Below are positions 1 to 64,000 of a DNA stretch of 64,000 nt, one piece after another. This stretch comes from a bacterium. Lineage in GTDB: Bacteria; UBA8248. A program made the translations under genes and the position numbers. How positions within the stretch are numbered: position 1 is the stretch's first letter; each line of letters starts with the position of its first letter. Under the pieces are notes generated by a model. That model saw only the letters and a list, made by a program, of their open reading frames with translations, did not search any database and was not told the origin of the DNA. The stretch spans positions 1 to 64,000 of the forward strand of contig JAJEJD010000006.1 in assembly GCA_022828125.1 (NCBI GenBank). Reading direction: 5' to 3'.

Positions 1-25
1 GCCATCCAGGGAATAGGAGAAATCA

Positions 26-171
26 ACTCCCCCCTTGAGGGGGAGTCGGCAAGACGAGGACGAAGTCCGAAGTCGCGCCGGTGGGGGGAGTTTTTTCTGT
101 GGCATGTCCCCCCACCGAGTCGGTTTCGGGTGTTCACCCTCACCTCATCGACTCCCCCTCAAGGGGGGAGT
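26..171. repeat. inverted repeat, 22-bp perfect arms
   Basis: The arms at 26-47 and 150-171 are exact reverse complements, built on ACTCCCCCCTTGAGGGGGAG. Each arm is itself nearly palindromic, so the element can fold as one long hairpin or two short ones. The centre has no recognisable gene. Confidence 0.75.
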
Positions 172-207
172 GAACTTCATCTCTACTAGGTTGGGTTTGA
201 CTATAAG

Positions 208-394
208 GGGGTCGTTGAAAAAGTCTTTGTCAAAGGAGAGCAACCCCCCCTACCCCCCCTTGTCAGGGGGGTATAAAAAGGCGATGCGCCCCCGCCGGGC
301 TGAGGGGGTTTTGCTTTTTCTTGCCCCCCTGACAAGGGGGGGTAGGGGGGGTTGTTCCCTTGAAACCATTGGCAAAGACTTTTTCAGCAGCCCC
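208..394. repeat. palindromic element of the GTTGAAAAAG family
   Basis: The outer arms at 208-229 and 373-394 match in 19 of 22 positions as reverse complements and carry the GTTGAAAAAG / CTTTTTCA ends seen in several other intergenic regions of this window. Inside lies a second pair of G/C-run arms at about 242-271 and 325-355. No transposase is encoded, so a non-autonomous (MITE-like) element is an inference. Confidence 0.7.
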
Positions 395-432
395 TCCTCA
401 CTCGCGTTTGAACCCCTGACCGGAGAGCGCCC

Positions 433-1221
433 ATGAGCGACACGATGGATTTCGATGAGCCCATCTCGCGCCGGGCTGAAGCCATGTACCTGACGACGGA
501 CCTGACCGAGGTCAGGCGCCGGACGATAGACACTATGAGGCTCTTCCCCGGCGCGCGCGTTCTGGACGTGGGCTCGGGCCCCGGTCTGTTCGCCGATGAG
601 ATGGCGCAGGTGGTCGGCCCGACGGGTTGCGTGCGCGGCGTGGACATCAGCGAGCCGATGATCGAGCTCGCCCGGGCGCGCTGCGACGATAAGCCATGGG
701 TCGACTTTCAAATCGCCGACGCCGTATCACTCCCGTTCGGAGACGGCGGTTTCGACGCCTGCGTCAGCGTGCAGGTGCTCGAGTTCGTGGCTGATGTGGA
801 TGCGGCCTTGCGCGAGTTTCACCGCGTTTTGAAGCCCGGCGGACGGCTCGCGGTCAGCGACGCCGACTGGGGCGCCACGGCGTGGCGCAGTGAGGATGCG
901 GCGCTTTGTGAGCAGGTGATGGATGGATGGACGTCGGGCTTCGCCCACCTGAGGCTTCCGCTCACGCTCAAATCCAGGATCGAGGCGGCGGGCTTCGTCG
1001 ATGCGTCCGCCCACGCAATTCCCGTTTTCAATTCCGCCTGCGAACCTGAAGGCTTCAGCTTTCACCTCATCCGTCAGATTCAGGGCGTCGTCCCCGGCAG
1101 GACGAACCTCACGCAGGAGGAAGTAGACGCATGGGCGCAAGAATTGCGCGGCCTGAACGAACGGGGCGCATATTTCTTCTCGCAGACGAGGTATCTGTTC
1201 GCGGCCGATAAGCCGCGCTGA
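433..1221 (+). CDS. class I SAM-dependent methyltransferase
   Basis: This 262-residue protein has the Rossmann-fold SAM-binding motif VLDVGSGPG at about residues 43-51, an acidic strand-2 end (GVDIS) and a post-motif II segment FDACVSVQVLEF near 110, as in UbiE/COQ5-type (Methyltransf_11) enzymes. The substrate cannot be read from the sequence. The start is supported by GGAGA seven bases upstream. It stands alone: a palindromic element lies upstream and the next gene converges on it four bases downstream. The family call is firm, the specificity open. Confidence 0.85.
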   Translation: MSDTMDFDEPISRRAEAMYLTTDLTEVRRRTIDTMRLFPGARVLDVGSGPGLFADEMAQVVGPTGCVRGVDISEPMIELARARCDDKPWVDFQIADAVSLPFGDGGFDACVSVQVLEFVADVDAALREFHRVLKPGGRLAVSDADWGATAWRSEDAALCEQVMDGWTSGFAHLRLPLTLKSRIEAAGFVDASAHAIPVFNSACEPEGFSFHLIRQIQGVVPGRTNLTQEEVDAWAQELRGLNERGAYFFSQTRYLFAADKPR

Positions 1222-1225
1222 AGAA

Positions 1226-1942
1226 TCAACCCTCTTTCGATTTTATCTTCTTGTAGACCACGGGGATGAGGGAGAGTAGCGCGAGACCCACGAGCGCGAT
1301 CATGACCTGGGGCGTGAGTATGCCCTTGGCGGAGAACTCGCCCCCCGCCTCGAATATGCTGCCGAGTCCCGCGCCCACAGAAGCGAAGACGAACGACCCC
1401 GGAATGATCCCGAAGAACGTGCCGATGACGTAGACGCTCAGGGACACCCCCAGAAAGGCGGGCACGAGGTTCACCACGAAAAACGGGAACAGCGGAACGA
1501 GCCTCAAGACGAGCAGATAGCTCAGCGCGTTCTCCTGAAAGCCCTCTTCCATCTTCTGGAGCCAGGGGCCCGCCTTCGCGCGCAGGGGGTCGCCGAGCGA
1601 GGTCTTGGCCGCGATGAAGAGAACGGTCGCCCCCACCGTCGCGCCGACGACGATATAGAGCGCACCCCAGACGGTCCCGAACAGGAAGCCTCCCGTGATG
1701 CTCATCACCAGCCCGCCGGGGAGAGAAAATATCGTCACCGCCGCGTAGGCGAGCATGTAGACGATGACGGCGAGGGCGCCGTTATCGCGCACCCACCCCT
1801 TGAGCAGGCTCTGGTTTTCCCGCAAGGTCTCGAAGGTGAGGTAGCGGCCCAGCCCCGAGTAGAAGAAAGCGACCAGGACGAGGACGAGGACAAGCGGAAT
1901 GATGAAGTTCTTGTAGGATAGTTTTTTTTCGGATTCGCTCAT
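1226..1942 (-). CDS. VTT-domain (TVP38/TMEM64, DedA-like) membrane protein
   Basis: A 238-residue integral membrane protein begins with a charged N-terminus (MSESEKKLSYK), followed by one hydrophobic helix and the VTT core. The core contains the G-rich reentrant segment SITGGFLFGTVWGALY and ends in several hydrophobic helices and a basic tail (KKIKSKEG). Family members are inner-membrane proteins, and some VTT proteins act in lipid scrambling; the role here is unknown. I place the start at 1942 rather than 2002 because the 20 extra upstream residues look non-coding, although neither start has a strong ribosome binding site. A paralogue lies at 35398-36111. Confidence 0.85.
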   Translation of the reverse strand: MSESEKKLSYKNFIIPLVLVLVLVAFFYSGLGRYLTFETLRENQSLLKGWVRDNGALAVIVYMLAYAAVTIFSLPGGLVMSITGGFLFGTVWGALYIVVGATVGATVLFIAAKTSLGDPLRAKAGPWLQKMEEGFQENALSYLLVLRLVPLFPFFVVNLVPAFLGVSLSVYVIGTFFGIIPGSFVFASVGAGLGSIFEAGGEFSAKGILTPQVMIALVGLALLSLIPVVYKKIKSKEG

Positions 1943-2148
1943 TTTCGGATGGCTGCTTTCGTTTTCGGGGTGACGTTGTGTGAGGATGCAGCTGCTCCAC
2001 ATGGCTCGCGGCCCGGCGCATGTCCTGCGCCGCGTTTTGCTTCTATCACATTTCGCGCACGGGTCAAATCGTCCCGTCTTGATAAAAGGGTGGCGATATT
2101 TGCGTATTTGCGCGAAAATAAGTCATTGCAATTATTGGGGAAGAGTCG

Positions 2149-2613
2149 ATGAACCGAAGATTGAGGCCGTACCAGACATACGGAATCGCCTTGCTTCGCG
2201 TCTCTTTGGGCGTCTACTACGTTCTGCATGGCTATTACGGCTGGCTGGTGATCGGCGTGGAGCGCTTCGCCGCCCTGAACGCATCGATGGGAATCCCTCT
2301 GCCCACCATCAGTGCATGGGCCGTCGTGCTGGGCCACCTGGTCGGCGGGGCGCTTCTGATCATCGGGCTCTACACCCGCCTGGGCGCCTTGATGAACGCT
2401 TTCATCATGGCGGGCGCAGCCGCGTTCGTGCATCTCGACCAGGGTTTTTTCATGCACGGAATCGTCACGAATCCCGCGACCGGCGCCGCCGTCGCCGGCG
2501 GATACGAGTACTCGCTGTTCCTCCTCCTCGCCACGATCGCCGTCCTCCTTCTGGGAAGCGGCCCCCTCTCGGTCGACGCCCGAGCGAGAAACAGAATGCG
2601 TATGGGGGAGTAG
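2149..2613 (+). CDS. DoxX family membrane protein
   Basis: This 154-residue protein has four predicted membrane helices and the DoxX arrangement: an early ALLRVSLGVYYVLHGYYGW segment, a second helix with GHLVGGALLIIGLYTR, and a terminal LFLLLATIAVLLLG helix before GPLSVD. DoxX proteins are small inner-membrane proteins linked in some species to respiratory or thiol-redox functions; nothing around it narrows the role. GGGGAAGAG just before the ATG is a plausible ribosome binding site. It is divergent from the VTT gene, sharing an approximately 200-bp AT-rich promoter region. Confidence 0.85.
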   Translation: MNRRLRPYQTYGIALLRVSLGVYYVLHGYYGWLVIGVERFAALNASMGIPLPTISAWAVVLGHLVGGALLIIGLYTRLGALMNAFIMAGAAAFVHLDQGFFMHGIVTNPATGAAVAGGYEYSLFLLLATIAVLLLGSGPLSVDARARNRMRMGE

Positions 2614-2776
2614 GGCTACGAGAAGTTCAGGAGTCTCACGTCACCGATGCAACTTTCGAGGGATATCAACTCGGGGCGAACATTTTCAGGGTGAGCGCTC
2701 TTCAATCCAGTCGAGAGAGATTCAAGCCAAGCCTGGAGGAATCTTTTAGGGGATAGGCGACAGCTTGCAATAGCTT

Positions 2777-3304
2777 TTAATCATAAACGAACGAAGACCC
2801 GTGAATAGGTGACCAGATTAGTTGTTGGCCGGGTTCGACAGGCCACCCAACCCTATATTCGGCCAGTTCTTCTTCTAGTACTGATTCACAGACCCAGACG
2901 TGGGTTTCCCTAGTTGCTCCCGCTTGATTCCGAAGAAAGGCGAATATAGCGAGAGCGCCCGTGCTTTCCGAATCGAGCAGCGCCGAGACGCTACCGCCAC
3001 AATCACTCAGCCGCGCCTCATCCCTCATCCCGCCACGAAGCTTGTTGTTGTACCAGACGGCACGGCCAGTTCGATGATCAGCGTGAGAGTCGATATAGAG
3101 CGGGAAGCGAATATCGGGATTTTCCGACTCCGGCTGGTTGAGAGATGGAAAGATGGCAAACAGGAAATCACGATGAATGCGTGGACCGGCATCGTCTTCA
3201 TTCAAGGCCAGCGTATCACTGGCGGCGAGCCGTTTTACATACCAGATGATTTCAGGACGTGTAAATTCCATGAGCCAGTCGGAGAAATCGATTTTCTTTA
3301 TCAC
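2777..3304 (-). CDS. EcoRII-N (B3-like) DNA-binding domain protein, no nuclease domain
   Basis: This 175-residue protein resembles the N-terminal effector/DNA-recognition domain of the restriction enzyme EcoRII. Visible correspondences are the opening WLMEF...WYVKRLAASDT block, the FLFAIFPSLN block, the STGALAIFAF block and HVWVCESVLEEELAE near the end. Full EcoRII is about 400 residues with a C-terminal PD-(D/E)XK domain; here the protein stops after the N-domain. I chose the GTG at 3304 because AAGGGG lies six bases upstream and the protein then begins where EcoRII does. The locus is lower in G+C than its surroundings. The DUF3883 gene upstream on the same strand may supply catalysis. No methyltransferase partner is visible. 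Confidence 0.7.
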   Translation of the reverse strand: MIKKIDFSDWLMEFTRPEIIWYVKRLAASDTLALNEDDAGPRIHRDFLFAIFPSLNQPESENPDIRFPLYIDSHADHRTGRAVWYNNKLRGGMRDEARLSDCGGSVSALLDSESTGALAIFAFLRNQAGATRETHVWVCESVLEEELAEYRVGWPVEPGQQLIWSPIHGSSFVYD

Positions 3305-3471
3305 AAGAGACCCCTTGTTTCGAATGTATCTGCTGAACCCTGCAACCATTCAACGAATTAGTGAATAATCGTCTTATACGAAAGTTTCCCCTGCCCTTCG
3401 AGAGCACGTTCCCCGACGAATAGACATCAAGGATGGAAATGCGGGTAAGCATAGCCAAGCGAGGAACAGCC

Positions 3472-3663
3472 ATGAACAAAGATAGTCGCATGAAATTTTG
3501 GAATGACCAAATGCGGCGTGCCGAGAACATTCAAAACACGGGAGTAGTAGCTGACTTTTTTGTCGTATCGTTCCCTAGAGAGTGGCCCTGTAGATCGTCG
3601 GAGAAAGATGGACGTGATTTTCCAGTGGTGGTTTCAAACAATATGCTCGTTTTTGACGCCTGA
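3472..3663 (+). CDS. small hypothetical ORF, possibly a gene remnant
   Basis: This 63-codon frame starts MNKDSRMKFWNDQMRRAENI and is preceded by GAGGA with six-base spacing, a good ribosome binding site. Its last 30 codons lie antisense to the 3' end of the DUF3883 gene. The first half has a helical, protein-like composition, the second half less so, so this may be the truncated N-terminus of a gene whose remainder was lost when the nuclease island was acquired. I do not recognise the family. Confidence 0.3.
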   Translation: MNKDSRMKFWNDQMRRAENIQNTGVVADFFVVSFPREWPCRSSEKDGRDFPVVVSNNMLVFDA

Positions 3664-4435
3664 AATCGTATAGCCTGATGAGCCTGAAGATATCGGGACG
3701 TTTCTCTGAAATCGACAACTCGTTTCTGGTAATAAAAAAAGGCGTTGTTTTAGGGCCAGTTGTCGTCTTTATTTCCAGCCAGCGCTCTTGCTCGGCTAGC
3801 TTGCCTGTTCCATCAAAGGACAAGATGTCGTAACCGTAACCGTCTCCCTTATCGCGGGCGATCCAACTAACACTGTCGGATAAGTCTTTCCTGCCAAGAT
3901 TATACAGACGACGCTTCTCGGATTCGAAGGCGTACTCTTCGCCCGCTTTTCCGAGTGCCCGATTTCGGGCATCTCTTTCGGCTGGAGATTCAAATCTTTT
4001 AACGATACGGTAGATGTCCTCCGAAAGATTATGCTCCGACTCTTCTCGTAGCGGAGGCGCGTCGTCAAATACAAGACCAGACTCGCTGAGAGATTCCTCG
4101 GAATGATGTTTTTGGTCCACATCTTCCCCGGCTAAAAAAGTATAAAGTTGGCGGTTTTGAGTTAGGCGAGTTACGATGGTTTCAAATAACGCCGTCTGGT
4201 AATGACTATACGGTTTATAACCATTTATGTAAGGAAGACTCAGTTCAGCCAAAACTGCACTGATATTCATATGCTTTGATTCGATCGATCCTTTGGAGCG
4301 ACCAATTTTATTCATAAGAGCACGTCTGTGTTCGCTTTTATTGTAAGGTAGCCCGGCTTGTTCATGCCTAAGCATATCAAAATAGTCATCAACGATGGCG
4401 TGGATCTCGCCATCGGACCAATTTCGTCGGGTCAT
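3575..4435 (-). CDS. DUF3883 nuclease-like protein with N-terminal restriction-associated domain
   Basis: In this 286-residue protein the C-terminal part (about 160-270) is a DUF3883 domain: LGKAGEEYAFESEKRRL, then GYGYDILSFD, then EIKTTTG and TPFFITRNEL. Glu167, Asp203 and Glu221-x-Lys223 line up as a PD-(D/E)XK-type acidic triad plus lysine, so nuclease activity is plausible. The N-terminal half (about 5-85: YNKSEHRRAL, GRSKGSIESKHMNISAVL, GYKPYSHYQ) resembles a segment found in other restriction-type nucleases. The middle (105-145) is acidic and probably disordered. It lies 270 bp upstream of the EcoRII-N gene on the same strand. Confidence 0.75.
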   Translation of the reverse strand: MTRRNWSDGEIHAIVDDYFDMLRHEQAGLPYNKSEHRRALMNKIGRSKGSIESKHMNISAVLAELSLPYINGYKPYSHYQTALFETIVTRLTQNRQLYTFLAGEDVDQKHHSEESLSESGLVFDDAPPLREESEHNLSEDIYRIVKRFESPAERDARNRALGKAGEEYAFESEKRRLYNLGRKDLSDSVSWIARDKGDGYGYDILSFDGTGKLAEQERWLEIKTTTGPKTTPFFITRNELSISEKRPDIFRLIRLYDFRRQKRAYCLKPPLENHVHLSPTIYRATL

Positions 4436-4591
4436 TTAATCTCAAGCCTCGTGGCATAGCTGATATAAGCAGTGTTTCCTAGAGCGCGTGGAAAGTCAAA
4501 GCAATTTACGGGGATAAGCTGCGCAAGAATTAAAATGTAAGTGAACTCAATCCTCGCTTCACCCTGTGCTTCAGCAATATCACCCTCTTAA

Positions 4592-4823
4592 GGGGCTGTT
4601 GAAAAAGCCTCGCTTCGCTTGGGATTGACCTTTGCCTTTGTTCGTCATTCCGGCGAAAGCCGGAATCCATTTTCGCCTTTGTCTTTGGCCTTTCGCCCGG
4701 GCGTCCTCCCTCCCGCAAGTCGGAATCAAATGCGAAAACGAAAGCAAAAATCATAAAATGGATTCCGGCTTTCGCCGGAATGACGGTGGTCTTCCCATAT
4801 CGAGGGGTTTTTTCAACAGCCCC
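4592..4823. repeat. composite palindromic element: GGGGCTGTTGAAAAAG ends around dRS3-like arms
   Basis: The outer ends GGGGCTGTTGAAAAAGCC (from 4592) and ttttttcaacagcccc (to 4823) are reverse complements. Inside, 4643-4673 and 4755-4785 are 31-bp reverse complements built on gtcattccggcgaaagccgg. That inner unit resembles the widespread Neisseria-type dRS3 and related REP sequences. The roughly 80-bp centre is not a recognisable gene. Confidence 0.8.
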
Positions 4824-4980
4824 CTTGAGGGTCAATTTTGACAAGCATGGAGGGGCTGGTAGGGACAACCCCTCCCGGTTGTCCTTTCCCTGTGGTTGTC
4901 CTTGCCGGGGCAGGCGTGGAGGTTGGACAGGCACGGGGGCCTGTCCCTACCCTGGCATGATGGAGAAAAACGAAACGCGC

Positions 4981-5006
4981 GGGCGGACACACGGGTCCGC
5001 CCCTAC
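4981..5006. repeat. short palindrome gggcggacac...ggtccgcccctac
   Basis: This 26-bp imperfect palindrome ends in CCCCTAC. A second copy lies at 35301-35326 with only a couple of changes. It belongs with the other palindromes of the window that share GTAGGG/CCCTAC edges. Confidence 0.65.
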
Positions 5007-5196
5007 GGAACCGCGACCCTCCGACATGGACAACCACGGAGGGTTGTCCCTACCCAACCGCGCCCTTTTTATCTTCCGGGTGAGGCACTCAGCGCAAAGC
5101 GCGTCCGACCGCCGGTAGCCCTGGGGTTTTCCGGCGGGTCGTGCGATAGTGAGCGCGCTGGTTGATTCTGGAAACGATAGCCGACAGGAAACCCCG

Positions 5197-5997
5197 ATGA
5201 GCTTGCGCAGGTGGAAGGACAGGATGGTGGCGCGTCTGCTGACGCGCTATCCGGGCCTGGTGAAAAGGTGGGCGGGGGCCAAGGATTTCTCCGCCGAGAT
5301 GGCCGGCTGGCGCGCGGGACCCGCGTTCACGCCCTGGACGCCGCTTGAGAAGCCGGTTCGCGAGTGCGCCGTTGCGCTGGTGACGACGGGCGGGGTGCAC
5401 CTCAAGACGCAAGTCCCCTTCGACATGGAAAACCCCGACGGCGACCCGACGTTCCGCGAGATTCCGGGCGACGCTGCGCGCGATGAGATGACGATAACGC
5501 ATGATTACTACGACCACAGGGGAGCGGATGTGGATTTGAACGTCGTCTTCCCGCACGAGCGGCTCGCCGAGATGGCGGCGGAGGGGGCGATTGGCGGGGT
5601 CTCGCCGGTTCATTTGAGCTTCATGGGCCACATCGATGCGGAACTCGTGGAGCGGCTCGTGGAGGAAACGGCGCCGGCCGCGGCGCGGCGGCTGCGCCAA
5701 GCGGGGGCGGAGGTCGCGCTGCTGGCGCCCGCCTGAGGGCTTTGCAACCGCTCGGTCGGGCTGATTCAGAACGCGGTGGAACGGGAGGGGCTGGCCACCG
5801 TCTCGGTGAGCATCGTGAAGGAGATAACGGCCGGGCTATGCCCGCCGCGGGCCGTGTTCGTCCCCTGGCCGCTGGGGCATCCCTTCGGCAAAGCGGGAAA
5901 TCTTGAACAGCAGCGCGCCGTGCTGTATGATATGATCGAGTTGCTGGAGAGCGCCGAGGCGCCGGGAACGCTGGTTGAGCGGGACCATCCCTGGTGA
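5197..5997 (+). CDS. GrdB/PrdB-type reductase family selenoprotein (in-frame UGA = Sec180)
   Basis: Reading through the TGA at 5734-5736 gives one 266-residue protein of the glycine/sarcosine/betaine/D-proline reductase selenoprotein B family. Before the TGA are PFDMENPDGDPTFREIP, ITHDYYDH, NVVFPHERL and SFMGHI; after it, in the same frame, are GLCNRSVGLIQ and PPRAVFVPWPLGHP. The TGA falls at the active-site position and forms Sec-Gly-Leu-Cys (residues 180-183), a redox UxxC motif. The start has AGGA six bases upstream. The substrate is unknown: many short homologues exist outside amino-acid-fermenting clostridia. A nonsense mutation is the alternative, but the matching frame and motif make recoding much more likely. 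No sel genes lie in the window. Confidence 0.8.
5737..5778 (+). promoter_or_regulatory. candidate bacterial SECIS hairpin
   Basis: Immediately after the TGA, ACCGC (5747-5751) can pair with GCGGT (5773-5777). Above it TCGG (5752-5755) can pair with CTGA (5761-5764) through one G-U pair, leaving a five-base G-rich loop about 19 bases after the stop. Position and size suit SelB binding. The lower part has an asymmetric bulge, so the exact fold is uncertain. Confidence 0.4.
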
Positions 5998-6058
5998 GTT
6001 TTCGGGGCGTCGGACGAGCGGCGGGAATAGTGGAAATTGTTGATATAATGAAAATTGT

Positions 6059-6111
6059 AATTTCCGAAAATATCGATAAATTCCGATAAATTCACGGGGT
6101 TTTTCGATAAA
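6059..6111 (+). repeat. 53-bp CGATAAA-rich repeat, left copy
   Basis: This AT-rich segment contains iterated CGATAAA units and the string CACGGGGTTTTTCG. Its reverse complement matches 19304-19356 in 48 of 53 positions. The two copies are therefore inverted and bracket about 13 kb of mostly lower-G+C DNA. Confidence 0.8.
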
Positions 6112-6176
6112 AAACGGACAATTTATCGTATTGATAATGAAGGCGTTATCCCGATTCCATCGATCAGGAGGCCGCC

Positions 6177-6761
6177 ATGGACGCAGTCGCAGCCCCCATC
6201 ACACGCCTCGCGAAGGAGCTTGCGGACATTCACGATAACGGCGCGCATGGGCGGGACTTCATCCGCGCCGCCGAACCTCCCCTGAAACGCTTGCTGGACG
6301 CGGGTTCTTTCCTTCCGCCCGAGGCGCTCGAGCCTTCCGATGAAGGGTATGCGCGTCATTTGCTGTATCGCGACCCCGAGGAGCGCTTCGTCGTGGCGGC
6401 GATGGTGTGGAAACCCGGGCAGGGCACCCCGATTCACGATCATGACGGCTCCTGGGGGATGCTCGGCATGGTGGAGGGTGGCCTGGAAGTCGTTAATTAT
6501 TTTGCGGATGGGGAAATCACCGAAGGTGAGGTCGAGTTGAGAAACGATGCGCCTCACAATCCTTTGGCAGGCGGGCAGCATTCGGTTTGCGGCTGCGCGG
6601 ACATCCATACGGTGCGCAATCGGCGTGACGATGTGGCGGTTTCGGTTCATGTGTATCCGCGCGATTTGGAAGCGTGTCATTTCTTTGAGCCCATCGGCGG
6701 TGAGAAAAATCGCTTCTGCGCGCGCCGCGTCTCGATTTCCTATACGGGTGATTCTTCCTGA
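6177..6761 (+). CDS. cysteine dioxygenase-type cupin (thiol dioxygenase)
   Basis: This 194-residue cupin carries the iron ligands His87, His89 (PIHDHDGSWG) and His144 (DIHTVRN), the three-His arrangement of cysteine dioxygenase and 3-mercaptopropionate dioxygenase. These enzymes add O2 to a thiol to form a sulfinate. The substrate (cysteine or 3-mercaptopropionate) cannot be decided by eye. AGGAGG five bases before the ATG supports the start. It follows the selenoprotein but is separated by 180 bp of AT-rich DNA holding the 53-bp repeat, so co-transcription is doubtful. Its G+C looks like the chromosomal background rather than the lower-G+C genes after it. Confidence 0.8.
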   Translation: MDAVAAPITRLAKELADIHDNGAHGRDFIRAAEPPLKRLLDAGSFLPPEALEPSDEGYARHLLYRDPEERFVVAAMVWKPGQGTPIHDHDGSWGMLGMVEGGLEVVNYFADGEITEGEVELRNDAPHNPLAGGQHSVCGCADIHTVRNRRDDVAVSVHVYPRDLEACHFFEPIGGEKNRFCARRVSISYTGDSS

Positions 6762-6979
6762 ACGATTTCCGATCTACGACCAAAAAGCCATACAATAAGA
6801 TGGAATATCGGGGAGCGGGGCTTTTTCGCTCATGCTTGATGAGGCCTGAGGTTCGGTGATTTGCCGAATGCGCAGAGTATGGTTTATTAGTCAATCCTTC
6901 AACGGGAGTATGAATCATCGTTTTCCCGATTTGATAAAATTCTTTTCATAAATTCACTTTCTCATCCCAAGAGGTTCTT

Positions 6980-7843
6980 ATGCGCAGCAAAGGTGGTTGG
7001 TATGCTGGTTTTGAGACGGTCTCGAATTTCCAAATGTTTTTCCGGGACTGGAGGCCGGCGAAGAAAAGTTCGTTTTTGCCTGTTATCGCATTGCATGGCT
7101 CGCTGATTCAGAGCGGTATGTGGAATGCTATGGCGGAAGGCGCGGGCTCGATACGCATGATATGCCCGGATCAAAGAGGATTCGGGCGAACGGATGACCC
7201 GGGTGCGGGTGATGCCGCAGCGGATTTCGCAAGAGACGTAATTGGCTTGGCCGACGCGCTTTTGCTGGACCGCTTCGTGGTGATGGGGCATTCCTTCGCC
7301 GCTTCAATTGCTCTGGCCGCCGCATCGATACGCCCGGATCGTGTCGCTGCGACCGTGTTGATGGACCCGACAGTGCGTGATGTTTCGGGCGCCAATGCGA
7401 ACCTGGAGGCCTCACGAAGTCGCCCGATGGAGTTCGAGGACATCGCGCAGGCCCAGAAATTCATAACACAGAGCGAGGAGGGAAACTGGCCATCCGCCAG
7501 GACAAGACGATTCTTGAGCGATGTATTGGTGCACGATGGCGCAAACGGCGCCTGGAGGGTTCCTTTTGAGAAAAGCAGAATCTTGAGATTGCGGGAATTT
7601 CAAGCCTCTTCCGCGAGCGATTACGACCCCGTTTTCTGGGCGCAGAGAACAAAATGCCCTTCTCTGGTATTTCGTGGAGGGGAAAGCAAGCGATTTAGCA
7701 AGAATTCGGAAGAGTCGTTAATGGATGCGCTGCCGATGAAATCAAGAGTGGTCGTATGTGCGAGAGCCGGTCATTTTCCGAGCGTTTCCGAGCCGACCAT
7801 CGTGCAGCGAGAACTCAAGGCGTTTTTGGCAGATTTGAAATGA
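6980..7843 (+). CDS. alpha/beta hydrolase
   Basis: This 287-residue alpha/beta-hydrolase has the oxyanion segment ALHGS (38-41), the nucleophile elbow MGHSFAAS with Ser105, and a C-terminal RAGHFPS with His265. The usual acid after strand 7 appears as Glu235 (FRGGES) rather than the common Asp. Substrate specificity is not readable; neighbouring CoA-transferase genes would fit an ester- or lactone-cleaving step of a carboxylate pathway, which is inference. AGAGG five bases upstream supports the start. Its stop overlaps the next gene's start as ATGA, so the two are likely translationally coupled. Confidence 0.85.
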   Translation: MRSKGGWYAGFETVSNFQMFFRDWRPAKKSSFLPVIALHGSLIQSGMWNAMAEGAGSIRMICPDQRGFGRTDDPGAGDAAADFARDVIGLADALLLDRFVVMGHSFAASIALAAASIRPDRVAATVLMDPTVRDVSGANANLEASRSRPMEFEDIAQAQKFITQSEEGNWPSARTRRFLSDVLVHDGANGAWRVPFEKSRILRLREFQASSASDYDPVFWAQRTKCPSLVFRGGESKRFSKNSEESLMDALPMKSRVVVCARAGHFPSVSEPTIVQRELKAFLADLK

Positions 7844-10050
7844 ATAAACGAAACGGCAGCAATCTTCATATTGAGACCGAACTCAGTCGAGATTTGGGGC
7901 TCGCGTCCGCACTTTCGATTGGCGTCGGTACAATGATAGCGGCAGGTATTTTTACTTTATCCGGCTTGGCTGTAAGGGATGTCGGCTCATCAGCCGTCAT
8001 CGCTTTTCTTTTAGCCGCGCTTGTCGCCGGGTTCACTGCGCTCACCTATTGCGAATTCTCATCTCTTTATCCGGAATCCGGAGAAGGGTATCTCTATGCG
8101 AGAAGAACATTTCCACCGCCACTCGCTTATCTTGTTGGGTGGACATTGGTGCTTGGTTACACTTCTTCATGCGCTTTCTATATCAGCAGCCTTTCTTCCT
8201 ATTTCAACGAATTCGTCTGGCATTCTCCTTATGAGCAAATATCGGGAATCATAGGACTAGTCTGTCTCGTATTGCTTAACATCAAGGGAACAAAGGAATC
8301 GGCTCGGTTTCAAATCCTCATTACTGCCGGAAAGGTCATCCTTTTGGTTTGGTTTGTATTTGGCGGGCTAGGAAATGTGGACACAAAAGCCCTTGTCGAA
8401 AGAATGAGTATGGACATACCGAGGATTGGCGCGACTGCCGGTTTGGTTTTTATTACTTTTTTTGGTTTTTCGGCAATTGCCGCATCAGCTGGGGAAATCT
8501 CGAATCCCACCAAGACAATTCCTCGTTCGATATTTCTTTCCATGATGATCGTGACGATTCTATATACAATGGTCGTCTTTGTTATCATTGCCGCCAACCT
8601 TACGGAATATACGGAAGCGGCGATGGGTAATGCGGCGCGTCTATTCCTGGGTCCCATTGGTGGTATGGTGATAGTCGTAGGCGCGCTTTTCTCAATGATT
8701 TCTGCATCCAACGCATCGATATTAGCGGGTTCGAGAGTTGTTTTATCCATGGCGCAGCTAGGGCATTTGCCCTCTGGTATCGCGGCGATCAATTCACAGA
8801 CACGCACTCCCATAATTTCGCTTATTCTGGTGGGAGGAACAATTGTTGTCTTTGCGCAAAGTTTTCACTTGGAGAAGCTGGCGCACTTTGCAGATACAAT
8901 TCTTTTGCTGGCACTGATATTAGTGAATGCAGCGCTCATCTATCATCGAAAGAAATTTCCAAATCTCCCCAGGTCTTTTCGTGTCCCGTTCGTTCCGTTT
9001 TTGCCGCTACTTGGAATTGTCGCAAATGTGTATTTACTCACACTTATACTTCGGCATCCTGAGCCAGTTATCATGGCGGTCTTATGGCTTATTGTGGGAA
9101 TGCTTGGTTTTCTGGCCTGGAAAGGTTCTCAGGCAGAGGAGGAATACTTGCCGGGTGAACCATCCCGCGTAGCGCAAGTTAGCATGGAGGGGCAAGAGAG
9201 TAATTTTCGCGTGTTGGTTCCCATTGCAAACCCGACAAATGTGATTCCTCTAATTGATCTAGCCTCAGCGATTGCCATAGAAAATGACGGTGAATTAATC
9301 GTTATGCGGGTTGTATCTTTGCCGGAGCAGGCGCCAACGAGTCGCGAGAGTTCATATATTGAACGAGAAAGACGAATTTTGGAGCAGGCTCATATCCACG
9401 CCAATTCAAAGGGTGTCAAAATCAGTTCCCTGGTAAGGATCGGGCGTAACCCGGCGCGCGCTATTCTGGAAACGGCAAGAGAGCGTCATTGTGATCTGAT
9501 CGTGCTTGGCTGGAAAGGCTATACTTCTACCGCCAATCGTATTTTAGGTGAAATTGTGGATGATGTCGTAAAACTTGCACGGGCGGACATTATGCTGGTG
9601 AAACTTGTAAGTGAGATGAAATTCAAGAATATCCTTTTACCAACAACCGGAGGAATACATGCGCGCTTGGCAGAACGATATACGGCTCCTATTGCCAGCG
9701 CTTACAATGCTAGACTCGTTGTATCGACTATTATTTCTCCAGAGTCAGAAGGAACTCACAAACACTCCGTCGAACAAGCTTTGAGCGAGGCGGTAGGCAG
9801 GATCAACGATGAGAGTAGTGTTCATGTGGAGAGCCGAATCATCACGCATAAATCCGTTTCCGTAGGCATTATCCAAGCAGCAGAAGAATATGACGCCATT
9901 GCAATGGGTGCCGCCGGCGAGAGTTTCTATAAACAGATTCTATTTGGTTCTATTCCTGAAAACGTTGCGAAACACACGGACAAAACAGTTATTGTGTACA
10001 AACAATATTCGCCAGTGAAAGCATTGGTGGACCGGGTGATGGAAAACTAA
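7840..10050 (+). CDS. APC-family amino acid permease fused to two universal stress protein domains
   Basis: In this 736-residue membrane protein residues about 10-430 form a twelve-helix APC transporter, opening with LGLASALSIGVGTMIAAGIF and containing FFGFSAIAASAGEISNPTKTIP. Two cytoplasmic UspA-like domains follow: the first at about 460-610 (FRVLVPIANPTN ... DLIVLGWKG), the second at about 617-725 (FKNILLPTTGG ... AIAMGAAGES). Such fusions are known in bacteria and archaea, and the Usp domains are thought to sense ATP or stress and adjust transport. The ATG overlaps the hydrolase stop by four bases. The transported substrate is unknown. Confidence 0.9.
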   Translation: MNKRNGSNLHIETELSRDLGLASALSIGVGTMIAAGIFTLSGLAVRDVGSSAVIAFLLAALVAGFTALTYCEFSSLYPESGEGYLYARRTFPPPLAYLVGWTLVLGYTSSCAFYISSLSSYFNEFVWHSPYEQISGIIGLVCLVLLNIKGTKESARFQILITAGKVILLVWFVFGGLGNVDTKALVERMSMDIPRIGATAGLVFITFFGFSAIAASAGEISNPTKTIPRSIFLSMMIVTILYTMVVFVIIAANLTEYTEAAMGNAARLFLGPIGGMVIVVGALFSMISASNASILAGSRVVLSMAQLGHLPSGIAAINSQTRTPIISLILVGGTIVVFAQSFHLEKLAHFADTILLLALILVNAALIYHRKKFPNLPRSFRVPFVPFLPLLGIVANVYLLTLILRHPEPVIMAVLWLIVGMLGFLAWKGSQAEEEYLPGEPSRVAQVSMEGQESNFRVLVPIANPTNVIPLIDLASAIAIENDGELIVMRVVSLPEQAPTSRESSYIERERRILEQAHIHANSKGVKISSLVRIGRNPARAILETARERHCDLIVLGWKGYTSTANRILGEIVDDVVKLARADIMLVKLVSEMKFKNILLPTTGGIHARLAERYTAPIASAYNARLVVSTIISPESEGTHKHSVEQALSEAVGRINDESSVHVESRIITHKSVSVGIIQAAEEYDAIAMGAAGESFYKQILFGSIPENVAKHTDKTVIVYKQYSPVKALVDRVMEN

Positions 10051-10132
10051 CCCAATCACCTTGGTTATCAGAATGCAAACACGGGAGTGTTGTGAGCAGG
10101 AATAGGAAAATTTTGCCATTGAGGGAGTCCAT

Positions 10133-10852
10133 TTGTCTAAAATCATATCGAGTTCCATGGAAGCTGTTTCGGATATTCCCAATGGCGCATCGATACTTAT
10201 CGGTGGGTTTGGCATATGCGGAATGGCGCATAATTTATGTAAGGCACTTAGTAACCGAAAAGATGTCGGTGATTTCCATCTGGTGTCGAATGCAGGCGGA
10301 ATGGACGGTTGGGGTGTGGGCTTGATGTTTGAAAATCGACAGATTCGCTCCATTATCGCAAGCCGTGTGGGTCCGGCTTGTAAAGCTTATGAAGAACAAG
10401 CCTTGAAAAGGGAAATTGAAGTCGAGCTCTCCCCTCAAGGAACATTCACGGAGCGAATTCGAGCGGGCGGGGCAGGCATCGGTGGTTTCTTTACGCCAAC
10501 GGGAGCAGGCACCGTAGTAGCTGAAGGAAAAGAGACGAGAATTATTGGGGGGAAAGAATACATTTTTGAAGAGCCCATTCGAGCGGATTATGCTTTCATC
10601 AAGGCCTGGAAGGGAGACGAGCGTGGGAATCTGATATACAGGATGAGCGCGCAGAATTTTAATCCCATCATGGCCACTGCCGCCGAGGTGACTATCGCCG
10701 AAGTAGAAGAGATTGCTCCCGTCGGTGAAATTGCCCCAGAAAATGTGCATACGCCCGGGATTTTTGTGCAGCGCGTAGTTTTAGGTGAAGATATAGAAAA
10801 ACCTATCGAAATCATGACGAATCAGTCCCGAGAAGGCCTTGGGGGGAGATGA
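10133..10852 (+). CDS. CoA-transferase subunit A (3-oxoacid/3-oxoadipate type)
   Basis: This 239-residue class I CoA-transferase alpha subunit has the CoA-binding segment [13 protein letters not shown] near the N-terminus, then [27 protein letters not shown] and [23 protein letters not shown], as in the ScoA, AtoD and PcaI proteins. With the beta subunit it moves CoA between succinyl-CoA or acetyl-CoA and a 3-oxoacid. It starts with TTG (10133) and has GGGAG a short distance upstream. The beta subunit follows immediately. The specific acid cannot be assigned. Confidence 0.9.
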
Positions 10853-10853
10853 T

Positions 10854-11516
10854 TTGCCTTTGAGCAGACACGAAATTGCGAAGCGAGCAGCCATGGAAGT
10901 ACCTCGGGGGGGGTATGTCAATCTCGGGCTAGGCATACCTACCTTGGTGAGTAATTACATACCTGAGGAATATGGCGTCACCATACACTCGGAGAACGGT
11001 GTGTTGGGGGTAGGACCATTTCCATACGAAGGAGATGAAGATCCCGACCTGCTGAATGCCAGCAAAGAAACCGTGACGATTATGCCGGGAGGTTCGTGCT
11101 TTGATAGCGCCACTTCATTTTCTATGGTCAGAGGTGGGCATATAGACGTCACCATACTAGGCGCAATGGAAGTCGCTGGGAATGGTGACCTGGCGAATTG
11201 GGCAATCCCTGGCAAAATGATATCCGGCATGGGAGGTGCGATGGATCTCGTTGTGGGCGCCCGAAAAGTTATCCTCACAATGGAGCATGTTTCAAAACGA
11301 GGTGCGCCGAAAATTGTAAAGGCATGCTCTCTACCTTTAACCGGCAAAGGCGTAGTAGATGTCATCATTACTGATCTCGCGTTCATCACAGTGGAGACAG
11401 ACGGGCTCTTACTGCATGAACTCGCTCCTGGCGTGAGCGAAAGTGAAGTGCGGGATAAAACCGAGGCGCCTTTGAGGGTGGCTTCGGATTTGCGCGAGAT
11501 GTATGCGAATGCCTGA
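10854..11516 (+). CDS. CoA-transferase subunit B (3-oxoacid/3-oxoadipate type)
   Basis: This 220-residue class I CoA-transferase beta subunit carries the catalytic glutamate in HSENGVLG (Glu47), which forms the glutamyl-CoA thioester. It also has the family segments [26 protein letters not shown] and [22 protein letters not shown] chose TTG at 10854 because the strong ribosome binding site GGGGGGAG (10841-10848) ends five bases before it; an in-frame TTG at 10839 is the alternative. It begins one base after the alpha subunit stop and the two form the functional enzyme. Neighbours suggest carboxylate catabolism. Confidence 0.9.
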
Positions 11517-11525
11517 GTTACGATA

Positions 11526-12449
11526 ATGATTGATCTTGAAAAATATACTCAAGAATACTGGGGGTTGATGCGCCAACATGCCTATCGACTCACAGGTAGC
11601 ATTTTGGATGCGGATGATATCGTCCAAGATACCATGTTGCGGGCGATTGAGATGGGTCCGGCCCTCAATAATATCGAAGATCATCCTGAGTGGTTGTATA
11701 CGGCGTGTACGGAAGCGGCACTTTCTCGATTGCGAGAGAAGAAACCATTGGAGTTAAATGAGTTTGACTTCCCTGATTTGATACAAACGGCAGGTTCAAG
11801 CGCGAACGGCGTAACCAGAGCGATTGAGGCGGGTGCTGTATGGCCAAGCGTAGCCCTCGAGTTTTTGTTTCCCCTTCAATACATGACGCCCGAGCAGCGT
11901 GCTGTTGCTGTGCTCAGGGACGGGGTCGAGGATGGTGACCGGATTGCGGCATCCGCAATGGGAGTAAAGATTCAGGAAGTTTTCAAAATTGTCGACAATG
12001 CGGATAAAAAACGAGCGCAAATTCAAAAGCACTGGGGGAAGAATCTTTTCTCCGAATCCACCGACGAACAAGAAAAAGCAGCGCGCGTATTCGAGCGATT
12101 CGTAGAAGCGCTTGGCTTTCGCGACAAGGTATTGTTGCAAGGACTCATGTCGCCGGGTGTAGAGCTTATCGTCCGAGACGAGCGAAGAACGGGTGATGAT
12201 TTTGTGGCCGTGGCCTGTGTGGAGCTTCTCGGCCAAATGGGAGAAAAACTGACATTCAGCCCTGTTTGGCTCAACGGTTGCCGGGGTGTGCTTATCTGGA
12301 CTTGGCGCACCATGAGAAACGAATGGCTGCGGTGTGGCGCCATAATGGTTCTAAATGATGATATAAGTGTAAAAGCAATGAAGTGGTATTTGGATGGTCA
12401 TCTTCTGCGTGCAATTCAGACCGAAGTTCCTCAAACTTCTTCAAAGTGA
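11526..12449 (+). CDS. ECF-like RNA polymerase sigma factor with C-terminal extension
   Basis: In this 307-residue protein the N-terminal part resembles ECF sigma region 2 (LMRQHAYRLTGSILDADDIVQDTMLRAIE). A divergent region 4 follows around residues 110-170 (LQYMTPEQRAVAVLRDGVED ... ASAMGVKIQEVFKIV). The last 130 residues look like the NTF2/SnoaL-like regulatory domain of SigJ/ECF41-type factors (FVEALGFRDKVLLQGLMSPGVELIVRDERR). Such factors are often controlled by their own C-terminal domain rather than an anti-sigma factor, and none is visible here. It starts nine bases after the CoA-transferase stop, so it may be co-transcribed with it. Confidence 0.75.
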   Translation: MIDLEKYTQEYWGLMRQHAYRLTGSILDADDIVQDTMLRAIEMGPALNNIEDHPEWLYTACTEAALSRLREKKPLELNEFDFPDLIQTAGSSANGVTRAIEAGAVWPSVALEFLFPLQYMTPEQRAVAVLRDGVEDGDRIAASAMGVKIQEVFKIVDNADKKRAQIQKHWGKNLFSESTDEQEKAARVFERFVEALGFRDKVLLQGLMSPGVELIVRDERRTGDDFVAVACVELLGQMGEKLTFSPVWLNGCRGVLIWTWRTMRNEWLRCGAIMVLNDDISVKAMKWYLDGHLLRAIQTEVPQTSSK

Positions 12450-12551
12450 ACGTCGGAACAATCGAGAGTTTCGAGTCCACAGACAACAAAAATGTCTGGG
12501 CAACCGAAGATGTTCATCTTTGTTGTTTCTGTAAGAAGTATATCGCATTTT

Positions 12552-14804
12552 CTATATTCCGCTCTTCTTTCTGAGTGCTTCGCAAATGTGATGCGGGCCT
12601 ACAGGGATCTCGAAAAATCGAGTCCCCACCGCATCGGCGATGGCGTTCATGATAGCCGCGGGGGCGGCGAGTATGGGTGGTTCGCCGACGCCTCTCATGC
12701 CAAAAGGCGTATCATCTGTCTTGTTCTCAACCATTATGGTTTTCAACTCGGGAACGTCCAGACTGGTGGGCAAAAGATATTCGTGGAGGGTTCCTCCATA
12801 GATATTGCCGACCTCGTCTCGAGGCTGTTCTTCCATAAGCGCCAAACCGATTCCCTGAAGCATTCCGCCTTCCATTTGACCGACAACTGAAATTGGGTTC
12901 ATGGCAAAGCCCACATCCTGTGAGCAAACCAGCCTCAGTACTTTCACTTCACCAGAATTCGAATTGACAGCCACTTCCGCGATTTGCGCCGCGTAAATGG
13001 GGCAAAAAGTCGGTGCCTGTGTTTCCCCTTGGCCCATAATGTAGCCTGCAATCCCTGGCGCCGCTTTTGCTGCTTCACTTAATGAAATGGATCGCTCGGG
13101 TGTGGATTGCGAAAAAATACGCCCTCCTTCGATTTTCAAATCGTCCGGGTCGGCTTCGAGTTTTTCGGCGGCAACAATTCGAATTTTTTCTTTCAGATCG
13201 TCTACGGCTACGATAACGGCGGCGCCCATCGAGCGGGTCAGCATGCTGCCCGCCGCGTGGATGGATTCCGGCGCGGTGTCTGTATCGCCGCTGTCAAAAG
13301 AGACTTGTTCAAAACCGATATCCATCATTTCCGCTGCGATCTGGCACATTGAGGTTGTTGCGCCCGTAAGATTTACAGCGCCGCTGATGAGTTGAACGCT
13401 GCCGTCTGCGTTTAAGCGCGCCGTGCACGCGGAAGCTCCGCCACTACCGCGCCAAAAACTAACGGCAAGACCTCGACCGAACTTCCAGTCAGGACCTTCC
13501 AAATCCACATTCGTTTCAATGGCCTCGCCCCAGTTTCCTTCTTTTGCGGTGCTTTCCAAAACTTTGAGCATCCCGTCGTCTTTTTGCGTGCCGAATAATC
13601 CGGTGTCGCCTTTTCGAATGGCATTTTTTCGCCTGATGTCAAGAGGGTCGATGCCCAATTCGCGTGCGATGATGTCGAGATGCACCTCTGTTGCGAAGAA
13701 GCACTGGGGCCCACATGGTCCTCTGACCGAGCCGCATATGGGCCCGTTGGTGTAGACGCTCGCCATTGTCACCGAACAATCAGGGATGTTGTAGCAACTG
13801 GTGAACATCGGAATGCGGGAGCTCGCCTGTGTCGGAGCGCTGGGACCATATGCGCCATGGTCGACGATGACATCTGTTTCGCGAGCTAGAATTTTGCCGT
13901 CAGAAGTTACACCGGTTTTTAAGTGTATTCGTAACCCTTGCCTGGGACTGACGCTATTATGATCGTCTTCACGCGTCATCTCGTGGCGCACAGCGCGTCT
14001 GCTCTTAAGGGCCAGTAATGCAATAATGTGTTCTACAAACGAATGAATCTTTCCTCCAAATCCACCGCCGATTTCTGTGGGGATGACTTTCACTTTCGTC
14101 AGCGGAATCTCCAAAGCCGCTGCGACTTGTTCGCGGATGACGAAGGGTGCTTGCGTCGTTGTCCAGATGGTGATTTTTCCGTCGGCCCCCGGTTCCACCA
14201 CGCAGGCATGAGGTTCGATATATCCAGAGTGCGCGTATGGGGTTTGGAATGTGTGCTCGAATATGTGATCTGCCTTTTCCATAGCGGCACCTACATCGCC
14301 CATGGCCATTTCATATCGACCGATTACGTTCCCTTCTCCATTGGGTCCTAGACCTACTTTTTCCCAATCTTCATGAACGAGTGGACTCTTGCCGTCACGT
14401 GCTTCTAAAAGATCGACCACAGGTTCAAGGGCTTCGTAATTCACCTGGATGGAGTCCAGCGCTGCCTGAGCAGCGTCCATTGATTCCGCTGCAACTGCTG
14501 CAACAGGGTCTCCGATATATCGGACATAATCGTCACGAGCCAGCCAGCACATGTCTTTGATTTCGAGACCGAAACGGTGTGGGGGACAATCATTGCCCGT
14601 CAATACGCTCTGTACACCCGGTATTTTTGTTGCTCCTTCCGTGTTTATAGAAACGATACGAGCATATGGGAGTGGGCTTCTGAGGATTAAACCAACAAGG
14701 GGCTGCGCAGCAGGGACGTCTGCTGCGAATTTAGCCGTGCCAACTGCTTTATCCGGTAGATCGTATCTGGGGATATTTTTCCCGGCTACCTTGAATTCAT
14801 TCAT
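12552..14804 (-). CDS. xanthine dehydrogenase family molybdopterin-binding (large) subunit
   Basis: This 750-residue large subunit of a molybdenum hydroxylase has the N-terminal aldehyde oxidase a/b hammerhead domain (about 15-125), the molybdopterin contact GGGFGGK (246-252) and the catalytic glutamate region RGVGEPP (Glu708). Enzymes of this family hydroxylate purines, aldehydes, CO or aromatic acids. The FeS and FAD subunits that normally accompany it are missing from both sides, so they must be encoded elsewhere or this subunit works with others. GAGGG precedes the start. It lies convergent to the sigma-factor gene and divergent from aroE. Confidence 0.88.
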   Translation of the reverse strand: MNEFKVAGKNIPRYDLPDKAVGTAKFAADVPAAQPLVGLILRSPLPYARIVSINTEGATKIPGVQSVLTGNDCPPHRFGLEIKDMCWLARDDYVRYIGDPVAAVAAESMDAAQAALDSIQVNYEALEPVVDLLEARDGKSPLVHEDWEKVGLGPNGEGNVIGRYEMAMGDVGAAMEKADHIFEHTFQTPYAHSGYIEPHACVVEPGADGKITIWTTTQAPFVIREQVAAALEIPLTKVKVIPTEIGGGFGGKIHSFVEHIIALLALKSRRAVRHEMTREDDHNSVSPRQGLRIHLKTGVTSDGKILARETDVIVDHGAYGPSAPTQASSRIPMFTSCYNIPDCSVTMASVYTNGPICGSVRGPCGPQCFFATEVHLDIIARELGIDPLDIRRKNAIRKGDTGLFGTQKDDGMLKVLESTAKEGNWGEAIETNVDLEGPDWKFGRGLAVSFWRGSGGASACTARLNADGSVQLISGAVNLTGATTSMCQIAAEMMDIGFEQVSFDSGDTDTAPESIHAAGSMLTRSMGAAVIVAVDDLKEKIRIVAAEKLEADPDDLKIEGGRIFSQSTPERSISLSEAAKAAPGIAGYIMGQGETQAPTFCPIYAAQIAEVAVNSNSGEVKVLRLVCSQDVGFAMNPISVVGQMEGGMLQGIGLALMEEQPRDEVGNIYGGTLHEYLLPTSLDVPELKTIMVENKTDDTPFGMRGVGEPPILAAPAAIMNAIADAVGTRFFEIPVGPHHICEALRKKSGI

Positions 14805-15009
14805 AAGGCCCTCAAATATGTGGTGTATCTGAATGCATGGCCCTTGGTGCGATGTTGAACTTTATAAGTTTCGAGCCCCTGAAGAGATGTGGTGTTCTCT
14901 CGATTGCGAATGGGCTCCGAAAACTCTAGTCTATGTATATATTGTAATAGCAACAAGTTCTTCACAAATACGGCATAAAACGATGGAATGATTTTTAAGG
15001 AGAACATTC

Positions 15010-15888
15010 ATGCCAAATCCGATACCACTGGGTGTATTTGGATTCCCGGCAGGCCATATTTTATCACCTGTTCTGCATAATAAAGCGGCTGAAGAGTTGG
15101 GTTTGGACTATCATTATCTTGCCTATGAAGTGCACCCGGATTATTTGGAAGAAGCTGTGCGGGGAGCCCGGGCGATGGGGTTTCGTGGACTCACAATCAC
15201 GATTCCGCACAAGGTGGCTGTTGTTAAATTCATGGATGAACTGAGTGAGGATGCCCGGTTGATGGGCGCTGTCAACACGATAATTTTTGAAGAAGACGGA
15301 CGCCTTATCGGCCATAATACGGATGGTATCGGTTGGCTCCGGTTTTTAGAGGAAACGACCGGAGAACATCCCAGAGAAAAGAAATGTCTTGTTTTGGGTG
15401 CGGGAGGAGCCGCGAGAGCTATTGCCGTCAAGATAGCCCAGTGCGGAGCGGCTCACCTTGAAATTAGAAACCGGACATATGAAAAAGCTATGGAGTTGGC
15501 ACACTTTGTGGAAAAGAGCGTTCCTTCTTCGAAAGTGAAAGGTGGTGGCTTGGATGATCTGTATTCGGCGGCTGATGGTTGTGAGATCATCGTGAATACT
15601 ACAAGCCTCGGGATGTGGGGAAACGCTGAACGTATGGCGACCCCCCCGATTCCCGAAGATGCTATACCTAACGGTTGTATCTGTTCGGATGCGGTCTATA
15701 TTCCTCCTGATACGGAATTTCTGAAAGCAGCCAGACGGGCTGGCGCTCAAATTGTTCATGGAACGGGTTGGTTGGTATATCAAGCAGCGGCTGCATGGAA
15801 AATGTGGACGGGAGTGGATATGCCTACGGATATAGTGATGGAAGTTTTACACGAAGCATTAGAATTGCGCCTCGGTATTGAGGGTTAA
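15010..15888 (+). CDS. aroE: shikimate dehydrogenase
   Basis: This 292-residue AroE-family protein has the substrate loop GHILSPVLHN, the catalytic lysine in ITIPHK (Lys68), the aspartate in HNTDG (Asp105) and the NADP-binding loop GAGGAARAI (from 130). It reduces 3-dehydroshikimate in aromatic amino acid synthesis; quinate/shikimate dehydrogenases used in catabolism look alike. Because the neighbours are CoA-transferase and molybdenum-hydroxylase genes, a catabolic role is possible but unproven. AAGGAG eight bases upstream supports the ATG. Its end overlaps the convergent small gene by four bases. Confidence 0.85.
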   Translation: MPNPIPLGVFGFPAGHILSPVLHNKAAEELGLDYHYLAYEVHPDYLEEAVRGARAMGFRGLTITIPHKVAVVKFMDELSEDARLMGAVNTIIFEEDGRLIGHNTDGIGWLRFLEETTGEHPREKKCLVLGAGGAARAIAVKIAQCGAAHLEIRNRTYEKAMELAHFVEKSVPSSKVKGGGLDDLYSAADGCEIIVNTTSLGMWGNAERMATPPIPEDAIPNGCICSDAVYIPPDTEFLKAARRAGAQIVHGTGWLVYQAAAAWKMWTGVDMPTDIVMEVLHEALELRLGIEG

Positions 15889-16157
15889 CTATCGAATGTT
15901 TTTCGTTTTTTTACACGCTCCTCACATGGGGTTGTCGTATCATTGCCCAGCCATAAATCCCATGCGCCATGATGACCGACGTCCACTCCTTCTTTTTGGG
16001 CTTTTTTTTGCAGCGCGATTTGTAATTCGTCCATAAACTCACTATCCATGAGTTCAAGGTGCTCCCCGATGTGGCGATGCAGTATCCTGTAAACTAGCTT
16101 CATGTCATCTATAGATGTCTTGAATGAAAATGAATCGCCTTGTTGTGAGAAAGTCAT
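15885..16157 (-). CDS. small hypothetical protein (90 aa)
   Basis: This is a soluble-looking 90-residue protein: a beta-like start (MTFSQQGDSFSFKTS), a helical middle (DDMKLVYRILHRHIGEHLELMDSEFMDELQIALQKK) and a short tail ending KKRKTFDS. I do not recognise a family. The ATG at 16157 is preferred to the one at 16196 because GGAAAG sits four bases before it. It overlaps the 3' end of aroE on the opposite strand and lies downstream of mreB on the same strand, 176 bases beyond the mreB stop, with a G/C-rich hairpin region between. Confidence 0.5.
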   Translation of the reverse strand: MTFSQQGDSFSFKTSIDDMKLVYRILHRHIGEHLELMDSEFMDELQIALQKKAQKEGVDVGHHGAWDLWLGNDTTTPCEERVKKRKTFDS

Positions 16158-16333
16158 TTTACTTTCCAATTGAAATAAAGGATTCGGAAAAATCATGGAT
16201 AAATATTTTCTGATTCTACCGGATTATTTTTGACAGTGAAATCTCTGCCCAGACATTCTATGAAGATGGGGCCGGGAGCCCGGTGTTGCGTATGGGGCCG
16301 GGCCCCCGGTAGGGGGGGTGGTGCTCGTGAAAG

Positions 16334-17374
16334 TCAATTCAGACAGACTTGCTTGAAGTCTTTTAAATGGTCCAGAACGTGTCCAGTTCCACGGACGACA
16401 GTGGTTAGTGGGTCTTTTACTCTGTATATGGGGAGACCTGTCTCATCATGAAGCCTGGTACCGAGTCCTTTCAAGAGTGAACCGCCGCCTGCTAAAACGA
16501 TTCCTCGGCGGTAAATGTCTGCAGCAAGCTCAGGGCTTGTTTTGGCCAGCGCTTTTCGAATGGATTCAACGATGGCTTTCACGGGACCGTCAAGAGCCTC
16601 GCGCACCGACTCATCGGATAGCTTGATCGTGCGGGGTATGCCGGTAGAGACATCAGCGCCTGAAATTTCCATTTCAAGCGGCTCTGGGAGTGGGGCTGCT
16701 GCTCCAATCTCCATCTTGACACGTTCAGCCTCGAATGAGCCGATCGATAAGCCGTGGTGTCTTTTGATGTGGCGTTGTATGCACTCGTCCATCGCATCTC
16801 CCGCCATGCGCAGAGATTCTGAATATGCAACGGCGTATTGGGAGATGACGGCCATTTCGGTTGTTCCTCCTCCAATATCAACAATCATAGAGCCGGCGAT
16901 TTCGTGAATTGGCAGTTTGCTTCCAATGGCCGCCGCCATGGGTTCTTCTATTAGATGGACTTTGCCGGCCCCACATTGAGTGGCGGAATCAATCACGGCT
17001 TTCATTTCCACACTGGTGATCCCTGAGGGAACACAGACCATCATTGTAGGTCGGCTGAAAGACCGTTTGGGTACAATTGCTCTAACAAAATGGCGTATCA
17101 TGGCTTTGGTTACGTCAAAATCGGCGATTACCCCATCTTTCATGGGGCGAATTGTCCGAATGGAATCTGGGGGGGTACGGCCGTACATTTCCTTGGCTTT
17201 TTTGCCTACTGCGAGAACGGCTCCTCCATTTTTCGAGTTCAAGGCGACAACAGAGGGTTCATCAAGAACAATTCCGGCATTTTTTGTGTAAACCAAGGTG
17301 TTCGCTGTCCCTAAATCCATTGCGATATTGGGCCCCATCCAAGATCTAAGGCGCTTTAATAAATGCAATTTCAT
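16334..17374 (-). CDS. mreB: MreB-family actin-like cell shape protein
   Basis: This 346-residue actin-fold protein has the phosphate-1 loop IAMDLGTANTLVY near residues 17-29, VCVPSG, the phosphate-2 loop IVDIGGGTTEMAVIS and the adenosine-binding GGGSLLKGL, all typical of MreB. An N-terminal amphipathic stretch (MKLHLLKRLRSW) could anchor it to the membrane. GGGGGAG seven bases upstream supports ATG 17374. The usual mreC, mreD and penicillin-binding-protein genes do not follow. Instead its start overlaps the stop of a GAF-domain gene as ATGA, so the two are probably one translation unit. It may be a second, specialised MreB. Confidence 0.9.
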   Translation of the reverse strand: MKLHLLKRLRSWMGPNIAMDLGTANTLVYTKNAGIVLDEPSVVALNSKNGGAVLAVGKKAKEMYGRTPPDSIRTIRPMKDGVIADFDVTKAMIRHFVRAIVPKRSFSRPTMMVCVPSGITSVEMKAVIDSATQCGAGKVHLIEEPMAAAIGSKLPIHEIAGSMIVDIGGGTTEMAVISQYAVAYSESLRMAGDAMDECIQRHIKRHHGLSIGSFEAERVKMEIGAAAPLPEPLEMEISGADVSTGIPRTIKLSDESVREALDGPVKAIVESIRKALAKTSPELAADIYRRGIVLAGGGSLLKGLGTRLHDETGLPIYRVKDPLTTVVRGTGHVLDHLKDFKQVCLN

Positions 17375-18834
17375 GATCCATCTCCCCCCATAAAACAAAG
17401 TTGATTCCCCACGCCCTCTTTTTGAGCAAAACTCAATGCTGCAAGAGATGACTTGATTAGGTTTTTTGAATTTTGAGCAGTTTCAGGGAAACATGCGGCG
17501 CCTATTGAAATTGTGATTTCGGACCCTCTTCCGCCGAGGTAGAAGGGAGTGTGATTGACGACATGCAAGATTCGTTCTGCTACAGCCTCGGCATATTCTT
17601 GAGAGGAGTCTTGCAGTAACAAGAGGAAACGTGGTCCCTCATGCCGCACCAAAATATCGTTTCCGGCAGCGAATGGTTTAAGCGAATTTGAGAGATGAAG
17701 AATGACTTCTTCCTCGGGCGTATCGTCAAACTCTGAGGAAGCGTCAGGAGCGATGCTGAGCAACGCGAGTTGACGTCCCTTTGCTTCTGCTTCGCAGATA
17801 ATTTCGTGAAGGCGAGAATGTAGATATTCTATATTTTGGTCACCGGTGAGGGGGTCGATTTCTAATCGTGCTTGCCAGCGCAACTCGTTTTTCCGGTTTG
17901 CGATGGCATCCGCCACAAGCGCCGCGATGATTTCTCCGCGCTGGACGGAAGAAGCGTCAAATTGAGCTCGACGTTTGCTTGCGAACCCTAGACAGCCAAG
18001 AATTTCCCCTCTTGAGATAAGAGGAAGACATGCGGCGGAACGCGCTTCAAGACGGGGCTCATCATGATGAAAGAGAGGCCTGGTTCCCTTTTTCCCCTTG
18101 AGGTCCGGGAGTCTTAAGCTTTCTTTTTTGCTTAATACGTATCCTGCCAGACTTGCATGTTCGCTGATTGCGACTTCACCCAGAAAGAGTTCCCCAAAAC
18201 CAGAGGTTCGAACGAGGCGGGGATAGCCTGCTTCCTCGTCGATGAGGACGAGGAAGCAGGCGTCGAAGGGAAGCAACTCGCGCGGCACCTGGCATATCGC
18301 ATTCAACAATTGACCTTCGTTCTCGCTTGAGCGAAGCGAGGTCAGGTATCTGCTGAAGGCGGGAACGTTCATGGAGCGACGCTCCACTTGAACGGTCGTC
18401 AGGGCACCGTCTGCAAGATAGGCGAATTGCTGGGCGAACCCCGCGAGTATTTTTTGGTCTTTGGACGTGAAACACCAGCTTTTTTTGCTGTCGATGGCGA
18501 GCGCCCCTTTATTGATGGAAGAAGGCAGGGGGGTCGCCATGAAGGACTTGATGTCCTCGTTCCTGCTGTAATAGCCGAGAACCAGGGTGTCTTTGTCGAA
18601 TTGATTGACGCTTAACGGCTCGTTGTTCTCCAGGACCCAGCCCATGAAACCCTGGCCCACATCGACCGAGGCGTCCGCAAGGATGTAGGGGCTCAGGCTG
18701 TGGTATGTGGTGAGCTGAAAAGTCTTACGGCGTTTGTTTTCAAGGAATAAGCAGGCGGAGTAAGCTTCCGTGACGTTGCTGACGAGCGTGATGAGGGAGA
18801 ACAGATCTCTTTCCAGGTTCGTCATTGCCGACAT
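17371..18834 (-). CDS. GAF-GAF-degenerate GGDEF protein coupled to mreB
   Basis: In this 487-residue cytoplasmic protein two GAF-like sensor domains lie at about 1-150 and 160-315 (GQGFMGWVLENNEPLSV; ASLAGYVLSKKESLRLPDL). A GGDEF-like domain follows at about 325-485: it keeps DPLTGDQNIEYL (327-338) and TISIGAACFPE but replaces GGDEF with HEGPRF (398-403). It is therefore unlikely to make c-di-GMP and may bind a nucleotide or a partner. Its stop overlaps the mreB start by four bases, suggesting coupled synthesis. The upstream region is very AT-rich and probably holds the promoter for both. Confidence 0.75.
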   Translation of the reverse strand: MSAMTNLERDLFSLITLVSNVTEAYSACLFLENKRRKTFQLTTYHSLSPYILADASVDVGQGFMGWVLENNEPLSVNQFDKDTLVLGYYSRNEDIKSFMATPLPSSINKGALAIDSKKSWCFTSKDQKILAGFAQQFAYLADGALTTVQVERRSMNVPAFSRYLTSLRSSENEGQLLNAICQVPRELLPFDACFLVLIDEEAGYPRLVRTSGFGELFLGEVAISEHASLAGYVLSKKESLRLPDLKGKKGTRPLFHHDEPRLEARSAACLPLISRGEILGCLGFASKRRAQFDASSVQRGEIIAALVADAIANRKNELRWQARLEIDPLTGDQNIEYLHSRLHEIICEAEAKGRQLALLSIAPDASSEFDDTPEEEVILHLSNSLKPFAAGNDILVRHEGPRFLLLLQDSSQEYAEAVAERILHVVNHTPFYLGGRGSEITISIGAACFPETAQNSKNLIKSSLAALSFAQKEGVGNQLCFMGGDGS

Positions 18835-18867
18835 CCATCGGGACGGATTGGAACGTTGCCGAATATA

Positions 18868-18965
18868 GCAAAGGCCCCGAATTTATTTCAAGTGATTTTT
18901 TTATTAATGCCCATATCATATTGTATTTATTGATATTATATGGAATTAAAAATTAGGGCCTTTGC
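18868..18965. repeat. AT-rich inverted repeat ahead of the GAF-mreB operon
   Basis: The arms GCAAAGGCCCCGAATTTA (18868-18885) and its near reverse complement (18948-18965) match in about 16 of 18 positions around a 62-bp AT-rich centre. The element sits directly upstream of the GAF-GGDEF gene, so it could be a regulatory hairpin or a small insertion element. Confidence 0.55.
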
Positions 18966-19303
18966 GGTTCTCTTAAAGCGATTCTTGCAGTAATATTTAT
19001 AACCTATTGATATTTAATGAATTACTCTCTTATAAATTGAATTTCCTGGTGATTTTCGCGTCTTTGCGGCGAGGAAGGCCCATATATTGTATGGGATATC
19101 TACTTAAGGGACTGCATATTGTGGATTGCGCGGACGCCCGGGACGATCGCCCGGGCGCGATTGCACCCCCGCAGTTCCCCGCATTTGCCGCTGCGCGCCC
19201 GCCTGCAGGGCCGTGGTATGCTCACGATGTTTCTGCGGGAGAGGATTTTCGCCCGCGCCCATCCCCGCAATTCCTCGCATTTCCTCTCGAAAATATTCGT
19301 TAA

Positions 19304-19356
19304 TTTATCGAAAAACCCCGTCAATTTATCGATATTTATCGAATTTTTCGGAAATT
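19304..19356 (-). repeat. 53-bp CGATAAA-rich repeat, right copy
   Basis: This is the inverted partner of 6059-6111 (five mismatches in 53). It again holds iterated CGATAAA/TTTATCG units around ACCCCGT. It lies beyond the mreB/GAF operon at the right edge of the lower-G+C block. Confidence 0.8.
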
Positions 19357-19555
19357 CCATATTTTTAAGCGAAGCGACCGGCTCCGCCATCATACCGGAA
19401 TCCCCCGAACCCGCGCGGGCGGGAAATGCGGGCAAATGCGGGACGAACCCGGCGCGCGCGTCGACGTTCCCGCAGGCGCGATGACTCCAAATGCGCGCCG
19501 TCGCGCGAGGGATGAAGACCCGGGTGAAGGGTTCGGAATTAAACCCGGCCGATGA

Positions 19556-19802
19556 GGGGCCGTTGAAAAAGCACATGAGGGGGAAGTGACGCCTTCGCCT
19601 CCTCGTTCGGCTGTCTTTGCGCCCGGCGGAGAGGCTGGGAATCGAACACAAAATCGAAAGGCGAATTCTCTTGATTCCGCATCCGGACGCCACGCGACAA
19701 CAAGGTCGTGGCCGAACTGCCCGGTGAAAAGTCAAAATGGATTCCGGCTTTCGCCGGAATGACGGTGGTTTTCCCACATCGAGGGGATTTTTCAACAAAC
19801 CC
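19556..19802. repeat. GTTGAAAAAG-family element with half dRS3-like arm
   Basis: The ends GGGGCCGTTGAAAAAG (19556) and atttttcaacaaaccc (to 19802) mark the element. Only the right-hand inner arm (19734-19764, the same 31-bp sequence as 4755-4785) remains, so it looks like a decayed copy of the 4592-4823 element. Confidence 0.65.
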
Positions 19803-19829
19803 CTCAAGGGGGGATAGGGGGGTGGTTTT

Positions 19830-19857
19830 GTAGGGACAGGTCGCGACCTGTCCTTAC
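19830..19857. repeat. 28-bp palindrome GTAGGGACAGG...
   Basis: This is a near-perfect palindrome around tcgcga with one arm mismatch. Further copies are at 30995-31022, 35350-35377 and 41040-41067, all between genes. Confidence 0.75.
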
Positions 19858-20041
19858 GGCAATCATGGGGTCTTCGCAGCTGTTCCACGACCCGAGTGTC
19901 CGCGCGTTTCCATGAATACTGCCTCCAAACGGGAGAACACACAGTCGGAAATATATGTCCGACCCCTACGAAACCCTTCCCCCCTTGAGTGCCGGCTATC
20001 TCCCACCTCCCCGGTAGGTTTCGTTCGCCGAATGACGAAAT

Positions 20042-20181
20042 CGAGGCTTTTTCAACAACCCCGATATAAGGGGGCAGGAGGAGTTGCTTATAGAGAGGGA
20101 GGTCGGGGGTTCGCGCGAAAGCGGCCTTCCCGCTACAGGCAATATCCCCCGGCGAGGACTTTTCCAACAGCCCTTTCGGGC
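20042..20181. repeat. partial GTTGAAAAAG-family element
   Basis: Two copies of the element end, CTTTTTCAACAACCCC and a variant cttttccaacagccc, flank about 100 bp of unremarkable sequence immediately downstream of the ABC permease stop. Confidence 0.5.
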
Positions 20182-21014
20182 TACCCCTTCACGGCGCCGG
20201 CCGTCATGCCGGCGATGATCTGCCGCGCGGAGAAGAAGGTGAAGATCAGCGGCGGAATGACGATGAGCGTGCCCATGGCCATGATGCGCCCCCACTCGGG
20301 GCCCGCGTCCGTCAGGAACAGGCTGGTGGCGACCGGCAGCGTGCGCGTGGTTCTGTCCGTCAGCAGCAGCGCCAGGATGAACTCGTTCCACGCGATCCGG
20401 AATACGAAGATGCCGGTCACCGCGTAACCGGCCTTCATCACCGGGAAGAGGACGCGGGTGAACACCTGCCAGGGCGTCGCCCCGTCGACGATGGCGGCTT
20501 CCTCGAGTTCGATCGGGACCTGCTTCACGAAGCCGTAGAGCAGCCAGATGGCGAAGGGCAGGTTGAGCGCCGTGTAGAAGAAGATGAGACCCGAAAGCTG
20601 GTTCGCGATTCCCAGCACGATGGAGACCGCGAAGGCCGGGATCGCCAGCACCGCGGGCGGTATCATGCGGACCAGGAGCGCCCCGTTGGCGATGGACTGG
20701 CGGCCGGGGAACTGCATGCGGGCCAGCGCGTAGGCCGCCATGCCGCCGGTCGTCAGCGTGATCAGGGTCGCCGAAACGCCCACGATGATGGAATTCACCA
20801 GATACCTGTCGAAGTGCGAATCGCCGATGATGTCCACGTAGTTCTGAATGGTGGGGAAGAAGAAGAACCACACGGGATTCCCGTCGAAGATCACCACCTC
20901 GTTCTTGAACGAAGTGCTGATCATGATGTAGATGGGCGTCAGGCAGATTATCGACAAGGCGATCAGCCCGGCGTAATGGAATGTCATTCTCGTTTTCGTC
21001 GATTCGATGCGCAT
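20181..21014 (-). CDS. carbohydrate-type ABC transporter permease (MalG-like)
   Basis: This 277-residue inner-membrane permease has six predicted helices and the cytoplasmic EAA loop ELEEAAIVDGATPWQVFTRV, the contact to the ATPase. The family (MalG/UgpE/AraQ type) pairs with a MalF-type permease, here the gene just upstream. I prefer ATG 21014, with GAGG eight bases before it, over a GTG nine bases earlier. It is the last gene of a four-gene minus-strand operon: ATPase, binding protein, permease 1, permease 2. The substrate is probably a sugar or polyol, by family only. Confidence 0.9.
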   Translation of the reverse strand: MRIESTKTRMTFHYAGLIALSIICLTPIYIMISTSFKNEVVIFDGNPVWFFFFPTIQNYVDIIGDSHFDRYLVNSIIVGVSATLITLTTGGMAAYALARMQFPGRQSIANGALLVRMIPPAVLAIPAFAVSIVLGIANQLSGLIFFYTALNLPFAIWLLYGFVKQVPIELEEAAIVDGATPWQVFTRVLFPVMKAGYAVTGIFVFRIAWNEFILALLLTDRTTRTLPVATSLFLTDAGPEWGRIMAMGTLIVIPPLIFTFFSARQIIAGMTAGAVKG

Positions 21015-21024
21015 CGCCTTCACC

Positions 21025-21936
21025 TCACACGTCGGCGCGGGATTTCATGGGGTTGCTGATCAGCAGGATCGCCAGGCTGAGCGCGAAGACGATCAGCAGC
21101 AGGAGGACGGAGATGGCCGCCGCATAGCCGAGTTGCTGGGCGTCGAAGGCGGTCTTGTAGACGTGCAGCGACAGCAGTTCCGTCGCCAGTCCCGGCCCGC
21201 CTTCGGTCATGATCAGCATGACCTCCAGCCCCTTGAATACGTCGATGATACGGAGCAGGAGGGCGATGATCAGGATTGAGCGGATCATCGGCAGCTTCAC
21301 GAGGAAGATCTGCTGCCACGTGTTGGCGCCGTCGATGCGCGACGCTTCGAGTACCTCCGAGGGCAGCGCCTGGAGGCCCGCGATCACGATGATGAAGACG
21401 AACGGCGTCCACTGCCAGATGTCCGTGAACACGATGGCGAAAAACGCGAGGTGCGGCTCGCCCAGCCAGATCAGCGGCTCGAAGCCGGCGAGTTCCAGGT
21501 AATGGTTGATCCAACCCGCCCGTGCGTCGTAGAGGTAGCGCCATACCAATCCGACCACCACCGGCGAAATCATGAGCGGCATGATGAAGATCGTCCGGAA
21601 GATGGACGCGCCGCGAATCGGTTTCTCGAGCAGCAGGGCCAGCGCGACCCCCAGCGTCATCTCGATGGTGATCGTGAAGAAGCCGAACTTGAACGTCACC
21701 CACATGGATTCCTGGACGTTTTCGTCGCGGAGCATGCGCAGATAGTTGTCCGCGCCGATGAACTCCGCCGTGGACATCGGCGTGCCGACCGCCCAGTCCT
21801 GCATGCTGAGCAACAGCCCCTGGACGACCGGGTAGATGAGGCCCGCGCCCATGAGCAGGACGGCGGGCGCGACGAACAGGTAACCGACGAGCCACCGCCG
21901 CATGCCCGTTGCGACCGGAGGGGCAGGGTCGCTCAT
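21025..21936 (-). CDS. carbohydrate-type ABC transporter permease (MalF/UgpA-like)
   Basis: This 303-residue inner-membrane permease has about six helices and the EAA-type loop SEVLEASRIDGANTWQQIF. An N-terminal proline-rich cytoplasmic stretch (MSDPAPPVATGMRRW) precedes the first helix. It pairs with the permease gene that starts ten bases downstream. The binding-protein gene ends 82 bases upstream, with a perfect 11-bp-stem hairpin between them that may hold permease expression below that of the binding protein. Confidence 0.9.
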   Translation of the reverse strand: MSDPAPPVATGMRRWLVGYLFVAPAVLLMGAGLIYPVVQGLLLSMQDWAVGTPMSTAEFIGADNYLRMLRDENVQESMWVTFKFGFFTITIEMTLGVALALLLEKPIRGASIFRTIFIMPLMISPVVVGLVWRYLYDARAGWINHYLELAGFEPLIWLGEPHLAFFAIVFTDIWQWTPFVFIIVIAGLQALPSEVLEASRIDGANTWQQIFLVKLPMIRSILIIALLLRIIDVFKGLEVMLIMTEGGPGLATELLSLHVYKTAFDAQQLGYAAAISVLLLLIVFALSLAILLISNPMKSRADV

Positions 21937-21974
21937 CGCGCGCGTTCCGGGAACCGGCTGCCTGCGGGTGAAGC

Positions 21975-22001
21975 GCCTCCCCCGGCAGGGCCGGGGGAGG
22001 C
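21975..22001 (-). terminator. intra-operon hairpin after the sugar-binding protein gene
   Basis: GCCTCCCCCGG (21975-21985) and CCGGGGGAGGC (21991-22001) are perfect arms around a five-base loop. No T-run follows in the direction of transcription, so a partial terminator or an mRNA-stabilising structure is more likely than full termination. Confidence 0.6.
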
Positions 22002-22018
22002 GGGTTCAGGGGTTTCGG

Positions 22019-23374
22019 CTACTTGGAAGATATCGACTGCCACTGATAGTAGCCCTCGCGTTTCATGACGGCGCGCGCCTGCTCCGCCGCCTTATCCAGG
22101 ATCGGCTTGATGGGCTTGTCGGAAGTCAGCACCTGGTGCAGCGCGATGCCGAGCACCTTGATGTTCAACTCGTTCCACTCGGGGATCAGCGGCCGCCAGT
22201 CCGGATCGGCGCATTTGAGCTGTTCCGCGATCACCGGGTATTCCGGGAACTTCTTCGAGAACACCGGATCGGTGAGCGTGGAAATGCGGATCGGGTCGCC
22301 GCCGAGCTCGACGATCCGCCGGTCGGCCTTCTTCGAGGTCATCCACTGGATGAACAGGAACGCCGCTTCCTTGTTCTTCGAGTTGGCCGGTATGCCCATG
22401 GCGAAACCGCCCGTCTCGGAGCCGCACTGGACGTCGGTCGGGTGCAGCGCGTAGCCGACCTTGCCGACGACTTTCGATTGCTTCGGGTCGCGCGCCCGGG
22501 CGGCGATCTTCAGCGAGTCGATGTACATGGCGGCGTCGCCGTGCAGGAACGCTTTGGACGCTTCGCCGTAGCTGTAGGACGGAATGCCGCGGGGGCCGTA
22601 CTTCACCGTCTCGCGCAGGAACTCCGCGGTCTTCACGCCGGCGGGGCTGTTGAAGACGGGCTCCCACTTGTCGTTGAAGACGCGGGCGCCCATGGGCGCG
22701 GCATGGAACAGCCAGGCGGCCGTGACCTGGTGCCCGGTCTTGCCGCGCATGGTGAGGCCGCCCATTCCCGTCTTCTCCTTGATGGTCTTCGCCGCCTTGC
22801 GGACGTCGGCGTAGGTCTTCGGCACGGCGAGGCCCAGCTTCTTGAACACGTCCTTGCGATAGGCCAGGATCGAGGTCTCGGCGCCGAACGGCAGACCGTA
22901 GAGCGCGCCCGACTTGCCGGGCAGATAGCCCTTCTTGCCGCCGACGATGCCGCCGTTCTGGATGTAGGCGTCGGAGATGTCCTCGATGTCGAAGTTCGGG
23001 TCGACGAACGCGGGGCTGGTGAAGAACTGCGAGAGGGGCGTCAACAGGCCCTTCGCCACGTACTCGCCCTTCCACATCACCACCCAGGCGACGACGTCGA
23101 AATCGCCGTCTTTCTTGCTCATCTCCAGAAGCTGGCGATTCCGCATCTTGAGGTACTGGGAGTAGTCGATCTCGACCTTGATGCCCGTCTCTTTGGTGAA
23201 CTCGGCGACCAGTTGCTTGGCCTTCTTGAAGTGCGAATTCGAGGGCCAGCTGACCACCAGCGTCTTGCCCTTGTACTTCTCGTAGGGGTTGGCCATCAGC
23301 GTCGTGGCGCTGAACGTCAGGGCCAGGGCCGCCACGAGCACGACCATCCCCAGGTTTCTGCATTTCGATTTCAT
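22019..23374 (-). CDS. ABC transporter extracellular solute-binding protein (carbohydrate type)
   Basis: This 451-residue secreted binding protein has an N-terminal signal peptide (basic MKSKCRN, hydrophobic VVLVAALALTFSATTLMA). The mature part follows the family 1 (MalE/UgpB) pattern: TLVVSWPSNSHFKKAKQLV, FTKETGIKVEIDYSQY and YALHPTDVQCGSETGGFAMGIP near the C-terminal half. It delivers its ligand to the two permeases downstream. AAGGAGG precedes the ATG. The ATPase gene lies 25 bases upstream on the same strand. The ligand is probably a sugar or related polyol, inferred from family only. Confidence 0.9.
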   Translation of the reverse strand: MKSKCRNLGMVVLVAALALTFSATTLMANPYEKYKGKTLVVSWPSNSHFKKAKQLVAEFTKETGIKVEIDYSQYLKMRNRQLLEMSKKDGDFDVVAWVVMWKGEYVAKGLLTPLSQFFTSPAFVDPNFDIEDISDAYIQNGGIVGGKKGYLPGKSGALYGLPFGAETSILAYRKDVFKKLGLAVPKTYADVRKAAKTIKEKTGMGGLTMRGKTGHQVTAAWLFHAAPMGARVFNDKWEPVFNSPAGVKTAEFLRETVKYGPRGIPSYSYGEASKAFLHGDAAMYIDSLKIAARARDPKQSKVVGKVGYALHPTDVQCGSETGGFAMGIPANSKNKEAAFLFIQWMTSKKADRRIVELGGDPIRISTLTDPVFSKKFPEYPVIAEQLKCADPDWRPLIPEWNELNIKVLGIALHQVLTSDKPIKPILDKAAEQARAVMKREGYYQWQSISSK

Positions 23375-23399
23375 GATTTCCTCCTTATGAGGTTAGTAA

Positions 23400-24524
23400 T
23401 TAAAACGTCCCGGCCCGAGCGGCAGGCTTGAGCGCGAGACCGGTCTCCTTGTCGAACAGGTAGAGCCTCTCCGTTTCGAAATAATAGGTGCCGGATTCCA
23501 TCCGTCCGTGTTCGGGGCCTGCTTCCACGGAGACGGAAATCCGTTGCTCGCCGATGCGCGCGGCGAGGAACTGGTTGGAGCCGACGTACTCGGCGACGTC
23601 GACGGTGAGTTCCACCGGGGCCGTGGCGCCGCCCGAATACCTCGCCCCCGTCGAGGAGAAATGTTCGGGCCGCAGGCCCGCGACGACGTTCCGGGAATCG
23701 GCGCCCTCCAGGCTCTCGTGGAAGGCCCTGGGAACCGGCAGTTCGAAGCCGTCTCCGACGATGACGTATTCCGAACCATCGCCTCTGATCTCTCCGTCCA
23801 GCATGTTCATGGCCGGCGAACCGATGAAGCCGGCGACGAACCGGTTGACCGGGTGATTGTAGACCTCGGGCGGCGTGCCGATCTGCTGAATGACTCCTTC
23901 GTCCATGACCACGATGCGGTCGGCCATGGTCATGGCCTCGATCTGGTCGTGGGTCACGTAGATCATGGTGCGGTCGAGTTGCTTGTGCAGCAGCGCCAGC
24001 TCGGTGCGCATCTGGGCGCGGAGCTTGGCGTCGAGGTTCGAGAGGGGTTCGTCGAAGAGGAAGCAATAGGCGTCGCGCACGATGGCGCGGCCCATGGCGA
24101 CGCGCTGGCGCTGTCCGCCCGAAAGTTCTCGCGGCTGACGGTGCAGCAGTTCGGAGAGACCGAGCATTTCCGCGGCGCGCGCCACCCGTGCTGCGATCTC
24201 CGCCTTGGGGAACTTGGCGAGGCGAAGCGAGAACGACATGTTGCCCGCCACGTCCATGTGCGGATAGAGCGCGTAGGACTGGAACACCATGGTGATGTCG
24301 CGGGCCTTGGGAGGCGCATGGGTGACGTCGTTTCCGGCGATCATGATCCGGCCCGCCGAGACCTCCTCGAGACCGGCGATCATGCGAAGCGTCGTGGACT
24401 TGCCGCAGCCCGAGGGGCCGACCAGCACCACGAATTCGCCTTCTTCGATCTGCAGGTTCAGATCGGTGATGACGGTGACCCGGCCGAACCGCTTCGTCAC
24501 GTCGATGAGGTCAACTGCCGCCAT
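23400..24524 (-). CDS. ABC transporter ATP-binding protein (UgpC/MalK type)
   Basis: This 374-residue ATPase has Walker [10 protein letters not shown] near residues 37-45, the signature LSGGQRQRV, Walker B FLFDEPLSNLD and the switch histidine in VTHDQIEAM. The C-terminal 130 residues form the TOBE/OB regulatory domain typical of MalK-type subunits (GLRPEHF). It energises the permease pair downstream and heads the four-gene operon. AAGGGGAG just before the ATG supports the start. MalK-type subunits can often serve several importers. Confidence 0.92.
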   Translation of the reverse strand: MAAVDLIDVTKRFGRVTVITDLNLQIEEGEFVVLVGPSGCGKSTTLRMIAGLEEVSAGRIMIAGNDVTHAPPKARDITMVFQSYALYPHMDVAGNMSFSLRLAKFPKAEIAARVARAAEMLGLSELLHRQPRELSGGQRQRVAMGRAIVRDAYCFLFDEPLSNLDAKLRAQMRTELALLHKQLDRTMIYVTHDQIEAMTMADRIVVMDEGVIQQIGTPPEVYNHPVNRFVAGFIGSPAMNMLDGEIRGDGSEYVIVGDGFELPVPRAFHESLEGADSRNVVAGLRPEHFSSTGARYSGGATAPVELTVDVAEYVGSNQFLAARIGEQRISVSVEAGPEHGRMESGTYYFETERLYLFDKETGLALKPAARAGTF

Positions 24525-24884
24525 GACTCCCCTTTTCCGGCTCCGGCGAACCCGATTTCCGCGTGACGGAGAATCTTCCCGTATCGCTCAAGGCCGATCG
24601 TCGTATGCCCCGCACCGGTGCGAACCACGAGTTTGAGGAACTTTCTTTCGCTCTGATCTTTGTATTGTGCTTTATTGAGCGCGTATAGGGCAAACCGGAA
24701 ATTTTTGAGATGGGCTGAAAATCGGCGGAACCGGCCCCGCGCGCCCGCGCGATGACGGAAACTGCGGGCGAATGCGCTCGACGAAGGACTAGAGGGGCGG
24801 CCCCTTAACGACAATGCAAATACCGGATAGTGGATCAGTTCTGGGGGAGCGGCACCTCCCAAGGTGGAAGGGGCCGCATTCTGC
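24525..24884. other. intergenic region upstream of the sugar ABC operon
   Basis: There is no gene. It should contain the operon promoter on the minus strand. A 10-bp perfect inverted repeat, GCGGCCCCTT (24797-24806) and AAGGGGCCGC (24868-24877), lies just beyond the retropepsin-like gene stop and may act as its terminator or as a repeat remnant. Confidence 0.5.
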
Positions 24885-25316
24885 TTATTGTGCGAGCAGG
24901 TTGTCGTCAAGGCTTAGATAAAATCTCTTCTCTTTACCCAGGAGATGGAAAGTCCCTTGGTCAAGAATGTCTCGCCCAAGAAGCCCCTGATAAAAATCAG
25001 AAGGACCGAGGAACTCAATCACTTCAACGTAGCGCATATGAACCTGCTCCTCCCTGAACGGTATGCTCAGGTCGATCAGATAGCGGTTCATGTCTTTGCT
25101 TCCACCAGCCAAAAACACGGTTGTGAGGCCTTTGGGTGTCAGGCCAAGACTTTCCAATACTTCTGGAGCGATCGCGCTAGTGGTCGCACCGGTATCAAGC
25201 AACAGGCGAATCGACATAAACTCGATTCGTGAGAGTTGGGTATCTCCAGGCAGGGAAACCAGCACTTCGACGACCGGACCATGTTCGGGATCGTAACTAG
25301 CTGTCAGAGACGGCAT
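24885..25316 (-). CDS. retropepsin-like aspartic protease family protein
   Basis: This 143-residue single-domain protein has the aspartic protease active-site pattern LLLDTGATTSAI near residues 40-52 and a second-half GLLGRDIL, matching the flap-and-dimer layout of retropepsin-like bacterial proteins. Two monomers would be needed for one active site. I chose ATG 25316, because the upstream extension merely re-reads the preceding gene in another frame. It overlaps the 3' end of the 86-residue partner gene by 20 bases, so the two are co-translated. The role is unknown. Confidence 0.75.
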   Translation of the reverse strand: MPSLTASYDPEHGPVVEVLVSLPGDTQLSRIEFMSIRLLLDTGATTSAIAPEVLESLGLTPKGLTTVFLAGGSKDMNRYLIDLSIPFREEQVHMRYVEVIEFLGPSDFYQGLLGRDILDQGTFHLLGKEKRFYLSLDDNLLAQ

Positions 25317-25557
25317 AGGAGAAATACCCCAGGCTTTCGGTTTTCTCCGTGACTTCCTGGATGGAGAAAAGACCATCGTCAAATTCCTTGATGGCGAACT
25401 GGTCTGCTTCACCAACGGAGTCGAAGAACTTCACGATCTCCTGGTGTCGCAAGACAGCGAACTGACCCAAATTAGTCTTAACCAACTTGGGCAACATCTT
25501 CTTGAAGGCGGCGTAATTGCTCTCAAGCTCCTGCTGTAGAGCGGTTTCGCTCATCAT
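25297..25557 (-). CDS. DUF5678-like small protein paired with the retropepsin
   Basis: This 86-residue soluble protein has the segments YAAFKKMLPKLVKTNLGQFA, VLRHQEIVKFFDS and LFSIQEVTEK, resembling the DUF5678-type proteins often encoded next to retropepsin-like genes. The start ATG 25557 has a perfect AAGGAGG seven bases upstream; a second ATG follows directly. It is the first gene of a two-gene unit whose second member overlaps it by 20 bases. It may be a substrate, regulator or antidote of the protease, which is speculation. Confidence 0.65.
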   Translation of the reverse strand: MMSETALQQELESNYAAFKKMLPKLVKTNLGQFAVLRHQEIVKFFDSVGEADQFAIKEFDDGLFSIQEVTEKTESLGYFSYAVSDS

Positions 25558-25965
25558 GATGCTTCCTCCTTGAAGAGTGTAAATGGCATCGCCGGGCGAG
25601 AAGGAACTTATGTAAGAGAAAGATATAGTATTGCGATCACTCAATCAAACCCACGATCCACTCCATGCAGTAGGGCCAGGGTACGAGCCCGCGGCCACCG
25701 CCGGAAGTTCATTTTTTGTCCGCATTCCCCCCACACCCCATTCATCCTGCCTTCCCGCCTGTCCTCACACCCCGAATCGCGCTCATCCTCCCGACCCGTC
25801 AGAATTGACAGCACGACCAAATGTTTATATAAATTCGGTCGCAATCATCGATCAGACATCGCTCACGCCATCATCACCGGGCGAACCCGGTATGGCCATT
25901 CTACGCTCCGGGGCGGCGAACGCCCGCGGAGCCGATCTTTAACTTTGGTTAAAAGGAGCAATTTC
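25558..25965. other. divergent promoter region
   Basis: These 408 bp separate the leftward DUF5678-like gene from the rightward NMT1-like gene. Apart from the sigma-70 promoter at 25805-25833 and ribosome binding sites at both ends I see no feature. Frames open across it do not resemble proteins. Confidence 0.6.
25805..25833 (+). promoter_or_regulatory. consensus-like sigma-70 promoter
   Basis: TTGACA (25805-25810), a 17-base spacer and TATAAA (25828-25833) make a near-consensus promoter about 130 bases upstream of the NMT1-like binding-protein gene. Confidence 0.65.
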
Positions 25966-26988
25966 ATGTGGCGTAAATGGATACGGATTCTCCCGGTAAT
26001 CGCAGCACTCGCGCTTTCGCTCACGCTCACGAGCGCTGCCCCGGCCGCCGACAAGGTCATTCTCACCCAGCCGGTGGACAGTCTGAGCTTTTTCCCCATC
26101 TACGTGGGACGGATAAAAGGATTCTTCAAGGAAGAGGGGCTCACCCTCGACGTGAAGGCCACCGCGGGCGGCGGACCGCACCTGACGGCCGTCCTCGCGG
26201 GCAAGGCGGAGTTCACCGCCAGCCCGGGCACCTACCAACTGAACGCGCTCAACTCCGGCAAGCGGGCCATCGGCTTCGTGGATCTGCTGAGGCGCAACAT
26301 CATCGGGATGGTCATCCACAAGGACGCCGCCAAGAAGGCGGGCATCAAGGACGGCATGCCCTTGATGGATAAGGTCAAGCGCGCCAAGGGCTTGAAGATA
26401 GGCGTGACGCGGCCGGGCGCCCTCACCGACGTGCTCGCCCGCAACCTGCTGGGCCGCGCGAACCTCAAGGTTCCCGCGGACGTGCGCATCCTCGCCGTGG
26501 GCGGCGGCGGCACCATGCTGCCGGCCTTCAAGAACCGCAAGATCGACATCTTCACGATCTCCACGCCGCACCCCGAGCGCATGCTCTCCCAGGGGCTCGG
26601 CATCTGGTTCGTGAACTGGGCGGCCGGCGAGGACAAGGCCATCAAGGAGTTCATGATGACGGCCGTCATGGCCACGCCCAAGCTCATGAAGGAGCGTCCC
26701 GGCCTCGTCAGGCGGATGGCCCGGGCAGTTATGAAGTCGCAGAACTACATCCAGAAGACCTCCGTCGAGCAGCTCACCAAGGACATGACGCCTTTCTTCG
26801 GCAAGCGCGTCACGCCCGAGGCGCTTCGCATCTCGGTCGCCACGGTGAAAGGCGCGGTCAACCCGACCGGCAGGATGACCGACGAGGCCGTCCAGACCAC
26901 GTTCAACATCATGAAGAGCGGCGGCAAGCTCAAGAACTTGAAGAGCGTCAAGCGCAGCGACGTGTGGACGGACGATTTTCTCAAGTAG
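25966..26988 (+). CDS. NitT/TauT-type ABC transporter substrate-binding protein (NMT1/THI5-like)
   Basis: This 340-residue secreted protein has a signal peptide (MWRKWIRILPVIAALALSLTLTSAAPAAD). The mature part opens VILTQPVDSLSFFPIYVGRIKGFFKEEGLTLDV, the standard NMT1-like start, and contains GVTRPGALTDVLARNLL. It would bind a small organic ligand in the periplasm for the ATPase and permease encoded after the repeat element. AAAAGGAG precedes the ATG at 25966 and a strong promoter lies 130 bases upstream. The ligand is not predictable. Confidence 0.88.
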   Translation: MWRKWIRILPVIAALALSLTLTSAAPAADKVILTQPVDSLSFFPIYVGRIKGFFKEEGLTLDVKATAGGGPHLTAVLAGKAEFTASPGTYQLNALNSGKRAIGFVDLLRRNIIGMVIHKDAAKKAGIKDGMPLMDKVKRAKGLKIGVTRPGALTDVLARNLLGRANLKVPADVRILAVGGGGTMLPAFKNRKIDIFTISTPHPERMLSQGLGIWFVNWAAGEDKAIKEFMMTAVMATPKLMKERPGLVRRMARAVMKSQNYIQKTSVEQLTKDMTPFFGKRVTPEALRISVATVKGAVNPTGRMTDEAVQTTFNIMKSGGKLKNLKSVKRSDVWTDDFLK

Positions 26989-27354
26989 GCGGGTTTTTCT
27001 GTAGATTCTGTGCAGCCTCCCTCTCGTGAGGGGGGCTGTTCAAGAAGATCCTTTTTATGGGGTAGAGGGGACGCCCCTTTCGACTGGAAAAGCAACCCCC
27101 CCTACCCCCCCTTGTCAGGGGGGTAAAAAAAGGCGATGCGCCCCCTTGTCGGGGGGGGGGGTATGAAAAGGCGACGCCCGCCGCCGGAAGAAGGGCTTTT
27201 GTTTTTTCTTGCCCCCCTGACAAGGGGGGGTAGGGGGGGTTGACGTTATGGAGTTTCCCTTTCAGGGAGTTGCCATCCCCCTCTCAGGGGATTCTTCAAC
27301 ACCACCGCCGGGGCGTGAACGCTCCGGGCGGAGGAGTTCAGGGAGCATGATTAC
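26989..27354. repeat. palindromic element inside the NitT/TauT-type operon
   Basis: After the binding-protein stop comes a stretch resembling the 208-394 element: a degenerate GGGGCTGTTCAAGAAG end near 27037, paired G/C-run arms at about 27093-27123 and 27213-27241, and GATTCTTCAACA near 27290. It interrupts an operon in which the three components normally sit a few bases apart. There is no gene inside. Confidence 0.65.
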
Positions 27355-28134
27355 GTGACGGCGTCTTTGTCCATCCGGCAGGTCGGCAAGCGGTTCCTCT
27401 CGCGGGGGACCATCGTCCATGCGATGTCCGACGTGAACCTCGACGTGGACGAGGGGGAGTTCGTGACCATCGTCGGGCCGAGCGGGTGCGGCAAGAGCAC
27501 CCTGCTGAACATCCTGGCCGGGCTCTTCCCCCCCAGCAGCGGGCAGGTGCATTTCCGGGGAGAGCGCACCAGCGGGCTGAACCCCGAGATCGGCTACGTG
27601 ACCCAGCAGGACAACCTGCTGCCCTGGCGGACCCTGCGCAAGAACGTGCTGCTCCCCCTGGAGTTCCGCGGGGTGTCCGTCTCGAACGGCGTCGCCGAGC
27701 GCGTGCAGGCCCTGATCGACAAGGTGGGCCTCTCGGGCTTCGAGAACCACTACCCGCACGAACTCTCGGGAGGAATGCGCCAGCGGGTGAACATCATCCG
27801 CACGCTGATTTGCGACCCCCGCGTCATCCTGATGGATGAGCCCTTCGGCCCCCTGGACGCCCAGACCCGCCTGACGCTGCAGAACCAGTTGCTCGAACTC
27901 TGGCGCGAGGAGCGAAAGACCATCGTCTTCATCACGCACGACCTGGCCGAAGCCATCACGCTGGCCGACCGGGTGGTGGTGATGACGGGACGCCCCGGCA
28001 CCATCAAGAGCGTCACCCCCGTGACGATCCCCAGGCCGCGCGACGTCTACCATATCCACGACTCGCAGGCCTACCGCGAGATCTACGACAAGCTCTGGGA
28101 AGAGCTCCGAGACGAAGTGGCGAAGGTGATGTAA
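27355..28134 (+). CDS. NitT/TauT-type ABC transporter ATP-binding protein
   Basis: This 259-residue ATPase has Walker [10 protein letters not shown], signature LSGGMRQRV, Walker [13 protein letters not shown] and the switch region ITHDLAEAI, closest to the SsuB/TauB/NrtD group. It starts with GTG (27355) and has GGGAG nine bases upstream; the ATG seven bases before it is out of frame. Its stop overlaps the permease start as TAATG. Its partner binding protein is probably the one 366 bp upstream, across a palindromic element. Confidence 0.9.
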
Positions 28135-29045
28135 TGGCGAAAACAGACGAAGTGAAATCCGCACCCCCCGAAGAACTGGACCTCCTCCTTCCTCCGGAAG
28201 TAACCGGACTGCGCCTGCTGTGGTGGCGGGTGAAGAACGCCGAGGAGCTCCGCTGGGTGCGCGTGGCGGCCCTGCGGGTTATTTTCGGCGTGATCATGAT
28301 CGTGCTGTGGGAAGCCGTTTCGGGCCGCCTCATCGACCACCGCACCATCTCCAGCCCGAGCCTGCTCGTGACGTCTTTCTTCGAGATATCGGATCCGGCC
28401 AACCCGGACGGCTCCTTGTGGGTACATTTCTTCTACACGGTGGAAAATACCTTCTGGGGCTATGTCCTCGGCGCACTGGCCGGGATCCTCTTCGGCTTCC
28501 TGCTGGCGGAAATCGAGGTCGTGGCCCTGGTCATCGAGCCGTTCATCATGGCTTTCAACGGGGTTCCCCGCATCGCGTACGCGCCGCTTTTCATCGCGTG
28601 GTTCGGCATCGAGAGGCAGCCCAAGATCATCCTGGTGATGACCATCGTGTTCTTCCTGACTTTCGTGAGCACGTTTGCGGGCATCCGCGGCGTGAGCCGG
28701 GACCTCATCAACGTCTCGCGCGTTCTGGGCGGGAGCAAGCTCGCCATTCTGCGCAAGATCGTGATCCCCTCCGCCTCGCCGTGGATCTTCAACGGCCTCA
28801 AGATCAGCATCCCCTTCGGCATGGTGGGTGCGATCGTCGGCGAATACATCATTGCCGACAAGGGTCTCGGATACCTGCTCCAGCGCTACAACAACGAGTA
28901 CTACACCACGGGCCTCATTCTCATCATCTTCCTGCTCATGATCCTGGTCATCCTGGTGAACCAGGTGCTGAACTGGGCCGAGGGGCGCGCCCTGCGCTGG
29001 CGGCCGACGAGCCGGATGGGGCAGGAAACCGTCATTCCGGGTTAA
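28134..29045 (+). CDS. NitT/TauT-type ABC transporter permease
   Basis: This 303-residue inner-membrane protein has a long charged N-terminal cytoplasmic segment (about 45 residues), roughly six helices and the EAA-type loop SRVLGGSKLAILRKIVIP that contacts the ATPase. FNGVPRIAYAPLFIAWFG is typical of SsuC/TauC permeases. Its ATG shares one base with the ATPase stop. The SRPBCC gene begins 18 bases after its stop and may belong to the same transcript. Confidence 0.9.
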   Translation: MAKTDEVKSAPPEELDLLLPPEVTGLRLLWWRVKNAEELRWVRVAALRVIFGVIMIVLWEAVSGRLIDHRTISSPSLLVTSFFEISDPANPDGSLWVHFFYTVENTFWGYVLGALAGILFGFLLAEIEVVALVIEPFIMAFNGVPRIAYAPLFIAWFGIERQPKIILVMTIVFFLTFVSTFAGIRGVSRDLINVSRVLGGSKLAILRKIVIPSASPWIFNGLKISIPFGMVGAIVGEYIIADKGLGYLLQRYNNEYYTTGLILIIFLLMILVILVNQVLNWAEGRALRWRPTSRMGQETVIPG

Positions 29046-29063
29046 ACACGGAGGAAAGGACCG

Positions 29064-29483
29064 ATGCCGCCAGTCGTCGTACTGGAACAGATCAATGCTC
29101 CCGTCGATAAGGTCTTCGAGTTCGTCGGGAACGTGGAGACGCATCCGCAAATCGCGCCGTTCTCCAAGGCGGTGACGATCACCTCCCCCGGAGGCCACCA
29201 GGGGGCGGGAACCCGGTTTCACCAGACCTTTCACGACAGGCCCGAGTGCGACTCGGTGATCACCGTCTGGGAGCCGCATTCCAGGATCGTCTGGGAGAAC
29301 TACGTCGGCGGGAGTGATAAGCCCGCCCAGGTCATCACCTACCGCTTCGAGCAGGCCGGCGGCGTCACCCACGTCATGCACACCGTGGACAACGACGCCT
29401 ATGAAGACCAGACCCTCCACCGGGGCGGGACGGAAGAGAACATCGTGGAGTTGGCGAACCTGAAAAAGCTGGCGGAGAACTGA
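29064..29483 (+). CDS. SRPBCC (START-like) family protein
   Basis: This 139-residue protein fits the SRPBCC helix-grip fold: an N-terminal strand with VLEQINAPVDKVFEFVGNVETHPQI, GAGTRFHQTF in the middle and a C-terminal long helix (EENIVELANLKKLAEN). Family members bind hydrophobic ligands or act as polyketide cyclases, aromatase-like enzymes or activators. Position right after the ABC permease suggests a link to the imported compound, which is inference only. GGAGG and AAGGA lie just upstream of the ATG. Confidence 0.75.
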   Translation: MPPVVVLEQINAPVDKVFEFVGNVETHPQIAPFSKAVTITSPGGHQGAGTRFHQTFHDRPECDSVITVWEPHSRIVWENYVGGSDKPAQVITYRFEQAGGVTHVMHTVDNDAYEDQTLHRGGTEENIVELANLKKLAEN

Positions 29484-29778
29484 AGACAAGAAGGTGGCGC
29501 GCGCCGCGCCTTCCGGCCTTCCCGGGGGTCGGTTCGTAGTGCTCCCCCCCGCTCAAGCCGGTGCAACCTGCCCTTCTCCTCTTTCCTCTTCGCGCATTCG
29601 GGTTCATAATTCCGGGTATGCTGAATCCCGAAGCCGCAGACAGAAAAGCCAGGGCCGATCAGGCGGCCCTGGTGGAGCGATACGGCGGGAGAGAGGCCGT
29701 CTTGAGCGGAGGCGGCTATTTCGGCTCTCCAACGCCTACGGATTGATGGACCAACAACCACCACATAGGAGGAAGCAC

Positions 29779-30885
29779 ATGAGAAAGAAACTTTTTGTCT
29801 TTGGCATCGCGCTCCTGGCGGCGATATGCGTAGCGGGCGCTTCGCTCACGCAAGCCGCCATGATCACCGATCAGGAGAAGAAGCTCATCCGGGCGGCGAA
29901 AAAAGAGGGCGGCGTGGTCATCCTCAACCCGCTGTTCAGCGACCGGACTTCCAAAAAGATGGGTCCCGCCTTCATCAAGCGCTACGGCCTGGGGGACGGC
30001 TTCAAGTTCCGCAACGTGCGCAAGGGAACGGGTTCCACCGTCGCGCAGGTGCGCCAGGAGATCAAGGCGGGGAAATTCACGGTGGACATCCACCTGGTGA
30101 GCGCGCCCGGGTTCTTCCACGCGGCGGTGAAGCGCGGCGCCTTCCTGAAGCTCGACAGCGGAAAATGGAAAGAGCTCGTCAAGGTCGTGGAGAAGGCCGG
30201 CCAGTACCACAACTACCCCTACATCGTGACGCCGCTGGCCTACAGCTTCCAGCCCGTGTGGAACAGTTCGTGTCCGGGCATGAAGGACTTCAAGGTCACC
30301 TCGCTGTTCGACGTGGTCCATCCCTCGCTCACGGGCAAGACTATCGTGACCGACATCACCAAGAGCTTCACGACCACCAACACCGTCATCGGCCTCACCG
30401 AGGCGGGCGTGAACATGAGCGATTTCTGGCAGAAGATGAAGGCCACCAAGCCCATCGTCATGTTCCGCACCGAGCCGCGCATCCAGACGGTCATCAACTG
30501 CGAGCGCCCGGTCGACATGTTCAACCTCACGGGACGCATCTACCAGAACGTCCTCAAAAAACCCTCGCTCGCCAAGATCATCAAGTCCAGCCACTTCAAG
30601 GAAGGCCAGGTCATGCTCGGCAACCAGGCGGGCGTGATCAAGGGCTCCCCGCACCCCAACGCGGGCAAGCTCCTGCTCGAGTTCCTGATGAGCAAGGAAG
30701 GTACCGACATCTACGTCGGCAACGAAGCCATCTATTCCTTCCGGGAGAACTACACGCCGCCCGAGAACGTGCGTCCTTTCCTGATGGACCTCAGCAAGGT
30801 GAAGCTGATCGGTCTCAAGGACTGGGTCGCCGCCCAGCGCAGCTTCAAGGCAGTGCGCGGCGAGTGGCTCAAGGTGTTCAAGTAG
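29779..30885 (+). CDS. ABC-type extracellular solute-binding protein (iron/polyamine-like class)
   Basis: This 368-residue secreted protein has a signal peptide (MRKKLFVFGIALLAAICVAGASLTQAA). The mature part opens ITDQEKKLIRAAKKEGGVVI, typical of binding proteins related to FbpA and PotD, and has LLLEFLMSKEGTDIYVG near the C-terminus (the usual end of the domain). AGGAGG six bases upstream supports ATG 29779. The 295 bases before it contain no convincing gene. No dedicated permease or ATPase follows, so it may use the upstream NitT-type components or others elsewhere. A 9-bp-stem hairpin follows its stop. Confidence 0.85.
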   Translation: MRKKLFVFGIALLAAICVAGASLTQAAMITDQEKKLIRAAKKEGGVVILNPLFSDRTSKKMGPAFIKRYGLGDGFKFRNVRKGTGSTVAQVRQEIKAGKFTVDIHLVSAPGFFHAAVKRGAFLKLDSGKWKELVKVVEKAGQYHNYPYIVTPLAYSFQPVWNSSCPGMKDFKVTSLFDVVHPSLTGKTIVTDITKSFTTTNTVIGLTEAGVNMSDFWQKMKATKPIVMFRTEPRIQTVINCERPVDMFNLTGRIYQNVLKKPSLAKIIKSSHFKEGQVMLGNQAGVIKGSPHPNAGKLLLEFLMSKEGTDIYVGNEAIYSFRENYTPPENVRPFLMDLSKVKLIGLKDWVAAQRSFKAVRGEWLKVFK

Positions 30886-30902
30886 TGTAGAAACCGCTTC
30901 GC

Positions 30903-30935
30903 GCCCGCCTGTGGATATATTTTCCGCAGGCGGGC
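30903..30935 (+). terminator. hairpin after the solute-binding protein gene
   Basis: GCCCGCCTG (30903-30911) and CAGGCGGGC (30927-30935) are perfect arms around a 15-base AT-rich loop, 17 bases after the stop codon. No T-run follows, so factor-independent termination is uncertain. Confidence 0.45.
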
Positions 30936-30994
30936 CGGGCGGGAAACACCATCGACGCGCCGCCTGGTCCTCAAAAAATTCAGTACGATCATTG

Positions 30995-31022
30995 GCAGGG
31001 ACAGGTCGCGGCCTGTCCCTGC
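30995..31022. repeat. 28-bp palindrome GCAGGGACAGG...
   Basis: This copy of the GTAGGGACAGG palindrome has T-to-C and A-to-G changes at symmetric outer positions (GCAGGG...CCCTGC). The compensating changes keep the stem paired. Confidence 0.7.
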
Positions 31023-31118
31023 AGGCGTAAAACAGCAACCTCTCGTGGCACCCCCTCCCCCTCCTGTGGTAAGAAAGCCTCTCGTTCTTTCACCTCACGT
31101 AACGCGCAAGGAGAATCC

Positions 31119-32126
31119 ATGAGCGACAAGATACGCCTGCTCGTCACCGACGGGGCGTCGGGCCGTTTTCTGAGCCGGGTCAAGGCGAACGCAGCCTCCG
31201 AGCCTTTCGAGATCATCGCGCCCGATAGCGCAGACGTGGATGCGCTCTTGGCCCTCGCGCCCGAGGCCGAGGCGGTCCTCTGCTACAAGGCGGCGCTCCC
31301 GGCTTCGATCATCCGGGAGGCTGCCAGGCTCCGCTACATCCAGAAGCACGGGCTGAACTGCAAGAACATCGCCGTAGAGGCGGCGCGCGAGCGCGGAATC
31401 CCCGTCGGCACGCAGTCGCTCATGCGCAACGCCACCGTGGCCGAGCAGGCGCTCACCCTCATGCTCTGCTGCGAGCGCAAGACGATTCCGGGCCAGCGGG
31501 CGGTCGAAGCGGGCGTCTACCGCGAGATGGGCCTCGAGCCCGTCGCCACCAGCCAGTGGAACATCCGGCCCAACTGGCCGGAGATTGAGGGCGTCGCGGA
31601 GCTTTTCGGCAAGAGCGCCGGTATCATCGGCCTGGGCGACATCGGGATGGACATCGCCAGGCGCTGTCTGGCTTTCGACATGGAGATCTTCTACTACCAG
31701 CGAACGCGCCACGCGACGGAGGTCGAGGCGGAGTACCGGGCGGCGTATCTTCCCTTCGATGAGTTGCTCGCACAGGTCGATTACCTCGTGCTCGTCCTGC
31801 CGCACACCGAGGAGAGCGAGGGGATGATGGGCGCCGCGCAGTTCGCTCGCATGAAGAATAGCGCCACCCTCATCAACGTGGGCCGGGGCGCGCTCGTCGA
31901 TGAAGCGGCGCTCGCGGCAGCGCTTGAGGGAGGCGAAATCGCCATGGCGGGGCTCGATGTCTACCGCTACGAGCCCCTGCCCGCCGACAGCCCGCTCATC
32001 GGCATGCCGGGCGCCGTATTGCTGCCCCACACCGGCGGCGGCTCGAACCGCCAGTGGGACGTGGACATCCCGGCGTCGCTCGGCAAGATCGCCGCGTTTT
32101 TCAGCGGGGATGACGAGGCGTCATAG
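31119..32126 (+). CDS. NAD-dependent D-2-hydroxyacid dehydrogenase
   Basis: This 335-residue protein is of the D-isomer 2-hydroxyacid dehydrogenase family (glyoxylate/hydroxypyruvate reductase, SerA-like). The cofactor loop is GLGDIG (171-176); the catalytic triad is Arg256 (NVGRGALVDE), Glu285 (YEPLP) and His304 (LLPHTGG). The substrate-binding domain is the first 115 plus the last residues. It probably reduces a 2-oxoacid to the D-hydroxyacid; the substrate is not assignable. AAGGAG five bases before the ATG supports the start. It appears monocistronic, set off by palindromes upstream. Confidence 0.9.
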   Translation: MSDKIRLLVTDGASGRFLSRVKANAASEPFEIIAPDSADVDALLALAPEAEAVLCYKAALPASIIREAARLRYIQKHGLNCKNIAVEAARERGIPVGTQSLMRNATVAEQALTLMLCCERKTIPGQRAVEAGVYREMGLEPVATSQWNIRPNWPEIEGVAELFGKSAGIIGLGDIGMDIARRCLAFDMEIFYYQRTRHATEVEAEYRAAYLPFDELLAQVDYLVLVLPHTEESEGMMGAAQFARMKNSATLINVGRGALVDEAALAAALEGGEIAMAGLDVYRYEPLPADSPLIGMPGAVLLPHTGGGSNRQWDVDIPASLGKIAAFFSGDDEAS

Positions 32127-32281
32127 AGGGGCAAGAGCGCTCTTTCCCACAAATCTCTCCTATGAGGTTCCCCTTTCTTTTGATAAGCTAAGAGAGATTT
32201 CATCCCGCCAAGCGGCGGCGGATTCAGGCGCTATTGTTCAGCCGGCTTCGTATCGGCGTTGAATTATCGGGGAGAATCGCC

Positions 32282-32491
32282 ATGAAGAAAAAAACCACGT
32301 ATACGGCCACGATCGGCAGAGACGGGCAGTGGTGGATCGGATGGATTGAAGAGGTTCCCGGAGTCAACTGCCAGGAGGCATCAAGAGAGGAATTGTTGGA
32401 TTCCCTCACAATCTCCCTCCGGGAAATGCTGGAAATCAAACCCGCCCAATCGCCTGGGGAGAATTTCGAAAGAGAACCGATCACCATATGA
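32282..32491 (+). CDS. hicB: HicB-type antitoxin
   Basis: In this 69-residue protein the partial RNase H-like HicB fold is recognisable from YTATIGRDGQWWIGWIEEVPG and the helix EELLDSLTISLREMLEI. It lacks a separate C-terminal DNA-binding domain, as in short HicB proteins. It should neutralise the HicA RNase encoded immediately downstream, whose start overlaps its stop as ATGA. GGGGAG lies upstream of the ATG at 32282. Antitoxin-first order is common in one subclass of HicAB loci. Confidence 0.8.
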   Translation: MKKKTTYTATIGRDGQWWIGWIEEVPGVNCQEASREELLDSLTISLREMLEIKPAQSPGENFEREPITI

Positions 32492-32676
32492 AGCGACGGG
32501 AACTATTGAAGCATCTCTCCGAGAACGGATGCGAAGAACTTAGAGAAGGCAAAAAACATACCTTGTGGCATAATCCTGCGCTTAATAAGTATCCCACCAT
32601 TCCCCGGCACACCGAATTAAGCAATTTCCTATGCAAAAAGATTTGCAGGGATTTGGGCGTGACGCCTATCGGATGA
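32488..32676 (+). CDS. hicA: HicA-type mRNA interferase toxin
   Basis: This 62-residue protein has the double-stranded RNA-binding-like HicA fold: KRRELLKHLSENGCEELREG, then the catalytic histidine in KKHTLWHNP, then PTIPRHTELSNFLCKKICRDLG. It cleaves mRNA when freed from HicB. The ATGA overlap with hicB supports coupled synthesis. A repeat-rich, gene-free stretch follows. The family match is strong despite the short length. Confidence 0.85.
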   Translation: MKRRELLKHLSENGCEELREGKKHTLWHNPALNKYPTIPRHTELSNFLCKKICRDLGVTPIG

Positions 32677-32918
32677 AGTGTGCGCATTTGTCCTCTTGAC
32701 CCGGCCGTCCTTCCCCTTCGGCGAGGCCGCGCGCAAAACCGAAAAAATTTGTTGCCGACCATCCCAAAAGCGGCTAACATCGCAGGATCGAAATACACTG
32801 CCAGCGAAAAAGAAATTGAAGCTGGCGCTGGAGACGGCTTCACCGCGACCCGGGAGAGCCGGCGCGAGACCTGCTCACTCCCGCATCCGCTCTCGGGCGC
32901 GCATCAATGAAAGAAGGA

Positions 32919-33018
32919 GGGGGTTACTCATTATTCCCGTTTCGAGTCTGAGGACCCAACTCGAACCCGGAACGGTACTCGCTACTCCACGAGGTCAAGC
33001 AGCTAATGAGTAACCCCC
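32919..33018. repeat. 100-bp element with 15-bp perfect inverted ends
   Basis: GGGGGTTACTCATTA (32919-32933) is the exact reverse complement of 33004-33018. The 70-base centre contains a GGGTTCGA-like string on the minus strand but folds into no tRNA. It could be a small mobile element or a recombination site. Confidence 0.7.
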
Positions 33019-33319
33019 AAATTCTTCATCTTCCTTCCTGAGTTCCGGAGGCGTTCCTGAAGCCCGCCAAGGCGTTCTTTCCGGCCGCTGGTTGGGCTCG
33101 GCGCCGCTTTTTCACTTCCGGCGGGGCAACCGGCTTCCCTATTTGACCAAACGGTCATTTTTTCGCTACAATGTATCCCTGTCATCAGTTTCCTGAAAAA
33201 GCCGCTCTTATATGGTTTAGATAGGTGTGATCATCATGAACTAGCTCGACCCATACAATCCTTCCCCATCCACACGCGGATTGATTTACTCAGGCCCACG
33301 GACGAAGTCCGGGCTGGTT

Positions 33320-33436
33320 GGCATACAATCCACGTTTTGGAAGAAAAGTGGGTTCCCGCCTATTCCAACTCTCGGGAAGAGTCGTCTTGTATTCAGCGGG
33401 CAGCCCGTGAGATCGACCACACATGGATTGTATGCC
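33320..33436. repeat. 117-bp element with 13-bp perfect inverted ends
   Basis: GGCATACAATCCA (33320-33332) and TGGATTGTATGCC (33424-33436) are exact reverse complements. A related CATACAATCC string lies just outside near 33253. No gene is inside. Confidence 0.65.
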
Positions 33437-33645
33437 GGGTAAAATAGTGGGGGATTGGGTCTTACTTGTCAAGCGCAAAATGAGGCTTTCGTTCGGGCGT
33501 TACGAATTTTCAGAAACCCCGCGTCATCCAAGAACAAGAAGATACGTGTAATCCCTTCTCCCCGGGCCGCTGCATACCCGCACACGCTTTTGCTCCAGCT
33601 GCAGGCAAGCCGGGCGCGCGGTGCGGGTTACACGGATGTCGCTTT

Positions 33646-34083
33646 CTACTTCTGCGCCCAGTCGGGGATCTCCTCCCCCTCGGGGACGTACTGCACCAGC
33701 TCCACCGCGAGGCCGCCCGTGGTGGCCGCGTTCGTGAAGGTGATGACCCCGCCGCGCGAGCCGTAGGTGGGCGCGAGGACGAACTCGACGCCCTTCGCCT
33801 CCCATTCGGCCATCGTGGCCCTCAGGTCGTCGACGACGAAACAGATATGGTGCAGCCCCTCGCCCCGCGCGGCGATGAACCGGTTGAGCGGCGCATCGGG
33901 GTCGCTCATCTCCACGAGCTCCATCACCGCGCCTTCGGCCTCGTAGAAATCGAGCCGGGCGGTGTTGCCGGGCCGCTCGTACACCCTTCTTTCGAGAAAG
34001 CGGAAGCCCAGCAAATCCTCCATCACGTTCTTCTTCTCATCGAGATTGCTCACGGCGTAGCCCAGGTGATCGACTTTCGGCAT
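33646..34083 (-). CDS. VOC family (glyoxalase/methylmalonyl-CoA epimerase-like) protein
   Basis: This 145-residue protein has two vicinal-oxygen-chelate modules: VDHLGYAVSNLDE at the start with ELVE closing the first, and HHICFVVDDL with VELVQ closing the second. His6, Glu near 57, His near 78 and Glu near 128 are in the positions of metal ligands. The spacing resembles methylmalonyl-CoA epimerase, but that activity is not proven. GGGAG six bases upstream supports the ATG. It is divergent from the AEC-type transporter gene. Confidence 0.82.
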   Translation of the reverse strand: MPKVDHLGYAVSNLDEKKNVMEDLLGFRFLERRVYERPGNTARLDFYEAEGAVMELVEMSDPDAPLNRFIAARGEGLHHICFVVDDLRATMAEWEAKGVEFVLAPTYGSRGGVITFTNAATTGGLAVELVQYVPEGEEIPDWAQK

Positions 34084-34331
34084 GTTTCACTCCCAAGAAA
34101 ATGTATGGCATGGCGTATTGAAGCAACGAGAATCCGCCCGCAGGCTACCGCGTCCCCGCGCCCTTGCGCAAATTCTTCCCGTCATTGGCGGCGCGCCCCC
34201 GCGAAGGCGAAAGACGACTGCCCGTAAGGACACGCAACCCGCAGAGCAGCCACCCCTTTGGGGTGGCCACCCGAGAGAGCGGTATGTATACTCAGCCTCT
34301 TTCCGGAACAAAAAGGATTCTCGAGAAACGC

Positions 34332-35216
34332 ATGTCTTCCGTATTGCCGCTTTTGAACATCGTCTTTCCGGTCATGGCTGTGATCGGGGTCGGCTTCCTC
34401 TACGGCCGCTGGAAAAAGCTCGACCCCAGGGTGCTGGCCGAGCTCGTCCTGTTCCTCCTCGCCCCCGCCGTGATGTTCGACGCCCTGGCGCGACAGGAGA
34501 TATTATGGGAGGAACTCATCAAGACGGGTGTCATCTCGACGCTGATTCATATTATTCCGGGCGCCGTCGCCTTGGCCGTCAAGCGCTGGGCGGGCATGAC
34601 GCAGCGCCCCTTCGTGCCCAGCGTGATGCTCATGAACTCCGTCTCGCTGCCCTATCCCCTGGCGCTTCTGGCATTCGGCGAGGAGGGTCTGGCGTACGTG
34701 GTGCTGCTCTCCATACCGAACGTCTTCATCTCCTTCACGCTGGGGATCATGGCCTACGGCGGCGGCGCGAGCGTCAGGGAACCCCTCAAGATGCCCGCCC
34801 TCTATGCGGCGATAGCGGGCATCATCGTGGCGATGACGGCGATTCCCGTGCCCAAGTTCATCCTGCGCTTCTCGCACCTGACCGGACGCGGCATGTTCCC
34901 GGTGGAGCTCTTCACGCTGGGCTACCGCCTCCGCTCCATCCGGGCGTCGGATTTCAGAATCAGCCTCCTGGTAGCGGCGCTCAGGTTCGGACTCGGCTTC
35001 GCGCTGGCCTGGGTGCTTTCGGAAGCTTTCGCGCTCACCGGCGCGTTGCGCGCATCGCTCTTCCTGATGTCGTGCAGTCCGCCCGCCGTGCTGAACTACA
35101 TCTTCGCCGAGCGCTACGGGGACGAAGGCTCCTTGGCCGCCTCCATCGTGTTCACGGGCACGGCGCTGAGCCTCGTCACCACGCCCCTGCTCCTGCTCTA
35201 TCTGGGGGTTTCATAA
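34332..35216 (+). CDS. AEC (auxin efflux carrier) family transporter
   Basis: In this 294-residue inner-membrane protein of about ten helices the first is LLNIVFPVMAVIGVGFLYG, followed by LVLFLLAPAVMFDALA; the second half has the FLMSCSPPAVLNYIFAERYG motif typical of the AEC fold. Family members export or import organic acids such as malate or malonate. I start at 34332 where the first helix begins; an ATG at 34284 is in frame but adds an unlikely hydrophilic leader. No operon partners are seen. Confidence 0.8.
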   Translation: MSSVLPLLNIVFPVMAVIGVGFLYGRWKKLDPRVLAELVLFLLAPAVMFDALARQEILWEELIKTGVISTLIHIIPGAVALAVKRWAGMTQRPFVPSVMLMNSVSLPYPLALLAFGEEGLAYVVLLSIPNVFISFTLGIMAYGGGASVREPLKMPALYAAIAGIIVAMTAIPVPKFILRFSHLTGRGMFPVELFTLGYRLRSIRASDFRISLLVAALRFGLGFALAWVLSEAFALTGALRASLFLMSCSPPAVLNYIFAERYGDEGSLAASIVFTGTALSLVTTPLLLLYLGVS

Positions 35217-35300
35217 GGGCGGGGATTGTTGACGAACCACGGCAATGGGGGTTGTTCAAAAATTCCCGATTTCAAAGGTTAGTGGTTTCGTCGGGCGATG

Positions 35301-35326
35301 GGGTGGACACACAGGTCCGCCCCTAC
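35301..35326. repeat. short palindrome ggtggacac...ggtccgcccctac
   Basis: This is the second copy of the 4981-5006 palindrome, two changes apart, sitting just downstream of the AEC-transporter gene next to a partial GTTG-AAAA element end near 35250. Confidence 0.6.
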
Positions 35327-35349
35327 AGGTGAAATTCAATTGAGGAACC

Positions 35350-35377
35350 GTAGGGACAGGTCGCGACCTGTCCCTAC
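35350..35377. repeat. 28-bp palindrome GTAGGGACAGG...
   Basis: This perfect palindrome, identical to the copy at 41040-41067, lies between convergent genes (AEC transporter and VTT protein). Confidence 0.75.
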
Positions 35378-35397
35378 AAGATTCCGCTGCCCCCTCA

Positions 35398-36111
35398 TCA
35401 GTCGTGATTGTCCCCCCGCCCGGCTTTTTCCTTGAGCCAGAGCCTGATGTTGTCCTGAAAATAGACCGCCGCCGCCCCGGCCACCACGGCGACGATGAGG
35501 AGCGCGACCACCATGCCGTATTGCTCCTCGTACATCCCCGCCCCCTGGATGCCCAGCATGATGGTGCCGGGGATCCTGCCGAGGCACGCGATGATCACGA
35601 ACGTCAGCGTCCTGAGCGGACTCAGACCCAGCAGGTAGCACATGTAGTCCTTGGGAAAGCCCGGGATCGAGAAGAAGACGAAGGCGAGAAAAGCGCCCCT
35701 GTTCGTGATGAGGAAATCGAACTTGTCCAGAATTTTGGGCGGGATGAGTTTTTCCACGAAGGGGCGGCCCAGCCTTCGCCCGATGTAGAACGCGAGGAAA
35801 CTGCCTATCGTCAGGCCGATGGTGCTCAGGATCGTCGCTGTGAGCGCGCCGTAGACATAGCCGCCCAGAAACCCCGTCAACTCGCCCGGTATGGGGGAGA
35901 AAACCACCTGGAGCACCTGCACGCCGATAAACACGGCCGGGCCCCAGGGGCCGTAGGAGTGAATCCAGTCCCTGAACCGCTCTTTCTTGTCCTGGAGCTT
36001 CACCAGGTACGCCCAGGCGTCGTCTATCTGCCCCCAGAAGAGGTAGGCGAGCAACGCCGCCGCCAGCAGGCACAGCCCCGCCGTCCACAGGATTTTCGTC
36101 TTGCCGTTCAA
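35398..36111 (-). CDS. VTT-domain (TVP38/TMEM64, DedA-like) membrane protein
   Basis: This 237-residue inner-membrane protein has an N-terminal helix (ILWTAGLCLLAAALLAYLFWG), then the VTT core with FSPIPGELTGFLGGYVYG and IGSFLAFYIGRRLG, and SIPGFPKDYMCYLLGLS near the third quarter. It is a paralogue of the protein at 1226-1942 but clearly diverged. I chose the TTG at 36111 because AGAGG lies seven bases upstream; upstream TTG codons lack a ribosome binding site. The function is unknown; VTT proteins may act in lipid transport. Confidence 0.85.
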   Translation of the reverse strand: MNGKTKILWTAGLCLLAAALLAYLFWGQIDDAWAYLVKLQDKKERFRDWIHSYGPWGPAVFIGVQVLQVVFSPIPGELTGFLGGYVYGALTATILSTIGLTIGSFLAFYIGRRLGRPFVEKLIPPKILDKFDFLITNRGAFLAFVFFSIPGFPKDYMCYLLGLSPLRTLTFVIIACLGRIPGTIMLGIQGAGMYEEQYGMVVALLIVAVVAGAAAVYFQDNIRLWLKEKAGRGDNHD

Positions 36112-36286
36112 CTCAGGACCTCTCCCGGGCGATGAAACGCTTTCAACCAAAGCGAACCATTACATACCACCGAATCCTCCTGCATGAGTAGCAAAAAAAC
36201 TCATATCCGCGCAATTGTTGACATCGAACCGCTCGCGCCCCAAGATCGGTGGTTCACGAAACACTTTTGCATCGCCTGGAGAAAAG

Positions 36287-37528
36287 ATGGCCGACGCTTG
36301 CCCGAACGCGCACCCTGAAGACAAAGGCACAGGATCCTCGTCCTCTGTGGAAAGCCGAATGAGCGCGGGTGGACTCACGGGCGCCGTCAAGGAACGCGCC
36401 CTGGCCCACGGTTTCGATCTGGCCGCCGTCGCCCCGCCCGCCCTGGGTGAGGCGCACGGGCGTTACATGGAGTGGGTCGAGCGGGGCTACGCGGGCGAGA
36501 TGAGCTATCTCGCCAGAAACCCCTATGTGCGCGGCGACCTGCGCCGCCTCTGGCCGGAGACGCGCGCCGCGCTCGTCGTCGCCATGCAGTACAAGCCCGA
36601 GCGCGAGACGCCTCACGCGGCGGGGCAGGGGAAAATCGCGCGCTACGCCCACGGCGGGGACTACCACAAGTTCATGAAAAAACGCCTCATCCGCGTCCTG
36701 CGCGATCTAAAGGAACTCGACCCCGGCGTCGAGGGCAGAAGCTACGTGGATACCGGGCCGGTTCTGGAGCGCGACCTGGCCGTCCTGGCGGGGTTGGGCT
36801 GGAAAGGGAAGAACTCGCTGCTCCTCTCGCGTCGGCTGGGGAGCTATTTCTTTTTGGGCTGCCTGCTCCTGAACCGCGTGCTTGAGGCGGACGAGCCCTT
36901 TTATGAGGAGCACTGCGGCACGTGCACGCGGTGCATCGACGATTGTCCGACAAACGCCATCGTCGCGCCCGGCGTGGTGGATGCGCGGCGCTGCATCTCC
37001 TATCTCACCATCGAGCTCAGGGGCCCGATTCCCAGAGAGCTTCGCGCTCCGGTGGGCGCGCATATTTTCGGCTGCGACATCTGCCAGGAAGTCTGCCCCT
37101 GGAACGACGACGTCCCTCATGCGCGCGAGCCGAGGTTCGACCCCCGCCCGGCGGCGCTCGATCCGCAGCTGCACGCGTTCGCCGCGATGGACGAGCGGCA
37201 GTTCCAGAAGGCGTTTCGCGGCACGCCCGTCATGCGCGCGCGCTACGGGGGGTTTCTGAGGAACGTCATCGTCGCCATCGGCAACACGGGCGGGGTGGAG
37301 AGCGTGGCGATTCTCACGCGCGCCCTCGAACACCGCGAGCCCCTCGCCCGCGGCCACGCTGCCTGGGCGCTCGCCCGGGTCGGCAAAAGAGTGCGCGATG
37401 AGCGCGCGCGCCTCGCCCTCGAAGCCCGGCTCGAAGTCGAAAGAGACGCCTGGGTGCGCGAGGAGATCGAACTGGCGCTTGGTGAATTTTCCTTGATGTC
37501 GTTGCCGGTTCTGGGGTGGGAGGAATAA
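36287..37528 (+). CDS. queG: epoxyqueuosine reductase
   Basis: This 413-residue protein catalyses the last step of queuosine tRNA modification, reducing epoxyqueuosine with a cobalamin and two [4Fe-4S] clusters. Visible features are the conserved YVDTGPVLERDLA (catalytic Asp155), the cluster motif CGTCTRCIDDCP (Cys210, 213, 216, 220) and CDICQEVCPWN (Cys263, 266, 270). A C-terminal HEAT-like repeat region (about 320-400) reaches the tRNA. I chose ATG 36287 with GGAG five bases upstream; an internal ATG at 36359 is also possible. It is a lone gene. Confidence 0.92.
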   Translation: MADACPNAHPEDKGTGSSSSVESRMSAGGLTGAVKERALAHGFDLAAVAPPALGEAHGRYMEWVERGYAGEMSYLARNPYVRGDLRRLWPETRAALVVAMQYKPERETPHAAGQGKIARYAHGGDYHKFMKKRLIRVLRDLKELDPGVEGRSYVDTGPVLERDLAVLAGLGWKGKNSLLLSRRLGSYFFLGCLLLNRVLEADEPFYEEHCGTCTRCIDDCPTNAIVAPGVVDARRCISYLTIELRGPIPRELRAPVGAHIFGCDICQEVCPWNDDVPHAREPRFDPRPAALDPQLHAFAAMDERQFQKAFRGTPVMRARYGGFLRNVIVAIGNTGGVESVAILTRALEHREPLARGHAAWALARVGKRVRDERARLALEARLEVERDAWVREEIELALGEFSLMSLPVLGWEE

Positions 37529-37659
37529 GAAACAATTAGTCTCAGTTATGAATATGTGAAAGTCTGTCGCACGCAACTTCAAGGAAGTCCTCTCTGCGAG
37601 ATTATTCCACTCGTACATTTTCGACTATAATGGAAACGACATTGCAAGGAGATCCACTG

Positions 37660-38331
37660 ATGGTTGCGACGACAGAAAATCTACTTGGTGTTGGGCTCTA
37701 CACTACCCGAGAGGCGGCATATTACGCGCAAGTTTCTCCTCATCTCGTAACACGGTGGTTCTACACTGATCCTGTATTAGAGTCAGGAGTCGACATACCC
37801 GAACAGCGCCTAATTACATTTGCTGATTTTATCCAACTTGGGGCCATCCGCACAGCTAGAAAAGAAGGTGTGTCTCTTGCAAAAATCAAGCAAGCCCTTA
37901 CATACGCTAAAGAACTGGGAATTGATCGCCCATTAGCCAGAAAATATGGAGAAGTCTGGCATATCGTAGGAAAGAACATTGTATTCAGGAGTGACCCCGA
38001 TAGTGAGAAATATTATCAGGCATCTGGGAGATCCAGAGGAAACTTAGTGATTCCAGCATTCGTAGAAATTTACCAAAGGAAAATTAGTTTTGATGAAACC
38101 TTTCTGGCAACGCAAATTCGTCCGTACAACTATAAAAACTGGAACATCCTCTTAGACCCCGAGGTTAGATTTGGAGAGCCCATAATCGAAGATTCCGGCT
38201 ACACAGTAAAAACACTTTGGTCAGCCGTTTCGTCCGAAGGAGGAATAGAACGCGCCGCCGATGTTTTTGGGGTAGAAATCGATGCGGTAGAAGCAGCTTG
38301 CAATTATGTGGACCATTACCTAGATAATTAA
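37660..38331 (+). CDS. DUF433-type antitoxin with N-terminal HTH
   Basis: This 223-residue protein starts with a MerR-like helix-turn-helix (LYTTREAAYYAQVSPHLVTRWF) and ends with a DUF433 domain (WNILLDPEVRFGEPIIEDSG ... GGIERAADVFGVEIDAVEAA). DUF433 proteins are antitoxins of PIN-like (VapC-like) toxins and repress their own operon. AAGGAG eight bases before ATG 37660 decides the start over an upstream ATG. The PIN-like toxin gene follows after 11 bases. The pair is clearly poorer in G+C than its neighbours, suggesting acquisition. Confidence 0.75.
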   Translation: MVATTENLLGVGLYTTREAAYYAQVSPHLVTRWFYTDPVLESGVDIPEQRLITFADFIQLGAIRTARKEGVSLAKIKQALTYAKELGIDRPLARKYGEVWHIVGKNIVFRSDPDSEKYYQASGRSRGNLVIPAFVEIYQRKISFDETFLATQIRPYNYKNWNILLDPEVRFGEPIIEDSGYTVKTLWSAVSSEGGIERAADVFGVEIDAVEAACNYVDHYLDN

Positions 38332-38342
38332 TTGCTGGCATC

Positions 38343-38786
38343 ATGACTGATCCTATCAAAATTCTTCTGGACGAATGTATTAGCAAGAAAATTGCTCTCC
38401 CGTTACAAGAACTCGCCGATAAGGACAGAAACAGAGACATTACTTTTGCTTCGATATTCGACCTGGGGTGGGATCACGAAAAAGATCCCGAATGGATTCC
38501 CAAAGCGGCAATGGATGGTTGGATAGTCATAAGCACGGATTGGGGCATCAAGAACAGAAGTGTTTCATTCAGGGTAATCTGCGAACAAAACGGAGTTACT
38601 TATGTCTTAATGACCAAATCCATCCTGCATGACAATCAATTTGAAAAAGCGTGTGCGATATTGCATGTAAAAGAGGACTTGTTCTCCCTCATCGTGGCCC
38701 CAAAAGGTTCCGGGTATTTACTTGCCGGAAAACCAGGAAAATATTTTCTAAGAACAACTCCTTTTAAGAGAATTATTCGGTCTTAA
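38343..38786 (+). CDS. PIN-like (DUF5615/VapC45-type) toxin
   Basis: In this 147-residue protein the N-terminus KILLDECIS places Asp10 and Glu11 at the first acidic position of a PIN-like nuclease, LGWDHEKD (Asp44) supplies another, and IVISTDWG (Asp66) the third. The pattern matches the PIN-like group encoded with DUF433 antitoxins. It would cleave RNA when unbound. It follows the antitoxin gene by 11 bases on the same strand. The low G+C of both genes sets them apart from the flanking chromosomal genes. Confidence 0.7.
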   Translation: MTDPIKILLDECISKKIALPLQELADKDRNRDITFASIFDLGWDHEKDPEWIPKAAMDGWIVISTDWGIKNRSVSFRVICEQNGVTYVLMTKSILHDNQFEKACAILHVKEDLFSLIVAPKGSGYLLAGKPGKYFLRTTPFKRIIRS

Positions 38787-38925
38787 AAAATTTACTCATC
38801 GAAGAACAGCATATATCCTCTCCCCCCCTCCAGCCGTTCCGGCGCGTTATCCGGTGTGCTAGAATCGTGGCCTCTAAAAACAACTCGGCGCCTACAAGCC
38901 GGTTCAGACACGATGGGAGCGCGCA

Positions 38926-39729
38926 ATGAAAACCGTATCCTTAAACGGAATCGATATCGCCTACCAGGAATCGGGGAGCGGGCCGCCGCTCCTGCTCCTG
39001 CACGGCTTTTCGCTGGATCACACCATCTGGGCGCCGCAGGTGGAAGCCCTGCAAAGAAGCTATCGCGTCCTGGTCCCCGACCTGCGCGGCATGGGGCGGA
39101 CGCCGCATTCGGGCGGGCAAATCACGGTCGTGATGATGGCCGACGACATGGCGGCGTTCCTGGGCGCGCTCGACATAACCGCCGCCGCCGTAGCGGGATT
39201 CTCGCTGGGCGGCTACATCCTGCTCGAGATGGTGCTCCGCCACCCGCTCAAGGTGCGCGCGTGCGGGTTCATCAGCACACGGGCGACGGCGGATACCGAA
39301 GAAGGGAAGAAGGTGCGCCTACAGCACATGCAGACCGTCATCGACGAGGGGATGGCGGGCTTCGCCGGGCATTTTCTAGAGAGCCTGTTCGCGCCCGACT
39401 ACATCGCCTCCCATCCGCTCGAAATCGAGGCCACGCAGAAGGTCGTGCTCTCCCAGATTCCGGAGTCCATCGCCTTGCTCATCGACGCGCTCAGGAGGCG
39501 CGAGGAGCTGACGCCGCGCCTCGGCGAAATCGCCGTCCCCTGCCTGGTGTTCGGCGGCACGGGCGACGCGCTGGTGCCGCACGCGCAGATGACCGCACTC
39601 CACGAGGGGCTGAGCGACTCCGTCATCGAGCTGGTGGAAGGCGCCGGCCACACGACGCCGTTCGAATGCGCGGACCGCGTGAGCTTCCAGCTCGACCAGA
39701 TGATGCAGCGCGCGGGCATGTGGATGTAG
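38926..39729 (+). CDS. alpha/beta hydrolase
   Basis: This 267-residue hydrolase has the oxyanion loop LLHGFSLD (25-31), the nucleophile elbow AGFSLGGYIL with Ser93 and a C-terminal GAGHTTPFE with the catalytic histidine near 246. The acid is probably Asp in GGTGDALVP. It resembles 3-oxoadipate enol-lactonase and related esterases by overall length, but the substrate is not known. GGGAG precedes the ATG. It is flanked by a toxin-antitoxin pair and a repeat cluster, so no operon context helps. Confidence 0.85.
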   Translation: MKTVSLNGIDIAYQESGSGPPLLLLHGFSLDHTIWAPQVEALQRSYRVLVPDLRGMGRTPHSGGQITVVMMADDMAAFLGALDITAAAVAGFSLGGYILLEMVLRHPLKVRACGFISTRATADTEEGKKVRLQHMQTVIDEGMAGFAGHFLESLFAPDYIASHPLEIEATQKVVLSQIPESIALLIDALRRREELTPRLGEIAVPCLVFGGTGDALVPHAQMTALHEGLSDSVIELVEGAGHTTPFECADRVSFQLDQMMQRAGMWM

Positions 39730-40078
39730 GCGCGAGCTGGATTCACTCCCCAGAAAATTTTTCCGTGAAATGGTGGAGACGATTGCTCCGCTTAAAAGAA
39801 TCCTGCAGGACACCCAAGCGAGGCCGTTGAAAAAACCGAAAAGGGAAAATTTGTTTGTGTGTAGGGGTCGCATACATGCGACCCTGGCTTTTTTCACCCA
39901 CTAGAAGGGCCGCATGTATGCGGCCCCTACAAAACCCGCTCCCCACTCGGCCTCGTCAAATCTTCGTTCATCGGGTTTTTTTCACCAACAACCTCAAGAG
40001 GGGAACGAAGTCTCCTTCTCCTCGCTCGGATCCATTTGTCGAATCACGAAATCTGGGCTTTTTTGACAACTCCATAAC
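39730..40078. other. repeat cluster between hydrolase and phosphatase genes
   Basis: No gene is present. It contains a GTTGAAAAA-type element (about 39824-40070) enclosing two palindromes with different centres, gggtcgcatacatgcgaccc (about 39865-39885) and gggccgcatgtatgcggccc (39907-39926), both with GTAGGGG or CCCCTAC edges. Confidence 0.65.
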
Positions 40079-40852
40079 CTACCCCCAGAAAACTCTTTCT
40101 CTCAGCCAGTCGATTTGCGCCGCAGGTGCTGCGAGGACGGGTTCGGGCGCGCGGCGTCCGTCGGCCAGGGCGGCGTAGTCGATTTCCGATCCCGAGAGGT
40201 AGGCGACGTTTCCCCCCGCGCGCTCGTAGATGAGGGCCCCGGCGGCGAAATCGTACGCGCGTATCGGCTCCATCAGAGTCCCGAAGGCCGAACCCGCCGC
40301 CGTGAGGCAGATATGACAGGCGGCGGATGCCAGCGCGAGAAAGCGCCCGGGGTATCGGTGAGAGAGACCTTCCACCACGCCGCACGGGACGAAGAGATAA
40401 TCATGCGCGCCGGGAACCTCCTGGCCGACTTGCGGCAGCGGCGCGCCGTTTCTCATGGCGGGTCCCGCCGCATCTGCGGTGAAAGTCTCTCCCAGCGCGG
40501 GCATGTGGACGACACCCGCCTCGACGCGGGAGCCTCTGAGGCACGCGACCGAGACCGCCCAGAAGGGGAGTCCTTTGAGATAAGGCCCTGTGCCGTCGAT
40601 GGGGTCTATCGCCCACCAGCGGGTATCCGGGCCGATATCGCCCGCGCTGCTTACACCGCTTTCTTCCGCGAGTATGGGATCGCCGGGATACGCCGCGCGA
40701 ATCGCCTCGATGATGATGCCCTCGACCTCCCTGTCGGCGCGCGAGACGATGCTGCGCCCCTTAGGTTCCGCCTCCACGCGGCCGAACAGCTCCACTGCGT
40801 GCGCGCCCGCCTTGCGCGCAATATCTTCGGTGAACGAAACGATGTCCGACAA
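40079..40852 (-). CDS. inositol monophosphatase family protein
   Basis: This 257-residue metal-dependent phosphatase has the metal and phosphate motifs LAEESG (Glu63, Glu64), DPIDGT (83-88) and AYDFAAGALI near 209, the three family signatures. Members dephosphorylate inositol phosphates, fructose-1,6-bisphosphate, PAP or histidinol phosphate; the exact substrate is not assignable. I chose the TTG at 40852 because AGAGGGG lies seven bases upstream and the protein begins at the usual family position. Repeat clusters lie on both sides. Confidence 0.87.
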   Translation of the reverse strand: MSDIVSFTEDIARKAGAHAVELFGRVEAEPKGRSIVSRADREVEGIIIEAIRAAYPGDPILAEESGVSSAGDIGPDTRWWAIDPIDGTGPYLKGLPFWAVSVACLRGSRVEAGVVHMPALGETFTADAAGPAMRNGAPLPQVGQEVPGAHDYLFVPCGVVEGLSHRYPGRFLALASAACHICLTAAGSAFGTLMEPIRAYDFAAGALIYERAGGNVAYLSGSEIDYAALADGRRAPEPVLAAPAAQIDWLRERVFWG

Positions 40853-41218
40853 CCGGTTTCCCCTCTGTCTTGAAAACTCCGAGCCGCGCGCATGATGGAG
40901 GAGGCTCTGCGCCATCGCAAGGGCCGTGCGGGCGCGAGGCTGTAAGGCCGCTTAAAAAGTTACCCTAAGAGGTTCTTGCCCCCAATCGAGAATGTTCACC
41001 GTCATTCCGGCGAAACAGAAAATGCCTAGACCGTCTTTGGTAGGGACAGGTCGCGACCTGTCCCTACGGATCTCCCCCGGTCGGTTCCATACGCCGAATC
41101 ACGAAATCAGCTTTTTCAACAGCCCCGTGCGCAAGACCCGAATCATCGACAAAAGGGGGATGAATTGCTAAAAGAGGGAAAATTCGACCGCTTCACGGAA
41201 TTCATAGGAGACTCATCC
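40853..41218. other. repeat-bearing spacer ahead of the GlcG-like gene
   Basis: No gene is seen. It contains a GTTGAAAAAG-family element (about 40951-41128, left end degenerate, right end ctttttcaacagcccc), a half dRS3-like unit near 41000 and the 28-bp palindrome at 41040-41067. Confidence 0.6.
41040..41067. repeat. 28-bp palindrome GTAGGGACAGG...
   Basis: This perfect palindrome is identical to 35350-35377 and nested inside a GTTGAAAAAG-family element. Confidence 0.75.
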
Positions 41219-41656
41219 ATGCCATTCGCCCGGACCCATCGACTCACCACCAAGGGAGCCAAACAGATGATGGCCGCCGCCATCGCCAAGGCGGAGGAGT
41301 TCGGCATCCCCGTCACCGTGGCCATCGCCGATGCGGGCGGACACCTCGTCCTGCTGGAGCGCATGGACGGCGGGCGCTTCCACACGGTCCACTCATCCAC
41401 CACCAAGGCGGTGTGCTCGGCCTCGAACAAGCGGCCCACCACCACGCAGGGCGCGCAGGCCCAACACCTGGATACCGCGCACGCGCTGGGCCTTGCTCTG
41501 GCAGCAGGACCCGAGCGGTGGACGGCGATGGAGGGCGGTTTCCCGATTCTCTATGAGGGCGAGTGCCTGGGCGGCATCGGCGTGAGCGGAGGCGACTGGG
41601 AGCAGGACGAAGCCATCGCGCGCGTGGCCGTAGAGGCCGTGGGCGCTTCTTTCTGA
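41219..41656 (+). CDS. GlcG/HbpS heme-binding family protein
   Basis: This 145-residue protein is of the DUF336 (GlcG/HbpS/PduO C-terminal) family: LTTKGAKQMMAAAIAKAEEF, PVTVAIADAGGHLVLLERMDG, the helix-turn STTKAVCSASNKRP and GGFPILYEGECLGGIGVSG. Members are small oligomeric proteins, some binding heme or cobalamin, often found next to glycolate or diol metabolism genes. GGAGA seven bases upstream favours ATG 41219. The oxidoreductase gene follows about 90 bases downstream on the same strand. The function here is unknown. Confidence 0.82.
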   Translation: MPFARTHRLTTKGAKQMMAAAIAKAEEFGIPVTVAIADAGGHLVLLERMDGGRFHTVHSSTTKAVCSASNKRPTTTQGAQAQHLDTAHALGLALAAGPERWTAMEGGFPILYEGECLGGIGVSGGDWEQDEAIARVAVEAVGASF

Positions 41657-41748
41657 TTTCAGGACATCGCTTCGGGCGGCTTTTCAGGATACCCGCAATA
41701 ACATGATTCGTCGTTTCAATCTGCGTATATGAAGGAGTCATACCGACA

Positions 41749-42762
41749 ATGAGTTCCAAGCCCCTTAAGGTGGCCTCGCTCGGCATGGGCTGGTGGTCGG
41801 ACGTTCTGGCCGACGCTATCGGCCGGACCGACAAGATAGAGATTGCCGCCTGCTTCACGCGTTCGGAAGACAAGCGCGCGGCCTTCGCCAAAAAATACGG
41901 CTGTGAACCGGCGGAGAGCTATGAGGAAATCCTTGCGGACGATTCTATCGAGGCCATCATCAACACCACGCCGAACCACGTTCACCTGGAATCCACAAAG
42001 GCGGCGGCCGAGGCGGGCAAGCACGTTTTTCTGGACAAGCCCATCGCCCACACGGTCGCGGACGGCAAGGCGCTCACCCGCGCCTGTGCGGATGCCGGCG
42101 TAGTGCTCGCCATCGGCTATCAGAGGCGGCGGGAGAACCATTTCCGCTGGATCAGGGAGAAGATAGACGCGGGCGAGTTCGGCAGGCTCGTACAGGCGGA
42201 ATGCAACATCAGCAGGGACAGGGAGGGCCAGTTCGAACTCGGCCACTGGCGCTACCAGGCAGACGCGATGCCGGGCGGCGTCATGCTCCAGATAGGCATT
42301 CACTACACCGACGTGCTGACCTACATCATGGGTCCCATCGCCGCCGTCTCGGGCCGGACGGCGCAACTCGTCCTGCCCGGCGACAACCCCGACGTGGCGA
42401 ACCTGATCCTCGAGCACGAATCGGGCGCCATTTCGAACCTCACGGCGAGCTACGCCTCGGCGTCGGAGTATTACCTCATGAACATCTACGGGAAGACGGC
42501 CACGGCCTACTACACGCTCTTCGACGGCCTGCGCGTCCTCTACCGGGGAGAGAAGGCGCCGCAGGCGGTGGCGTGTGAGAAGAACGACACCATCAGGGAA
42601 GAACTCGAGGAATTCGCGGACGCCGTTCGCGGAGGCGCTGCGCCCGAGATGGAAGGCGACGCCGCCACATCCTCGCTCGCCGTCATCCGCGCGGGCGTGC
42701 GTTCAGCACGCGAGGGACGCCGGGTGGAGGTCGCCGAAATCCTGGAAGACGAGAACGAATAG
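41749..42762 (+). CDS. Gfo/Idh/MocA family NAD(P)-dependent oxidoreductase
   Basis: This 337-residue protein has a Rossmann domain (ASLGMGWWSDVL near 9-20; note the second glycine position before WW), the conserved lysine in FLDKPIAHT (Lys97) and a C-terminal alpha/beta domain (GGVMLQIGIHYTDVLTYIMG) that builds the substrate site. The family oxidises or reduces sugars, inositol and similar polyols. The neighbouring GlcG-like and hydrolase genes may form one transcript (gap of 18 bases downstream), suggesting a short catabolic operon. The substrate cannot be specified. Confidence 0.88.
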   Translation: MSSKPLKVASLGMGWWSDVLADAIGRTDKIEIAACFTRSEDKRAAFAKKYGCEPAESYEEILADDSIEAIINTTPNHVHLESTKAAAEAGKHVFLDKPIAHTVADGKALTRACADAGVVLAIGYQRRRENHFRWIREKIDAGEFGRLVQAECNISRDREGQFELGHWRYQADAMPGGVMLQIGIHYTDVLTYIMGPIAAVSGRTAQLVLPGDNPDVANLILEHESGAISNLTASYASASEYYLMNIYGKTATAYYTLFDGLRVLYRGEKAPQAVACEKNDTIREELEEFADAVRGGAAPEMEGDAATSSLAVIRAGVRSAREGRRVEVAEILEDENE

Positions 42763-42780
42763 CCATTCAAGGGAGAAAAC

Positions 42781-43578
42781 ATGCCACGCATTCAAGCAGG
42801 TGAAATACAGCTCAACTACGCGGAACGAGGAGAGGGGGAAGCGTTCCTGTTCATCCCCGGCCTCATGGGGCTCCTCGACGCCTGGGATTTCCAGATGCCC
42901 CATTTCTCGGATCGCTACCGCTGCATCACCTTCGACCACAGGGGCACGGGCGAGAGCGACAAGCCCAAGGACGCCTACTCCACCGGCTTCATCGCCCAAG
43001 ACGCGGTTGCCCTGCTCGACACGCTGGGTATCGAGAAAGCCCACGTAGCGGGCACGTCAACCGGAGGCTGCATCCTGCAGAACCTCGCGCTCGATTATCC
43101 GGACCGGATCAACTGCTGCGTGTTCACCAACACCTGGACGACGGCGGACCCCTACATGACGCGCCTTCAGACTTCGCGCAAGCAGATCGCCGAGGCCTAC
43201 GGACTGGAGGAATACATCAAGTTCAGTTCGCTCTGGACGTGCGGGTGGACGCAGTTCGTGAACATGTACGAGAACCTCCTGGAACTCGAAGCGCGCCAGA
43301 AGGAAACCATCGCGCCCGTGGACGTCATCACCGCGCGGCTCGACATGACGCTCACCCACGACAGAACGTCCGAGATTCAAAACATCGACAAGCCCGCGCT
43401 CATCATCGCCGCCAAGGACGACGCCCTCACCCCGCCCTATTTCGCCCAGGACCTGCAAAAGGCGATAGCGGGTTCGAAGCTCGTGATTCTGGAGGAAGGG
43501 GGTCACTACAGCTACCGCCGCTCCCACCCGGAGTGGAACGCGGCGGTGGATGCGTTTCTGGCCGAAGCGGGCGGCTAG
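42781..43578 (+). CDS. alpha/beta hydrolase
   Basis: This 265-residue hydrolase has the nucleophile elbow AGTSTGGCIL with Ser93 (small-residue elbow GTSTGG), FIPGLMG as oxyanion loop, FDHRGTGESDKP and C-terminal EGGHYSYRRS with the catalytic histidine near 244; the acid is likely Asp in AAKDDALTP. It resembles the hydrolases downstream of oxidoreductases in catabolic clusters. AAGGGAG precedes the ATG. It starts 18 bases after the Gfo/Idh/MocA gene and its end overlaps the convergent RND pump gene by four bases. Confidence 0.85.
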   Translation: MPRIQAGEIQLNYAERGEGEAFLFIPGLMGLLDAWDFQMPHFSDRYRCITFDHRGTGESDKPKDAYSTGFIAQDAVALLDTLGIEKAHVAGTSTGGCILQNLALDYPDRINCCVFTNTWTTADPYMTRLQTSRKQIAEAYGLEEYIKFSSLWTCGWTQFVNMYENLLELEARQKETIAPVDVITARLDMTLTHDRTSEIQNIDKPALIIAAKDDALTPPYFAQDLQKAIAGSKLVILEEGGHYSYRRSHPEWNAAVDAFLAEAGG

Positions 43579-46500
43579 TCCTCGTCTTCGATCAAGTTGA
43601 CGGCTTTCCGGGGTCGTACGCGAGAAGACGGCGCGCCGCTGGCGCCGCTCGGCGCGGCGGCCGGTGCGGCGGCGAAACTCGCCGGCCGGATGAGCGCCAG
43701 GAAATCCACCCACAGTGAGAAGACGACCGGTATGAGCAGCAAGGTGAAGAGCGTGGACATGGCCAGTCCGCCCAGGACGGCCGAGCCCAGCCCCCGGTAG
43801 AGTTCGCTGCCCGAGCCTGATGAGAGCACCAGCGGCAGCATGCCGAGCACGGTCGTCGTGGTCGTCATGAAGATGGGGCGCATCCTGTCGCGCGCGCTCT
43901 CGAGAATCGCCTCGCGCATGGGCAGGCCCGCGCGGAAATGGTTCAGCGCCTGGTGGACGAGCAGAATCGCGTTGTTCACCACGATTCCCGTCAGGATGAT
44001 GAAGCCCAGCATGGTGAGCGTGTCCATTTTCACCGAGGGTTCTATCGAGTTCATGAGGCTCACCATCAGCACGCCGCCCGTGGCGGCGAAGGGCACGCTG
44101 AACATGATGATGAGCGGGTAGCTCCACGCCTCGAACAGTGCCGCCATCAGCAGATAGGTGATCAGGACGGCGAGCAGCAGCGACCACTTGAGCGACCCCC
44201 AGGTTCGCTCCAGATCCTTCGCCCGCCCGCTCACGTCCACCGAATAGCCGAGCGGCAGCGTCTGGCGCATGGGGTTGATGACCTCCCGCTTCATCTTGTC
44301 GATGGCCTGCTGGAGCGGAAGTTCCTCGCCGATGTTGACCGTCAGCGTCACCGAGCGGTCCCGGTCGATGTGCTCGACCTTCGTCGGCCCGAGCGCCGCC
44401 CGCACCTGCGCGATGTCCGCCAGTGAGATGACCCGGCCTTCCGGCGTATGCAGCTTGATCTGCTCGATCCGCTGCGTCCTGGTGAAATCCGAAAGCGGCC
44501 CGCGCAGGACGATGTCGAGTTCCTCTCCGCGATCATGAAAAAGGCCGGCCTTGGTTCCGTTCACGAGCGTTTCCACGACGCTCCCGATCTCGGCTACCGA
44601 CAAGCCGAAATCCGACGCCTTCTGGCGATCCACGTGCACCTGAAGCTCGGGGTTTCCCAAATCGAAACTCGAGTTCACGAACCGCACGCCGCCGAGCCCG
44701 CGCGCGCGGGCGCCCACGTCCGCGGCGATTCGCTGAATTTCGCTCAAGCTGTCTCCCGTGATGTCGACCTGTAAGTTGATCCCGCCGATGAAACCCGAAC
44801 CCCGCCGCCTGAACAAGGACGCCTGGGTGACGAACGCGCGCACCCCCGGTATGCCCTGCATCATTCCGAACAGCTTGCCCACGATCCGGCGCATGGATTC
44901 GAGATCGGAGTATTCCTTCTTCGCGATCATGCCGATGATGGGGTTCTGCGCGCGCGCAACGGCGAAAAACCGGTCGAGTTCCTCCACGCGCGCGAGCCGC
45001 GCTTCGAGGATCCGCACGATCCTGTCCATCTCGTCGAGGTTCAGACCCGGCGGCGTGCGCATGAACGCGAATATGAGGTTGCGGTTGCCCTTGGGCAGAT
45101 AGTCGATGGGCGGGAAAAACATGACCGCGAGGGCGACCGCGCCCGCCGTGATGCCCGTGGCCACGAACAACCGCCTTACCACACCGCGCAGCAGCCAGGA
45201 GAGGAGGCCCACGTAGATTCGCCGGCAAAGCCTCCCCAGCGCGTAAACCCCCAGGATGCGGAACAGGTGGGTCAACGGAGAGATTCTGCCTGTGCTGCTC
45301 AGGATACGCGAACTCAGCATGGGCACCACGGAGATCGATACGATGAGAGAGAGCGCCACCGCCACGCTGATGGCGATGGCGATGTCGCGGAACAGCTGGC
45401 CCGACTCGTCCTGAACGAACACCACCGGGACGAAGACGGCCAGCGTGGTCAGCGTCGAGGCCAGCACCGCCCCCCAGACTTCCTGTGCGCCGTCCACCGC
45501 GGCGTTCCACTTGCTCTTTCCCATCTCGCGGTGACGGAAGATGTTCTCCAGCACAACGACGGAGTTGTCCACCACCATGCCGACCGCGAAGGCCATGCCC
45601 GCAAGCGAGATGATGTTGATGGAGCGGTCCAGCACGAAGACGAAGATGAACGTGGAGACCACGGTGACCGGTATGGCGACGCCGATGACCATGACGCTCG
45701 AAAGGCTTCCCAGGAACAGAAGCAGGACGCCTATCGCCAGCGCGCCGCCTATGAAGATGTTGTTGGTCACCAGGGAACGGGACTGGTCGATGTAGACGGT
45801 CTCGTCATAGACCTGCCGGAGCTTGATACCGCGTCCCGCGTAGATTTCGTTGATCTCTGCGATCGTCTTCCGGACCCCCGCCATCACCTCGATGGTGTTG
45901 GCGCCGGTTTTTCTCAAAATTCCGAAACCCATGGTGGGCACGCGGCGGATGCGTATGTAGCGCTCGGGATCTCCGTAGTCGAAGGAAACATTCGCGACGT
46001 CGCGCAGATAGACCGCGCCGCTCCCGTTTTGCGCGACGATGGTGTCGCGCAACTGATCGAGGCGCGTGAAGTTGCCCACCGTGCGCACCGCGTAGCGGCG
46101 CTTGCCCTCGTCAATCCTGCCCGCCTTGGTGTTCTTGTTCTCCCGCCGCAGGGCATCTCTCAAGGCGGAGACCGTGATGCCGCGCGCGCTCATGGCTTCG
46201 TAATCGAGCGTGACGCGCACCTCCCTGTCTTGGCCGCCGAACATCCACACCTGCCCCACGCCTTCCACGCGCTCGAGCTTGGGCCGGATGACGGCGTCTC
46301 CTTCCACGCGCACCTCGTTGATGGGCAGTTTCGTCTCGACGATCACCCATGCGATCGGGTTTTCAGAATCCGAGTTGAGCGCGTTGACGGTCGAGCGGTC
46401 CGAATCGTCGGGTAGGTCGCGAACGAGACCGAGTTTCTCCGAAACGTCGAGGCGGGCCACGTCCTTGTTCACGTCCCAGTCGAACTCGAGGAAGACGCGG

Positions 46501-46766
46501 GACTTGCCCTCCTCGCTTCGCGAGGTCATCCGGTTGAGGCCCTCGACCGAGGTGAGCTTCTCCTCTTTGGGCTTCGTCACCTCCTCTTCCACTTCGAGAG
46601 GGGCTGCGCCCTTGTATTCGGTTTCTACCGTGATGACGGGCCTGTCGACCGTGGGGGTCATCTGCACCGGTATCCGGTAGAGGCTGATGGCGCCGAAGAG
46701 CACCGCAAGTATGACCCCGACGGTGGTCGTGACGGGATATTTGACACTCGCGCGGGGCAGATTCAT
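43575..46766 (-). CDS. RND efflux transporter (AcrB/HAE-type inner membrane pump)
   Basis: This 1063-residue inner-membrane pump starts MNLPRASVKYPVTTTVGVIL and has the large periplasmic porter loops between helices 1-2 and 7-8. GMVVDNSVVVLENIFRHRE in helix 4 keeps only the first of the two proton-relay aspartates found in AcrB. The C-terminal half contains FIILTGIVVNNAILLVHQAL. It exports drugs or other compounds together with the adaptor encoded upstream. AAGGAGAGGG precedes the ATG. No outer-membrane TolC-type gene is beside it. Confidence 0.92.
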   Translation of the reverse strand: MNLPRASVKYPVTTTVGVILAVLFGAISLYRIPVQMTPTVDRPVITVETEYKGAAPLEVEEEVTKPKEEKLTSVEGLNRMTSRSEEGKSRVFLEFDWDVNKDVARLDVSEKLGLVRDLPDDSDRSTVNALNSDSENPIAWVIVETKLPINEVRVEGDAVIRPKLERVEGVGQVWMFGGQDREVRVTLDYEAMSARGITVSALRDALRRENKNTKAGRIDEGKRRYAVRTVGNFTRLDQLRDTIVAQNGSGAVYLRDVANVSFDYGDPERYIRIRRVPTMGFGILRKTGANTIEVMAGVRKTIAEINEIYAGRGIKLRQVYDETVYIDQSRSLVTNNIFIGGALAIGVLLLFLGSLSSVMVIGVAIPVTVVSTFIFVFVLDRSINIISLAGMAFAVGMVVDNSVVVLENIFRHREMGKSKWNAAVDGAQEVWGAVLASTLTTLAVFVPVVFVQDESGQLFRDIAIAISVAVALSLIVSISVVPMLSSRILSSTGRISPLTHLFRILGVYALGRLCRRIYVGLLSWLLRGVVRRLFVATGITAGAVALAVMFFPPIDYLPKGNRNLIFAFMRTPPGLNLDEMDRIVRILEARLARVEELDRFFAVARAQNPIIGMIAKKEYSDLESMRRIVGKLFGMMQGIPGVRAFVTQASLFRRRGSGFIGGINLQVDITGDSLSEIQRIAADVGARARGLGGVRFVNSSFDLGNPELQVHVDRQKASDFGLSVAEIGSVVETLVNGTKAGLFHDRGEELDIVLRGPLSDFTRTQRIEQIKLHTPEGRVISLADIAQVRAALGPTKVEHIDRDRSVTLTVNIGEELPLQQAIDKMKREVINPMRQTLPLGYSVDVSGRAKDLERTWGSLKWSLLLAVLITYLLMAALFEAWSYPLIIMFSVPFAATGGVLMVSLMNSIEPSVKMDTLTMLGFIILTGIVVNNAILLVHQALNHFRAGLPMREAILESARDRMRPIFMTTTTTVLGMLPLVLSSGSGSELYRGLGSAVLGGLAMSTLFTLLLIPVVFSLWVDFLALIRPASFAAAPAAAPSGASGAPSSRVRPRKAVNLIEDED

Positions 46767-46883
46767 GCCCTCTCCTTCCTCGGCGGCATTTCTTTCACTC
46801 GCTCATGAGTGCGGTTGCGTAGACTCCTTCCACCGCGTTCAAGTCATTTCATACACTACAACCAGTGTTCTGCTGATCGCGCA

Positions 46884-48287
46884 TCATCCCCCGGCGCCGC
46901 GACGGGAATCAGCGGCGGGTTTCCCCCGTCTTCGGGAGCCGCCACCGCGGGGAGGGCCGCCTCTCGGGGGACCGCCGCCTCCGGAGCCGCGCCAGCCGCC
47001 ACGTCCTCCGCCGGGCCTGCCTCCCCTGCCCTGTAAGCGAACGGGCATGCCGGCTCTCAGGTTTTCGTTTCCCTTCACCACCACCTGCATCCCGGCCCTG
47101 AGCGCGCCGCTCGTGACCTCCGTGAAGGAATCGACGCTTCTGCCCTGCGAGAAGGGAACCTCGCGAACGCGCCCTTTCTCGAATACGAAGACCGAAGCCC
47201 CGCGCGCTCTCAGGATCACGGCGTCCTTGGGAACCAGCAACACCTTTTCGGCCTTCCCGTATTCGAGGCTCAGGCGGGCGAACATGCCGGCCTTGAGGTC
47301 GTAGGACTCGGTGTTTTTTATCTCGACTTCCACCGGGAAGGTGCGGCTCTTGGGGTCCGCCTTGGGGATGACGCCGCGCACCCGGCCCTTGAACGCCCGG
47401 CCGCCCAGCGCGTCGATGACGACGCGCGCCTCATCGCCTACCCGCACCAGGGATATGCGCCGCTCCGCAATCGGGGCCTGCACCAGCACCCTGTCGAGTT
47501 CGATGACCTCGGCCACGCGGCCCCCCTTGGTGAGCCATTGGCCGACTTCCACCCACTCCTGGGTAATAAAGCCCGTGAGCGGGGAGCGAATCCTCGTTTT
47601 GGCCAGATCGTCGCGCACCCGGGCGACGCGCGCCCGCACCCGGTCCACTTCCGCCTTGGCGCGGGCCTTCTCCTCCCGCCGTGGGCCGAGCCTGGCGATC
47701 TCCAGGTTGCGGGAGGCCTCCTCGAACAACTGCCAACTGGCCTCGTAGGCGGCCTCGGCGCGATCGAAGCTCGCCTTGTCCAGAATTTTTTTCTCATAGA
47801 GATCCTGCGCGCGGTTGAGTTCCAGTTCGTTGTTTTTCATCTGCGCTTCGCGCTCGCGCACTTTGGCCTGAAGCGCCGCAATCTCCTCGGGACGCTTCCC
47901 GCGCTCCAGGCGCAGGAGGTCCTGCCGCGCTTTTTCGAGTTCCGCCCGCAGGATGCGCAGGTCAATCTGGAGCCCCGAGCGGCCCACCGTGGCGAGCACC
48001 GTCTCGTTCGCGCGGACGAAGTCTCCCACCTTGAGCGGCGCGGACTGCACCCGGCCCTCGAGTTCGCTGCTCACGATCGAGCGGCGGTAAGGCGCCACGC
48101 TGCCCACGGCGGTGAGGCGGTTTCTCACCTGGCGCTCCACCACCTTCGACACGGACACCATCGGCGGGGGCCGCTTGCGCGGACGGCCCGCTTCGGAGGC
48201 GGCGATGTTTAAGCCGAAAGATGCAAATATGATGAGAGCGGGAATGGATCGGGCGATGAGAGAGTTCACGTAACTCCTCTTTCTCAT
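46884..48287 (-). CDS. RND periplasmic adaptor (membrane fusion protein) with Arg/Gly-rich tail
   Basis: This 467-residue protein has an N-terminal hydrophobic segment (SIPALIIFASFGLNIAASEA), then VSVSKVVERQVRNRLTAVGSVAP and GRVQSAPLKVGDFVRANETV (lipoyl half), a long coiled-coil hairpin at about 100-200, the second lipoyl half and beta-barrel (VLVQAPIAERRISLVRVGDE). The last 50 residues are almost only Gly, Arg, Pro and Ser, which is unusual for an adaptor. It precedes the pump gene by 117 bases on the same strand. The start lacks a clear ribosome binding site. Confidence 0.87.
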   Translation of the reverse strand: MRKRSYVNSLIARSIPALIIFASFGLNIAASEAGRPRKRPPPMVSVSKVVERQVRNRLTAVGSVAPYRRSIVSSELEGRVQSAPLKVGDFVRANETVLATVGRSGLQIDLRILRAELEKARQDLLRLERGKRPEEIAALQAKVREREAQMKNNELELNRAQDLYEKKILDKASFDRAEAAYEASWQLFEEASRNLEIARLGPRREEKARAKAEVDRVRARVARVRDDLAKTRIRSPLTGFITQEWVEVGQWLTKGGRVAEVIELDRVLVQAPIAERRISLVRVGDEARVVIDALGGRAFKGRVRGVIPKADPKSRTFPVEVEIKNTESYDLKAGMFARLSLEYGKAEKVLLVPKDAVILRARGASVFVFEKGRVREVPFSQGRSVDSFTEVTSGALRAGMQVVVKGNENLRAGMPVRLQGRGGRPGGGRGGWRGSGGGGPPRGGPPRGGGSRRRGKPAADSRRGAGG

Positions 48288-48515
48288 ATGGGGCGCGCAA
48301 TGCGCGTACCATGCTTTCAGCGGCAGATCAGCGAATATCATCCCAAAACCATTGATAAACCGCAACTAAGGAGTCAAGTCGTCAAGCGCAAAGACTGCGT
48401 GGACGCCCCGCCGAAACTTGCCGCTTGTTCTTTCGGGGATCAAGGTTCATAATGACGCTTCCAAAATTCGATGAACCAGAAGCAACGCCCGCCGCTCGGG
48501 AAACGGCTTTCTCCT

Positions 48516-50132
48516 ATGCGCATCGTTCTCGCCGGTCACAACGTCGACGTCGACGTACTCCGCCAGATGAAAAAAGAGATCATCGAACCCGCCGCCCGCG
48601 GCTGGGAGGAGAGCCGGCTCGACGCCATGAGCGAGGCCGAACTGCGCGCGCAGGCGGCGGAGCTCCAGCGCAGGGCCGCCGATTTTCTCGAACGCGACAA
48701 CCTGACGCCCGAGCCCATCAGCGCGTCCTACGCGCGCATCAGCCGGGATCCGCGGCCGATTGACGAGCTTCGCGCCATCGCGCGCCTTGAGGTGGAAAAG
48801 GCGCGAAAGAGCAACCAGACCATCATCTTCGGCTACGGGCACAGTTCCGTGGCCGAGCACGCGAGCTTCAACATCGACGTCATCGGCGTGAGCCGCTACG
48901 CGGTGGAGGAGATCCAGAAGTTCAGGCTCCTGGCCTACACCGAGAAGAGCCAGCGCTACATCCTGCTCGAAGACGATTTCGTGGTACCTGAGGAAATCGA
49001 AACAGCGGGCATGAAGAGCCTTTTCGTCCAGACGATCAAGGCCCAGAACGCCTGCTACCACGCGCTGTACGAGAAGCTCAGGCCCTGGGTGTTCGACCAG
49101 AATCCCGAACTCGCCGCCAAGAAGAGAAACCACAAGACGCTGGAGGGCTGGGCCAAGGAGGACGCGCGCTATATTGTTTCCTTCGCCACGGAATCGCAAA
49201 TCGGCATGACGCTCAGCGCGAGGAGCCTGGAGCATGTCATCTGCCGCTGCGCTTCGCATCCGCTCGCGGAAATCAGGGAATACGCGCGCCGTCTGTATGA
49301 ATGCGTGGAGGGCGTCGCGCCCTCGCTCGTAAAATACACCGACCCCACCGAATACAACGTCCACACCCGGGCAGCGCTCAGGGAGAAGGCTTCGGACACC
49401 ATCGGGCGTCTGGATGAAGGGATCGAGCCGGTTCCGCCCATCGCCCAAGAGAAAGACGTCGCCCTCATCGACGTCACCCCGGATGCGGACGCGCTCGTCG
49501 CCGCGGCGCTCCTCCATTCATCCTCAGGGAAAACGATGTCGCACTGTAAGGCGGCGGCTCGGGAGATGAGCGAGGATGAGCGCGCGCGCTTCATCGCCTC
49601 CACCTTCAGGCTCATGCGCGGGCACGACGCCGTGCTCCGCGAATTCGAGAACGTGCGCTGCGTGTTCGAGGTGACGCTTTCCGCCGCTTGTTTCGGACAG
49701 TTAAAGCGCCACCGCATGTCCACCCTGAACACCCAGCCCTACGACATCGCCCTGGGCGTCACCATCCCTTCGTCGGTCGCCGAGGCGGGCGCGACGCCCG
49801 AATTTCAGGCTGCCGTGGATGAGACCAACGCCGCGTACGAGAAAATCGCCGCGCAAACCCCGCTGGCGGCGCCCTACGTGCTCACGAACGCGCACAAGCG
49901 CCGCGTGTTGTTCTCATCGAACGCGCGCGAGCTCTACCACGTATCGAGGCTCAGGGAAGACCCCCACGCCCAGTGGGACATTCGCGATAAATCCACGCAG
50001 ATGATCAGGTTGGCGAAAAAGGTCATGCCCGCCACCATGCAACTCGCCGTAGGGAAACATCTTTTTGAGGAAACCCACGCGGCGCTCTTTCCCGAAAAAG
50101 CCGAGGAAGCGGAAAAAGAGGCCGTCAAGTAG
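48516..50132 (+). CDS. thyX: double-domain ThyX (flavin-dependent thymidylate synthase) homologue
   Basis: This 538-residue protein is about twice the length of ThyX. The first half aligns to ThyX (GHSSVAEHASFNIDV, then KFRLLAYTEKSQRY), but the RHR of the RHRx7S signature is KFR (135-137) while the Ser (145) remains. The second half (from about 320) has RHRMSTLNTQPYD with RHR intact (398-400) and the Ser lost to Pro. Family knowledge: ThyX methylates dUMP using FAD and folate. Here each half may complete the other, or the second may be structural. ATG 48516 begins at the conserved MRIVLAGHN. It is convergent with the TRAP gene (8-base overlap). Confidence 0.8.
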   Translation: MRIVLAGHNVDVDVLRQMKKEIIEPAARGWEESRLDAMSEAELRAQAAELQRRAADFLERDNLTPEPISASYARISRDPRPIDELRAIARLEVEKARKSNQTIIFGYGHSSVAEHASFNIDVIGVSRYAVEEIQKFRLLAYTEKSQRYILLEDDFVVPEEIETAGMKSLFVQTIKAQNACYHALYEKLRPWVFDQNPELAAKKRNHKTLEGWAKEDARYIVSFATESQIGMTLSARSLEHVICRCASHPLAEIREYARRLYECVEGVAPSLVKYTDPTEYNVHTRAALREKASDTIGRLDEGIEPVPPIAQEKDVALIDVTPDADALVAAALLHSSSGKTMSHCKAAAREMSEDERARFIASTFRLMRGHDAVLREFENVRCVFEVTLSAACFGQLKRHRMSTLNTQPYDIALGVTIPSSVAEAGATPEFQAAVDETNAAYEKIAAQTPLAAPYVLTNAHKRRVLFSSNARELYHVSRLREDPHAQWDIRDKSTQMIRLAKKVMPATMQLAVGKHLFEETHAALFPEKAEEAEKEAVK

Positions 50133-52527
50133 CGGCTTGCGCACCCGCCTTTTGCCGGAACAGGACCGCGCCTCCCGCGGCCAGGCCCAGAACGTGCAGC
50201 CAGGGGGGACCCAGGAACAGGAGCAGCGACGCGCCCGTCATGACAGTCCGCAGCGGGGTGCTCATGGGCGCTCTGCCGAATCCCATGGTCGCCATCGAGA
50301 GCAGCGCGATGCCTGCGCAACTCACGGCGAGCCGGTAGGACACCGTCCAGAAAGTCCCCTCGAGTAAGAGGAGTTCGGGGTAGTAGACGAACAGATAGGG
50401 CACGATGAAGGCGGTGACCGCCAGCCTGCAGGCGGTGAAGCCCGTCTGCATCGGGTTCGCGCCCGATATGCCCGACGCGCCGTAGGCGGCGAGCGCCACA
50501 GGCGGCGTGATGGAACTGATGACCCCGAAGTAGAAGATGAAAAAGTGCGCGGCCACCAGCGGCGCGCCCAGGCTCGTGACCGAGGGTGCCACCACGATGA
50601 CCAGAAGCAGATAGGCGGCGATGGTCGGCAGCCCCATGCCCATCACGAGCGAGGCGATCATCACCAGGAAAAACGCCAGGAACAAGGACGTGGCCGCCAT
50701 CTCCGTCACCAGAATCGATATGCGCACGCCGACCGCTGCGAGCACCAACAAACCGACGATGAGGCCGATGGCGGAGGTCGCCGCAACCAGCCCGAGCGAG
50801 TTCTTGGCGCCCGCCTCCAAACTTCTCATGACAGCGCCGCCCAAATCGCGTGCGCTCGATTTTGCTTCGGGCGTCTCCCCCGCCCGGAACACGGGCAGCG
50901 CGATCAGATAAACCGCCATCAAGCACAGGGCGGCGGGCAACAACAGCCCGATAAAGGGTATCTGGCCGATCCATGCGAGTTCGGAGGGCACCTTCCAGCG
51001 CGCAAGCCCAAGTGCTGCGGGAAAGACGATGGGAAGCCCGCGCCAACCCGGAACCAGGGCAAAACAGACTCCGAGCAAAACCAACGAAAGCCTGTGTAGC
51101 GGAACATCTCCCACGAGAGGAAGCGCGATGTTCTGCGATATGGCCGCCGGCGCGCCCACCGGCCCGAAAGCGAAGAAGATGGCCGCCAGAGTCAGGGCGC
51201 CCGCCAGACAGACGCCCCGATTTCCCCACCGCGCCCGGATGAACCTGAGCGAGCGCACGAGGTCCACCATCACCAGGAGCGAGACCACCGCCTTGTATCC
51301 CGCAAGGCCGGGCGTCTCGCCGCTCACGATGCTGGCCAAGAGAATAAGCACGGGGATCAAGAGGTAACCCCCCTGCTGTACCTGCTCCCTGGCGTCGGGT
51401 ATTTCCGAGGCGTCCATCCTTTCCAGGCCGAGCCTGCGCGCTTCGAAATAAATCGACGTGGAAAGACTGAAGTAATACAGAAAAGCGGGAAGCAGCCCGT
51501 AGAGCATCAAATAGACATAAGGAACCTCGATGATCTCGGACATGATGAAGACGCTCGCGCCCATGATGGGCGGTACGATTTGACCGCCGCATGAAGCCAC
51601 CGCCTCCACCGCGCCCGCGAACAGGCGCGAGAACCCGGTGCGGATCATCAGCGGTATCGTGAACGTGCCCGTGCTCACCACGTTGGCCATGGTCGAACCC
51701 GAGACGATGCCGAACATCGAACTGGCGACGACGGCCGCCTGGGCGGGTCCACCGCGGAAACGCCCCGTGAGCGCGAAGGCCAGGTTGATGAGTATCTGCC
51801 CGGTCCCCGTCGCTTCCAGAAGGGCGGAGAACAGGATGAAGATGAAGATGAACTCGCTCATGATGGCCGAGATGGTTCCGAACGTGCCCTCCGAGGTGAG
51901 CCACAGGTAGGCGGCCAGACGGCTGTGCTCCTCTCCCTTGAAGGGATAGACGGCCGGGTCCAGAAAGCCGCGCCCGGGAAAGAGGAAGAACAAGACGGCG
52001 AGGGCGGCGAAGCCCCAGGCGATCCTGGATCCTGCGTATCGCTTGATGGCGATGAACACGATAACGCATGAGAAGAAGATGAGCGTCACGTCGCCCAGAT
52101 AGGAGTAGACCACGATGCAAAGCGTCACCACGAACAGGGGGATGCCCACGGCGCGCCGCACCATCTCGAGCAGCATGACGGGGCCCAGTCCCGCGACGAT
52201 GAGGTCAAGCCCGGTTTCGGCACCGCTTCTGTCCGCCAGGGCTTCTTCCTCGACGATGAGATAGATGCACGAATAGAGCGCCAGTCCGATGAAAAGCGCA
52301 TCCCACCCGACTGCGAACGCGCGGGAGGAGGCAGTCATATCCTCGCGCTCGCGCCAGTCCAGCATGGGCCTCGTGAGGAAGACCAGCACGCTCGCGAAGG
52401 TGAGCATGGTCGCGCGCTGTGCGAAGGGCGAGAGAATCCCGAATCCCACGGTGTAGAGTTCGAACAGGGAAAAACCCAGCGCGAGCGCCGTTACGATTTT
52501 AGCGTTGAGCCTGCGGTAGGCGTCCAA
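50125..52527 (-). CDS. TRAP transporter permease, fused small and large subunits
   Basis: This 800-residue membrane protein has an N-terminal four-helix DctQ-like part (about 1-170) joined to a twelve-helix DctM-like part (LIVGLLVLAAVGVRISILVT and MASLVMGMGLPTIAAYLLLV near the end), the arrangement of TAXI-TRAP systems. It works with the binding protein encoded upstream on the same strand to drive sodium- or proton-coupled uptake of organic acids. It starts with TTG (52527) and has GAAGGT upstream. A strong hairpin separates it from the binding-protein gene. Confidence 0.9.
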   Translation of the reverse strand: MDAYRRLNAKIVTALALGFSLFELYTVGFGILSPFAQRATMLTFASVLVFLTRPMLDWREREDMTASSRAFAVGWDALFIGLALYSCIYLIVEEEALADRSGAETGLDLIVAGLGPVMLLEMVRRAVGIPLFVVTLCIVVYSYLGDVTLIFFSCVIVFIAIKRYAGSRIAWGFAALAVLFFLFPGRGFLDPAVYPFKGEEHSRLAAYLWLTSEGTFGTISAIMSEFIFIFILFSALLEATGTGQILINLAFALTGRFRGGPAQAAVVASSMFGIVSGSTMANVVSTGTFTIPLMIRTGFSRLFAGAVEAVASCGGQIVPPIMGASVFIMSEIIEVPYVYLMLYGLLPAFLYYFSLSTSIYFEARRLGLERMDASEIPDAREQVQQGGYLLIPVLILLASIVSGETPGLAGYKAVVSLLVMVDLVRSLRFIRARWGNRGVCLAGALTLAAIFFAFGPVGAPAAISQNIALPLVGDVPLHRLSLVLLGVCFALVPGWRGLPIVFPAALGLARWKVPSELAWIGQIPFIGLLLPAALCLMAVYLIALPVFRAGETPEAKSSARDLGGAVMRSLEAGAKNSLGLVAATSAIGLIVGLLVLAAVGVRISILVTEMAATSLFLAFFLVMIASLVMGMGLPTIAAYLLLVIVVAPSVTSLGAPLVAAHFFIFYFGVISSITPPVALAAYGASGISGANPMQTGFTACRLAVTAFIVPYLFVYYPELLLLEGTFWTVSYRLAVSCAGIALLSMATMGFGRAPMSTPLRTVMTGASLLLFLGPPWLHVLGLAAGGAVLFRQKAGAQAAT

Positions 52528-52558
52528 TGCGGTTCATACCTTCGGAAACGAGGTGAAG

Positions 52559-52597
52559 AATCCCCCCCTGTGGTTATCCGTCTCCACAGGGGGGATT
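52559..52597 (-). terminator. intra-operon hairpin between TAXI binding protein and TRAP permease
   Basis: The arms aatccccccctgtgg (52559-52573) and ccacaggggggatt (52584-52597) are reverse complements apart from one extra C, with a ten-base loop. Only a weak T-run follows on the minus strand, so partial termination or 3'-end protection of the upstream mRNA is likely. Confidence 0.6.
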
Positions 52598-52625
52598 TCC
52601 AGACTCTCGGAACGCGCAGAACGCC

Positions 52626-53594
52626 CTAGCAGCCCTTGGCGCCCACTTCCTTGTAGTAGCGCTTGGCGCCGTCGTGCAGCGGGAAGGAAAGTCCCTGGCA
52701 GGCGCCGGCGAGCGTGACGTTCTTCGCAGCCTTGGCCGTGCCATAGAACTCCTTGAGATTGCTGAACAGGGTTTTCGTCACCTTGTAGACGGTGTCGGCG
52801 CTCACGTGGGTGCTGGTGGAAAAGCCGAAATTGATGAAGATGGTGCGGATCGGCTTTTTGTTCACCTGGTTTTTGCCGTAAGTGCCCGGCGCGATGGTGG
52901 TCGCCGTGAGGCCGGGGCCATAGGTGGCGACCACGTGTTTCACGGCCGCTTCGTCCATGTCCACCAGGCGGATTTTCTTGAGCGCCGCCAACTCCTGCAC
53001 GAGGCCCATTGGCGCCATGCCCATCGTGAGGTGGGCGGCGACGTTGCCGTTTCGCAACTGGCCGAACCCGCCCCGGAAGCCGGGCGTGCTCTCTTTATAC
53101 TGGCCTTTCTTGAGGCCGTGCGCGGGCAGGAAGTAGCGTGCATACGTCTGCGTCGTGCTGGCGGCCGAACCCACCGATACCTTCTTTCCCTTGACGTCCT
53201 TGAGGTTCATGACCCCCGAATCCGCCAGGGCCAGCCACTGAAACTGACCGAAGGGATACGCCAGAACGGCGCGCAGGTTTTTCTTGGGACCTTCCTTCTT
53301 GAACCGCCGCTCTCCCTTGTAGGCCCATGCGCCCACCGGGCCGCCGAGACCCCAGGCGAACTGCGCCTGTCCCTTGGCGATGATGCGCGCCTGCGCCACC
53401 ATGCCCTTGGCCGATTGCGGCGTGGCGTTGACGCCCGCCTTTGATTTGAGGATTTTGCTCAACCCAACGGCGAACTGATAGGGCTGGCCCTTGAGGCCGC
53501 CGCCGAGAATGGTGACCGACTGCGCAGATGCGGCGGCGGCGAAAACGAATACGACTCCAACTACGAGGACGATGCTCCAACATGTGCGTTTCAT
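52626..53594 (-). CDS. TAXI-family TRAP transporter solute-binding protein
   Basis: This 322-residue secreted protein has a signal peptide (MKRTCWSIVLVVGVVFVFAAAASAQ) and the TAXI-type mature start SVTILGGGLKGQPYQFAVGLSKILK. Later GKKVSVGSAASTTQTYARYF is typical of the family. It captures a small organic acid in the periplasm for the fused permease. AAGGAGG six to seven bases before ATG 53594 supports the start. It lies upstream of the permease gene on the same strand with a hairpin between. Confidence 0.9.
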   Translation of the reverse strand: MKRTCWSIVLVVGVVFVFAAAASAQSVTILGGGLKGQPYQFAVGLSKILKSKAGVNATPQSAKGMVAQARIIAKGQAQFAWGLGGPVGAWAYKGERRFKKEGPKKNLRAVLAYPFGQFQWLALADSGVMNLKDVKGKKVSVGSAASTTQTYARYFLPAHGLKKGQYKESTPGFRGGFGQLRNGNVAAHLTMGMAPMGLVQELAALKKIRLVDMDEAAVKHVVATYGPGLTATTIAPGTYGKNQVNKKPIRTIFINFGFSTSTHVSADTVYKVTKTLFSNLKEFYGTAKAAKNVTLAGACQGLSFPLHDGAKRYYKEVGAKGC

Positions 53595-53953
53595 CGAATG
53601 ACCTCCTTGGGGAAAATGCCGGAAAGACCCCGCTCGCAAGCGAGGCGCTCAGAATGAAAAAGAATCTCTATGGATCGAATGCGTGTGGTGCGATGAAATG
53701 ATCCTAACACAAGAGCCTTCACCGCTTAAAATGAAAATTCTCCAATCCATTCACCCACCCTGGCGCGACGAACCCGGACGAATATCTCGAACAAAGGGCG
53801 GCGGGTGCGAGGTTGTCCGCCTGGTTTCTCCCGTGCGAAAATGCCCTTCCAAACTCAAAATTGACGCAGGCCGGCAAAGGGCTTAGGCTGGGAAGCGTTT
53901 CTTCGGTCTTCAACGCAAATGCCGTTGGGAACTCAATTTGTCGGGGAATCGAC
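53595..53953. other. divergent intergenic region
   Basis: No gene is seen in these 359 bp between the leftward TAXI gene and the rightward membrane protein. It probably carries promoters for both; no clear -35/-10 pair was located by eye. Confidence 0.5.
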
Positions 53954-54469
53954 ATGGTGACTTTCTTCCAGACGCTCATCCGGCCCGATCGGGAGGAAAG
54001 CGCCCAGCGCGCAGAAGTCGCCAAGGCGGCGAACCTGCTGCAGGTGGGGGAGTTCCAGTTCCTGCAACTCGCCTACAGCGAATGGTACGGCGAGGAGATG
54101 TCCGAAGAACTCATCAATCAACTCTTCATGGCCTATATGCTCTACGATCAGGTGCCCTTCTGGGCGCGCCGCCATGCGCACCGGATACTGGCCCTCGATA
54201 AACAGGGTGAACTGGATGAGAACGACCCCGCCTATCACCGCTACGACAAGGATTACGGCAAAAAACTCCCCGCCGACATCAAGCGCTTCATCGTGACCGC
54301 CACCCTCATGGTGTCGATCATGACTGGCATCGTCTGGCTGAGTCACCTCGTCGCCGGGGAGAGCACCTCTTTCCTGCCGCCCTACTTCGAGAAAAAAGAA
54401 ATGAAGGCGACGGCGAAGGAGCGTAAAATCCAGGATACGTCCCTGGCGCCGGGCCGCTACAACAGATAG
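53954..54469 (+). CDS. uncharacterised single-span membrane protein (171 aa)
   Basis: The first 110 residues are helical and charged (NLLQVGEFQFLQLAYSEWYG, EELINQLFMAYMLYDQVPFW, RRHAHRILALDKQGELDE). One hydrophobic helix follows at about 118-138 (FIVTATLMVSIMTGIVWLSH), then a basic tail (KKEMKATAKERK). I do not recognise a family. GGGG seven bases upstream is a plausible ribosome binding site. The 66-residue two-helix protein gene follows 31 bases later, suggesting a shared transcript. The cluster with a TPR protein and a sodium symporter may form a functional unit. Confidence 0.6.
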   Translation: MVTFFQTLIRPDREESAQRAEVAKAANLLQVGEFQFLQLAYSEWYGEEMSEELINQLFMAYMLYDQVPFWARRHAHRILALDKQGELDENDPAYHRYDKDYGKKLPADIKRFIVTATLMVSIMTGIVWLSHLVAGESTSFLPPYFEKKEMKATAKERKIQDTSLAPGRYNR

Positions 54470-54500
54470 CGTGGATTAAACTTCCAAGCCGAGGTTGGTC

Positions 54501-54701
54501 ATGTTCGATTTCGCAGGCGAGAACCAGCAAGCCGTGAACTTCATCTTCCTGTTCGTCACGGGCTTTATCGCCATCAAGGCCATCCGCACGAAAAACCCAG
54601 ACGGGGGAGCCGATTTCGTTCACCTGCTCTTCGGCTGCATCGCCGCGGTGTTCTTCTTTCTGGTCCTGTTCCAGGACGTACTCGGTATCGTGAGGTTTTA
54701 G
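54501..54701 (+). CDS. small two-helix membrane protein (66 aa)
   Basis: This 66-residue protein has two hydrophobic segments, AVNFIFLFVTGFIAIKAI and VHLLFGCIAAVFFFLVLF, joined by a short RTKNPDGGADF loop. GAGG lies before the ATG at 54501. It is unrecognised. It is encoded directly after the single-span membrane protein on the same strand and is convergent with the TPR protein gene. Confidence 0.5.
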   Translation: MFDFAGENQQAVNFIFLFVTGFIAIKAIRTKNPDGGADFVHLLFGCIAAVFFFLVLFQDVLGIVRF

Positions 54702-54730
54702 GGCGTCGCGCCCGCCGATTCGCCGGGCCT

Positions 54731-55342
54731 TCAAGGCTTGTGCATACGTTGTTCCGCGTCGATTTCCGGCACGCGCAGCAGTCGTTTTTCCGGCGGGAGG
54801 GCGAGTTGTTCCTTGATGTATATCGCACGCTTGCGCACCGTGGACGGGTTCGGCGTACCATAAATCACCTTGTCGATGATCCCGGGCCCGTCCAGCGCTC
54901 CCTCGTCGGTCCTGAGCGCCTCGATATAATCAGCGAGCGCTTCCTTGTAGCGGCCCTTCGTGTCGTGGACGATGCCCCGGTTGGCGTATGCCGCCGCCAT
55001 GACGCCTGCGCCTGTCGGATCGTCGGGTTCGAGATTTTTCCTGAGATAGTCGATGAGATAGGTGAGTTCGGCTGAAGCCTCCTCGTATTTCTTCGTCTTG
55101 ATGAACACCAGCGCGCGGCCCATCAGCGCGCCCCGGTGGTTGGGCCGCTCGCGCAGCGCCTGGTTGAAGCTCGCGAGCGCTTCCTCGTAGTTCCCCTCGG
55201 TGAGCCGGATGTCGCCCTCCCTGGTGGCGTAATCCCCCGGCGCTTCTTTCGCATACATCTCCCACAGCGCCCACGCGGAGAACATGACGAAAATGAGGAT
55301 CGCCATGTTCTTGATGAAGCGCTTGAGCACGCGCGGATTCAT
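54731..55342 (-). CDS. membrane-anchored TPR-repeat protein
   Basis: In this 203-residue protein a membrane anchor (MAILIFVMFSAWALWEMYA, about 13-31) precedes tetratricopeptide units at about 45-140 (NYEEALASFNQALRERPNHR, KYEEASAELTYLI and RYKEALADYIEALR), so the repeats face the periplasm. TPRs mediate protein contacts. It follows the 77-residue membrane protein gene by five bases on the same strand, so they are likely co-transcribed. I do not recognise a dedicated family. Confidence 0.75.
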   Translation of the reverse strand: MNPRVLKRFIKNMAILIFVMFSAWALWEMYAKEAPGDYATREGDIRLTEGNYEEALASFNQALRERPNHRGALMGRALVFIKTKKYEEASAELTYLIDYLRKNLEPDDPTGAGVMAAAYANRGIVHDTKGRYKEALADYIEALRTDEGALDGPGIIDKVIYGTPNPSTVRKRAIYIKEQLALPPEKRLLRVPEIDAEQRMHKP

Positions 55343-55347
55343 CAGAG

Positions 55348-55581
55348 CTACCTGAAAAGATGGTTCATGTAGAAATAGGAGAAAACGAAGCAGAGCAGCA
55401 CCGCCGTCATTCCGGCGCGCTTTTTGAGTGCGAGACGTTCCTCGTCCGAGGTTTCGGAACCGTCTCTCTCCGCCCGCCTGACGTAGAGCACCCAGATGAG
55501 CTGGCGCACCGGCAGAAACAGTGCTGCGCCCAGCGCGAGAACCCATAGCAGCATGTATTTTGCGGTGAACAATTCAGCCAC
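55348..55581 (-). CDS. small two-helix membrane protein (77 aa)
   Basis: This 77-residue protein has a helix (MLLWVLALGAALFLPVRQLIWVLYV), then a charged segment (RRAERDGSETSDEERLALKKR), then a second helix (AVLLCFVFSYFYMNHLF). The start is GTG (55581). It belongs with the TPR gene downstream (five-base gap) and follows the symporter terminator. The function is unknown. Confidence 0.5.
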   Translation of the reverse strand: MAELFTAKYMLLWVLALGAALFLPVRQLIWVLYVRRAERDGSETSDEERLALKKRAGMTAVLLCFVFSYFYMNHLFR

Positions 55582-55605
55582 GGCGTCACTCAGCCATCAG
55601 GGCGG

Positions 55606-55647
55606 CGGAAAAACAACGCGGGGGAGGGATACATACCCCTCCCCCGC
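55606..55647 (-). terminator. rho-independent terminator of the symporter gene
   Basis: On the minus strand, GCGGGGGAGGG pairs with CCCTCCCCCGC (arms 55618-55628 and 55637-55647) around an eight-base loop and is followed by GTTGTTTTT. It lies 30 bases beyond the symporter stop. Confidence 0.75.
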
Positions 55648-55677
55648 ATGGTGATACCTACATCATTGCGGTCTCGT

Positions 55678-57651
55678 CTAGGACGATCCCGCCTGCTGCG
55701 CGGCCACGTCGCCGATGTCCTCCACGAGCGCCTCGATCTCCGTCTCGGGCACCGTCGACATCTCCATCTTGTAGGCGAGCAGCCACATCATGCCGACGCC
55801 GAGTGCCCAGAAGAGAATCTGCCAGGCCCAAATGGAAGGTATGCCGAAAGTCCACCCTGCGTAACCGGCGTTCGGGGCGCCGAAAATCCAGTTGCCGATA
55901 ACGGCGCCCGGGCCGATGCCGAAGAACATCCAAGCCAGCGTAACGCCCCACGCCATCGGGACGAGGCCCTGTTTCTCCGGTGAGAGTGAGGCGTGCTCGG
56001 TCAGGAAGTCGTGATACTTCTGCCGGTGCGCCGACGCCGCCGCGTCCTGCGTTTGCGCGGAGACGATCCAGCAGATCGCCACGTTGAAGATGATGCCCCA
56101 GCCGGCGGAGTGAATCGTCCACGGCCAGCGGCCCCAGGCGTCGATGCCGATTCCCTTGAGAATCGTGAGGCCGAAGTTCTCCGTGAAGATGACCGCCAAA
56201 AGACCCGCCGCCAGGCCCCACGTGGCGCCTTGCCTCGTGATTTTCGGCATCCAGCACACCGCCGCCAGCGCCGGCCACATCTGGAAGCCGAAGGCGACGG
56301 CGAGTCCTCCAAGCAACACGAGCGCGTCTCTCGAGAACGTCGCCACAAGGAGCGCAGAGACCACGATGATCAAAACGCCTATCCGTCCCGCCACCTTCTG
56401 GGTTTCATGCGAGGCGCCGGGGTTCAGATACCTCTTGTAGAGGTCGCGGGTGAGCATGCCGCCCGCCGTGGACATGTACGCCGCACCCGTAGACTGCATG
56501 GCGGCCAGGGCGCAGACGGCCAGTAGTCCGACCAGCCACGGCGCCGCATCCGCAATGTAGTTGAAGTAGTACGGCACCAGCGAGTCGGGCTTTTTCGCAA
56601 TGGACGCGGCCAGCACGTCCGATATCGCAAGCCCCGCTTTGGTCACCGCCGGGTTCGCGCCGAGAAGGTGCGCGCCCATTCCCTGGGACGCGGTGAAGAA
56701 GAACAGGATGAACCCGATGCCCGCCGAGGACGCCCAGACCTGCTGGGGCGCGAAGGGGCGCGGGTTGTTGTTCGAGAACGCCCACATGGAGAACGCCGGG
56801 GAGGACTGAATCCCCATGAGCGCGAACATGTAGGTCAGACACATGATGCCCGTCCACAGACCGCCCACGGGCGTCTGCTTGCCCAGGCCGGCAGTGAACT
56901 GGATGACGCCGGGGATGGCGAAGTAGGCGTTGTAGTCGCCGCCGCCGTATCCCTTCGTCGTCCCCCACTTGCCCACAGGCGAGGCCGCCAGCTTGGCGAG
57001 GCCTTCGTTCAGCGCGCCCCATCCGCCGGCGATGCTCAGCGCGATGAAGCCCGTGATGACGATGCCCAGCGCGAGCAGAATGCACTGGAGCGTGTCCACG
57101 TAGGCGACGGCGCGCAGACCCCCGGCTGCCACGTAGATGAGCACGACCGCCGAGAGCAGCCACATGCCCACGTTGACGCTGAAAGCGCCGTCGGTCAGCA
57201 CGTTGAACAAGAAGCCCGAAGCCCCGAGCTGAACGCCGAGGTAGGGAATCGAGAACAACATGGCCACGATCACCGTGAGGATGCGGATGGCGTCGCCCTG
57301 GAAGTAGTCGGCGAACATTTCACCGGGCGTGACGTACCCGTAGCGCTTGCCCAGCATCCACTGGCGCTTCAGGAATATCACCCCGGTAAAGGGAATGGTG
57401 ATGGTGTAGAAAGATGCGTAGGCGTACTGGAACCCGTCTCGATAGATGAGTCCCGGGTGTCCCATGAACGTCCACCCCGAAAACGACGTCGCCGTCGCCG
57501 CCAGAACGAACACCCACATCGATAGCTGGCGACCCGCGATGAAGTAGTCGCCGGCCGTTCTCGCCATCCTCGCGCACTTGATGCCCCAGAAAATACAGTA
57601 GGCCCAATAGAGCACGACGAAGGCGAACAGCCAGAAGATCTTCGCATTCAT
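55678..57651 (-). CDS. sodium:solute symporter family (SSS) transporter
   Basis: This 657-residue inner-membrane protein of about thirteen helices has the SSS features: DYFIAGRQLSMWVFVLAATATSFSGWTF near helix 1-2, GYVTPGEMFADYFQG and a long helical core ending with FGIPSIWAWQILFWALG. Members move sugars, amino acids, acetate or other solutes with sodium. AAGGAGG seven bases before the ATG supports the start, and the terminator follows. The transported solute cannot be assigned. The downstream small membrane and TPR genes may be functionally related. Confidence 0.9.
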   Translation of the reverse strand: MNAKIFWLFAFVVLYWAYCIFWGIKCARMARTAGDYFIAGRQLSMWVFVLAATATSFSGWTFMGHPGLIYRDGFQYAYASFYTITIPFTGVIFLKRQWMLGKRYGYVTPGEMFADYFQGDAIRILTVIVAMLFSIPYLGVQLGASGFLFNVLTDGAFSVNVGMWLLSAVVLIYVAAGGLRAVAYVDTLQCILLALGIVITGFIALSIAGGWGALNEGLAKLAASPVGKWGTTKGYGGGDYNAYFAIPGVIQFTAGLGKQTPVGGLWTGIMCLTYMFALMGIQSSPAFSMWAFSNNNPRPFAPQQVWASSAGIGFILFFFTASQGMGAHLLGANPAVTKAGLAISDVLAASIAKKPDSLVPYYFNYIADAAPWLVGLLAVCALAAMQSTGAAYMSTAGGMLTRDLYKRYLNPGASHETQKVAGRIGVLIIVVSALLVATFSRDALVLLGGLAVAFGFQMWPALAAVCWMPKITRQGATWGLAAGLLAVIFTENFGLTILKGIGIDAWGRWPWTIHSAGWGIIFNVAICWIVSAQTQDAAASAHRQKYHDFLTEHASLSPEKQGLVPMAWGVTLAWMFFGIGPGAVIGNWIFGAPNAGYAGWTFGIPSIWAWQILFWALGVGMMWLLAYKMEMSTVPETEIEALVEDIGDVAAQQAGSS

Positions 57652-58170
57652 ACAAGCGCCTCCTTATTGTTAGGATACAACCCAATTATGCCGCACATCC
57701 TGAACGCGAGACTCAAGCCTCGCCTCACGCCGCAAACATTGAGCATCCTCCGATAAAGATTCCTCCCTTGTAACGATAATGCGGAACATCCACAGGGCGA
57801 AATTTTTATTGGCGCATATATAAACACGATCTCAAATATGTCTCGTATTGTAACCTTTCCGTATCAAAATGCAAAACATAAAAAAACGGGCCTTTTCGCC
57901 GGATCCTTCCATATGGCGTTATTTCCAGCAAAAACAATCCTCTCGCCGGGGGGTGGCTGATGGGGGATTTCCCGAGGAGCGGCTTCTGGTTCCCGGGTGG
58001 ATTTGGTGAAAATCCTCACATGGGCGAGGAAGGCGAGGCTCGAAACCAACGCAGGGCGCACGCCGGGGCGATGGAGAATATAGAGATATCGTAGAGGCAT
58101 ACCACTATGAGAGGCAAGAGAGGATTGAGGGGATAGTAGTTTTAGGCTTGAAGAAGTAGCCTGCCCCAAC
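57652..58170. other. gene-free spacer between symporter and tRNA
   Basis: These 519 bp contain no gene I can support. The stretch next to the symporter start should hold its promoter; the rest shows no clear repeat. Confidence 0.55.
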
Positions 58171-58197
58171 AAAAAACCGGGGCCGCATGGCCCCGGC
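58171..58197 (-). terminator. rho-independent terminator of tRNA-Arg
   Basis: CCGGGGCC and GGCCCCGG arms (58177-58184 and 58189-58196) with a four-base loop are followed, on the minus strand, by six T residues. Confidence 0.85.
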
Positions 58198-58210
58198 CTC
58201 TCGTATTAGG

Positions 58211-58287
<77 letters not shown>

Positions 58288-58296
58288 GCTCTATTC

Positions 58297-58326
58297 CTTA
58301 TAGCCCTTACAGTCCGCATCTTGCAA
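58297..58326 (-). promoter_or_regulatory. promoter of tRNA-Arg
   Basis: On the minus strand TTGCAA (58326-58321), an 18-base spacer and TATAAG (58302-58297) lie nine bases upstream of the tRNA 5' end. Confidence 0.5.
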
Positions 58327-58579
58327 ACAAAACGGGGAAACTACCCCCGTCGGGAAGCGAGGTCAATAGGGCGGGGATGCGCCGGGCGCTTCACCGCTTC
58401 GAGGACGAGAATGCCCTGTCCTTAATGCAAATTTTTCCCGCGCGCGCTTGAAAACTCTCTTGTTTATCCTTTAGACTCCCCATGCGGCTATAAGGAAACC
58501 ACATCTTTTTGCGCGGTCTCGGGGGGAGTAATCCCCGATCCGCCTTCTACGCGGCATGGCCCGGAGGATACGCGTCATC

Positions 58580-59248
58580 ATGATGAGTTGGCTCCCGGAG
58601 AACATCTCCATCGAAGGAGAGGAAATCGACTTTCTCTTCTATGTGTCCTACTACCTGACGGTGGTCGTCTTCATCGGCGTCGCCGTCGCCATGGCGTATT
58701 TCATCATCAAGTACCGCGCCAAGCCGGGCGTGAAGGCGAAATACACGCACGGCAACAACACGCTGGAAATACTCTGGACGGTGATCCCCACCTTCATCCT
58801 GCTCGTCTTCGTCCTGATGACGCAGACCTCCTGGGCGAAGCTCAAGCTGGCGATCCCCCAGAACCCCCACGTGCGCGTGGAGGTGACCGGCAAGCAGTTC
58901 AACTGGATCGTCCGCTATCCCGGAGACGATAAGAAATTCGGCACCAAGGACGATCTGGTGCTCGACAACCAGTTGAACGTGCCCGTGAACAAGCAGGTAC
59001 TCATCTCGCTCAAGGGCGCGGACGTCATCCACAGCTTCTTCATTCCCCAGACCCGCATGAAGCAGGACGTGGTGCCCGGCCGCACGATTCCGCTGTGGTT
59101 CACGCCGACCAAGGTGGGCAAATACGAGATCCCCTGCGCGGAGCTATGCGGCTTCGGGCACTCCGGCATGAACGGGGAAATGATTGTCCACTCCGAGGCG
59201 GACTACGCGAAGTGGCGCAAGAAGGCCTGGGCCGAGAAAGACAAATAA
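58580..59248 (+). CDS. coxB: cytochrome c oxidase subunit II
   Basis: This 222-residue protein has two membrane helices near the N-terminus (about 20-95) followed by the periplasmic CuA domain. HSFFIPQTRMKQDVVPGR and CAELCGFGHSGM supply the CuA ligands (two His, two Cys, Met, and the Glu carbonyl). It receives electrons from cytochrome c for oxygen reduction by subunit I. I start at ATG 58580 where the family N-terminus MSWLPENIS begins; an ATG at 58556 is in frame. It is the first gene of the oxidase cluster coxB-coxA-ctaA-ctaB-ORF-coxC. Confidence 0.92.
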   Translation: MMSWLPENISIEGEEIDFLFYVSYYLTVVVFIGVAVAMAYFIIKYRAKPGVKAKYTHGNNTLEILWTVIPTFILLVFVLMTQTSWAKLKLAIPQNPHVRVEVTGKQFNWIVRYPGDDKKFGTKDDLVLDNQLNVPVNKQVLISLKGADVIHSFFIPQTRMKQDVVPGRTIPLWFTPTKVGKYEIPCAELCGFGHSGMNGEMIVHSEADYAKWRKKAWAEKDK

Positions 59249-59349
59249 CGGGAGTATTCATGAGGGCGCGCGTGCCCTCTTTCATATCCTGAACGTGTCG
59301 GCGGGAGTTTTCCCCCGGTAAACCAAACTTACGAGGGATGCAGGAAACC

Positions 59350-61311
59350 ATGAGCGAAACCACGGCAGACGCACACGGCGCTCACGACCACCACGAGGGT
59401 GGGTTCTGGAGCACATACGTCTTCTCGCTGGATCACAAGATGATCGCCAGGCAGTTCCTCTGGCTCGGCCTCATCATGATGGTCGTCGGCGGAATTCTCG
59501 CCCTGATCTTCCGCTGGCAGCTCGCCTGGCCGGAGACCCAGGTATGGGGATTCGAGTGGATATCGGACGAGAGCGAGGGCATGCCCGAGGGCTACGTCAC
59601 GCCGAACTTCTACAACATGGCGGTCACGATGCACGCGACCATCATGGTGTTCCTCGTCGTGATGCCGATTCTGGTGGGCTGTTTCGGGAACTTCCTCATC
59701 CCGCTGATGATCGGGGCGCGCGACATGGCGTTCCCGCTGCTCAACATGCTTTCCTTCTGGGTCGCCGTTCTGGGCGCCGTCATCATGACCGCCGGATTCT
59801 TCGTCGAGGGGGGACACGCCGCTTCCGGCTGGACAGGCTACGCGCCGTTATCCACCGTGCCGGAATACACCGGCGTCTTCATGGGGCAGACGTTATGGGC
59901 GTTAAGCCTGTTCGTGCTGAGCTTCTCCTCGCTCATGGGTTCGATCAACTACATCACGACGCTCATCAACATGCGCACGGAGGGCATGACCTGGTTCCGG
60001 GTGCCGCTCGTCGTGTGGTCCCTGTTCGTCACCGCCATCCTGGGTCTGCTGGCCCTGCCTATCCTGGGATCCGCCGGTGCCATGATGATCTTCGACCGCG
60101 TGTTCGAGACAAACTTCTTCAATCCCGCGAAGGGGGGCGAACCCCTCCTGTGGCAGCATTTGTTCTGGTATTTCGGCCACCCGGAAGTCTACATCCTCAT
60201 TCTGCCGGGCATGGGCATCGCTTCGGAGTTGCTGCCCGTTTTTTGCAGAAAACCGATTTTCGGCTACCGGGCCATGGTGTACGCCATGCTCGCCATCGCC
60301 TTCCTGTCGTGGATCGTCTGGGGCCACCACATGTTCCAGTCCGGCATGAACCCCGCGCTGGGTTCGGCCTTTATGATGACGACGCTCGTCATCGCGATAC
60401 CATCGGCGATCAAGACCTTCAACTGGCTGGGCACCCTGTGGGGGGGCTCGATCCGCTTCACCGTGCCGATGCTCCACGCCCTGGCCTTCGTCATCCTGTT
60501 CGTCATCGGCGGGCTGAGCGGCATCTTCATGGCGTCGAACGTGGTGGACATCTACATCCACGACACCTACTTCATCGTGGCGCACTTCCACTACGTCATT
60601 TTCGGCGGCAGCGTCTTCGCGCTGTTCGGCGGCATTCAATATTGGTTCCCGAAAATGTTCGGAAGGGCCATGGACGAGGCGCTGGGCAAGGTGCACTTCT
60701 GGCTCACGTTCATCTTCTTCAACATGGTGTTCTTCCCGATGCACATCCTGGGCGTGGGCGGCCACATGCGGCGCATCTACAACCCCATGCAGTATGAGTT
60801 CCTGCAGGGCATGCAGCCGATCAACGTGATGATCACCCTCTCCGCGCTTGCGCTGGGGCTCTCGCAGATTCCCTTCGTGTTCAACTTCTTCGCCACCGTC
60901 TTCCGCTGGAACGCGAAATGGTTCCGCGTGCTCACCCAGGCGGTCTCGGCTCTCGTGGTCGGCTTCATCGGCTACAAGAGCGTGGCGGTGATGTTCGAGG
61001 GCATGATGGAGCCCGAGCCTTCGACGGGCGCGCGCATCGCGGGCACAATTGTCGCCATCGCGCTCGCGGTGTGGATCTACCGCTATCTCGAGAAGAACAT
61101 GGCTCCGCTGGGCGCCGACGCGCCCCAGAACCCCTGGGACGCCAACACGCTCGAGTGGGTGGCGCCTACGCCGGCGCCGCACGGGAACTTCGGCCCCACG
61201 CTGCCGGTGGTCCGGCGCGGACCCTATGAGTACAGCGTCCCCGGCGAGGAAGCGGACTGGGCGCCGCAGACCGAGACTATCGACCCCAAGTACGCCGAAG
61301 CCGGACACTAG
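59350..61311 (+). CDS. coxA: cytochrome c oxidase subunit I
   Basis: This 653-residue catalytic subunit has twelve or more helices with HATIMVFLVVMP (heme a ligand helix II), WGHHMFQSGM and HPEVYILILPG (heme a3/CuB histidines with the Tyr-His pair), and HFHYVIFGG (heme ligands of helix X). The C-terminal 90 residues extend beyond the common core. It reduces O2 to water and pumps protons. ATG 59350 has AGGA just upstream; ATG 59338 is also possible. It follows coxB by about 100 bases. Confidence 0.93.
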   Translation: MSETTADAHGAHDHHEGGFWSTYVFSLDHKMIARQFLWLGLIMMVVGGILALIFRWQLAWPETQVWGFEWISDESEGMPEGYVTPNFYNMAVTMHATIMVFLVVMPILVGCFGNFLIPLMIGARDMAFPLLNMLSFWVAVLGAVIMTAGFFVEGGHAASGWTGYAPLSTVPEYTGVFMGQTLWALSLFVLSFSSLMGSINYITTLINMRTEGMTWFRVPLVVWSLFVTAILGLLALPILGSAGAMMIFDRVFETNFFNPAKGGEPLLWQHLFWYFGHPEVYILILPGMGIASELLPVFCRKPIFGYRAMVYAMLAIAFLSWIVWGHHMFQSGMNPALGSAFMMTTLVIAIPSAIKTFNWLGTLWGGSIRFTVPMLHALAFVILFVIGGLSGIFMASNVVDIYIHDTYFIVAHFHYVIFGGSVFALFGGIQYWFPKMFGRAMDEALGKVHFWLTFIFFNMVFFPMHILGVGGHMRRIYNPMQYEFLQGMQPINVMITLSALALGLSQIPFVFNFFATVFRWNAKWFRVLTQAVSALVVGFIGYKSVAVMFEGMMEPEPSTGARIAGTIVAIALAVWIYRYLEKNMAPLGADAPQNPWDANTLEWVAPTPAPHGNFGPTLPVVRRGPYEYSVPGEEADWAPQTETIDPKYAEAGH

Positions 61312-61347
61312 CGCCGCCGACGCAAACTACCCCGGGAGAGAACGCGC

Positions 61348-62292
61348 ATGGCATCTGACCGCCATGCCGGCCTTCCCGCCTTAAAAGGGGGAGGCTGGCC
61401 CCATCGTTTCGCCCTGCTGACCTGCGTCTTCACGGTCGTGCTCATCCTCGCCGGCGGTCTGGTGACGAGCACCGGTTCGGGTCTCGCCGTTCCCGACTGG
61501 CCCACTACGTTCGGCTACAACATGTTCCTCTTTCCCTGGTCGAAGATGGTGGGCGGCGTTTTCATCGAACACTCCCACCGCCTGCTTGGCTCGCTGGTGG
61601 GGATCCTCACCATCCTGACGGCCGCCACTATCTGGAAAACCGATGAGCGCAAATGGATGCGCCGGCTGGGTGCGTTCGCGGTCGGTCTGGTGATTTTACA
61701 AGGCGTGCTCGGCGGCATGCGGGTGGTGCTCATCAAGCTCAACCTGGCCATCGTCCACGCCTGCGTCGCGCAAATTTTCTTCGCCCTCATGGTGAGTTTG
61801 GCGCTGTTTACCTCGCGCGGCTGGCATGAGGAGGCAGACACCGTTGACGACAGACGGCTGGCCAGACTGAGCCTCATCACCGTGTTGCTGCTCTACACGC
61901 AGATCATCTTCGGCGCGGTGTTGCGCCACACGGGAAGCAGGCTCGACGCCCATCTGCTCTTCGCGGCGCTGAGCACCATCCACGTCATCCTGCTCTCTTA
62001 CAAGATACTGAAGCTGCCGAACCCGGGCGCCCTCGCCAAAGAGGCGAACTTCCTGTGGGTCTTGCTGCTCGTCCAGATCGCGCTCGGCGTCGCCTCGTGG
62101 ATCGGCAAATACGCCGCCATGGGCGAGGCCTTCTCTCCCGGACTCATCATCGCGATTACCTCCGCCCACGTCGTGGTGGGCGCGATGCTCTTCGCGGCCT
62201 CACTCGTCGTGGCCCTTCGCCTCAATAAAGGCGGCCTCTTCGCCTTAAAGGCCGCCGAAACGCCCGTTGCGGCGGGAGGCGCGCACGCATGA
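61348..62292 (+). CDS. ctaA: heme A synthase
   Basis: In this 314-residue eight-helix protein the histidine pairs are EHSHRLLGSLVG, VHACVAQIFF, RHTGSRLDAHLLF and SAHVVVGAMLF, matching the two heme-binding four-helix bundles of COX15/CtaA. It oxidises heme O to heme A for the aa3-type oxidase. GGGAGAG eight bases upstream supports the ATG. Its stop overlaps the ctaB start as ATGA, so heme O and heme A enzymes are made together. Confidence 0.93.
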   Translation: MASDRHAGLPALKGGGWPHRFALLTCVFTVVLILAGGLVTSTGSGLAVPDWPTTFGYNMFLFPWSKMVGGVFIEHSHRLLGSLVGILTILTAATIWKTDERKWMRRLGAFAVGLVILQGVLGGMRVVLIKLNLAIVHACVAQIFFALMVSLALFTSRGWHEEADTVDDRRLARLSLITVLLLYTQIIFGAVLRHTGSRLDAHLLFAALSTIHVILLSYKILKLPNPGALAKEANFLWVLLLVQIALGVASWIGKYAAMGEAFSPGLIIAITSAHVVVGAMLFAASLVVALRLNKGGLFALKAAETPVAAGGAHA

Positions 62293-63179
62293 CGAATCTT
62301 CGCACAGATGCGATGAACATCGACGCCGCCAAAAGAAGGGCGGTGGACTACCTGGAACTCACGAAACCGCGCATTCTGCCGATGGTGCTTGTCGTCACCG
62401 CCGCAGGCTTCTACCTCGCCTCTGGCGCAGGGCTTGATATCATGCTGCTCATCCACACGCTCATCGGCTCGGCCCTTGCGACGGGCGGCGCGCTCGCGCT
62501 GAACCAGGCGTCCGAAGAAGACCTGGACGCGCGTATGATCCGCACGCAAAAACGCCCGCTGCCCGACGGCCGCCTCTTGAAGTTCGACGCGCTCCTGTTC
62601 GGCTCCGCCGTCATGCTCACAGGCGTGGCCTACCTGGCCGTTTTCGTGAACCCGTTTACGGCGCTCCTCATCGCGGCCACCGGCGGGCTTTATCTGTTCC
62701 TGTATACGCCGCTCAAGCGCACGACCTCGCTGAACAGCGTGGTGGGCGCGGTTCCGGGCGCCATGCCGCCGGTCATCGGCTGGGCGGCGGCGACGGGCGC
62801 GCTATCGGTCGAGGCGTTCGTGGTGTTCTGCATCATGTTCCTCTGGCAGATTCCCCACGCGCTGGCTATCGCCGTGATGTACCGCGAGGACTTCGCGAGA
62901 GCGGACATCAAGCTCCTGCCCGTCGAGGACCCCGGCGGCGCCAGCACGGGCAGGCAGGTCGTCTCCTATTGCATGGCGCTCATTCCCGCAGGCATGGCCC
63001 CGGCACTCATCGGCATGGCGGGTCCCCTTTATTTCACGGTCTCCATCATCCTGGGGTTCGCCTATCTCGGTTATGGCGCCCACATGGCCAGAGAAAAAGG
63101 CCCAGTATCCGCGAGGCGATTGTTCTACTATTCGCTGATTTATCTGCCGGCTTTGCTGCTGGCGATGATTTTCGGTTGA
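62289..63179 (+). CDS. ctaB: protoheme IX farnesyltransferase (heme O synthase)
   Basis: This 296-residue UbiA-superfamily membrane enzyme has the aspartate-rich motif NQASEEDLDARMIRTQKRP near residues 74-92 (prenyl diphosphate binding) and the second one near 195 (MYREDFARADIKLLPVEDP). It attaches farnesyl to heme B, giving heme O, the precursor for ctaA. The ATG overlaps the ctaA stop by four bases. The small one-helix ORF follows eight bases after its stop. Confidence 0.93.
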   Translation: MTNLRTDAMNIDAAKRRAVDYLELTKPRILPMVLVVTAAGFYLASGAGLDIMLLIHTLIGSALATGGALALNQASEEDLDARMIRTQKRPLPDGRLLKFDALLFGSAVMLTGVAYLAVFVNPFTALLIAATGGLYLFLYTPLKRTTSLNSVVGAVPGAMPPVIGWAAATGALSVEAFVVFCIMFLWQIPHALAIAVMYREDFARADIKLLPVEDPGGASTGRQVVSYCMALIPAGMAPALIGMAGPLYFTVSIILGFAYLGYGAHMAREKGPVSARRLFYYSLIYLPALLLAMIFG

Positions 63180-63187
63180 GGCTGCCG

Positions 63188-63298
63188 ATGGACAAAACGC
63201 AAATCAGGAACAGGATCAGGCTCACCGGGGTTTTGCTTTTTCTGTTCATCGTGTGCCTGGCCGCGTTCGCGTGGACCGTGGCCATCATCAAGAACTAG
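63188..63298 (+). CDS. 36-residue single-helix membrane protein in the oxidase cluster
   Basis: MDKTQIRNRIRLTGVLLFLF begins a 36-residue protein: a basic N-terminus, then a hydrophobic helix to AWTVAIIKN. GAGG six bases before the ATG is a good ribosome binding site. It fits exactly in the gap between ctaB and coxC, the place where short oxidase-associated single-span proteins are often encoded. It may be a small oxidase subunit or assembly factor; this is inference. Confidence 0.65.
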   Translation: MDKTQIRNRIRLTGVLLFLFIVCLAAFAWTVAIIKN

Positions 63299-63313
63299 AC
63301 GGGAGGGGTTTCG

Positions 63314-64000
63314 TTGAATCCTGTACTCGAAGCACCTCCGAAAGAAGAACTGGAGCGATGGGAAGGCGCGCCCCCTCCGCCTCCACCGGAACCGCCCGAC
63401 GATAACGGGGGTAACGGAAATGGCGGAGGAGACGAATCCCAGGGTTCGTCTCCCGCCGGAAAACCCGTGCTCGGAAACACCCAGCTCGCCATGCTGGTCC
63501 TCATCGCGGCCGAAATCATGTTCTTCTCGGGCCTGATAGGAGCCTTCCTGGTCTTCCGCTTCAGCGGGAAGCCTTGGCCGCCGCCCTTTCAGCCGCGCCT
63601 GCCTGTGGAAGTGACCGCCGTCAACACGGCCCTCCTCCTGCTGAGCAGCTACACGATGGTCCGCGCGCAGCTTGCGCTCAAAAGAGGCGACGCGAAGGCC
63701 CTGCCGCGCCTGCTCACGGTCACGGGCGTTCTGGGCGTCGTCTTCCTCGCCATCCAGGGCTACGAGTGGGTGCGGCTGGTCAGCTTCGGGCTCTCCGCAT
63801 CGGCGAACGTGTACGGCTCGCTCTTCTACTCCATCATCGGAACGCACGGGTTTCACGTTCTGAGCGCGGTCGTCTGGCTGGTCATTGTTCTCGTCCGCGC
63901 GCATCTGGGAAAATACTCCGCCCGCAATCCCAACGGGGTGGTCGCATGCGCGATGTACTGGCATCTCGTGGTAGGGCTTTGGCCGATTCTGTTCTATCTG
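63314..64000 (+). CDS. coxC: cytochrome c oxidase subunit III (partial, runs off the window)
   Basis: 229 codons are visible, open to the window end. The N-terminal 60 residues are a Pro- and Gly/Asn-rich low-complexity segment (GAPPPPPPEPPDDNGGNGNG) before the first helix (LAMLVLIAAEIMFFSGLIGAFLVF); later AIQGYEWVRL and GTHGFHVLSAVVWLVIVLVR are subunit III signatures. It starts with TTG (63314), helped by GGGAGGGG five bases upstream. It stabilises subunit I. The low-complexity start is unusual for this family. Confidence 0.88.
   Translation, partial: MNPVLEAPPKEELERWEGAPPPPPPEPPDDNGGNGNGGGDESQGSSPAGKPVLGNTQLAMLVLIAAEIMFFSGLIGAFLVFRFSGKPWPPPFQPRLPVEVTAVNTALLLLSSYTMVRAQLALKRGDAKALPRLLTVTGVLGVVFLAIQGYEWVRLVSFGLSASANVYGSLFYSIIGTHGFHVLSAVVWLVIVLVRAHLGKYSARNPNGVVACAMYWHLVVGLWPILFYL

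Follow-up and report, generated by a model that had tools for sequence, protein, structure and literature searches.

An in-frame TGA in a PrdB-like gene of a UBA8248 bacterium, almost certainly decoded as the selenocysteine of a Sec/Cys redox protein

Introduction

Is an in-frame TGA in a gene related to D-proline reductase read as selenocysteine (Sec), and what would such a protein do in a bacterium that carries a cytochrome oxidase? The question is posed by the gene at 5197-5997, on the forward strand of the window, by which we mean the whole stretch of 64,000 nucleotides analysed here (contig JAJEJD010000006.1 of assembly GCA_022828125.1, positions 1 to 64,000). D-proline reductase binds its substrate through the pyruvoyl group of PrdA; the attack on the alpha-carbon of proline comes from the Sec of PrdB, and the selenoether so formed is resolved by a cysteine of the same subunit (PMC3091704). 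For twenty years, Sec-PrdB has been listed as proline reductase among the most abundant selenoproteins of marine bacteria. The Sargasso Sea survey recorded 42 Sec-PrdB genes with a UxxC motif, placing them among its most abundant selenoproteins (PMC1088965), and the GOS survey recorded 235 Sec and 110 Cys PrdB genes (PMC2398784). Sec-PrdB has thus been known, and known as common in sea water, since 2005, and the gene in the window is a further member. What the present analysis adds is that PrdA is absent from the host lineage, that the clade is distinct, that the SECIS hairpin covaries and that the neighbourhood is conserved.

Reading frame and identity of the in-frame TGA

The gene extends from the ATG at 5197 to a terminal TGA at 5995-5997, and its read-through product consists of 266 residues, with Sec180 encoded by the in-frame TGA at 5734-5736. 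This residue opens a U-G-L-C motif (residues 180-183), in which Leu182 and Cys183, the resolving cysteine of the UxxC motif, are encoded at 5740-5745. Position 5197 is the preferred start, since the orthologues have in common both the N-terminal stretch MSLRRWKDR... and a conserved upstream ACAGGA. The original prediction, that a single family-like protein is obtained only when the TGA at 5734-5736 is read as Sec, proved correct in coordinates, frame and motif.

Four close orthologues from public MAGs (91-94% identity) have the identical TGA and the identical end point. In 17 genomes of the phylum, every PrdB-family match that spans the site contains exactly one TGA, and the few matches without it are fragments ending short of the site. 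Ka and Ks are 0.013-0.057 and 0.22-0.53 in the segment after the TGA, compared with 0.032-0.052 and 0.13-0.28 in the segment before it, so that the constraint is about equal in the two. Ka is far below Ks on both sides, and therefore both halves are under selection as one protein. The stretch 5197-5997 is a functional selenoprotein gene, in which the TGA at 5734-5736 is almost certainly decoded as selenocysteine, and the result is an uninterrupted redox protein akin to D-proline reductase.

The genome that contains the window (3.9 Mb, 97% complete) holds the entire set of SelA, SelB, SelD and tRNA-Sec. The selA (576 bits) and selB (384.5 bits) genes lie near each other on contig 30, the tRNA-Sec (75.9 bits) has a UCA anticodon, and selD (335 bits; G000:C30:4116-5078, L027) carries an in-frame TGA of its own, within GGUGSK. 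A search for selA, selB, selC and selD elsewhere in the genome had been proposed together with the prediction, and selA, selB, tRNA-Sec and selD were all found.

In alignment, the TGA falls on the Sec of PrdB from Peptoclostridium acidaminophilum and Acetoanaerobium noterae (UGTC), and on a Cys in Paraclostridium bifermentans (CGTC), Roseomonas (CPVC) and Haematobacter (CPIC). Outside the phylum, relatives occur in 13 of 99 sampled genomes. Ten of these have TGA copies only, and the other three have Cys (G026), Gly (G070) or Ser (G071) at the Sec site. The G070 homologue (L121) reads GPLG, with Gly at both redox positions, and the G071 homologue (L122) has Ser in place of Sec; SelA was not found in either genome, and both proteins are possible non-redox members of the family. 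With Gly and Ser at this site, the Sec/Cys rule does not hold throughout the wider superfamily. The expectation of Cys or Sec at residue 180 thus holds for the homologues nearest in motif, these two distant proteins being the exceptions. SelA scores above its cut-off in eight of the ten outside genomes with TGA copies, the exceptions being G048, which is 86% complete, and G090, in which the match is a GrdB. This last protein (L126, G090:C7:11038-11673) contains a TGA (UGTC) and lies in a 97% complete genome with no SelA at all.

A covarying SECIS hairpin downstream of the TGA

A bacterial SECIS hairpin is located at 5746-5766 on the forward strand. Its upper stem pairs 5750-5753 with 5758-5761 (GCUC/GGGC) and encloses the apical loop at 5754-5757 (GGUC), and beneath it lie a bulged U at 5762 and a weak lower stem between 5746-5749 and 5763-5766. 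The published bSECIS model describes a loop of 3-9 nt with G in the first two places, at least 4 bp, and a distance of 16-37 nt from the UGA (PMC13188914). The geometry of the window hairpin, with a GGUC loop 17 nt from the UGA and a 4 bp stem, lies within this model. Its minimal form reaches -4.3 kcal/mol, which is above the -7.5 threshold of the same model (PMC13188914); most of the 20 distinct copies tested from the phylum fold at -7.5 kcal/mol or lower, but not those nearest to the window.

When the 40-60 nt that follow the UGA are folded as a single sequence, the window RNA does not exceed its shuffles in stability, and against synonymous recoding the hairpin is not significant (p=0.28). 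The same recoding test yields p about 0.05 for the sister copies of G003 and G014 and 0.002-0.01 for several relatives. Because the window RNA performed no better than shuffles, single-sequence folding was dropped in favour of covariation across the family. Over 18 sequences, the share of paired cells is 82%; shuffles reach 65%, and slid controls no more than 53%. The covariation score is 0.407, compared with 0.139±0.029 in shuffles (0/500) and 0.023-0.121 in slid controls. With relatives from outside the phylum added, the score is 0.337 against 0.159 in shuffles, again 0/500. The apical loop of the family hairpin begins 17-18 nt after the UGA.

The clearest sign of the hairpin is a synonymous pattern in the third base of the Gly codon: opposite a Thr codon (ACN) this base is U (or C), and opposite a Ser codon (UCN) it is A or G, with counts of 7:1 against 0:16 (Fisher p=2.3e-5, uncorrected for kinship). 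Hairpins of the same shape and at the same distance from the UGA are present in GrdB, a distant homologue, and in SelD, which is unrelated in sequence. The SECIS is strongly supported at the level of the family, by covariation across 27 relatives, and the window's own copy is weak. The hairpin originally proposed for the first 40 bases after the TGA is accordingly upheld by family covariation, whereas the window copy taken alone does no better than chance.

Relation to PrdB, GrdB and the marine selenoproteins

The best NCBIfam model for the protein is PrdB (TIGR04483), which it matches at 159 bits and 1e-46 against an equivalog cut-off of 300. Full-length GrdB-type models give about 40 bits or less, and PF07355 is matched only at model positions 221-320 of 347. 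The earlier assignment to the GrdB/PrdB family is therefore narrowed to a likeness with PrdB more than with GrdB (159 versus 40 bits). PrdA was not found in 18 genomes, where the best match has 42 bits against a cut-off of 700; one of the weak matches to the PrdA model, with 25 bits, is the GrdE-type ORF in the genome that contains the window. Membership in the D-proline reductase equivalog (TIGR04483) was rejected, with PrdA absent and the score of 159 below 300. The protein is PrdB-like and not a demonstrated D-proline reductase.

Compared with clostridial PrdB (TIGR04483), the protein shows about 33-37% identity over some 215 residues, the same Sec column and a common region containing His102, Asp113, Asn115 and Pro119. 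It differs in its motif (UGLC instead of UGTC), its longer N-terminus, the lack of a PrdA partner, a score under the family cut-off and its separate clade. With selenoprotein B of the GrdB/GrdF/GrdH type (PF07355, TIGR01918) it shares a homologous C-terminal half with Sec; at 266 residues versus about 436 in GrdB, however, it is without the N-terminal half, and its UGLCNRS stretch is missing the third Cys of the UxxCxxC motif of GrdB. The Roseomonas and Haematobacter proteins annotated as "Glycine/sarcosine/betaine reductase selenoprotein B family protein" agree with it in the fold region and the redox column; their hosts are aerobic too, and PrdA was not noted nearby. They have Cys (CPVC, CPIC) for Sec, about 31-34% identity and different neighbours.

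In the tree, clostridial PrdB and GrdB fall together with support of 92/94, and the window's group, along with UPMC, UPLC and the alphaproteobacterial Cys forms, is located on the opposite side, a division to be read with caution in view of long branches. The predicted structure is confident past residue 40, with a mean pLDDT of 85. The UxxC redox motif is present at the PrdB Sec position, and Sec180 ends a beta-strand before a helix. A solved relative was not found by sequence, and by fold nothing convincing emerged, no solved structure clearly resembling the model (best E 0.012), so that the putative active site of Sec180 and Cys183 draws no support from structure.

The marine Sec "PrdB" proteins (PMC1088965, PMC2398784) resemble the window protein in the UxxC motif, in Sec at the same place of the motif and in a bacterial SECIS. 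They are abundant in oxygenated sea water, and the likeness is drawn by description, motif and the pfam07355 family. Whereas the survey sequences are fragments named proline reductase by similarity, the window gene has a known host genome, no PrdA and a conserved neighbourhood. Here is one lineage with two or more Sec PrdB-like genes in most genomes and PrdA in none of those searched, and this context warns against annotating such proteins as Stickland enzymes.

Gene neighbourhood and aerobic context

Downstream of the selenoprotein gene, on the same strand, lie a thiol dioxygenase of the cysteine / 3-mercaptopropionate dioxygenase family (PF05995) at 6177-6761, an alpha/beta hydrolase at 6980-7843, an APC amino acid permease with Usp domains at 7843-10050, and subunits A and B of a 3-oxoacid CoA-transferase at 10133-11516. 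The order of prdB-like gene, dioxygenase, hydrolase and CoA-transferase is kept in three genera (g1, g2 and g6), and a different APC permease stands at the permease position in L065. The dioxygenase is missing around the relatives in the 13 genomes outside the phylum and was not seen at the UPMC and UPLC paralogues inspected. A general gene-neighbour rule across the family was rejected, as the neighbours differ outside the phylum.

The PDB relatives of the dioxygenase are bacterial cysteine and 3-mercaptopropionate dioxygenases. The protein has the metal-binding HxH...H pattern and an SxHxY stretch, and an Arg is aligned with Gln62 of the Pseudomonas 3-mercaptopropionate dioxygenase (PDB 3uss); this Arg may point to a cysteine-like substrate. 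A 3-sulfinopropionate pathway combining dioxygenase and CoA-transferase is not claimed, the CoA-transferases here being of the 3-oxoacid type.

Aerobic life of the host is likely because cytochrome oxidase subunit I is encoded at 59338-61311. This gene and the thiol dioxygenase at 6177-6761 bear out the original description of the window as encoding an oxidase and O2-dependent enzymes. One PrdB-like gene of the lineage is kept beside an oxygen-dependent thiol enzyme; together with the two or more Sec genes in most genomes and the lack of PrdA in those searched, this makes the role of such proteins in oxygenated water directly testable.

Proposed function and alternative explanations

We assign a probability of roughly 0.7 to the reading of the product as a Sec-decoded, pyruvoyl-independent, PrdB-like Sec/Cys thiol reductase acting on an S-S, C-S or other electrophile. 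SelB and Sec-tRNA would decode the UGA at 5734-5736 as Sec180, guided by the hairpin, the loop of which opens some 18 nt further on. In the resulting PrdB-like oxidoreductase, Sec180 and Cys183 would form a redox pair where a beta-strand ends. If its chemistry is like that of PrdB, the Sec180 selenolate would attack a small substrate at an electrophilic S or C atom, after which Cys183 would resolve the adduct to a selenenylsulfide and a cellular dithiol system of the thioredoxin type would restore the enzyme. From the retention of the Sec/Cys pair and of the core residues His102, Asp113, Asn115 and Pro119, together with the loss of the pyruvoyl partner, we infer that the reductase is pyruvoyl-independent; it would work without PrdA and hence would not be a D-proline reductase. 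The non-Stickland redox role originally considered probable for the 5197-5997 gene is retained, with PrdA absent in 18 genomes. A guess from the order of the genes is that the selenoprotein might release or regenerate a thiol, which the adjacent O2-dependent thiol dioxygenase would then oxidise.

The main rival, which we consider quite possible though short of probable, is that the Sec protein has a general function in oxidative-stress defence, as thiol peroxidase or disulfide reductase, unconnected to the dioxygenase. The UxxC motif is of a thioredoxin-like redox type, a cytochrome oxidase is present in the lineage, and among the references of PMC3091704 is a peroxidase-activity study of the related GrdB; the relatives outside the phylum, having no common neighbour, are also what would be expected of a stand-alone redox enzyme. 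However, three genera of the phylum keep the gene in order with a catabolic-looking cluster, and the window's genome contains three diverged Sec PrdB-like paralogues, which point to several distinct substrates more than to a single, general role in defence.

That the gene encodes a regular PrdB of D-proline reductase, or a GrdB with an accessory part in Stickland-type reduction of amino acids, is very unlikely. Although PrdB is the best-scoring model, and the motif and its flanking residues align with clostridial PrdB, the 159 bits are half of the equivalog cut-off, PrdA is absent, and clostridial PrdB and GrdB group apart from the window's group, subject to the long branches mentioned above. 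The genome's GrdE pyruvoyl-type proprotein could in principle serve as a partner, but it lies on a different contig, where a GrdB of its own is paired with it.

The two weakest explanations were both rejected as having practically no chance. The first is a real stop at the TGA in a pseudogene or assembly error, the remainder being debris or a separate downstream product (a standard gene caller would yield ORFs of 195 and 73 residues); against it, the same TGA recurs in independent assemblies of several species, Ka/Ks after it is low, at about 0.06-0.17, no frameshift occurs, and Cys homologues run through the site. The second is a reassigned code with another amino acid at UGA (the frame is open with any residue there); against it, the gene itself and most orthologues end in TGA, in-frame TGA is lacking from large genes such as selA and selB and was not seen in the genes inspected, the TGA falls on positions that are Sec or Cys in relatives, and the hairpin shows covariation.

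Extending the preferred reading of a pyruvoyl-independent reductase beyond this locus is more speculative. The PrdB-like Sec proteins of oxygenated marine bacteria might form a distinct pyruvoyl-free selenoreductase class, misnamed since 2005, with the window's subfamily as the source of thiol for an O2-dependent thiol dioxygenase within a new organosulfur or thiol catabolic route; we regard this combined proposal as rather unlikely.

Other selenoprotein loci and flanking elements

Two further Sec PrdB-like paralogues of the genome have the motif UPLC (G000:C5:84423-85100, L003 and L075; G000:C19:225238-225915, L002 and L076). One of them directly follows an MFS transporter, and the other follows a mycothiol-type maleylpyruvate isomerase-like (MDMPI_N) gene. 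Another contig carries a Grd set (G000:C15:262639-265698, L001 and L127) consisting of GrdA with an in-frame TGA, GrdE, and a full-length GrdB with an in-frame TGA (UGTG). The usual acetyl-phosphate step of this set may be missing, because the protein C alpha subunit (NF040747) was not found in 18 genomes of the phylum, where the best matches have 20-30 bits against a cut-off of 350.

Within the window, a gene with an EcoRII-N domain and a NOV_C gene occupy 2777-4435, between doxX and the prdB-like gene. The EcoRII-N protein is 98.9% identical to its G006 copy, most neighbours being at 88-93%; it was not found in G007, and neither gene was found in the compared stretch of G003. The pair looks like a mobile defence-type insertion. 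Just upstream of the selenoprotein gene, the segments 4643-4785 and 4858-5054 contain an imperfect 54-nt inverted repeat (CGTCATTCCGGCGAAAGCCGGAATCC...) and G+C-rich 27-nt inverted repeats, intergenic elements of a MITE-like or REP-like kind.
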